Virus record (IMG/VR): IMGVR_UViG_3300022935_002487
Coordinates: 1-21,930 of that record
Direction: 5' to 3' (one strand)
Length of the DNA: 21,930 nucleotides
Source: a virus
Part shown: positions 1 through 21,930 of the stretch, one piece after another
Layout of the letters: each line of letters opens with the position of its first letter
How positions within the stretch are numbered: the first letter of the stretch is position 1
Translations under genes and position numbers: made by a program
Notes under the pieces: model-generated
Database searches by the model: none
The model's input: only the letters and a program-made list of their open reading frames with translations
What the model was told of the DNA's origin: nothing

Positions 1-167
1 AGTATGCGACCCAATGTCGTTTTACCCGAACCGAATGGCCCTGCGAATAGATAAGATTGTCTCCAACCTGCACCCTCAGTCACAATCCCTTTGAGAGTCT
101 TCACAGCCCCTCTTTGTCCTAAGACATCGCTGTATTTCTTCGGTCTGTATTTCGTGTCTAAGCTCAT
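1..167 (-). CDS. Clamp-loader ATPase (DnaX/RFC small-subunit type), N-terminal fragment
   Basis: The reverse strand from 167 to the window edge reads 55 codons without a stop and starts ATG-AGC-TTA. The N-terminus MSLDTKYRPKKYSDVLGQ is the classic opening of bacterial gamma/tau (DnaX) and RFC-type clamp loaders (KYRP...FxDvvGQ). It is followed by the Walker A loop GPFGSGKTT at residues 43-51. A clear ribosome site (GAGGA) lies just upstream of the ATG. Such proteins use ATP to open the ring-shaped sliding clamp and load it on primed DNA. The likely partner is the DnaN-like clamp at 13810-15105. The gene runs off the left edge, so Walker B, sensor motifs and full length cannot be seen. DnaX versus RFC-like ancestry cannot be settled from 55 residues. 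Confidence 0.88.
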   Translation of the reverse strand, partial: MSLDTKYRPKKYSDVLGQRGAVKTLKGIVTEGAGWRQSYLFAGPFGSGKTTLGRI

Positions 168-182
168 TCTTCCTCACATAAG

Positions 183-204
183 CAAGTGGTTGTCTGTCCA
201 CTTA
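183..204 (-). promoter_or_regulatory. Small stem-loop ahead of the clamp-loader gene
   Basis: On the minus strand AAGTGG (203-198) and CCACTT (189-184) form a 6-bp stem around an 8-nt loop, extendable by a U-G and a G-C pair. It sits in the short gap between the beta-helix gene stop and the clamp-loader start. There is no U-tract, so it is not a standard intrinsic terminator. It may be an mRNA processing or stability hairpin between a virion gene and a replication gene, or may do nothing. Confidence 0.35.
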
Positions 205-215
205 CTCATATAAGA

Positions 216-1193
216 TTACATGAAGATTGACCACCGAACAGTTTCATTTAATGGATTCGCAAACGTCACCCTAAAGCCCTCTACTGTCTTGTTAGATACA
301 ACAGGTAGCTCTTTCTGAGTGTTGCCCTCAAACACCACCATGTACTCAGTTGTACTAAGGGGGCAAGGAAATGTAATATCCACAACAGCTTCAGCAACAA
401 AATCCCTGCTTCCGATCACTTGATTCTTAGTCAAAGAAGAAGCGTTGTCTCCCAAGCAAGAAATGTATCGACCCTCTAGTGTAAGAGAAGAAGCAACCAA
501 AGTTATTTCTGAGGACTGAGTGGCTGAAATATAGCTTTGAGAAATCATATTGGTCAGTTCGAGTTCAGGAAGTACGCTCACACCTAAAGCTACAAAACTG
601 CTCGCACTAGAAATGTCGAGCTTCCCTGTCCCTGTGAAAGAACAATCTGAAAGCCTCACATCACCTTTTGAAGCCACAATAAACTCAGCATTCGCATGGT
701 TACTTATGTCGAAGCTACAGCCCCTAAACACGAGTTCTTCTACTCCAACCGAAGTGTGTGAAATGACTGAGGGATTGCTGTTGCCTAAGAAACTCTTAAT
801 AACAAGACCAACCCCGTCTAAATAGATAGAAGCATCGCTAACAGAAATACAAGAAGTATCAGTCGCCTCTATAGACACATTTCCTCTTGCCAACATAACT
901 ACAGGCTTAGTGATTGTGAGGGCTTCAGAATAGACCCCCTCATAAATGACTACTAACCCCCCCTCTGAGGGCAAAGAATCTATAGCGTTTTGAATCGTGT
1001 TGTAATCAGAACCTACAAGAGACTTAGAAACAGAAGCAAAGCTATCAAGACCTCGCTCGGAAATAAGTTTACTTAGTGAGACTGCACCGATGTTCGGGTC
1101 ATAGAAATTTAGAGTAGAAGCAACTCCTCTAGTAATGTGAGGAGAGTTGTCGGGAAAACCGAACTGAACTTTGTCTGCTTTTAATGGGTTCAT
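216..1193 (-). CDS. Beta-helix virion protein (pectin-lyase-like fold; tail fibre/spike type)
   Basis: The 325-residue protein contains, at about residues 63-88, the entry segment of a right-handed parallel beta-helix: an amphipathic helix followed by a glycine-rich turn and a V-x-I-Y-x-G-V-Y strand. Short Ser/Ile/Val-rich strands fill the middle. This fold is typical of phage tail spikes and of adhesion or depolymerase proteins. The last 60 residues are a separate small beta domain (TFPCPLSTTEYMVVFEG..., then KTVEGFRVTFANP, ending in W-S-I-F-M). That strand-hairpin pattern recurs at the C-terminus of phage receptor-binding and appendage proteins. No catalytic residues are recognisable, so I do not call it an enzyme. 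The start has a good ribosome site (GAGGG, 5 nt away). It lies downstream of the endolysin and HTH genes on the same strand, next to a clamp-loader gene. Confidence 0.72.
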   Translation of the reverse strand: MNPLKADKVQFGFPDNSPHITRGVASTLNFYDPNIGAVSLSKLISERGLDSFASVSKSLVGSDYNTIQNAIDSLPSEGGLVVIYEGVYSEALTITKPVVMLARGNVSIEATDTSCISVSDASIYLDGVGLVIKSFLGNSNPSVISHTSVGVEELVFRGCSFDISNHANAEFIVASKGDVRLSDCSFTGTGKLDISSASSFVALGVSVLPELELTNMISQSYISATQSSEITLVASSLTLEGRYISCLGDNASSLTKNQVIGSRDFVAEAVVDITFPCPLSTTEYMVVFEGNTQKELPVVSNKTVEGFRVTFANPLNETVRWSIFM

Positions 1194-1198
1194 ATCGC

Positions 1199-1231
1199 CC
1201 TCTTTTCTTAATCATAACTTGCTGAAAGAGG
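1199..1231 (-). promoter_or_regulatory. Hairpin that can mask the ribosome site of the beta-helix gene
   Basis: In the minus-strand leader CCTCTTT (1231-1225) is perfectly complementary to AAAGAGG (1205-1199), with a 19-nt loop. The 3' arm contains the AGAGG ribosome-binding core of the gene starting at 1193. Folding would therefore compete with ribosome binding. The long loop makes this only moderately stable. Confidence 0.4.
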
Positions 1232-1234
1232 ATT

Positions 1235-1245
1235 GATATAAACGA
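1235..1245 (-). promoter_or_regulatory. Candidate -10 box for the beta-helix gene
   Basis: The minus strand reads TCGTTTATATC, with TATATC about 47 nt upstream of the start at 1193. Similar TATA-like boxes lie 42-48 nt upstream of plus-strand starts at 8160, 8881, 12517 and 13544. No convincing -35 element was seen. A promoter here would separate virion-gene expression from the upstream lysis gene. Confidence 0.3.
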
Positions 1246-1249
1246 TGTA

Positions 1250-1738
1250 CTAGGACTGCCTTTTTTTCAATGCCCTCTGCACACCTTTATAGCAAGAGAT
1301 ACGATCAGAATATCCTGCAATCTTTGCTATTTCTTCGTAGGTCATGTCAGTCGTCTCTCGAAGATTTAAAGCAAACAGACCTCTATTGTTTTTTATGAAC
1401 GGATTAGGAAGACCCCTGTCTTCACAGAACAGCCTTATTCTGAGATACACTTTATCTTTGTGTAAACTCATAAGCTTGGAGATGTCCTTCACGCTCATTC
1501 CATTCTGAAATAGAGCGTGAAGGTACTCCCCATTTCTTCTTCTGCGAGGAAGTGGGTAGGGTGAAGCTGTTATCCGAGCATACTTAACAGTGTAGTATTT
1601 CGCTTGGACTTTCGTTACCCCTAATGCTCTACCTATTTCTCTGTACGACATACCTTGAGAATATAGGTTATAAGCCTCAAATGAGAGGGTGTCTATCACC
1701 CCTCCCAAATCTGATCCCACCAACAAGCACAGTCCCAT
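1250..1738 (-). CDS. Small basic protein with three helix-turn-helix units
   Basis: Three segments share a helix-turn-helix pattern: about residues 20-52 (GMSYREIGRALGVTKVQ), 72-102 (GMSVKDISKLMSLHKDKV) and 122-155 (DMTYEEIAKIAGYSDRI). A basic patch (RRRR at 65-68) separates the first two. The protein is probably DNA-binding: a transcription regulator, a terminase-small-like protein or a homing-type DNA binder are all possible. The start is uncertain. The ATG at 1738 overlaps the end of the amidase gene by 43 nt and has only a weak purine run upstream. A GTG at 1699 overlaps the amidase TGA as GTGA, like other junctions here, but its GGAGG lies only 1 nt away. The GTG start would give 149 residues and lose no HTH. 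The gene follows the endolysin in the same transcript. Confidence 0.65.
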   Translation of the reverse strand: MGLCLLVGSDLGGVIDTLSFEAYNLYSQGMSYREIGRALGVTKVQAKYYTVKYARITASPYPLPRRRRNGEYLHALFQNGMSVKDISKLMSLHKDKVYLRIRLFCEDRGLPNPFIKNNRGLFALNLRETTDMTYEEIAKIAGYSDRISCYKGVQRALKKRQS

Positions 1739-2646
1739 TTCTTTTGGGTAATGTGGTGGTGTCCAATCACGCCTGTAAACTCACCTGTAAGGTAGTCTTT
1801 GTCTACGACACCATGATAGAAGTCACCATCATAAGATTGACCATTCGCACCTCTAGGGCATTGATAAGGAATGTTGAGAACAACACACAGAGACTTGATT
1901 GCTTCTTTCACAGCAAGAGCAACTCTAGGGTCAAGGGTTAAGACTTGCTTGTCCCCACGACCTGTATCGTTGTCCACCACAGAGATGTTGTAGCCTTTCT
2001 TTGTGTAATGATCTTTCCATTTCAAAGACGGTTGCTGACAGATGTCGATACCAACTGAATAAGAGTTAGCCCAACCACCATGCCATGACTTATGATTGAG
2101 GTCGAGGTACTGATAAATAGTAGGCTCTCCATCGGGGCTTAGTCCGATACCTGCGTGTGAGCTGACTTTACGGTCAGGACTTGAGAAGATTCGGTGACAA
2201 TGAGTTGGGTCTAACCCACCCCAATGCACAACGATTATCGTTGGTCTACGACCACCACGACTTGAGAAATGACCGAACCTGTGAAGATCAAGACCACCTC
2301 GCTGATCGAAGTTTACAGTCTGAACTGCTGAGTCAATGTCTACATTAATGCGTCTGTCATTGACTGTCCAAAAAGGTAGCGTGTCATCAACGAAGTCAAA
2401 CTTTTTAAGAAGAGCCGACCAAGTTCCTCTACCTAGCTTACCATCAACATGAGAGCCTGCACCAAAAGAGTCCTCTTGAAATGCCTCAACAGCAAGAGCA
2501 AAGTCATTACTGTCGTATGGTTTGGTAAGATTCGGATATGTATCTATAGCGTTTTGTGGGATATTACCCCCCCAACCAACACTTGAACAAGCCTTTGCAT
2601 TATAGGCACAGGCACTTTTTCTTGACTGAGTTATGGTACTCGACAT
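1696..2646 (-). CDS. Endolysin: peptidoglycan-binding domain plus N-acetylmuramoyl-L-alanine amidase
   Basis: This 316-residue protein probably cleaves the amide bond between muramic acid and the stem peptide to lyse the host. Residues about 45-85 resemble a peptidoglycan-binding domain (FALAVEAFQ, then DGKLGRGTWSALL). Residues about 135-312 are an Amidase_2 (T7-lysozyme type) domain. They contain the first zinc histidine in IIVVHWGG (H141), SSHAGIG...DG, the SWHGGWANSYSVGID block, and the second ligand site in GHHHITQKKWDC, with H296-298 and C306 as the His/Cys zinc pair. The binding domain precedes the catalytic domain, the order seen in many Gram-negative phage endolysins. There is no signal peptide, so a holin is expected elsewhere. 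Upstream AAGG lies 9 nt from the ATG. It is divergent from the chaperonin gene across only 28 bases. Confidence 0.92.
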   Translation of the reverse strand: MSSTITQSRKSACAYNAKACSSVGWGGNIPQNAIDTYPNLTKPYDSNDFALAVEAFQEDSFGAGSHVDGKLGRGTWSALLKKFDFVDDTLPFWTVNDRRINVDIDSAVQTVNFDQRGGLDLHRFGHFSSRGGRRPTIIVVHWGGLDPTHCHRIFSSPDRKVSSHAGIGLSPDGEPTIYQYLDLNHKSWHGGWANSYSVGIDICQQPSLKWKDHYTKKGYNISVVDNDTGRGDKQVLTLDPRVALAVKEAIKSLCVVLNIPYQCPRGANGQSYDGDFYHGVVDKDYLTGEFTGVIGHHHITQKKWDCACWWDQIWEG

Positions 2647-2674
2647 CTCTTAAAACCTTTCTGAGAGGATATGA

Positions 2675-4042
2675 ATGAGTTTCCGACAAATGATACCCGA
2701 TATAGAAGAAATATCAGCATTATTAGTATTATCCCACGCTTCTAGTGGCAAAAGTATAGCGATCACTAGAAATAATCAGCATTTTTCTAACTTATCTGCG
2801 AAGTCTACTCTAAATGAGTGGACTCCACGACACAAATTAGTCCAAACAGCTCTCCTAGACGTAGTGGGTAGTGGTGACGGTGGGAAACTCGGTGCGTTTA
2901 TCACCATTTCCCTTATACGGTCTTTAGCAAAGCATAAACATGGGGGACACCCCGACTTAACAAAAGAAGTCTTATCTCATTTAGACCAAGTAGTAGACCT
3001 CATTTCTAGTAGAGCTGAGCAATCCGAAAAGCACCACTTAGTTTCTGTGGGCGAAGGTTTAGAATTTGCAGACCAACTCGCAGACGCTGTGTTTCTAGGA
3101 GGTGCTGAAACACACATTTCCTTAGAGCGTTATGAGGGTACAGGCTGTGAAGTAGTTGAGTCGGAAAGTTTACTCACCAAAGCCCGACCTCTACATATTT
3201 CTGAACAAGTTTCTTTGAAAGGGGCGATGGTAGCACTCTTACCTATTCGGGCTTCTAGCTTTAATGATGTAGCACAACCACTTGAACTCATGGGTACATT
3301 TCCTAATCGACCACTCGTGGTTATCGCACCTATGATGAGAGGTGAAGCCCTAGCGACAATTAAGAGAAATAGAGATGAGGGGATTGTAGAAGCCTATGGT
3401 ATCGAAGCTCCTTTAGTCACTTGGGGGAAAGGTTGGCTTGAAGATATAGGTGCTTTCACAGGGGGTACTTTATATGACCCTCTTTTCTACTCAGAGTTTG
3501 AGCCACATATGTTTGGGTCAGCTAGAGAGATCACCCTCAAAAATAATGAGATGATTATCGACCCTTATGAAGACCATGCCGAAGTGACTGCTGAACGCAT
3601 CTCACAACTCTTACATGAAGCTAACAACTCGCCTCACTCACACACCCAAGACCTATGGAGAAAAAGAGCCGCTTCGTTAGGTGGAACTCTCATCAGAGTT
3701 AAAGTTGGAGGTACGACAGAAGCTGAAGCCCGACTCCATAGAAACAAAGCTGAAAAAGCCATGCTTTCTATGGGTATGATGTTGAGGAGTGGTCATGTGA
3801 AAGGGGCTATCCCTACCCTCTCAGAAATACAAGGCATACACCCGATTATAGATAGAGCGTTAGTAGCTCCTCTTAGGGTCGTTGCGATTAACAAGAATCT
3901 TAACACACTCGATCAAGCAAAAAGCTGTTCCCCATTACTCTATGAACCATTCCCTCTCGAAAGGCTCATTTCTCTAGTAAGGTCAAGCTTCTCAGTCGCT
4001 ACGATGATCTGTAGTGTAGCAAGGATAATTAATAAGAAATGA
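2675..4042 (+). CDS. Divergent GroEL-type (group I) chaperonin, short form
   Basis: The 455-residue protein can be aligned by eye with E. coli GroEL over nearly its whole length. GSGDGGKLGAFITISLI (65-81) matches AAGDGTTTATVLAQAI around GroEL D87. The apical stretch RPLVVIAPMMRGEALATI (212-229) matches KPLLIIAEDVEGEALATL. DIGAFTGGT (257-265) matches DIATLTGGT. LGGTLIRVKVGGTTEAE (335-351) matches LAGGVAVIKVGAATEVE. The C-terminal SVATMICSVARII matches SVAGLMITTECMV. GroEL is about 548 residues, so this form is some 90 shorter and lacks the Gly-Met tail. D68 keeps the position of GroEL D87. The region of D52 reads TRNN instead of TKDG, and the residue aligned with D398 is Lys361, so the ATPase may be altered or lost. 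The ribosome site is GAGG, 6 nt away. Phage chaperonins are known in giant phages such as EL and OBP. The likely role is folding of phage proteins in the host cytoplasm. Confidence 0.88.
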   Translation: MSFRQMIPDIEEISALLVLSHASSGKSIAITRNNQHFSNLSAKSTLNEWTPRHKLVQTALLDVVGSGDGGKLGAFITISLIRSLAKHKHGGHPDLTKEVLSHLDQVVDLISSRAEQSEKHHLVSVGEGLEFADQLADAVFLGGAETHISLERYEGTGCEVVESESLLTKARPLHISEQVSLKGAMVALLPIRASSFNDVAQPLELMGTFPNRPLVVIAPMMRGEALATIKRNRDEGIVEAYGIEAPLVTWGKGWLEDIGAFTGGTLYDPLFYSEFEPHMFGSAREITLKNNEMIIDPYEDHAEVTAERISQLLHEANNSPHSHTQDLWRKRAASLGGTLIRVKVGGTTEAEARLHRNKAEKAMLSMGMMLRSGHVKGAIPTLSEIQGIHPIIDRALVAPLRVVAINKNLNTLDQAKSCSPLLYEPFPLERLISLVRSSFSVATMICSVARIINKK

Positions 4043-4449
4043 GCAAGAGGCAAATTCAATATGAGGTAATACCTCGACCTAGAAAACTTTCGTTTTACGA
4101 ATGGGCGTTTCTTCAGGGAGAAACGGCTAAAGACGCTTTCCTGAAAGGTAAAGAAACGCACCCTTTTCTTAGAGATGCGAAGAGGTATCACATAGCGATT
4201 TCTAACCGAGATAAAAACAGGACAGAAGAAGAAGCGATAGAGATCATGCAAAAGATTAAGGTGGTTGACCTACCTAAGAGCTATGTCTCTATAATCGTCT
4301 TAGGTCCGAACAAGTTCTTATTCTTCACTACGTTCGTAAACCCTTATAGAGCTATACTCCATGAAGTTATTTCTGAGTATCAAAAACTCAACGAAATCCC
4401 TGCACCTCTACTTGAGAGAGCAATCAGTCTCTTGCAAGGTGGTCTGTGA
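4039..4449 (+). CDS. Hypothetical protein coupled to the chaperonin gene
   Basis: The 136-residue protein has no family I recognise. It starts in an ATGA overlap with the chaperonin stop and has almost no ribosome site of its own, so it is probably translated by coupling. The sequence looks mixed alpha/beta. It has a basic N-terminus (MSKRQIQYEVIPRPRKLS), a central hydrophobic strand pair (YVSIIVLGPNKFLFFTTFVN, 82-101) and a C-terminal helix pair (EVISEYQKLNEI, PLLERAISLLQ). It carries no signal peptide, Cys pair or nucleotide-binding loop. Coupling suggests a product needed in proportion to the chaperonin. It does not look like GroES, which is smaller and all-beta with a mobile loop. It may equally belong with the methyltransferase genes that follow. 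Confidence 0.7.
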   Translation: MSKRQIQYEVIPRPRKLSFYEWAFLQGETAKDAFLKGKETHPFLRDAKRYHIAISNRDKNRTEEEAIEIMQKIKVVDLPKSYVSIIVLGPNKFLFFTTFVNPYRAILHEVISEYQKLNEIPAPLLERAISLLQGGL

Positions 4450-5027
4450 TGATAGAAATAAAAATAGGTGACTGTGCCGAGCGTCTTAAAGACTTAGAGG
4501 ATAACTCAGTTGACTCTATCATTTCTGACCCACCTTACGGACTGAAGTTTATGTCCAAAGGTTGGGACGATATAGGTGAGGGTAGTCAACAAAGAGAGTG
4601 GCACAGGAAATGGTTAGCCGAAGCTCACAGAGTCTTAAAACCTAACGGAGTGATTAAAGCGTTCTCAGGGTCTAGGACATACCACCACCTGATCGCCATG
4701 ATGGAAGAAATAGGCTTCTCAGACTTGAGGGTAGAAGCATGGACTTATGGTTCGGGTTTCCCTAAGTCGTTGAACGTAAGTAAAGCGATAGACAAGAGTT
4801 TAGGTGCTGAAAGAATAGTCGTAGGTACTCAAAAAGTGACAGGCACAGCTCGTAAGATTAAAGGCACAAATGCTCATGGAGGGAAGATGGCAGGAGTTGA
4901 CCAAGAATACGAAGAAACAAGTTTGGAAATAACAGTCTCATCAAGCAAAGAGGGTAAGCAATGGGAAGGTTGGGGTACGGCTCTGAAGCCGAGCTGGGAG
5001 CCTATCTGTATTGGAGTTAAGAAATGA
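4449..5027 (+). CDS. DNA methyltransferase catalytic subunit A (DPPY half, no SAM motif)
   Basis: The 192-residue protein is the N-terminal half of a beta-class N4/N6 amino-methyltransferase. It opens MIEIKIGDC and has the catalytic motif SDPPYGL at residues 26-32. It then shows the RVLKPNG strand-turn (61-67), SGSRT, and GSGFPKS...SKAIDK, and ends in GWGTALKPSWEPICIGVKK. In ordinary single-chain enzymes this block is followed by a target region and a C-terminal SAM-binding motif FxGxG. Here the protein stops after the block, and no FxGxG exists in it. I start it at ATG 4449, in a TGATG overlap with the previous stop, because the product then begins exactly like its copy at 5024. AAGG upstream serves as ribosome site. 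It presumably needs the protein at 6081-6776 to bind SAM. Confidence 0.88.
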   Translation: MIEIKIGDCAERLKDLEDNSVDSIISDPPYGLKFMSKGWDDIGEGSQQREWHRKWLAEAHRVLKPNGVIKAFSGSRTYHHLIAMMEEIGFSDLRVEAWTYGSGFPKSLNVSKAIDKSLGAERIVVGTQKVTGTARKIKGTNAHGGKMAGVDQEYEETSLEITVSSSKEGKQWEGWGTALKPSWEPICIGVKK

Positions 5028-5593
5028 TTGAAATAAAGATTGGAGATTGTACTGAAAGGTTAAAAGACCTAGAGGATAACTCAGTTGACTCTATTATTTC
5101 TGACCCTCCCTATGGACTGAAGTTTATGTCTAAAGGTTGGGACGATATAGGTGAGGGTAGTCAGCAAAGAGAGTGGCACAGGAAATGGTTAGCAGAGTCA
5201 TATCGAGTTCTTAAACCTAATGGTGTTCTCAAGGCTTTCTCAGGGTCTAGGACATTTCATCACCTGATAGCTATGATGGAAGAAATAGGTTTCTCAGACT
5301 TGAGGGTAGAAGCATGGACTTATAGTTCGGGTTTCCCTAAATCCCACAACCTCGCCAAGCAGTTTGAAAGGAAAGCAGGTGTAGAGGGCGAAATAGTCGG
5401 TTATTCTAAAGGAGTTTCCGTTGAGGACTCTCAAGGGTATGGTGGGATTGGTCGTGGTGCTGTGGGTATTGTCCAAAAAGCCGTAGACCTACCTGTCAGA
5501 GCTTTAGTTACAGAAGAAGCTAAAACATGGGAGGGTTGGGGTACGGCTCTTAAACCTTCCTGGGAGCCTATCTGTATAGGAGTTAAGAAATGA
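5024..5593 (+). CDS. DNA methyltransferase catalytic subunit B (tandem copy with different recognition stretch)
   Basis: The 189-residue protein is a tandem duplicate of the preceding gene. About 101 of the first 107 residues are identical, including SDPPYGL (26-32), and the last 21 residues are identical. Between them (about 108-168) the two are largely unlike. This copy has a gly-rich GYGGIGRGAVGIV stretch where the first has GTNAHGGKMAGV. The middle lies between catalytic and SAM halves, where beta-class enzymes carry target-recognition elements, so the two copies may read different DNA sites. No SAM-binding motif is present. It starts in an ATGA overlap, with GGAG 7 nt upstream encoded in the last codons of copy A. 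The same sequence recurs at its own end, so the duplication carried the junction with it. Confidence 0.88.
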   Translation: MIEIKIGDCTERLKDLEDNSVDSIISDPPYGLKFMSKGWDDIGEGSQQREWHRKWLAESYRVLKPNGVLKAFSGSRTFHHLIAMMEEIGFSDLRVEAWTYSSGFPKSHNLAKQFERKAGVEGEIVGYSKGVSVEDSQGYGGIGRGAVGIVQKAVDLPVRALVTEEAKTWEGWGTALKPSWEPICIGVKK

Positions 5594-6081
5594 TTATTAC
5601 ATTACTGAGAAAACCCCTAGAGGGAAGCGTAGCCGAAAATACCCTTAAACATGGGTGTGGAGCGATCAACATAGACGCTACTAGGGTGGGTACAGAAGCT
5701 CGCTCTTATAAGGGAGCGGGTAAGACGGACAAGGTTTACTCTGAGAGTCGAGCAGGTATGTCTGACGGTAGAGGGAAAGAAATGGAGTTTAACGTAGAGG
5801 GTAGGTGGCCTGCTAACTTTATTCTTACTCACCTTGAGGGCTGTACTTCTCAAGATGTGGATTGGGCTTGTGTAGAGGGTTGTCCTGTCACCGAGCTAAA
5901 TCAGCAAAGTGGTCATCTTAAAAGCACGACAAGAAATCCCACAGGAAATCCGATATATCCTACCTCAAATACATCAGTCACATGGAACGCAAACAATGTG
6001 ATGGACACGACACAACGAGGGTTCAATGATGAGGGAGGAGCTTCTAGGTTCTTCAAGCAGTTTAAGAAAGGAAATAACTAA
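5590..6081 (+). CDS. DNA methyltransferase middle segment as a separate protein
   Basis: The 163-residue protein begins MIITLLRKPLEGSVAENTLK and continues HGCGAINIDATRVGTE, then GRWPANFILTHLEGC and GGASRFFKQF. In single-chain phage and bacterial beta-class methyltransferases exactly these blocks follow the GWGTALKP...EPI element, in the order RKPL-x-G-(S/T)-VAEN, H-G-x-G-x-INID, GRWPAN, ASRFF. So this is the central part of such an enzyme, cut off at both ends. Five cysteines (GCTSQDVDWACVEGC at 84-98 contributes three) may bind zinc. It lacks both DPPY and FxGxG, so alone it should not catalyse methyl transfer. It starts in an ATGA overlap with copy B, with AGGAG upstream, and its TAA overlaps the next ATG by one base. 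It probably bridges catalytic and SAM-binding subunits. Confidence 0.82.
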   Translation: MIITLLRKPLEGSVAENTLKHGCGAINIDATRVGTEARSYKGAGKTDKVYSESRAGMSDGRGKEMEFNVEGRWPANFILTHLEGCTSQDVDWACVEGCPVTELNQQSGHLKSTTRNPTGNPIYPTSNTSVTWNANNVMDTTQRGFNDEGGASRFFKQFKKGNN

Positions 6082-6776
6082 TGGAAGAAATGATCGAATA
6101 CTTCAAAACAATGATTACACCACCCGTAGAAGACGCTTGTGTCATCGTAGGGAAACCCTCAGAAATAGATTACGAAAAGTACCGTACCATCGAGGGTGCA
6201 AGTATAGTCCCCCTCTACGATCCTGTCGCTCATGGGATTATTCTGTTAGATGAGCCAACAGAAGAAGAAGCTCAAAAACTCATGGCTATTCTAAAACCTG
6301 GCGGTCATATCGTACTTATCCCCAAAGACATAGGGTACAAAGGTGTGATCGCTCTTGAAGATCAAGGTTTTGAAGTGAGAGACGCTATCTTTGTAGGAGA
6401 AAACTCTGATGATTTCTATTACACATCTAAAGCGAGTCGATCTGAGAGAGAAGCAGGCTTGAGGTCTGAAGATGATAGCCGAGCTAATGTTCACCCAACT
6501 GTTAAGCCTATCGACATTATGGAGTGGTGTGCTAGAGACATAGCCCCTAACTCTAAAGTCGTAGACCCATTTCTTGGGAGTGGAACTACGGGTATTGCTA
6601 TGAGCCGTCTAGGACATGATTTTGTAGGTATAGAGCTGAACCCCGAATATGCAAAGATATGTGAGGGTAGGATTAGGCATTGGATGCCTATTGGCTCAGA
6701 AATAGTATCAGAAGCTGAAGTCGGTAAAGCCGAAGCTCAAGAGGGAGACACTATTTCCATCTTCGACTTGTTTTGA
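6081..6776 (+). CDS. DNA methyltransferase SAM-binding subunit with degenerate catalytic half
   Basis: The 231-residue protein has the C-terminal half of a beta-class methyltransferase: YYTSKASRSEREAGL (113-127), HPTVKP (138-143) and the SAM-binding loop VVDPFLGSGTTG (160-171). GIELNPEYAKIC follows. Ahead of this, residues 15-105 look like a worn-down N-terminal methyltransferase half: LMAILKPGGHIVLIP and IALEDQGFEVRDAIF match the family, but LLDEPTEE stands where DPPY should be. It therefore binds SAM but lacks the catalytic tetrad, complementary to the proteins at 4449 and 5024. The C-terminus, after a Glu/Ala linker, is SIFDLF, which resembles the sliding-clamp-binding motif. It starts in a TAATG overlap and ends one base from a convergent gene at 6778, with no room for a separate terminator. 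Confidence 0.86.
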   Translation: MEEMIEYFKTMITPPVEDACVIVGKPSEIDYEKYRTIEGASIVPLYDPVAHGIILLDEPTEEEAQKLMAILKPGGHIVLIPKDIGYKGVIALEDQGFEVRDAIFVGENSDDFYYTSKASRSEREAGLRSEDDSRANVHPTVKPIDIMEWCARDIAPNSKVVDPFLGSGTTGIAMSRLGHDFVGIELNPEYAKICEGRIRHWMPIGSEIVSEAEVGKAEAQEGDTISIFDLF

Positions 6777-6777
6777 C

Positions 6778-7221
6778 TTAAAGTCCTGTCTTTGTTTTGA
6801 GTTCCCAAGGACCCCAATGTCCATGTGTTGAGATCATTTCTGAGAACTCAAGATGGTCGTAAACATGGGTGTTATTGAAGCGATCTATTTGACCTAGAGC
6901 GTAGTAGACTCGCTTGTCGATTTTGATGTTTCTACCATTAGAAAAGTCGAGTACCTCACCCCCGTCTTCACACCAACAATGTCCATAGGAAATGCCTTGC
7001 AGTTCCCCTTGACCCATGACCTCACCATGAACAAGTCTGAGGTTAGGATTTCGGTACGCATTATCCATGAAGTATTTCCCATTAGCTTCATAACAGTCGC
7101 CAAAGTCAGAGGCTAGTTTCTTCATTTCTGAAGGTCTTACTCGTACTTTCTTCTTGGGAAGCTCATCAAAGATTTCTAAGCCTTCCAGGTATCTGCTTGC
7201 TATTACTTCTGAGAGCTTCAT
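6778..7221 (-). CDS. Hypothetical protein, possible papain-fold Cys-His-Asp hydrolase
   Basis: The 147-residue protein has no certain family. It contains FGDCYEANGKYF (40-51), then LVHGEVMGQGEL, YGHCWCEDG (79-87), EVLDFSNGR (89-97) and VYYALG. The order is Cys at the start of a helix, His in a strand and Asp in the next strand. That is the papain-like arrangement, with C43, H81 and D92 as candidates. Similar small phage proteins of unknown role carry the LVHG...GHAW...D-x-SNG pattern, so a peptidase, deamidase or an inactive relative is possible. I start it at ATG 7221; a TTG two codons upstream is less likely. AAGGGA lies about 12 nt upstream. It follows the membrane-protein gene 13 bases downstream, in the same direction. 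Confidence 0.68.
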   Translation of the reverse strand: MKLSEVIASRYLEGLEIFDELPKKKVRVRPSEMKKLASDFGDCYEANGKYFMDNAYRNPNLRLVHGEVMGQGELQGISYGHCWCEDGGEVLDFSNGRNIKIDKRVYYALGQIDRFNNTHVYDHLEFSEMISTHGHWGPWELKTKTGL

Positions 7222-7234
7222 TTCCAATTATCCC

Positions 7235-8095
7235 TTAGTAAAGAGGTAGCAAAAGCATATTCGCTCTGCGATCACCAAAGCCAAACCATGATTTGAGCTT
7301 ACTCACACCTGTATTGAAAGTGTCAGCAATCCCTCTGCCAATTCCTTTAAGCCCTGACCAAAGCAGACTTGGAAGATCACCGAGCTTAACTCCTGCCCTC
7401 ATAAGAAATGGAAGCAAGTGCTTGTAGAAGAAATTGGTAAGAGCAGTCGCACTCCAACCTAAGAGTTTGATTGCAAGGTATGCGGCGATCACAATCCCAA
7501 GAACTTTTGCTCCTGCTACACTAACTAAAGCTATCAGAGTTTTACCACCAAAAGCGGCACTCCAAAGACCAAGACCACCACCGATAAGAGCGTACAAGAA
7601 AAACTGTGCAAGGTTGTGCTTATCTATGTATTTTCTTGCTTCTTCTAAGTCTGCTTGCCCTTGACTCCACCATTCATAGAAGCCTAGAGGGTCACGATCA
7701 TCATAGTTATCAACCATTTCCTGAATCAAGTCCATCTTGCTCTTAAAAGAACGCTCTCTGTCCACTTTTTCTTTCATTTCTCTGATGAGAGGGTTGTTCT
7801 TGTCGATGAGTTGGTCCATATTATTGTAAAGGTAGAGAATGTCTTCAGGCGATCTGATACCTAAACTCTTAATAACTTTAGAGAAGTTTTTCGGTATGAG
7901 GTCTTCGGTGTTCTCAAGCCCCTGAGCGAAGCCCTCAAAAGCTGTGTTGATTGTTTCCTGTTCAACAGCCTTAGCGTTATTGCTTGTTTTAATGTAAGCA
8001 ATCCGACCAATTTGTTTGGCAAGACGATCTGTGCTCGCTCTCTTGGAAATGCGAGCTTCAAGGTTTCTGATTTCAAGGTGTGATAGTTTTCTCAT
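7235..8095 (-). CDS. Hypothetical two-TM membrane protein with shared N-terminal peptide
   Basis: The 286-residue protein has a charged helical N-terminal two-thirds. Two hydrophobic segments follow at about 163-182 (NLAQFFLYALIGGGLGLW) and 186-214 (LIALVSVAGAKVLGIVIAAY), then an amphipathic tail ending in MLLLPLY. It is probably inserted in a membrane with its long N-terminal part on one side; orientation cannot be told. There is no signal peptide. The first 18 residues (MRKLSHLEIRNLEARISK) match, position by position, those of the otherwise unrelated protein at 21394-21831. The gene has a strong ribosome site (AAAGGAGA, 8 nt from ATG). It could be an internal virion or DNA-injection protein, but nothing in the sequence proves this. 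Confidence 0.72.
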   Translation of the reverse strand: MRKLSHLEIRNLEARISKRASTDRLAKQIGRIAYIKTSNNAKAVEQETINTAFEGFAQGLENTEDLIPKNFSKVIKSLGIRSPEDILYLYNNMDQLIDKNNPLIREMKEKVDRERSFKSKMDLIQEMVDNYDDRDPLGFYEWWSQGQADLEEARKYIDKHNLAQFFLYALIGGGLGLWSAAFGGKTLIALVSVAGAKVLGIVIAAYLAIKLLGWSATALTNFFYKHLLPFLMRAGVKLGDLPSLLWSGLKGIGRGIADTFNTGVSKLKSWFGFGDRRANMLLLPLY

Positions 8096-8159
8096 AAGAT
8101 TAGTCTCCTTTGTCGTATATACTTACGAGTAGGTCATAAAGAAAAAAAAAGGAGGGTAC
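8096..8159. promoter_or_regulatory. Divergent control region with TATA-like box inside an inverted repeat
   Basis: This 64-base gap separates divergent genes and should hold promoters for both. TCGTATATA (8113-8121) lies 47 nt ahead of the plus-strand start at 8160. It is part of a short inverted repeat TCGTA-TATACT-TACGA (8113-8128), so a dimeric protein could cover the box. Each gene has its own strong ribosome site: AAAGGAGA on the minus strand and GGAGG after a 9-A run on the plus strand. Those two sites are complementary only because they face opposite ways. Confidence 0.45.
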
Positions 8160-8813
8160 ATGATACTAGGTTTAGACCCCTCACTCAGAAACTTTGGGTG
8201 GGTTCTCATGGAAGATGACGGTCATTTCTTAGACAAAGGAATGATGTCTACGAAAGCCGACATGATGTTCGTCAATCGCTACATATTTCTTCGAGAGGGC
8301 TTGAGGGAAATAGTACAAACAATCAGATCAAACTACCCTGATAAGAGCCTAAGAGTTGGGATAGAGAGCCCCATCTTTAACGACCTTTATTCAGAGGGTA
8401 TGTACGGCTTATTTCTATATTCTAACGAAGCTCTGATGCTTGAGAAATGTGATACTGTTTACCTCACACCGAACCAAGTGAAAGCTCATGCGTCTTTATT
8501 TCTTAATCGCCCGAAAGGTTGGAAGATGCAGAAAGGCGACATGGTAGACGCTGTAAAGCAAGCGACAGAAGGGCAAGGTGCGAAGCGTTGGAATCACCAC
8601 CAAGCAGACGCTTATTGGGTTGGTCGTACAGCAGGTCGGTTTTGGCAACTCGTTGAGGGGGAACTAGAAATAAGTGACCTCTCAGAGTTGGAAAAAAAGC
8701 ACTTCACCGACTACGAAAAATATGTGCGTGGAAAGAAAGCAGGCAAGGTAAAGCGTAAGGGTATAACCCATAAAGAGAATGACAGATACTTTAGGTGGTC
8801 AGAAGAAAATTAA
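8160..8813 (+). CDS. RuvC-like Holliday junction resolvase (RNase H fold)
   Basis: The 217-residue protein starts MILGLDPSLRNFGW, the first strand of RuvC-family nucleases, with catalytic D6. The second acid is E69 in VGIESPIF. The last cluster is WNHHQADAYWVG, with H146/H147 and D150. The KGDMVDAVKQAT segment (125-136) before it is also usual in this family. All expected metal-binding acids are present, so it should cut four-way junctions symmetrically in DNA recombination or before packaging. The C-terminus (about 175-217) is a Lys/Arg-rich tail beyond the core fold, probably for DNA contact. The ribosome site GGAGG is excellent. It heads the plus-strand recombination cluster, immediately ahead of the RecA-like gene. 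Confidence 0.88.
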   Translation: MILGLDPSLRNFGWVLMEDDGHFLDKGMMSTKADMMFVNRYIFLREGLREIVQTIRSNYPDKSLRVGIESPIFNDLYSEGMYGLFLYSNEALMLEKCDTVYLTPNQVKAHASLFLNRPKGWKMQKGDMVDAVKQATEGQGAKRWNHHQADAYWVGRTAGRFWQLVEGELEISDLSELEKKHFTDYEKYVRGKKAGKVKRKGITHKENDRYFRWSEEN

Positions 8814-8821
8814 GATACAAA

Positions 8822-8851
8822 GACACATATCCTCCTATATAAAGAGGTGTC
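8822..8851 (+). promoter_or_regulatory. Candidate promoter box within an inverted repeat, ahead of the RecA-like gene
   Basis: TCCTATATA (8833-8841) is 48 nt ahead of the ATG at 8881 and includes TATAAA (8838-8843), five of six bases of a sigma-70 -10 box. It is enclosed by complementary arms, GACA with TGTC and CCTC with GAGG, separated by a 5-base bulge. The loop is CTATATAAA. This may be an operator-covered promoter or a transcript hairpin. Confidence 0.35.
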
Positions 8852-8880
8852 CTTAACTCATGCCTCGAAAGGAAATATTC

Positions 8881-10086
8881 ATGGCAAAAGCAAAAGCGAA
8901 AGCGTCAGCTACTAAGAAACCAAAAACCGATCTCATGGCTGCGGCGAAGGCAGTCGCAGGAGCATTAAAAGAAGATCACGTTGTCTCTCTCGACCCCAAC
9001 AGTCTTAAAGAGAGTCGCCCTCACATTTCTACAGGCTCTGTTGCTCTTGACTATCTCATTGGAGGTAAAGAGAATGAGCATGGGGTACGCCCCTGTCCGG
9101 GTATTCCGAAAGGAAATATCACCAACCTTTACGGTCTTGCAGGTGCAGGAAAGACTACGATTGCTCTCCAAACTGCGGCTCAGATTTGTGCCGAAGGTGG
9201 CACTTGTGTTTACATTGATTGGGAGCATGAGGTCGATCACCGATATGCTTCACTCTTAGGTGTTCCTGTTTCAGACCCTACAAAGTTCATGCTCATTCAG
9301 CCCGATACTCTTGAAGCAGGTTTACGCTACCTCTTTACTATGGCTGATGCAGGTGTTGACCTTATCGTGATCGACAGCGTGGGTGCCGCAGTTCCGAAAG
9401 CAATCTTTGACAAGCAAGATGACGGTCCTGCTCCTGTTGGTCTTAATGCTCGTTTGTGGAGTCAATATCTCCCTAAGATCAAGAGCAAGATCAAGTCAAC
9501 AGAGACAGCCATTATCGGTATTTCTCAGCTTCGTGAGTCTATCGGTGGTGGTGGACCCTCTTTCGCAGGTCCTAAGAAAATCCCACAGGGAGGTAAGGCT
9601 TGGTCGTTCTTCTCTACGCTTCAGATTATGCTTCGTGTAGTGGGTAAGGAAAAGGGTAAAGAATGGGACGGTATGCAGGGTAAGGCAGTTGACACCGTTC
9701 TTGGTACTCAAGTGCGAGCCAAGCTCGATAAGTGCAAAGTCTCAGATTCAGCCCACAAAGAGGTCGATTTCTATCTCATGTCGGGTGAGGGTGTCGATAA
9801 TGTTCGTACTATCCTTGAGCTTGGTATCAAGACAGGTGTTGTTAAGAAAGGGGGTGCTTGGTACTCATGGCAGAGTGGTGAAGGAGAGGTTCGTGGTCAA
9901 GGCTTGAACAACTTCAAAGAGTCTTTAACTGATGAACATATCGCAAGCATCTTCGCACAGGTTAAGCCCTACCTCGCTGACCCTAAGAATAGTTCTAGTA
10001 ATGATGAAGCTCCAAGCCTTGAAGAACTTGCTAATATGTCAGAGGAGTCTGATGAGGATTTCCTAGCGAGTCTTGAGGACTTGTAA
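8881..10086 (+). CDS. RecA-like recombinase
   Basis: The 401-residue protein forms ATP-dependent filaments on single-stranded DNA and drives strand exchange. It has Walker A GLAGAGKTT (85-93), the catalytic Glu in YIDWEHEVDHRYA (E115, matching RecA E96), Walker B DLIVIDSVGAA (160-170), and a GISQLRESIGGGG loop region. The PQGGKAWSFFSTLQIMLR block corresponds to RecA GGNALKFYASVRLDIR. The N-terminus is Lys/Ala-rich and the C-terminus acidic, ending in SLEDL; acidic tails regulate RecA and T4 UvsX loading. I start it at ATG 8881, with AAGGA 8 nt upstream. An in-frame ATG at 8860 has no ribosome site. The DNA around Walker A is well conserved with cellular RecA, so it is a true RecA relative and not a Sak4-type short ATPase. 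Confidence 0.93.
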   Translation: MAKAKAKASATKKPKTDLMAAAKAVAGALKEDHVVSLDPNSLKESRPHISTGSVALDYLIGGKENEHGVRPCPGIPKGNITNLYGLAGAGKTTIALQTAAQICAEGGTCVYIDWEHEVDHRYASLLGVPVSDPTKFMLIQPDTLEAGLRYLFTMADAGVDLIVIDSVGAAVPKAIFDKQDDGPAPVGLNARLWSQYLPKIKSKIKSTETAIIGISQLRESIGGGGPSFAGPKKIPQGGKAWSFFSTLQIMLRVVGKEKGKEWDGMQGKAVDTVLGTQVRAKLDKCKVSDSAHKEVDFYLMSGEGVDNVRTILELGIKTGVVKKGGAWYSWQSGEGEVRGQGLNNFKESLTDEHIASIFAQVKPYLADPKNSSSNDEAPSLEELANMSEESDEDFLASLEDL

Positions 10087-10343
10087 TGAGGTACATTCTT
10101 CCTGTTCTCTTATTTCTGATCTTAGGGGGTATGTTTCACTTGCCTCAAGAAGACCCAAGCAAGATCAAGATTATTGTCTGTAAAGACGAGGTTAAACGAC
10201 TCTTTTTCGCAGGTGAGGAGTACCATTTCCTCAAGTACCAAGAGATGTTTGACAGAGATCAATGTAATACAAGAATCATAGCCTATAGCAAGTGGGAAAA
10301 GACACTCAAGGTTTTCCAAAAACGGGCTACTAAACCTCTATAA
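10086..10343 (+). CDS. Small membrane-anchored or exported protein
   Basis: The 85-residue protein starts in a TAATG overlap with the RecA-like gene, whose last codons supply a GAGG ribosome site. The N-terminus MRYILPVLLFLILGGMF is a hydrophobic segment that could be a signal anchor. The following 65 residues are charged and hydrophilic, with just two cysteines (C32, C60) that could pair if the domain is periplasmic. No signal-peptidase motif is clear. No family is recognised. Its place inside a recombination cluster does not explain a membrane role. Possibilities include superinfection exclusion or membrane tethering. Confidence 0.62.
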   Translation: MRYILPVLLFLILGGMFHLPQEDPSKIKIIVCKDEVKRLFFAGEEYHFLKYQEMFDRDQCNTRIIAYSKWEKTLKVFQKRATKPL

Positions 10344-10347
10344 AATC

Positions 10348-10382
10348 TTATATGTTCTCTTATGCGAAAGGAGAACATATGA
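10348..10382 (+). promoter_or_regulatory. Strong hairpin burying the ribosome site and start codon of the Rad50-like gene
   Basis: ATGTTCTC (10352-10359) pairs perfectly with GAGAACAT (10371-10378). The stem extends outward by T-A, A-T, T-G and T-A to 12 pairs. The 3' arm holds part of the AGGAGA ribosome site and the start codon ATG (10379-10381). Translation would need the hairpin opened, for example by a coupled ribosome, a protein or a change of conditions. TATA-like sequences (TATAAA at 10339, TTATAT at 10348) in the same gap may be a promoter. Confidence 0.6.
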
Positions 10383-11512
10383 AGCTAAAAGTAGACAACT
10401 TTCAGTCTATTAAGAGTGCTGAGATAGAGGTCAAAGGACTGACCGTTATCACAGGCGAGAATAGCATTGGTAAATCAGCCCTAGCGAGAGCATTTAATGG
10501 GGTTTTCACTAACTTGAGGGGTGATGCTCATGTCCGTAATGGAGAGAGCCATTCCTCAGTTTTAGTGACGTTTGATGACGGCAATGAAGTGCTTTGGGAA
10601 AAGGGCAAGAAAGTAAATCGCTACGTTGTCAATGGGAAAGAAATAAGCAAGGTAGGAAGTGGCGTTCCTGATGAAGTAAAAGACTTAGGCATAAAGTCCG
10701 TCACAATAGACGGAAAGGAAGTCTACCCTCAGATAGCCAAGCAGTTTCAGAATATATTTCTGATCGACCTACCCCCAAGTGCTTTGTCCTCTGCCCTTTC
10801 AGACGTGGAAATGATACAGCAACTTGAGACAGCCTCGGCTAAAGCTCGATCAGAAATAAGAGACATTAAGTCTCGTATGAAAGTAAAGCGTGAGGACTTA
10901 GAGACTGCGAAAAATAACCTCGCTCTCTATGAAGACTTAGACATGAATGTCCTCTCAGACTTTGAGCAAGCAGAACAAAGTCAGATAGAAGCTGAAGGCA
11001 AAGTCACTAAGGCTGAAAGCCTCGCTCTAAAGAAAGACAAGATCAGTAAGCTAATCGAAATAATGGCAGAAGCCAAAGACGTAGAAACCCCTTCTTTCGA
11101 CCTCTCAGAATACGATCAGATCAGCGAGCTTGAAAACCTCTTAAAGCGTAGGAATCAAGTAGTCAATCAGATCGAAGCATTAGAGGAAATAGAGACTAGC
11201 CCGATAAATGTATCTGCCCCCACCCTACCTGAAGTAGATGAGCTTCAAAGATTACTCGACAGAAGAAATAAGATTGGAAGTGCGATTAAAGAACTCATGC
11301 CCCTCTTGACGATGAAGAAAATCGTAGCTCCGACAGACGATTCTGAGATCATTGCTATGCTAGAGCGAAAGCAGAAGCTAGAACTCGGTATCCAACTCGC
11401 AGGTAGAGAAATAGATAAACTCTCTGTCGAAGTAGAAGAAGTCCAAAAAGAAATAAGAAAAGGTGTTTGTCCTATATGTCTAAGGGAAGGAGGTGATTCA
11501 TGCCACGATTAA
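10379..11512 (+). CDS. Rad50/SbcC N-terminal half, ending at the zinc hook
   Basis: The 377-residue protein begins MKLKVDNFQSIKSAEIEV, typical of SMC/Rad50 ATPases. It has Walker A GENSIGKS (26-33) and a Q-loop-like segment near FQNIFLIDLPPSALSSALSD (about 133-151). About 200 residues of charged coiled coil follow. It ends in VCPICLREGG with the zinc-hook CPIC at 364-367, and stops 10 residues later. A complete Rad50/SbcC would return through a second coil to the signature and Walker B motifs. Those are in a separate gene at 15105-15719. The start is ATG 10379, with AGGAG 6 nt upstream; an in-frame ATG at 10352 lacks a ribosome site. Its end overlaps the Mre11 gene by 13 bases. With Mre11 it should process DNA ends. 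Confidence 0.88.
   Translation: MKLKVDNFQSIKSAEIEVKGLTVITGENSIGKSALARAFNGVFTNLRGDAHVRNGESHSSVLVTFDDGNEVLWEKGKKVNRYVVNGKEISKVGSGVPDEVKDLGIKSVTIDGKEVYPQIAKQFQNIFLIDLPPSALSSALSDVEMIQQLETASAKARSEIRDIKSRMKVKREDLETAKNNLALYEDLDMNVLSDFEQAEQSQIEAEGKVTKAESLALKKDKISKLIEIMAEAKDVETPSFDLSEYDQISELENLLKRRNQVVNQIEALEEIETSPINVSAPTLPEVDELQRLLDRRNKIGSAIKELMPLLTMKKIVAPTDDSEIIAMLERKQKLELGIQLAGREIDKLSVEVEEVQKEIRKGVCPICLREGGDSCHD
11487..11497 (+). promoter_or_regulatory. Full-length Shine-Dalgarno site inside zinc-hook codons
   Basis: AAGGAGGTGAT is complementary over 11 bases to the usual 3' end of bacterial 16S rRNA. It lies 2 bases from the Mre11 ATG (6 bases from the AGGAGG core) and also encodes the residues just after the zinc hook of the Rad50 N-half. 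Confidence 0.8.
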
Positions 11513-12474
11513 TATGGAGAACCGATGTCCATATGGGAGATCGAACCCCTAGAAGACGCACAGGAAATTGGACAGAAGACGTAGCCAATAAGTTAAGATG
11601 GATAGGTCAGAAAGCGAAAGAAATAGACGCTGATATAGTCATAGACGGAGGAGACTACTTTGATGTGAAGTCGCCCGTCAAAAACTCACATGGGCTTGTT
11701 CGACTGTCATGTGAAATACACTCAGAATACCCTTGCCCAACTTACGCTCTAGTGGGCAATCACGATGTGAAATACGGCAACATTGACTACCTACCCGAAC
11801 AGCCTCTTGGGGTTATGTTTTCTTCGGGAGTCTTTAAACAGTTTGGTGATGACGAGGAAATAATCTTAGAAGGTGAAGGAGTAAAGGTTAGGGTCGTTGG
11901 AGTCCCCTATCATGGAGTGGAATACGACTTTGATCGGCTCGCAAACATTTCTAAGAAAGACGAGGACTACTTGATTGTCGCTTGTCACCTGCTCGCTAGG
12001 AAAGGCAAGACAGGTTCGATGTTTGAGGGCGAGGATATTGTCGGCTACGATTTCCTCAATAAGAATACAGAGGTAAACGCTTGGATGTTTGGGCATTGGC
12101 ATAAAGACCAAGGCATTTCCAAGCTCAGAAATGGTGCTGTAGTAGTGAACGTAGGCTCTCTGACTAGAGGGTCTTTGCACCTAGATGACTTAGATCGAAA
12201 ACCCTGTATTGTAGAAATAGAAGCCACGAAGCAAGGGCTTAACTTCAAGCGTCACAACGTGCCTGTCCGACCTGCTTCTGTCGCCTTTAAGATTGAACAA
12301 GCAGTGCGAGAAAATGAAGATGTAGATCGCATGGAAGAAATAGTCGAGAAGATGAAGTCTGTAGTGACTGAGGGTTGGGCAGGCAAGTCTCTCATAGATA
12401 AGGTGCGAGAAATGAAGATCGCCAATGAAGTTAAAGAACAAACAATTTTATACTTAGAAAGCGTAGGTAAGTAG
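11500..12474 (+). CDS. Mre11/SbcD-like nuclease (calcineurin-type phosphoesterase)
   Basis: The 324-residue protein carries all five metallophosphoesterase motifs in order: D9 and H11 in RTDVHMGD, D52 in IDGGDYFD, N87-H88 in VGNHD, H163 in VACHLL, and H199/H201 in FGHWHKD. The two bound metals would drive exonuclease and endonuclease cutting of DNA ends in complex with Rad50/SbcC. The C-terminal 70 residues are helical and charged, suitable for binding the Rad50 coil base. The start overlaps the Rad50 N-half by 13 bases and has a near-perfect ribosome site. T4 gp47 and T5 D12 are phage relatives of this enzyme class. The protein is complete, with no missing ligand. Confidence 0.92.
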   Translation: MPRLIWRTDVHMGDRTPRRRTGNWTEDVANKLRWIGQKAKEIDADIVIDGGDYFDVKSPVKNSHGLVRLSCEIHSEYPCPTYALVGNHDVKYGNIDYLPEQPLGVMFSSGVFKQFGDDEEIILEGEGVKVRVVGVPYHGVEYDFDRLANISKKDEDYLIVACHLLARKGKTGSMFEGEDIVGYDFLNKNTEVNAWMFGHWHKDQGISKLRNGAVVVNVGSLTRGSLHLDDLDRKPCIVEIEATKQGLNFKRHNVPVRPASVAFKIEQAVRENEDVDRMEEIVEKMKSVVTEGWAGKSLIDKVREMKIANEVKEQTILYLESVGK

Positions 12475-12504
12475 TCTGATATATATGTCTTGCTTCGGTA
12501 TTAT
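12475..12504 (+). promoter_or_regulatory. Candidate promoter ahead of the Cas4-like gene
   Basis: TCTGATATA (12475-12483) is followed after 15 bases by TATTATAGG. The same 9-mer with 15 bases and TATAAC occurs at 13500-13529. TGATATATA reads as an extended -10 (TGn plus TATATA), 42 nt ahead of the start at 12517. The box sits just after the Mre11 stop. Confidence 0.4.
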
Positions 12505-12516
12505 AGGAGGAACTTT

Positions 12517-13494
12517 ATGAAGCAGGATAACGAAGATATGAAATACATTTATTGGTCGCATATTAAGATGATGCGTGAGTGTCCACAACGCTACTTGTGG
12601 AGTAAAGGACACCCCGACCATGACTTAGGTAATGGGATAGGTAAAAAGAAGCCCTTACCCCCCGAAAACCAACGTGAATCTGAACATCATCTGCTCATGG
12701 GTTCGGTGCTGTCGAAGGTAGTAGAGGACTTCTATAACCATGAGTTTTGGAGAGAGCCTAAGACTTTACAAGAAAAAGTCGCAGACCTAGCCCGTAAAGA
12801 GTTTATACTCCAAGAACAGCAATACTATTGCCTTTGGAACTACATGACTCGTGATGAAGCGATAGACGTTTGTGTTAATGGTGCTGTCAATTTCCTTCAC
12901 ATAATGAAGGAGAACCGACTGCTTGGAGTTTGGAACAAGTCTGAGCTTAAAATGACACCTGCTGTGAACAAGTATTTCTCAGCTTCAGGTATTGCTGACT
13001 TAGTGTATAGAGACAAAGAGAATCGTATCCATATTCTTGACGGAAAGAACGCTAGTACGCCGGGGAAATATGAAGATGAAGATCAGCTTAGATGGTACGC
13101 ACTCTGTTTCAGATTACAATACGGAGTGATGCCCCACCGATTAGGGTTCTTCTATTTCCGATACCCATCTGACAAGTTGCCTGATATGAAGCACGTCCCT
13201 GAAAAGTATCAGAAGAAATGGACAGGCTTCATGGAAGTCGATTTCAATATGTCAGATATTAAGAGATTAGCGGCAGAGGGTGTCGAAACCTCTAAAGCTA
13301 TTCAGCGTGGGGTCTTTGAAGCGAACCCTATACCAAAGCATTGTCGTACTTGCCCTTACGAGTCTGTTTGCGAAGAACGACAAGCACAGAAAGCTCGGAA
13401 CTCAGCAAAGCGTGGTCTAAGTAAGACTAATACGCCCGACCCAACTGAAAGTGGAGATGGTTTTATAGACCTTTCTTTTGGCTCTAAAAGTTGA
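12517..13494 (+). CDS. Cas4/RecB-like PD-(D/E)XK nuclease with Fe-S cluster cysteines
   Basis: The 325-residue protein has the RecB-family layout. S-H-x-K-M-M-R-E-C-P-Q-R-Y (14-26) carries the first cluster cysteine C22. MGSVLSKVVEDFY (61-73) follows. The catalytic core has D161 in SGIADLVYRD, D175 and K177 in IHILDGKN, and QLRWYAL (190-196). Three more cysteines, C276, C279 and C285, are in HCRTCPYESVC. The one-plus-three cysteine spacing is that of the 4Fe-4S staple in Cas4, AddB and Dna2-type nucleases. It probably trims DNA ends in the RecA/Mre11 pathway; no CRISPR array or other Cas gene is nearby. The true start is ATG 12517 with AGGAGG 6 nt away, not the in-frame TTG at 12490. The tail GFIDLSF may be a protein-binding peptide. 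Confidence 0.87.
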   Translation: MKQDNEDMKYIYWSHIKMMRECPQRYLWSKGHPDHDLGNGIGKKKPLPPENQRESEHHLLMGSVLSKVVEDFYNHEFWREPKTLQEKVADLARKEFILQEQQYYCLWNYMTRDEAIDVCVNGAVNFLHIMKENRLLGVWNKSELKMTPAVNKYFSASGIADLVYRDKENRIHILDGKNASTPGKYEDEDQLRWYALCFRLQYGVMPHRLGFFYFRYPSDKLPDMKHVPEKYQKKWTGFMEVDFNMSDIKRLAAEGVETSKAIQRGVFEANPIPKHCRTCPYESVCEERQAQKARNSAKRGLSKTNTPDPTESGDGFIDLSFGSKS

Positions 13495-13495
13495 A

Positions 13496-13529
13496 GACTT
13501 CTGATATACAAAGAAGTCACTCTTATAAC
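13496..13529 (+). promoter_or_regulatory. Candidate promoter with perfect inverted repeat over the box
   Basis: GACTTCT (13496-13502) and AGAAGTC (13512-13518) form a perfect 7-bp repeat around GATATACAA. TCTGATATA (13500-13508) overlaps the left arm, and TATAAC follows at 13524-13529. The start codon at 13544 is 44 nt from the 9-mer. The repeat could be an operator, or a hairpin if transcription starts upstream. Confidence 0.42.
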
Positions 13530-13543
13530 TTGAAGGAGTTAAA

Positions 13544-13813
13544 ATGTCCGATGAAATAAAAGCTCTTGTTGAAAGACGAGATGCGATTGAGTCAAGAAAG
13601 TCCAAGCTGACAGGTAAGCTAGAGGTGGCTAAAACCTCTCTCCAAGAAATAGATACTAAGTTGAAGGAACTCGGTATCAAACCTGCAAATCTTGAGCAAG
13701 AAATAGAGCGTCTTCGTTCTGAAAGAGACGCAAAAATCCAAGCTTTTAAATCGGCTGTTGAAGAAGCCGAAAACGTATTGTCCACCATTGAGAATAGGAT
13801 TGCTAATCTATGA
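13544..13813 (+). CDS. Small coiled-coil protein
   Basis: The 89-residue protein is almost entirely heptad-like helix: MSDEIKALVERRDAIESRKS, then LEVAKTSLQEIDTKLKELGI, a break at KPANLE, and QEIERLRSERDAKIQAFKSA. The break would allow a helical hairpin of two roughly 40-residue arms. There are no cysteines and no nucleotide-binding loop. It sits between the two halves of Rad50 and is joined to the clamp gene by ATGA. It may supply coil missing from the split Rad50, or bind the clamp; both are inference. The ribosome site GAAGGAG is good. Confidence 0.72.
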   Translation: MSDEIKALVERRDAIESRKSKLTGKLEVAKTSLQEIDTKLKELGIKPANLEQEIERLRSERDAKIQAFKSAVEEAENVLSTIENRIANL

Positions 13814-15105
13814 GTAATACCCCCGTCCTTAATATTGCTACTAACGACCTAAAGTCAGCTATCGCAACTGCAAGTCTGACTCTTGCCAATGCCCCTGACA
13901 TCACATCACATTTCCTTTTTGAAATGGTTGGTGAGGAGCTGTTTGTCTCTGCTTGCAACCCTCCTCGGATTTACTCATCTATCCCACTCCAAGGATATAA
14001 GATCGAGTACCCCGAAACAGAAGAAGAAACCTCTGAGTCTGAGGAAGAAGATTCTCACGATTTCCCCTCTTTTACGGTTGAGGGTAAGCGTCTGATGAAA
14101 GCGATTGGTGCTGTAAACGGACTTCTTAAAATCTCAGTCGATAATGGAAATGTGACTATCCTTACAGACAAGGGTACTCTTGAGCTATCTAGCCTTGACC
14201 CAAGCGTATTTCCTCCTTGGAGAGATATGTACTCAAAGGCTCAGAGTACAAGCACCACTATCCCTGCTACAGTCCTCCATGATGCCCTCGCTATCAGCAA
14301 GCCTTTCATGTCTACTGACGAAGCCCGTAGACCCGAACTCGCACAGATTTATATCACAGACGGCATCGCTTTCGCTTGTGACGGCTTTGGTCTTTCTATG
14401 GCAAAGTCTGAGAGCTTTAATAACTTAGACATGAAGTTTCATCACAATGATGTGGCAAGCATTACTAAGTTCGTAAAGAAGTACGAGAACTCCTCCATAG
14501 AGATTCTCACCTCTGCTAAGGCTTCATTTCTGAAAGCAGAAGATGGGGCAATCATGGGCATGATGGCAGTCCCTTTCGATATGCCTAAAGCGATCACCTC
14601 CAAGTACATTGATGCTTTCGATTGGACTCCAAGACGTGTATGGCGTATTCAGAAAGATGAGTTTAACAACGCTCTAAACTTCCTCGCTTCGGGTGCTGAC
14701 GAGAGCGACTTCAAAGTGACTCTTATTGATGCAGAAGCAGAGACTCTTTCTCCACCTCGCTTGGAGATGAATGCAGTTAATGGGAAGGGTGTCATTTCCT
14801 ACTCGATTGACAACGTAGGGACTGAAGCTCAGATTAGTGATGACTTAGACCTCAACACTATTGAAGATTTGGGCGAACGCTTGTATGCTTCTCGTGCCTT
14901 GCAAGATAAGCAAGGCACTACTGAGGGTGAAGATATTGACTCATTCTCTTTCAACATTAACTACATGAAACGAAGCCTTGATGTGACCTCAAACACTCTT
15001 ACTTTCGGTTGTAATCGTGAGGGAGAAAAGCGTGGTTATATGCTCTTTAAGCAAGCCACAGCGAGTGGTGTTGAGATCGTTTCTATACTAGGCTGGATGA
15101 TATAA
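13810..15105 (+). CDS. dnaN: DnaN-like sliding clamp
   Basis: The 431-residue protein resembles the bacterial DNA polymerase III beta subunit. The N-terminal domain has LKSAIATASLTL, then FEMVGEELFVSACNPPRIY. Next come FTVEGKRLMKAIGAVNG and VTILTDKGTLELSSLD...FPPW. The second domain begins LHDALAISKPFMSTDEARRPEL, with IYITDGIAFACDGFGLSM. A third domain ends SGVEIVSILGWMI. Three such domains per chain make a dimeric ring around DNA. Its length exceeds the usual 366-380 residues. Part of the excess is an acidic insertion (YPETEEETSESEEEDSHD, 67-84). The start overlaps the coiled-coil gene as ATGA. The clamp tethers polymerase and possibly other proteins here. The partner loader begins at position 167 on the minus strand. 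Confidence 0.86.
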   Translation: MSNTPVLNIATNDLKSAIATASLTLANAPDITSHFLFEMVGEELFVSACNPPRIYSSIPLQGYKIEYPETEEETSESEEEDSHDFPSFTVEGKRLMKAIGAVNGLLKISVDNGNVTILTDKGTLELSSLDPSVFPPWRDMYSKAQSTSTTIPATVLHDALAISKPFMSTDEARRPELAQIYITDGIAFACDGFGLSMAKSESFNNLDMKFHHNDVASITKFVKKYENSSIEILTSAKASFLKAEDGAIMGMMAVPFDMPKAITSKYIDAFDWTPRRVWRIQKDEFNNALNFLASGADESDFKVTLIDAEAETLSPPRLEMNAVNGKGVISYSIDNVGTEAQISDDLDLNTIEDLGERLYASRALQDKQGTTEGEDIDSFSFNINYMKRSLDVTSNTLTFGCNREGEKRGYMLFKQATASGVEIVSILGWMI

Positions 15106-15719
15106 TGAATGACATCAAGGAACGCTTTCTAAAACTTAAAGCTCTCAAGGAGTTTGAGCAAAAAAGAGTCAATGATCTTGACACAGAAATAGCGTTTCTT
15201 GAGTGTGATTTAGACGTTAAACAGCAGGCTCAAGGGGTCTTAGACCTTCTCGCTGAAAAAGAAGTTAAAGAGGGAGTTAAGACCTATATTTCTTTGCTTG
15301 ATGAAGGTTTGAAAGCGATCTTCCCCGAACAGAACATCAGCCAAGAAGCTGAGATCACAAAGGTTAGGGGTAAGGTCGCTGTTAGACTTAAAACAGTAGT
15401 AAACGGGAAAGACGGACTTGTCGTAGAGGGTGAGGGTCTTGACACCTTTGGAGGTGCTGTAAGCACCGTACAAAGTCTACTACTCAGAGTTTCTCTATTA
15501 CTCAAAAGAGAACTCAGACCTGTCCTTGTCCTTGATGAGACATTTCCTGCTGTAGACGAAAATCGAGTCGATCTCCTAGTCAATTTTCTTAAAGCTCTAT
15601 GCAAGAAAACTGACATGAAGATTCTTTGCATTTCCCATAACGCTTCTATTGCTGATAGTGCTGACCTGTCTTATCGAGTCAAAGCTACTACGCAAGGAGC
15701 GAAGTTTACCAAGATTTGA
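15105..15719 (+). CDS. Rad50/SbcC C-terminal half (signature, Walker B, H-loop)
   Basis: The 204-residue protein supplies what the gene at 10379 lacks. After a short helix (about 1-60) it has the ABC-type signature region DTFGGAVSTVQSLLLRVSLL (113-132). Walker B with catalytic Glu is PVLVLDETFPAVDE (139-152). The D-loop area is followed by ILCISHNASIAD (173-184) with the H-loop His178. It lacks Walker A and has no CxxC hook, and its coil is far too short to pair with the roughly 200-residue coil of the N-half. ATP sites would form between the Walker A of one protein and the signature of the other. It starts in a TAATG overlap with the clamp gene, which suggests coordinated dosage. Confidence 0.87.
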   Translation: MNDIKERFLKLKALKEFEQKRVNDLDTEIAFLECDLDVKQQAQGVLDLLAEKEVKEGVKTYISLLDEGLKAIFPEQNISQEAEITKVRGKVAVRLKTVVNGKDGLVVEGEGLDTFGGAVSTVQSLLLRVSLLLKRELRPVLVLDETFPAVDENRVDLLVNFLKALCKKTDMKILCISHNASIADSADLSYRVKATTQGAKFTKI

Positions 15720-15723
15720 GCTT

Positions 15724-16146
15724 ATGGATATGAAGTCTGAAGGAAAGATTAAACATAAACTAAAACAGGTAAAGTATCGGATTACTCAAAAAGAAGTGAG
15801 ACGTAATACCTCTAAAAAACCATGCAACTGCAAACATAGTGGTGTGGTTAGAGGAAATGCTTCTGAACCCCTATTTCATGTGTGTCTTATGGATTCAGAT
15901 AAACCTGATGAATGGGAAGGCATGATCTGTGACGGCTCTGTACCCAACACTTGCCCTTTCTTCAAGCCCCGTAAGTCTAAAGAAGAAATAGAAGCCGAAG
16001 TTGAACAGATACTTAATAGTGGTGACATGGGTATGATAGCTTCAAAGTTCCCCGACATAGCGGCTCTACTATGGGTTCTAGCAGGGGTCGAACCCGAAGA
16101 AATAGAGGAAGAAAACTCTGATGACGAGCCAAACTCCGATACTTGA
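15724..16146 (+). CDS. Cys-rich probable metal-binding protein
   Basis: The 140-residue protein has five cysteines in one 44-residue stretch: C34 and C36 (PCNCKH), C54 (FHVCLM), C69 (GMICDG) and C77 (NTCPFF). This CxC...C...C...CPFF layout looks like a zinc or Fe-S binding site. A basic region (residues 8-33) precedes it and an acidic C-terminus (PEEIEEENSDDEPNSD) follows. Similar short Cys proteins are found next to SMC-like genes in phages, as far as I recall, but no function is established. I use ATG 15724; a second ATG at 15730 is possible. It starts 5 bases after the Rad50 C-half. The ribosome site is weak, so it is probably coupled. Confidence 0.7.
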   Translation: MDMKSEGKIKHKLKQVKYRITQKEVRRNTSKKPCNCKHSGVVRGNASEPLFHVCLMDSDKPDEWEGMICDGSVPNTCPFFKPRKSKEEIEAEVEQILNSGDMGMIASKFPDIAALLWVLAGVEPEEIEEENSDDEPNSDT

Positions 16147-16573
16147 AATAATCCACATGAGGAAACAAAAGACTCCCCTCATGTTAGAGATGCCCGTACC
16201 CGAAAAGTCATTTCCCTACTTAGTGGGCAACCCTAAGAATGACAGCTCCAATCTCACTTGGGTAGAACAACCCTCTGCGAGAAATACTGTCCTCTCTTGG
16301 GGACGAGAATGCTCTCTCGAAGACATCATCGAAGAAATGAAGTCGATGATAATTAATCGAGGAAATTCTGAAAAGTGGGACGTAAATCATATATACATAA
16401 ACACAGCCGAACAGAGAATGTCCTCTCTCGGCATTACTGAAACCCGACAAGTCGAAGATATGATCGTGCCTCAAGACCCGTCTTTACTCGGTTGTATCGT
16501 AGTCATCGGCACTAAGAAATACCCCCTCATACATAACCCATCACGAGGACTTGTAGTCCTCTCAAAACAATAG
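16121..16573 (+). CDS. Hypothetical protein
   Basis: The 150-residue protein has no recognised family. Visible features are a W-rich stretch (LTWVEQ...VLSWGREC, 45-64), a helix LEDIIEEMKSMII, and a C-terminal strand pair LGCIVVIGTKKYPLI and GLVVLSKQ. It has no membrane segment or cysteine pair. The start at 16121 overlaps the previous gene by 26 bases, with GAGGAAG upstream. A later ATG at 16157 would remove the overlap but has no ribosome site. It lies in the same plus-strand run. Confidence 0.6.
   Translation: MTSQTPILEIIHMRKQKTPLMLEMPVPEKSFPYLVGNPKNDSSNLTWVEQPSARNTVLSWGRECSLEDIIEEMKSMIINRGNSEKWDVNHIYINTAEQRMSSLGITETRQVEDMIVPQDPSLLGCIVVIGTKKYPLIHNPSRGLVVLSKQ
16545..16561 (+). other. Tight GC-rich hairpin at the end of the hypothetical gene
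   Basis: GAGGACT (16545-16551) and AGTCCTC (16555-16561) form a perfect 7-bp stem with a 3-base loop, 9 bases before the TAG stop codon (16571-16573). It is followed by TCAAAACAA, so there is no U-tract. It could pause polymerase, protect a processed 3' end, or be coding chance. Confidence 0.45.
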
Positions 16574-16578
16574 GAGAT

Positions 16579-16592
16579 TATCCATATGGATA
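16579..16592 (+). promoter_or_regulatory. 14-base perfect palindrome across the start codon
   Basis: TATCCATATGGATA reads the same on both strands and is centred exactly on the junction between leader and ATG at 16586. It has no loop, so it would act as duplex DNA or in RNA dimerisation. A role as operator is possible but unproven. Confidence 0.35.
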
Positions 16593-17047
16593 GATGGAAA
16601 GCTGGACCCGAAGTCCAAGACACCGTTAAAACTCTTATCGGTGAAGCACACCCTCATCTCGCAGATATTTGTGACGACATTATCTGCATCTTCAAAGAGA
16701 AGGCTTCTCGCAAAGGTGGACAACCCACACTCGGTAAGACTTCAAAAGCCCCTGCCCTCATTTCGCTTCTCGGTGAACGTGACTATCAGTTTGTTATCGA
16801 GCTTGCGGCTGACACTTGGAATGAACTTGATGAAGCTCAGAAAAAGGCTCTCCTCGACCATCAGCTCTGCTTCATCGGTGGCGAAGAAGACGAAAAGTCG
16901 GGGGAGATGAAATACCACATCACCTCTCCCGACATTTCTTATTTCTCAAGTGAAGTCGAACGCAACGGACATTGGCGACCCGACCTCTCTGAGAAGGAAG
17001 ACGAGGAGTCTGCTGAGTCTGAAAACCTAAGCCTTGAGGACTTGTGA
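16586..17047 (+). CDS. Degenerate phage metallopeptidase-like protein with acidic tail
   Basis: The 153-residue protein resembles small putative phage metallopeptidases. In those, a KALLDHELCH zinc motif follows a helix with DFW-x-x-L-x-x-x-Q-R/K and precedes H-D-x-x-E-F. Here the sequence is TWNELDEAQKKALLDHQLCF (77-96), so the HExxH becomes H92-Q-L-C-F. The later block is HITSPDISYFSSEVERNGHW (111-130). The catalytic Glu and second zinc His are missing, so peptidase activity is unlikely. After residue 131 comes a Glu/Ser-rich tail ending in SLEDL, like the tail of the RecA-like protein. It may have become a binding protein. The ribosome site GGAG is present. MazG follows one base after its stop. 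Confidence 0.68.
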   Translation: MDRWKAGPEVQDTVKTLIGEAHPHLADICDDIICIFKEKASRKGGQPTLGKTSKAPALISLLGERDYQFVIELAADTWNELDEAQKKALLDHQLCFIGGEEDEKSGEMKYHITSPDISYFSSEVERNGHWRPDLSEKEDEESAESENLSLEDL

Positions 17048-17048
17048 A

Positions 17049-17537
17049 ATGGAAAGCAAGTACAAGTTCGTTGAAGAGGGGTCAGAAATCATCGTCACTC
17101 GAAGCGAAGTTGAGTTCCTTGTCTGCTCTCCCGAAATGTCCGAAGAACAGAGGGATAAGGCTGTCTTAGATTACCTGTCTGAGATCAACGCTCAAGTATA
17201 TTCTGATACCTCTTTCAATGACTACCAACAGGCTACCTCACAGACAGCTAAGTACCCTCCATCTCAAGCTCTTGAGTACCTCTCTCTCGGCATCGCTTCC
17301 GAAGCAGGAGAAGTCGCAGGTAAAATGAAGAAATGGATTCGTGACGGGGACTCTAAGATGACTCGTGAGGAATGGGTTCAAGCCATGTCTTCAGAAATAG
17401 GTGATGTGCTTTGGTACGCCGCCCGTCTCGCAGATGAGCTAGGTCTAAGCCTCTCGGAAATAGCCGAAGAAAATATGTCTAAACTCTTAGATCGTAAGGC
17501 TAGAGGTGTCATCGGTGGGTCAGGCGACAACCGATGA
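17049..17537 (+). CDS. MazG-like NTP pyrophosphohydrolase
   Basis: The 162-residue protein has the all-alpha NTP pyrophosphatase pattern. FNDYQQATSQTAKYP (56-70) is followed by LGIASEAGEVAGKMKKW (80-96) with the E85xxE88 metal site, then SSEIGDVLWYAARLA (114-128) with E116xxD119. The usual ending LLDRKARGVIGGSGDNR completes it. Such enzymes convert NTPs or dNTPs to monophosphates and can remove abnormal nucleotides. Phage versions are also proposed to alter host alarmone signalling or pools. The 50-residue N-terminal extension before the domain is unassigned. The ATG at 17049 has GAGG 9 nt upstream, inside the end of the previous gene. Confidence 0.88.
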   Translation: MESKYKFVEEGSEIIVTRSEVEFLVCSPEMSEEQRDKAVLDYLSEINAQVYSDTSFNDYQQATSQTAKYPPSQALEYLSLGIASEAGEVAGKMKKWIRDGDSKMTREEWVQAMSSEIGDVLWYAARLADELGLSLSEIAEENMSKLLDRKARGVIGGSGDNR

Positions 17538-17736
17538 ACCCGAACACCACCCCGATTGTGGGTGGTGGAACGATTGTCATAACTGCACTTGTGGTGCTTT
17601 CGATCTCGTCATCTGTGACGGCTGTGGCAGACGCACTTTCAGAAATGAGTTCATAATCACAGAGGACAGCAACCTATGCGATGCTGTCCTCTGTGAGAAA
17701 TGCCTCTCTCAAAAGGCTCTTAGCCGAACATCTTGA
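17506..17736 (+). CDS. Small zinc-ribbon protein
   Basis: The 76-residue protein has nine cysteines. C18, C24, C27 and C29 (DCGWWNDCHNCTCG) form one cluster. C37/C40 (ICDGCG) and C63/C66 (LCEKC) form a second, treble-clef-like pair of CxxC knuckles. It is probably a structural zinc protein, perhaps nucleic-acid or protein binding. The start is a GTG at 17506 or 17515, both inside the MazG gene; AAGG or GAGG lie at suitable distances. The stop lies 17 bases inside the convergent helicase gene. A 15-bp hairpin falls in its last third. An ATGA-started 40-codon frame (17534-17656) overlaps it and is discussed under rejected items. Confidence 0.62.
   Translation: MSSVGQATTDEPEHHPDCGWWNDCHNCTCGAFDLVICDGCGRRTFRNEFIITEDSNLCDAVLCEKCLSQKALSRTS
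17657..17696. terminator. 15-bp perfect hairpin between convergent gene clusters, possible bidirectional terminator
   Basis: TCACAGAGGACAGCA (17657-17671) and TGCTGTCCTCTGTGA (17682-17696) are perfect complements around a 10-base loop (ACCTATGCGA). It is the strongest inverted repeat I found in the window. It lies at the end of the plus-strand cluster, 24 bases before the end of the helicase gene coming the other way. Neither strand has a U-tract next to it, so intrinsic termination is unproven. It lies within zinc-ribbon codons. Confidence 0.55.
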
Positions 17737-20700
17737 TTGCGAGGTCGATCTCTCGATCACTCAAGCTGTCATTTCTGACTTCAACTGTCTCAGCCAAAAT
17801 CTGACGAGCAGCCTTCAATGACGCTTCCTTCTTGCAATCACCAAATACCCTAGAAATGAACTCCGACTCGCCTGCATCTTTACCCCCACCTGTTAGCTCA
17901 TAAGACTGAACCGTTACAGACTTCTTACCACGAGTCACAGCAACATACGCAAGCATACGCTCCTGCTCTGCCTTGAGCCTCTTCGCTTGCTCAGGATTAT
18001 CATGGACGATAGGGTCAAAGTCCTCTTTATCTGAAGGGAACTTACCTGCAACCATAGGCACAGTAAGGTGAGTGACCTCAAGACCTTTCCAACCATGAAT
18101 AGTATCAAGAGTTACTGCTTCAACGCCTTGGTCTTTGCTTTGCTTCATTGCAACCTGTGAAGAAATCTCCAAGTTTCTGAACTTCTCAAAGACACGTTCA
18201 AGACCCCCATCGTCAACTGCTTTTAAGAAGATGCTTCTTAGAGCAACTAAAGGAGCAAGAGCAAAGTCTACTGTCTTTAGCTCTTGGAGTTCTTCTTCTG
18301 AAGTAATCGTAGTAAGAGCATTCGCCATTTCATCAGCGTGGGTTTTTGACATACCCACGATCATGTCCTTTAGTGTACCACCAGGTCCTGCAAACTTACC
18401 CCCATCTTCAAAAGTCTTATTTCCTACAATGAGATCGAACAAAGAACTTGGGTCTTCGTGTCTTGCAACCAAAAGGTCGTCTACAAGAGAACAATAGCTA
18501 TTAGTCTCTTCTATTTGAGTCTCACCAAATAGACCCTCAGAGTTTTCACACACCTCAAGGCAAGACCCGACAATCACTAGCTCTCTAGCATTTGTCTTAT
18601 TCACGTCTTCCAAGTCTTCTAAGAAGAAGGATTCAAGTTGCTCCTTTGTGAGCCTCTTAAATTGTGCCTCAAGTTCTTCAAACTTTTTAGGGTTTTGAAG
18701 ATGACTCTTAAATACCCTCTGCACATCACGACCAAGATCGAACTTTAAGTCTCTGTGTAGGTTCAAGAAAGCACCATAGAACGAGCCAATAAAGTCGCTT
18801 GCCCCAATAGTCGTAGAACCAATACCCAAAGCTCTCAGAATCTTCTTTGTAGTTGGGTGTTTAAATGGATTCACAGGGCAAGTAAAGTTAATGTCTTTCT
18901 CTAAAAGCGAAAGAGCATAAGGGACAAGCTCTGCATTAGTACGACAAGCAACCCCATAATCTGAGGCTTTATAAATGTCCTCACTTGTACCTCGCTTCAC
19001 TCGATCAGCAAAAGCCCCTGCCGCATCATAAGGGCTTTGGTGATTTGTGTCTCTTGTAATAGAGTCAGAGCCGTTGTCCTGCTCTTGAAATACAGCCGTA
19101 CAGACCATACCTAAAGAACCTTCTTCTTCAGAAATGAGCTTGTTTGCCGCATCTACAATAGCCTTGGTAGAACGGAAGTTGACACCAAGAGTCATTACGT
19201 CAAAAGCACCCTCATTCTGAGTTGCTTTGCTTGAGAACTCAGAGCTTTGAGCACCACGAAATCCGTAGATACTTTGGTTCTCGTCACCAATAAAGGTAAT
19301 GCTTCTTCCATTGTCCATTACAGGGGCTTCAACAGGAACAGGGGGCTTATCCCCACCTCTCCCACCTGCTTCCATAGTGCCTGAAAGTAGACCAAAGAAA
19401 GCGTGTTGAACAGGGTTTAAGTCTTGAGCCTCGTCTACGATGATGTGCTTATACTGCTTCTGTAGCTGTTTTAGGTTCGTTTTACGAGAAAGCACCTTAA
19501 CAGCTTCAATAAGCATATCGTCAAAATCGGTAAGACCTTCCTCTGTCAGAATATGAGCATACGCCCCATAGACTTTAGCTTTGAGAATGAAGCTCTCGTC
19601 AATGTCAGGTCTATTCACTCTGTTGTAAGCCTCAGTTGGAGAAACCATATTAGCTTTACATTTCGTGATAAAAAGCTGAGCTTCTTTAGGGTTAATCTTA
19701 ACCTCTTCTTGACCCTCAACTTTGCTACCCCACCACATAGGTTTATCCACAGAAGCAGTCTTTTTCTGTTGGTAAAACGTATACTTGCCTGGATTTCCAC
19801 CAAAAGCTCTATTAAGAACTTTATCACCTCTTTCGGTATCAAGCTCTCGGTTTACCAAACCTATTTCTGTCGAAGTTAAATCCTTGTCATTAAGCAGCTT
19901 CTCTCTAATAGAAAAGAGTTCATCAACAATGCCTACCTCTTCTGCTTTAAGAAAACCCTTGTCTCGTCTGTACTTTTCGACAGCAATCAAAAGATTTAAA
20001 ACGCTGAGGTCATTTCTTTTTTGATTTTTTTGGATTGAGTCAATCTGATCGGCAAAAAGAGAAGTGCTTCTCACTTTAGACGAGTCGGGGGCTGTTTCTT
20101 TTACTAACGTAATCGCTCTTTTAATCAAACGGTCTAGTTCAAAGTCATCAGACACAAGAGTAGCGTCACCTGCTTGTGGGTGGAAACGATTCACTATTTC
20201 TTGAGCGATAGAGTGAGTCGTCCTACCAATCGCTGTGTGGCTCATCTGAGGAATCCTAGACCCTACAGCGTCTTTCACCTTTTCAGCTAAATCTTGAGCT
20301 GATTTCCTAGAGAAAGAAACAGCCATGATGTTGTAAGGAGTGACATCATCATTTTTACTTAAGAGGTGAGCAACTTTACCTGAGAGTACACGAGTCTTTC
20401 CTGAACCTGCACCCGCAGAAATAAGAGTCATACCTGTCTTTGAGCCAAGCATCGCATCTTCTTGATCTTTCGTAAGACCTAGCTCGACAGCTACTTCAGT
20501 CTTCAATTCCCCACCACGAATAAGAACGTCAGCGTCAGAAAGAATCGTAATGACCTCTTTTAAAGAAGCGTCAAGATCAGACTCATCTATAAGTTTCTGT
20601 TGCTGAATCGCCTTTTCTGAGTCAGTTAGAGCTTCGTTATCTTTAATCTCTTTGAGTTGTTCGGCAAGGCTCTTAGTTTCTGTTGCTTTCGCAACCTTTG

Positions 20701-21388
20701 CTGTGTTTGGGCTATACTCGTCAAGAGCCTTCTGTATAGCTGTTTTAAGAAGACGAGCATGAGTGCCTCTAATAGAGCAACCAGCTAGGCTGGTGAGGTT
20801 GCCTTTAGCGTCAACGAGACTTTTGAAGGGAGCTTTAAGTTTTGTTTCGAGAATATCTCTAGCTTCTCTAATGTCTGTAGAAGTAGCAAGCTCACAGAAA
20901 AGAACAGCAACAACCGAAGCAATTGTTATTTCCCTTGTGCTATTAAGAATACCTCTAACAGTACGCAGTTTAGCTCTGATGAGTTTTTGTTTTTGTTTAT
21001 TAAGGGTCGTGAAGAACATTTCCCCTAAGCTCTCAAAAGCAGCTTCACGCCTCTCTAGCTTGATGATCGCCTCTTTTAAGTCATTAAGAATTCTAACTAG
21101 GTCTTTAGCTCCTGTCATTTTCGCTTCTTCGATTAAAGCGTTATATACCAAGAGTGCCTTAAAAAGCACTAAGGCTTCTGTTTGGTCTTCTACAGAATAA
21201 TGTTTAGCAGGTCTTCCTTTAGTGAGCCAAATCTCAGCTTGTTTTGTGGTTATTCCTGCAAGCTCTACTACCTCATCAACATTTTGATTATCCCACAATA
21301 ATCTAGGAGACATATTATCATCTAAGCCGTCTAAGACTTTATCGTGGATTTCTAACCACTGTTTACTTGCTTCTTTTTTAATACTCAT
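17720..21388 (-). CDS. UvrD/Rep-like superfamily 1A helicase with long N-terminal extension
   Basis: The 1222-residue protein has the SF1A helicase motifs in order: motif I ISAGAGSGKTRVL (323-335), Ia AVSFSRKSAQDLAEKV, motif II IIVDEAQDLNPVQ (649-661), III FIGDENQSIYGFRGAQ (699-714), IV GVNFRSTKAIVDAA, V DTIHGWKGLEVTHLTVP (near 1098) and VI MLAYVAVTRGKK (near 1150). It should unwind DNA 3' to 5' using ATP. UvrD is about 720 residues. The excess is a 300-residue helical N-terminal region without known motif and a longer middle (about 400-600). Residues 36-72 (VDEVVELAGITTKQAEIWLT) look like a helix-turn-helix. No nuclease motif was seen. GAGG lies 8 nt from the ATG, and the gene follows the upstream gene by 5 bases. 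It converges on the zinc-ribbon gene with a 17-base overlap. Confidence 0.91.
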   Translation of the reverse strand: MSIKKEASKQWLEIHDKVLDGLDDNMSPRLLWDNQNVDEVVELAGITTKQAEIWLTKGRPAKHYSVEDQTEALVLFKALLVYNALIEEAKMTGAKDLVRILNDLKEAIIKLERREAAFESLGEMFFTTLNKQKQKLIRAKLRTVRGILNSTREITIASVVAVLFCELATSTDIREARDILETKLKAPFKSLVDAKGNLTSLAGCSIRGTHARLLKTAIQKALDEYSPNTAKVAKATETKSLAEQLKEIKDNEALTDSEKAIQQQKLIDESDLDASLKEVITILSDADVLIRGGELKTEVAVELGLTKDQEDAMLGSKTGMTLISAGAGSGKTRVLSGKVAHLLSKNDDVTPYNIMAVSFSRKSAQDLAEKVKDAVGSRIPQMSHTAIGRTTHSIAQEIVNRFHPQAGDATLVSDDFELDRLIKRAITLVKETAPDSSKVRSTSLFADQIDSIQKNQKRNDLSVLNLLIAVEKYRRDKGFLKAEEVGIVDELFSIREKLLNDKDLTSTEIGLVNRELDTERGDKVLNRAFGGNPGKYTFYQQKKTASVDKPMWWGSKVEGQEEVKINPKEAQLFITKCKANMVSPTEAYNRVNRPDIDESFILKAKVYGAYAHILTEEGLTDFDDMLIEAVKVLSRKTNLKQLQKQYKHIIVDEAQDLNPVQHAFFGLLSGTMEAGGRGGDKPPVPVEAPVMDNGRSITFIGDENQSIYGFRGAQSSEFSSKATQNEGAFDVMTLGVNFRSTKAIVDAANKLISEEEGSLGMVCTAVFQEQDNGSDSITRDTNHQSPYDAAGAFADRVKRGTSEDIYKASDYGVACRTNAELVPYALSLLEKDINFTCPVNPFKHPTTKKILRALGIGSTTIGASDFIGSFYGAFLNLHRDLKFDLGRDVQRVFKSHLQNPKKFEELEAQFKRLTKEQLESFFLEDLEDVNKTNARELVIVGSCLEVCENSEGLFGETQIEETNSYCSLVDDLLVARHEDPSSLFDLIVGNKTFEDGGKFAGPGGTLKDMIVGMSKTHADEMANALTTITSEEELQELKTVDFALAPLVALRSIFLKAVDDGGLERVFEKFRNLEISSQVAMKQSKDQGVEAVTLDTIHGWKGLEVTHLTVPMVAGKFPSDKEDFDPIVHDNPEQAKRLKAEQERMLAYVAVTRGKKSVTVQSYELTGGGKDAGESEFISRVFGDCKKEASLKAARQILAETVEVRNDSLSDREIDLAIKMFG

Positions 21389-21393
21389 TTCTA

Positions 21394-21831
21394 TTACCTC
21401 ATTCTGATGTGGAGATAGGTGCTAATGTCTTTAAGCTGATCTTTGGTCAACTCCACACCTCTGTAGGGGTTCATGTGAAAAGAATATTGAATACGATCAC
21501 CTGTACGATAATCCGTTTCCATTTCTGAAGAAATCCAATCAGAGTGTCTGCTCCCGTTTACTTCAGGGTGAGAGCTACTCCATTCTAACCAAGTAGCGAG
21601 AGGGTGTACTTCACGATCAATAAACTCAAGAAGCTCCTCAAACGAGTCGATCTTTTCTTCTGCGACAAGCTCAGATTGAGCTTCAGGGGCATAGTCCTCA
21701 TACTCGTCTTCGGGAGCAGGATATGTCTCTTGGTAGACAACAGCATGGAACATAGGTTTGCCTGCTGATTTCTCAAGACGGGCAACTCTGATTTGTAAGT
21801 CTCTAAGGACTTCGCTTGCTAATCGTTTCAT
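21394..21831 (-). CDS. Hypothetical protein with shared N-terminal helix
   Basis: The 145-residue protein has no recognised family. It begins MKRLASEVLRDLQIRVARLE, a basic amphipathic helix also found, with conservative changes, at the start of the membrane protein at 7235-8095. An acidic, Tyr-rich linker (APEDEYEDYAPEAQ, 39-52) follows. The C-terminal globular part has IDSFEELLEFIDREVHPLATWLEW and ends YRGVELTKDQLKDISTYLHI. The GGAG ribosome site lies within the end of the preceding gene. It is 5 bases upstream of the helicase gene and probably in one transcript with it. Confidence 0.68.
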   Translation of the reverse strand: MKRLASEVLRDLQIRVARLEKSAGKPMFHAVVYQETYPAPEDEYEDYAPEAQSELVAEEKIDSFEELLEFIDREVHPLATWLEWSSSHPEVNGSRHSDWISSEMETDYRTGDRIQYSFHMNPYRGVELTKDQLKDISTYLHIRMR

Positions 21832-21834
21832 TTC

Positions 21835-21930
21835 TTACGCTCCTAACGCTTCTCGAACATCATCAAAAGTGAGTGGGTTATTTCCGTCCCAACGAAGAGG
21901 GTTATCCCAATTAAAGCCGATGTCAAAGCT
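21835..21930 (-). CDS. C-terminal end of a gene running off the right edge
   Basis: The reverse strand from the window edge reads 31 codons to a TAA at 21837-21835. It includes GFNWDNPLRWDGNNPLTFDD and ends VREALGA. The tryptophan/asparagine-rich DNPLRWDGNNPL stretch is repetitive in character. This frame joins smoothly to the next gene, whose ribosome site (GGAG) lies in its last codons. Too little is visible to name a family. Confidence 0.6.
   Translation of the reverse strand, partial: SFDIGFNWDNPLRWDGNNPLTFDDVREALGA

Follow-up and report, generated by a model that had tools for sequence, protein, structure and literature searches.

Four overlapping genes at 4449-6776 of a viral DNA window (the whole stretch analysed, 21,930 nt, positions 1 to 21,930 of IMG/VR record IMGVR_UViG_3300022935_002487) most likely encode, at a probability of roughly 0.7, a multi-subunit beta-class amino-methyltransferase that is cut through its catalytic fold, in which one SAM-binding subunit would work with swappable A and G3 subunits for multi-site anti-restriction methylation. 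The DPPY motif of the catalytic half points to N6-adenine as the probable product. The same kind of split is carried by 30 distinct viral records, window included, and the architecture is without a match among the annotated phages, bacterial loci and literature (titles and the openings of abstracts) examined.

Gene layout and distribution of the methyltransferase motifs

The genes and the segments within them are as follows.

4039..4449, plus strand: upstream coupled gene, 136 aa, no function assigned, TGATG overlap with A
4449..5027, plus strand: gene A, 192 aa, DPPY (motif IV) half of a beta-class methyltransferase, DPPY codons 4527-4538
4764..4943, plus strand: variable segment VA of gene A, residues 106-165, probable part of the target-recognition region
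5024..5593, plus strand: gene B, 189 aa, second DPPY half, core as in A with another variable segment, DPPY codons 5102-5113
5590..6081, plus strand: gene G3, 163 aa, putative bridge/target-recognition subunit, without DPPY and without SAM loop
About 5686-5799, 5827-5904 and 5911-6042, plus strand: three variable segments of G3, flanking the conserved GRWPANFIL (from 5800), placed by alignment and allele analysis
6081..6776, plus strand: gene G4, 231 aa, putative single SAM-binding subunit, HPTVKP 6492-6509, FLGSGTTG 6570-6593
6081..6398, plus strand: N-terminal domain of G4, residues 1-106, degenerate methyltransferase-like, xEPT in the place of DPPY, without SAM loop

The four open reading frames are confirmed and, as had been predicted from the sequence, carry the blocks of a single beta-class methyltransferase in order, a point on which Pfam positions and motifs agree. 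Gene A, which starts at an ATG with an in-frame GTG at 4446, matches only positions 1-90 of the 221 in the Pfam N6_N4_Mtase profile (E 8e-14), gene B only positions 1-99 (E 6e-14) and G4 only positions 141-219 (E 8e-17); G3 gave no match in the Pfam scan. Gene A also matches phrog_67 and phrog_6025 (DNA methyltransferase), and residues 6-113 of G3 match the DNA methyltransferase phrog_3008 (E 2e-8), with residues 3-159 matching phage DNA methylases by tblastn. The lengths of phrog_6025 (192) and phrog_3008 (244) are those of separate halves. The catalytic (D/N/S)PP(Y/F/W) motif IV of the beta class is present as DPPY in A and B, and DPPY occurs solely there among the four genes; HPTVKP and DPFLGSGTTG occur solely in G4, such that motif X and then motif I lie C-terminal to, that is downstream of, A/B and G3. 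The original prediction that each piece is incomplete thus stands for the partition of DPPY and SAM loop and needs amending for G4, which is more than a SAM half in that it has an extra N-terminal domain.

The predicted coupling of the genes can be read directly in the sequence. The upstream gene meets A at TGATG (1-nt overlap), A meets B and B meets G3 at ATGA (4-nt overlap in each case) and G3 meets G4 at TAATG (1-nt overlap), with GGAG or AGGA-like ribosome sites upstream of B, G3 and G4. The upstream gene is probably a neighbour and not part of the enzyme: a relative of it lies near the array in just 3 of the 29 other representative records, plus the near-identical L005, and it is therefore not a constant partner.

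The split in related viruses

The 30 records hold 49 A, 59 G3 and 30 G4 modules, the two pieces of an interrupted A in L167 being counted apart and a G3/A chimera in L011 being placed in neither class. Each record has one G4 (cut by the contig end in L186), together with 1-6 A-type and 1-7 G3-type modules; at least two G3 modules are present in 15 of the 30 and a single A with a single G3 in 12. The numbers of A and G3 modules do so independently of each other (A/G3 of 1/3, 4/3, 2/4, 6/6, 2/7), and record G014 (L090), for instance, has one G4, six A and six G3 in 125,741 bp. When 20 records, including two near-identical pairs, were searched in full, one G4-like gene was found in 19, alongside 1-6 A-type and 1-7 G3-type genes, and in the 20th (L199) just a G4 match without the N-terminal region. 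The 30 representatives leave out contig-edge fragments (L004, L010, L014, L016, L017, L021, L024-L027), records that closely resemble one already included (L005, L022, L038, L041, L042, L044, L048, L052, L054, L089), L199, which has no G4 N-terminal domain, and L191, where an 860-aa ORF matches nothing but G3; the close pairs L183/L186, L177/L180 and L169/L189 are still among them.

The partition of motifs is kept across these records. Of the 49 A-type ORFs, 48 carry DPPY and only the C-terminal piece of the interrupted L167 A lacks it; none of 58 G3 (a count that excludes the bridge within the L087 fusion) and none of 30 G4 N-terminal domains has the motif. The SAM loop is absent from every A and G3, and its pattern is matched in 27 of 30 G4; L167 and L029 have one changed residue in the loop, and the third is the truncated G4 of L186. 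Intein-like insertions interrupt G4 between HP and T(V/C)KP in four records and A between YG and SGFPK in two, within motifs that are expected to matter. The split genes are under purifying selection: wherever a comparison with relatives allowed dS to be computed, dN/dS of A, B and G4 is 0.02-0.18, several dS values being saturated and the ratios from them rough.

Among 104 neighbouring module pairs, the 74 that are close by their ORF ends were classed by junction type, and a 1- or 4-nt start/stop overlap is seen in 68 of these 74; the other 30 pairs lie further apart or have a larger ORF-end overlap. Module order varies, with G3 before A in many records and G4 first in two, and A is directly followed by another A in several arrays. 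Natural fusions leave the block order unchanged and join A, G3 and G4 in L087 and G3 and G4 in L045, L088 and L029. A frameshift fusion as the main product was rejected given the A-A neighbours and the small number of natural fusions.

The claim that the break is real and not random frameshifting is borne out by the 30 records, the clean overlaps and dN/dS well below 1. The suggested search for the same four-gene order in other phages recovered the split, but with varying order. A shared core of SAM-binding and bridge parts had also been proposed, of which the constancy of G4 survives; the bridge G3 is itself multi-copy in relatives and has more variable segments than A, and the constant part is therefore G4 alone.

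Variable segments and their exchange

The A and B proteins are 94% identical over residues 1-105 and 28% over residues 106-165, in keeping with the view of them as alternative DPPY subunits; most of the differences fall in one segment. Allele typing covered 24 records at a 45% identity threshold of our own choosing, with an empty V3 counted as one type and some segment borders rough; it gave 10 VA types among 32 A modules and, among 33 G3 modules, 14 V1, 9 V2 and 13 V3 types that combine into 32 distinct triples. Seven G3 and three A modules were left out as not fitting the pattern, and A modules above 260 aa (L171, L167) were left out of one further A-module comparison. The variable segments, three in G3 and one in A, are shuffled among copies and phages. 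G3, multi-copy in relatives, is probably a target-recognition subunit.

The N-terminal domain of G4

What is the additional domain that precedes the SAM half of G4? By hhalign against 100 single-chain enzymes, residues 58-104 are homologous to their catalytic half (98%, E 2e-13, 48 columns); against the A profile alone the domain gives a weak 29.6%, and in the comparison made with whole G4 it gives 0.2%. Residues 1-127 match six records of annotated phages, all within residues 57-112. The AF2 model of the domain has pLDDT of 59-94 (blocks of ten) and is matched by VIA-align with class I methyltransferases, PrmA among them, over 89-91 residues at 2.4-2.6 Å, with Z about 6.5. Modelled alone, G4 has a pTM of 0.50, and its alignments to beta-class chains among the 50 matches listed cover 64-106 residues, none spanning both halves, for which reason a plugging of the SAM half by this domain in the place of A was rejected. 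Foldseek of the G4 model against viral structures returned solely methyltransferase-like entries among the 50 shown, with TM of at most 0.34 by query length. The domain may be a dead methyltransferase domain that fills the place of the second protomer in the usual dimer.

Structure of a natural fusion and class assignment

The natural A+G3+G4 fusion of L087 (564 aa) gave an AF2 pTM of 0.76 and, over five models, pLDDT from 64 to 73; the model is that of a relative's fusion and not of the window chains, its G4 part being only 39% identical to the window G4. With low-confidence loops left out, VIA-align fits it to M.BceJIV (9c3u_A) with Z 23.2 at 2.2 Å over 201 residues of model positions 1-528. 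These residues must include much of A, because the beta-class alignments of G4 alone are so much shorter and do not cross both halves. A and the SAM half of G4 are thus predicted to form one canonical beta-class fold in the L087 fusion, and this union of the DPPY and SAM halves supports the proposal that one beta-class enzyme is distributed among separate coupled genes. The alignment behind the model holds 10 single-chain enzymes and favours contact between A and the SAM half, and Foldseek superposes the whole fusion only poorly on these same beta-class chains (rmsd 11-15 Å, target-normalised TM 0.52-0.69, top 15 matches).

Beta-class membership holds for the assembled set and for no window gene alone. 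Motifs IV and I lie on different polypeptides in the window and on one in the single full fusion found, that of L087, whose model also has the canonical fold with both halves.

Searches for the split elsewhere

With blastn, 4300-7000 gave no match against annotated phages, a set that may omit records very near the window. A profile search of genome contigs with the G4 alignment gave mostly C-terminal matches among the best 80 of 242 relatives, and an HMM census of G4-type and G3-type genes (free A-type genes not listed) found a separate one in 0 of these 80 loci. Among hundreds of matching annotated-phage records, 11 regions were examined, with chain status taken from annotation or from ORFs and our own profiles; 10 of them encode the enzyme as a single chain, and that of Mycobacterium phage Cactus encodes it in two overlapping ORFs. 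With 11 regions of hundreds covered, some cultured phage may carry the split. A literature search of titles and abstract starts found no split beta-class phage methyltransferase.

Proposed enzyme and alternative readings

From the sequence we infer complex formation, catalysis, an m6A product, a specificity role of the variable segments, subunit mixing and an anti-restriction use. The single-copy G4 would supply motifs X and I (HPTVKP, FLGSGTTG) and bind SAM, an A-type subunit would contribute DPPY for catalysis, the GDC segment at its N-terminus and a portion of the target-recognition region, and a G3-type subunit would supply the remainder of that region. One A and one G3 would dock on the SAM half of G4 and rebuild an ordinary active site. 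Because the variable segments of A and G3 differ while G4 is single, varied specificity around one SAM subunit is possible, and several versions of A and G3 around the lone G4 would give enzymes of differing target specificity, whose likely use would be multi-site self-methylation against host restriction. Two specificities from A and B in the window are plausible; the two could also be of equal specificity. The fully combinatorial form, in which one SAM subunit with a dead domain accepts any DPPY subunit and any recognition subunit, is held tentatively, at a little below even odds; 6 + 6 + 1 genes would then give up to 36 enzymes (6 x 6), and new ones would arise through short-segment swaps.

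An unlikely but serious competitor keeps the split without the combinations, such that A/B, G3 and G4 form one obligate complex (with, for example, A active and B a dimer partner) and extra copies are duplications with unchanged specificity. Type III Mod dimers, which are beta-class, have one subunit that mainly binds DNA and another that methylates (PMC8259958, in the portion of the text available), and the 12 records with one A and one G3 would suit such a complex. However, it sits poorly with the independent copy numbers of A and G3, and with differences that are confined to variable segments with many allele types instead of being spread over the protein. It is far less probable that G4 is a SAM-binding regulator or anti-restriction decoy, with A and G3 binding DNA without methylating it: the degenerate N-terminal domain, and a methylating activity that is so far predicted, leave some room for this, but DPPY, GDC, HPTVKP and the SAM loop are each retained by the subunit that would be expected to require them, the motif-bearing genes are under purifying selection and the predicted fold of the L087 fusion is that of a canonical enzyme. 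To read the four genes as a single-chain methyltransferase broken by decay, frameshift errors or phase variation, and with that as a pseudogene or sequencing artefact, is barely credible, for although real breaks exist (the A of L167 in two overlapping ORFs, the L011 chimera, and the single-chain type enzyme of Cactus in two), like boundaries recur in 30 records with clean junctions and low dN/dS, the contigs L004 and L005 encode, as far as they reach, the same protein sequences as the window, and the ORF ends duplicate a strand-like stretch instead of losing one.

If the multi-subunit reading with swappable A and G3 is true, a single-chain family has been turned into a kit with the catalytic residue on a swappable subunit and the cofactor site on a constant one, and one phage could mark its own DNA in several ways through a shared cofactor part and interchangeable catalytic and recognition parts. 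Large phages could protect their DNA against many restriction systems with few genes, target-recognition coding in beta-class enzymes could be read from natural A/G3 allele swaps and the changed methylation motifs that result, and a ready-made split methyltransferase would be at hand for programmable methylation.

Comparison with known systems

The single-chain phage methyltransferases (phrog_67; Mycobacterium phage OrionPax gp98, Pontimonas phage phiPsal1) share the block order of DPPY half, GWGTALKP, RKPL..NID..GRWPAN, HPTVKP and DPFxGSGT, but are one polypeptide with presumably one specificity, without the degenerate extra domain and, in the regions examined, without spare catalytic or recognition modules alongside. 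The solved beta-class enzymes CcrM, M.BceJIV, M.RsrI and their relatives match by profile and have the fold predicted for A and the G4 SAM half of the L087 fusion (VIA-align Z 22.5-23.6), but carry motifs IV and I on one polypeptide, and the Foldseek superposition of the whole fusion on them is the poor one given above.

Type I systems combine a common methylating part with exchangeable specificity parts (HsdM and HsdS), with SAM and catalytic motifs on the one subunit HsdM. The present set would work alike, except that the catalytic motif itself is on an exchangeable subunit; if so, a Type I-like division of labour has arisen from a beta-class enzyme cut across its catalytic fold. Type I modification as such was rejected, with neither N6_Mtase (HsdM) nor Methylase_S (HsdS) among the Pfam families listed for the four genes with an E limit of 1. 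The multispecific m5C methyltransferases of Bacillus phages likewise use one core for several target-recognition segments, but in a single chain and on cytosine-5. METTL3-METTL14 pairs a catalytically active chain with a methyltransferase-like partner that is catalytically dead, METTL3 carrying both SAM binding and catalysis, functions that are here on two chains; these chains align to the L087 fusion with VIA-align Z of about 11-12. MT-A70 (METTL3/14) membership was rejected, with no such family in Pfam at E up to 1 and a fold likeness below that of the beta-class enzymes.

Natural two-polypeptide methyltransferases are known in M.AquI and M.EcoHK31I, the former split within its variable region; as far as the available part of PMC3404938 goes, these are C5-cytosine enzymes of two fixed parts, the large subunit carrying all of motifs I to VIII, and no arrays of alternatives are described. 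A C5-cytosine enzyme of the M.AquI type was rejected, as no C5 family came up for the four genes in Pfam at E up to 1; the scan returned N6_N4_Mtase and other methyltransferase families. PADLOC returned generic methyltransferase models and one mads_2 model.

Organisation of the gene array

The window is a virus record of 21,930 bases. By family, the product of the array in it is predicted to be a multi-chain amino-methyltransferase of the beta class. Its genes are A and B, which each carry the DPPY (motif IV) half, the bridge G3 and the SAM-binding subunit G4, and they lie among the following features.

Features of the array and its flanks
2675-4042, GroEL-like gene (455 aa) upstream of the array; phrog_5725, E 2e-18
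4039-4449, small gene between the GroEL-like gene and A
4449-5027, plus strand, A, first of four overlapping genes
5024-5593, plus strand, B, second of the four
5590-6081, plus strand, G3, third of the four
6081-6776, plus strand, G4, fourth of the four
6778-8095, minus strand, two genes downstream of G4, before the RuvC-like gene
8160-8813, RuvC-like gene, downstream flank of the array

Start and stop overlap by 1 or 4 bases at every junction, including that between the preceding gene and A, and a purine-rich ribosome site is found upstream of B, G3 and G4. The front part of Pfam N6_N4_Mtase is matched by A and B and the back part by G4, with no Pfam match for G3. Searches of viral contigs gave 28 loci from the G4 query and 28 from the G3 query, and profile searches 80 and 77 loci, in part repeats of the same loci or single-chain; once duplicates and edge fragments were taken out, 30 records including the window were retained, in which overlaps of 1 or 4 nt occur at 68 of 74 close junctions. 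The split of a methyltransferase over four genes, as put forward in the original prediction, is real, and splits of this kind recur in the 30 records.

The genomic location is partly common to the relatives. Among the other 29 records, the GroEL-like gene has a relative (44-88% identity) close to the array in 15 and the RuvC-like gene in 13; at least one of the two is present in 20 of the 29 within the stretch covered, many of these stretches being short.

Copy number and motif partition

Each of the 30 records holds exactly one G4. In total there are 49 A-type, 59 G3-type and 30 G4-type modules, fused modules being entered in every class they contain, together with one G3/A chimera. At least two A modules are found in 10 records and at least two G3 modules in 15, with one or the other multiplied in 18 and one of each in 12; the biggest sets are one G4 with six A and six G3 (L090) and one G4 with two A and seven G3 (L131). 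When 20 records, including two near-identical pairs, were searched over their full length, 19 showed one G4-like gene, the remaining G4 matches scoring no more than 37.2 bits. The proposal of a shared SAM-binding and bridge core thus holds for G4, but not for the bridge, which is variable and present in at least two copies in 15 of 30 records. The core of the interpretation is right, with G4 as the only constant part and with the activity and mixing of subunits putative. The 20th record searched in full (G019, 115,647 bases, with locus L199) has only a SAM-half match that lacks the G4 N-terminal domain, along with three G3-type matches, and no A-type match was found across that record.

Every subunit retains the motifs expected of its role. 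DPPY is present in 48 of 49 A modules and in none of 58 G3 or 30 G4. The SAM loop is found by pattern in 27 of 30 G4 and by eye, with one residue changed, in two more, the last being cut by a contig end; it is absent from all A and G3 modules of the 30 records. In comparisons with relatives, A, B and G4 have dN/dS values of 0.02-0.18 wherever dS is computable, part of it near saturation, and the values for G3 are 0.09 and 0.30.

Some modules carry intein-like insertions, identified by eye from their end residues. In G4 they interrupt HP|TVKP (TCKP in L029), starting with CLHP and ending with SHN or THN (L167 8644-10560, L028 3471-5306, L029 2736-5294 and L131 6468-8303, the last with sub-threshold intein matches only). 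In A-type subunits they fall at YG|SGFPK (L171 6238-8004, L087 4157-6067).

Variable segments

Identity between A and B is 94% in residues 1-105 and 28% in residues 106-165. Across 24 records this variable segment occurs as 10 types in 32 A modules, and the three segments of G3 (V1 to V3) as 14, 9 and 13 types in 33 modules, forming 32 different triples; for instance, a single V3 type is paired with four V1 types. Core identity is 92-95% in the four cases where two A copies of the same type (GFPKS) share a record, against an average of 87.5% for between-record pairs with a common variable type (n=57). The mean over all 13 within-record pairs is 84%, because the core has diverged in a second A type (SGMP). 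We read this as movement of variable segments between copies by recombination. From their location between motif IV and motif X, we infer that these segments recognise DNA.

A G3 module ending in the tail of an A module (L011 2143-2655) is a sign of recombination inside an array. An A-type module at L167 7455-8004 runs over two overlapping reading frames of 108 and 83 aa, and may be truly broken or split once more. In six records there are G3 modules of just 103-107 aa, hardly more than the first variable segment (L007 4103-4426, L008 1540-1857, L039 6751-7071, L052 5001-5321, L009 2315-2626, L011 159-470).

Predicted fold

The locus L087 encodes a natural fusion of A, G3 and G4. In the alignment used for its AF2 model the register at motif checks was correct for 14/14 A, 7/7 G3, 14/14 G4 and 10/10 single-chain rows, although a single A row failed at one check out of three. 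The best of five models (mean pLDDT 63.9 to 73.3) has a pLDDT of 73.3 and a pTM of 0.76. With low-confidence loops omitted, VIA-align superposes it on beta-class enzymes, for 9c3u_A at Z 23 and 2.2 A over 201 residues, spanning model residues 1 to 528; Foldseek superposition onto these same chains is poor (rmsd 11-15 A). This comes close, in a relative, to the check proposed with the original prediction: the DPPY and SAM halves are predicted to meet in one fold, here in covalently joined chains, and the single-chain rows bias the model toward contact between A and the SAM half.

For the window G4 alone, AF2 gave a pLDDT of 78.3 (five models 56.5 to 78.3) and a pTM of 0.50. The first 106 residues superpose on class I methyltransferases at Z about 6.5, under the safe-match level, and the C-terminal part superposes on the beta-class SAM half at Z about 5-7 over 64-106 residues. 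None of the 50 matches listed covers both halves, so the SAM half is left free in the model, which would fit a site that A completes. As a degenerate methyltransferase-like unit, the N-terminal domain might stand in for a dimer partner without activity, though this is a guess.

Relation to known enzymes

The array would resemble Type I systems in its way of working, as these also have exchangeable specificity parts, and M.AquI is likewise naturally split (PMC3404938). No comparable split was found in annotated phages (50,697 records searched, 11 regions examined closely), in the best 80 of 242 related loci from genome contigs, or among literature titles, a coverage that excludes preprints and most subscription papers.

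In the single-chain enzymes of phages OrionPax (gp98) and phiPsal1, one polypeptide contains matches to A, G3 and the C-terminal part of G4, in that order. At the first cut A ends in EPICIGVKK and G3 begins with IITLLRKPL, where the single chain L127 has EPVVVARKPL; at the second G3 ends in ASRFFKQF and G4 has FYYTSKASRSERE, where the single chain L143 has ASRFFYVAKASRSER. At both cuts a stretch is duplicated, not lost, between the adjoining parts.

In Mycobacterium phage Cactus a single-chain Kostyavirus-type methyltransferase extends over two overlapping reading frames (gp102/gp103, L318 1986-3205), perhaps through a frameshift. Long or repeated beta-class blocks are seen in LR756508 (L058, 240-3717), Escherichia phage BUCT618 (L057) and Mycobacterium phage Mantra gp64; in LR756508 a 332-aa reading frame between two complete chains has catalytic-half-like and bridge matches and lacks a SAM half. 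The extra domain of G4 could have descended from such a tandem.

Follow-up and report, generated by a model that had tools for sequence, protein, structure and literature searches.

A Rad50 divided over two genes

The viral fragment studied here, a whole IMG/VR record of 21,930 bases (referred to as the window), encodes a Rad50/SbcC that is divided over two genes, and this division is real and not a result of decay. Rad50 is normally one long chain that folds back on itself. The two halves probably belong to a tripartite Rad50 with an adjacent Mre11, in which the N- and C-halves make up one head, while the helices that the arm lacks come from a small protein bound to it, H.

The module is encoded on the plus strand. 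Genes for a RuvC-like resolvase (8160-8813) and a RecA/UvsX recombinase (8860-10086) are conserved upstream neighbours and provide its context. The N-half gene (10379-11512; 377 aa) encodes lobe I with Walker A and Q-loop, an arm of five predicted helices and a terminal CPIC zinc hook, and shares a 13-nt overlap with the gene for an Mre11/SbcD nuclease (11500-12474; PF00149, E=3e-11). Next come a Cas4/RecB-like PD-(D/E)XK nuclease (start at 12490 or 12517, end at 13494; PF12705, E=2e-15), which is a conserved neighbour of the module in the huge-phage lineage, and H (13544-13813), a two-helix hairpin protein of 89 aa with the central motif xxxGIKPxxLxxEIxxL. The gene for a beta-type sliding clamp (13810-15105) overlaps that of H by 4 nt (ATGA) and that of the C-half by 1 nt (TAATG). 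The C-half gene itself (15105-15719; 204 aa) encodes a 70-residue entry helix and lobe II with signature, Walker B and H-loop. To judge from the gene overlaps, translation may be coupled within two blocks, N-Mre11 and H-clamp-C. A UvrD-like helicase ORF lies on the opposite strand (17720-21388).

The distance between the N-half and C-half genes is 3,592 bp, and the genes within it are those named in the initial annotation: Mre11, a Cas4-like nuclease, a coil protein and a clamp. Regarding the last of these, a clamp is present between the halves and its DnaN-type label is by transitive homology only; its co-location with the Rad50 genes is found in the window's lineage only.

Sequence and predicted fold of the two halves

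The N-half was initially described as Walker A, coil and CPIC hook followed by a stop, and this description holds: CPIC occupies residues 364-367 and the protein ends 10 residues later. Its Walker A motif reads GENSIGKS. In the alignment of the N family, the conserved Q122 is invariant, as are G31 and K32 of Walker A and the two hook cysteines. When an N-half profile (n=54) was compared with solved structures, Rad50 ranked first (3aux, 8.6e-12; 1ii8_A, 6.6e-7), and the last 60 positions of the profile matched 6zff and 1l8d, structures of the Rad50 zinc hook alone (~3e-6). Judged by its sequence, the N-half has a Rad50-like lobe I that contains Walker A and the Q-loop, and its coiled arm terminates in a CxxC hook, a putative zinc site. 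In 71 of 77 non-redundant N-halves a CPxC lies 4-22 residues from the C-terminal end, and the same terminal CPxC was present in all 30 armed N-halves from Bacillota. The size of the N-half ranges from 300 to 566 aa, and arms vary. The tail that follows CPxC is rich in Cys and His (12.6% vs 1.7% in the arm). The idea that it forms a self-contained zinc site was dropped, since canonical Bacillota SbcC (CPVCGSxxHP) equals it with 12.3% Cys/His over the first 11 residues after the hook (p=1.0 vs the N-halves).

The AlphaFold2 model of the N-half has a mean pLDDT of 81.5 and a pTM of 0.38, so that it is uncertain how the helices lie relative to one another. Of the approximately 200 residues of coil in the initial annotation, the arm is indeed there, and it is modelled as five helices (133-183, 189-233, 242-270, 287-311 and 322-361, the last ending in CPIC) instead of one plain coil. 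In the model these predicted helices are interrupted by extended VxP linkers and do not form a single rod. A Foldseek search with the N-half model ranked Rad50 chains first. VIA-align placed the heads of RecF, SMC and Rad50 all within ~1 Z unit, and because this comparison barely separates the three, lobe I is assigned to Rad50 on sequence grounds. The hinge between coils that typifies SMC proteins is absent; there is no arm-spanning chain, and the hook that closes the N-half is of the Rad50 type.

The C-half carries the signature FGGAVSTVQS (G116/G117), the Walker B motif VLVLDET (D144/E145) and the H-loop histidine H178, and has no CxxC, as was claimed for it. F73, G116, D144 and E145 are invariant in the alignment of the C family, and H178 is conserved in at least 90%. 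The C-half profile (n=24) matched Pyrococcus Rad50 C-chains first among the solved structures (3qkr_B, 1.1e-12), and the best profile matches of the halves are archaeal Rad50 structures. Its AlphaFold2 model (mean pLDDT 88.5) consists of a single helix, residues 2-72, followed by lobe II. Foldseek ranked the SMC head 5h66_B first with Rad50 chains close behind, and VIA-align ranked 1f2u_B first (Z 14.0, rmsd 2.7, 143 aligned residues). The C-half thereby presents the lobe II of Rad50 with signature, Walker B and H-loop. The helix in front of it had been called short; in the model ~45-50 of its residues lie outside the lobe. Each half, then, fits its part of Rad50 by sequence and by predicted fold, with profile matches well above chance level, in line with the original reading of a Rad50/SbcC divided over two genes.

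The division is widespread in viruses

Neither half alone has a complete ABC motif set, and the two motif sets are complementary. Exactly one C-half, encoded by a separate ORF, was present together with one N-half in 30 of the 32 N-half-bearing viral contigs of 43-485 kb. No full-length SbcC was found in the 32 large related contigs, where the ORFs picked up by the AAA_23 model measured 293-458 aa and none had the size of an SbcC. This agrees with the interpretation of the two genes as halves of one Rad50, cut just past the hook. The halves are separate ORFs in all loci examined; a chain that unites both lobes with a returning antiparallel coil, as in Rad50, is absent, and so is a single chain related to the T4 gp46-like SbcC (phrog_77) over its length. 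The divided ORFs and the stop soon after the hook point to a Rad50 homologue that would work like Rad50 and represents a divided variant of it.

The order RuvC-RecA-N-Mre11-nuclease-H-clamp-C recurs in many IMG/VR contigs. It was also found in the independent 485-kb phage LR745208.1, with proteins of 38-43% identity. A frameshifted or interrupted SbcC, arising by decay or by an assembly error, is for these reasons a reading to which we attach practically no probability. The ORFs are intact, their motifs and order are conserved in that phage and in many others, and the genes for Mre11, nuclease and clamp stand between the halves; nothing was found in favour of decay, and we regard it as refuted.

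In other phages the spacing differs. The C-half is far from the N-half in Tunturi_5 and in Microbacterium phage Magritte, the Rad50 pieces are near one another in Bacillus phage vB_BboS-125, and Microcystis phage Mvi-JY20 has the order N-Mre11-H-C. Since the N-C distance varies from phage to phage, distance in the genome is uninformative and co-occurrence is informative. An Mre11/SbcD gene is present near the divided Rad50 in the window and is conserved in relatives. A search for phages with a fused version, proposed with the initial annotation, gave no armed N-C fusion among ~77 N-halves; the only long ORF (L070, 706 aa) carries an intein in Walker A. Nor is the divided Rad50 a peculiarity of one phage: the arrangement is old and is widespread in phages, plasmids and chromosomes of Bacillota.

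H is a conserved, probable third component

The 89-aa coil protein is the conserved third component of this Rad50. It emerged from a comparison of small ORFs adjoining the N- or C-half in distant phages. Its layout is a ~45-residue amphipathic helix, a central G[IV]xP or, more broadly, G[IVL]xP turn and a second amphipathic helix, and both helices display a hydrophobic periodicity of 3.5 residues that is three times that of shuffled sequences. An iterated H profile gave one match per locus and none elsewhere in the loci. H was detected in 27 of the 32 large viral contigs, with a few additional matches that were far weaker, and no H was found at E<=0.001 in the other 5. In 24 of the 27 contigs H lies at most 2.5 kb from the N- or C-half, vs ~2.5 expected by chance. 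It adjoins the N-half in the Tunturi_5 group and the C-half or the clamp in other lineages.

Known families did not provide a name for H, as Pfam and PDB gave a generic coiled coil only and PHROGs returned phrog_5328 and phrog_18563, both of unknown function. The H profile does match the return coil of archaeal Rad50 models weakly (e.g. Rad50_Sulf 593-668, with the C-half at 674-869; E ~0.003). The match is in the right place and is too weak for coils; because coils match coils by chance it proves nothing, and homology to the Rad50 return coil was rejected as an argument. Also rejected was a rule by which H is lost together with the hook. Magritte has an N-half without a hook and keeps H (gp245), beside the nuclease and the clamp, which indicates that H does not depend on the hook as such. 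On present evidence H follows the arm. The initial annotation had let the N arm pair with itself, with another protein or with none. Of these options, the other protein now has a strong candidate in H, which had been listed there and not connected with the arm.

The cellular form in Bacillota

A scan of bacterial genomes revealed chromosomal operons in addition to prophages. Among 199 evenly drawn Bacillota genomes, the C-half was present in 34 (~1/6 of sampled species). H occurred in 32 of these 34 C-positive genomes and in 0 of the 165 C-negative ones (Fisher p=5.6e-35). All 30 readable Bacillota loci have the order N-H-C with H directly between the halves, often situated between recA and rny with Mre11 ahead. 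In Halalkalibacterium halodurans and Aedoeadaptatus/Peptoniphilus, for example, the order is pgsA-cinA-recA-Mre11-N-H-C-rny, in which the neighbours were judged by sequence and Pfam was used for RecA and RNase Y. Other Bacillota have a HerA-type helicase gene ahead of Mre11, a likeness to the herA-nurA-rad50-mre11 clusters of archaeal genomes (PMC2288612).

The near-perfect N-H-C linkage bears on the question of how the arm is completed. Two N-half arms could pair as a parallel homodimer, or the arm could fold back on itself via its five helices, with H as an accessory. The predicted helices with their extended VxP linkers and the absence of a single rod would suit this, and helices 133-183 and 189-233 could make a hairpin. 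We nevertheless think such self-pairing quite improbable, as it leaves the linkage unexplained.

Two C-positive genomes lacked H. In one (G216) the C-half is at the end of a 4-kb contig. The other (G104) encodes one protein of 700 aa that consists of Mre11 (1-266), lobe I (337-504) and lobe II (511-680) and lacks both arm and CxxC; H is missing as well. From this natural fusion, a single case, it follows that Mre11 and the two lobes act together; it also suggests that H is needed only where an arm exists.

The G104 fusion also speaks to the proposal that the halves are two unrelated ATPases. This proposal draws on the 3.6 kb between the genes in the window and on the loci that are far apart in several phages. 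The complementary motif sets, the one-to-one co-occurrence, the closeness of the halves in 30 Bacillota loci and the natural Mre11-lobe I-lobe II single chain stand against it, and we consider it highly implausible and already largely refuted.

Alternatively, the N- and C-halves could form a split head while H stays outside the arm and regulates the head or Mre11 as an adaptor, comparable to Nbs1 or a kleisin. The constant size of H alongside varying arms, its position next to the C-half rather than the N-half in many phages and its retention in hookless Magritte are all compatible with an adaptor. Such an H should still be useful in the only genome with a fused Mre11-N-C head, which lacks arm, hook and H together, and in another phage group H adjoins the N-half, away from the C-half. 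On balance we judge the adaptor unlikely, and favour an H that binds the arm.

The Bacillota genomes were also examined for ordinary SbcC, which was present in 2 of 34 tripartite-positive vs 79 of 165 tripartite-negative genomes (p=1.6e-6, kinship ignored). SbcC was counted by SbcC_Walker_B matches in the score range typical of SbcC, with a limited number of candidates scored. PF13558 matches near 1e-25 were left out of the count, as their size and score led us to assume that they are probable JetC/MukB-like proteins, and TIGR00618 was discarded as a marker because it is too strict. The trend supports, and does no more than support, a replacement of SbcCD by the tripartite Rad50 in the Bacillota that carry it.

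A proposed model of a tripartite Rad50

In Rad50 generally, lobe I and lobe II come together as a head, heads pair up with ATP and act as a gate for Mre11, and zinc at the hooks links one Rad50 to another. In the model that we propose, the N-half (lobe I, arm and hook) and the C-half (entry helix and lobe II) would bind in trans to give one split ABC head. The stalk would consist of two helices of similar lengths, N 133-183 against C 2-50, beyond which the N arm would continue without a covalent return strand. H would bind this arm and supply the missing helices, so that the hook may be held at the tip of a rod of N and H. By analogy with known Rad50 biochemistry, two split heads would form an ATP-dependent dimer that controls Mre11 at DNA ends, which may then go on to the neighbouring RecA, and the hook would tether ends.

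A split head is physically workable, as the Pyrococcus furiosus Rad50 crystals (1F2T/1F2U, 1II8, 3QKR) contain the head as separate N and C chains. Those are laboratory constructs, whereas the division in the window occurs in nature and leaves arm and hook on the N chain. With regard to H, the simplest argument that it stands for the return coil is that the gene order N-H-C parallels the one-chain protein, in which lobe I and hook come first, the return coil next and lobe II last, and the G104 fusion, as a single case, ties H to the arm. H probably supplies part of the missing return coil: its size is fixed (78-106 aa) while arms vary with N-halves of 300-566 aa, and H therefore cannot cover every arm. 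A more far-reaching version, to which we give a little less than an even chance, is that of an obligate three-subunit Rad50 in which H completes the arm non-covalently, which is native to much of Bacillota where it replaces SbcCD, and which many phages took up or passed on. If this is true, the hook is a place at which the rod can be put together, opened or swapped.

Comparison with known systems

The divided Rad50 shares with archaeal and bacterial Mre11-Rad50/SbcCD the motifs of lobe I, hook and lobe II and an adjoining Mre11. It differs from them in being cut into two genes just past the hook, in having H as a conserved third gene and in missing the long return coil. Like the T4-type gp46/gp47 (phrog_77/phrog_100), it is a phage Mre11-Rad50 adjoining recombination genes. 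T4-type gp46 is, however, a one-chain Rad50, and its matches to the window halves are partial and weak (4.7e-6 and 1.2e-4).

Altered gene architectures of this complex have been described before, as Mre11/Rad50 fusion proteins such as Mimivirus R555 and others; one P-loop segment was noted to be missing from the fusions in Bacillus phage 0305phi8-36 and Anaerostipes (PMC3175470). The G104 fusion is related to these in kind; the complex in the window is divided instead of fused, and H was not described there. Jumbo phages have a split polymerase III and a split RNA polymerase, i.e. normally single chains that are coded as separate parts, as is the case here. In that review, phage SbcC is an ordinary ABC ATPase and no split SbcC is mentioned (PMC7824862). 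We found no reports of a split Rad50 in the open-access literature, which is thus weak evidence of novelty, and H is a protein with no previous link to Rad50.

Three protein families that currently carry the label 'AAA family ATPase', 'hypothetical protein' or 'chromosome partitioning protein ParA', and that occur in phages, plasmids and many Bacillota, gain a name and a likely role from this analysis, and the whereabouts of Mre11-Rad50 in Bacillota without SbcC are explained. To our knowledge, in every Rad50 studied the covalent fold-back at the hook sets how the lobes meet, how the rod opens and closes and how DNA is tethered. A natural Rad50 that is cut at the hook and has its second strand on another protein makes the coupling between hook and head directly testable, with the armless natural fusion as a built-in comparison, and it raises the question of whether hook and head must communicate via one chain.

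Variation in the N-half and a single-chain fusion

N-halves, which comprise Rad50 lobe I, the arm and, in most cases, a terminal CPxC zinc hook, carry a Cys/His-rich tail behind the hook (for example at 11470-11509 in the window), the Cys/His density of which equals that of ordinary SbcC. In many phage N-halves the chain runs out in Cys or His; GVEHEASSC, EQTHKGGGC and GKPLAHQCA are examples of such tails. The 706-aa N-half ORF of locus L070 (4609-6729, IMGVR_UViG_3300037264_000327) contains an intein-like insertion that sits exactly within the Walker A loop (GPNNSGK ... HN-TALIRAI). We also observed a natural 700-aa fusion in the Bacillota genome G104 (locus L242, 3152-5254, minus strand), which unites Mre11, lobe I and lobe II in one chain. 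Both arm and hook are absent from this protein, which is possibly a minimal Mre11-Rad50.

Gene neighborhoods and plasmid copies

The window encodes two near-identical DNA methyltransferase N-terminal ORFs in tandem (4446-5027 and 5024-5593, overlapping by 4 nt), followed by another methyltransferase part (5590-6776), making up a duplicated or split methyltransferase. In Microbacterium phage Magritte, gp244 matches the PDDEXK nuclease of the module, gp245 is the two-helix hairpin protein H, and gp247 (OR553905.1 128005-129243) is annotated as 'ASCE ATPase', yet matches the sliding clamp profile (1e-18).

Tripartite Rad50 is plasmid-borne on Bacillus velezensis p3 (L319) and Alkaliphilus pB6464 (L320), where the C-half (lobe II) is annotated as 'chromosome partitioning protein ParA' or hypothetical. 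In three Bacillota loci a HerA-like helicase (PF01935) lies immediately 5' of Mre11-N-H-C (L246, 120-1970; L161, 7090-8961; L250, 315-2258), a bacterial occurrence of an archaeal-type gene cluster.
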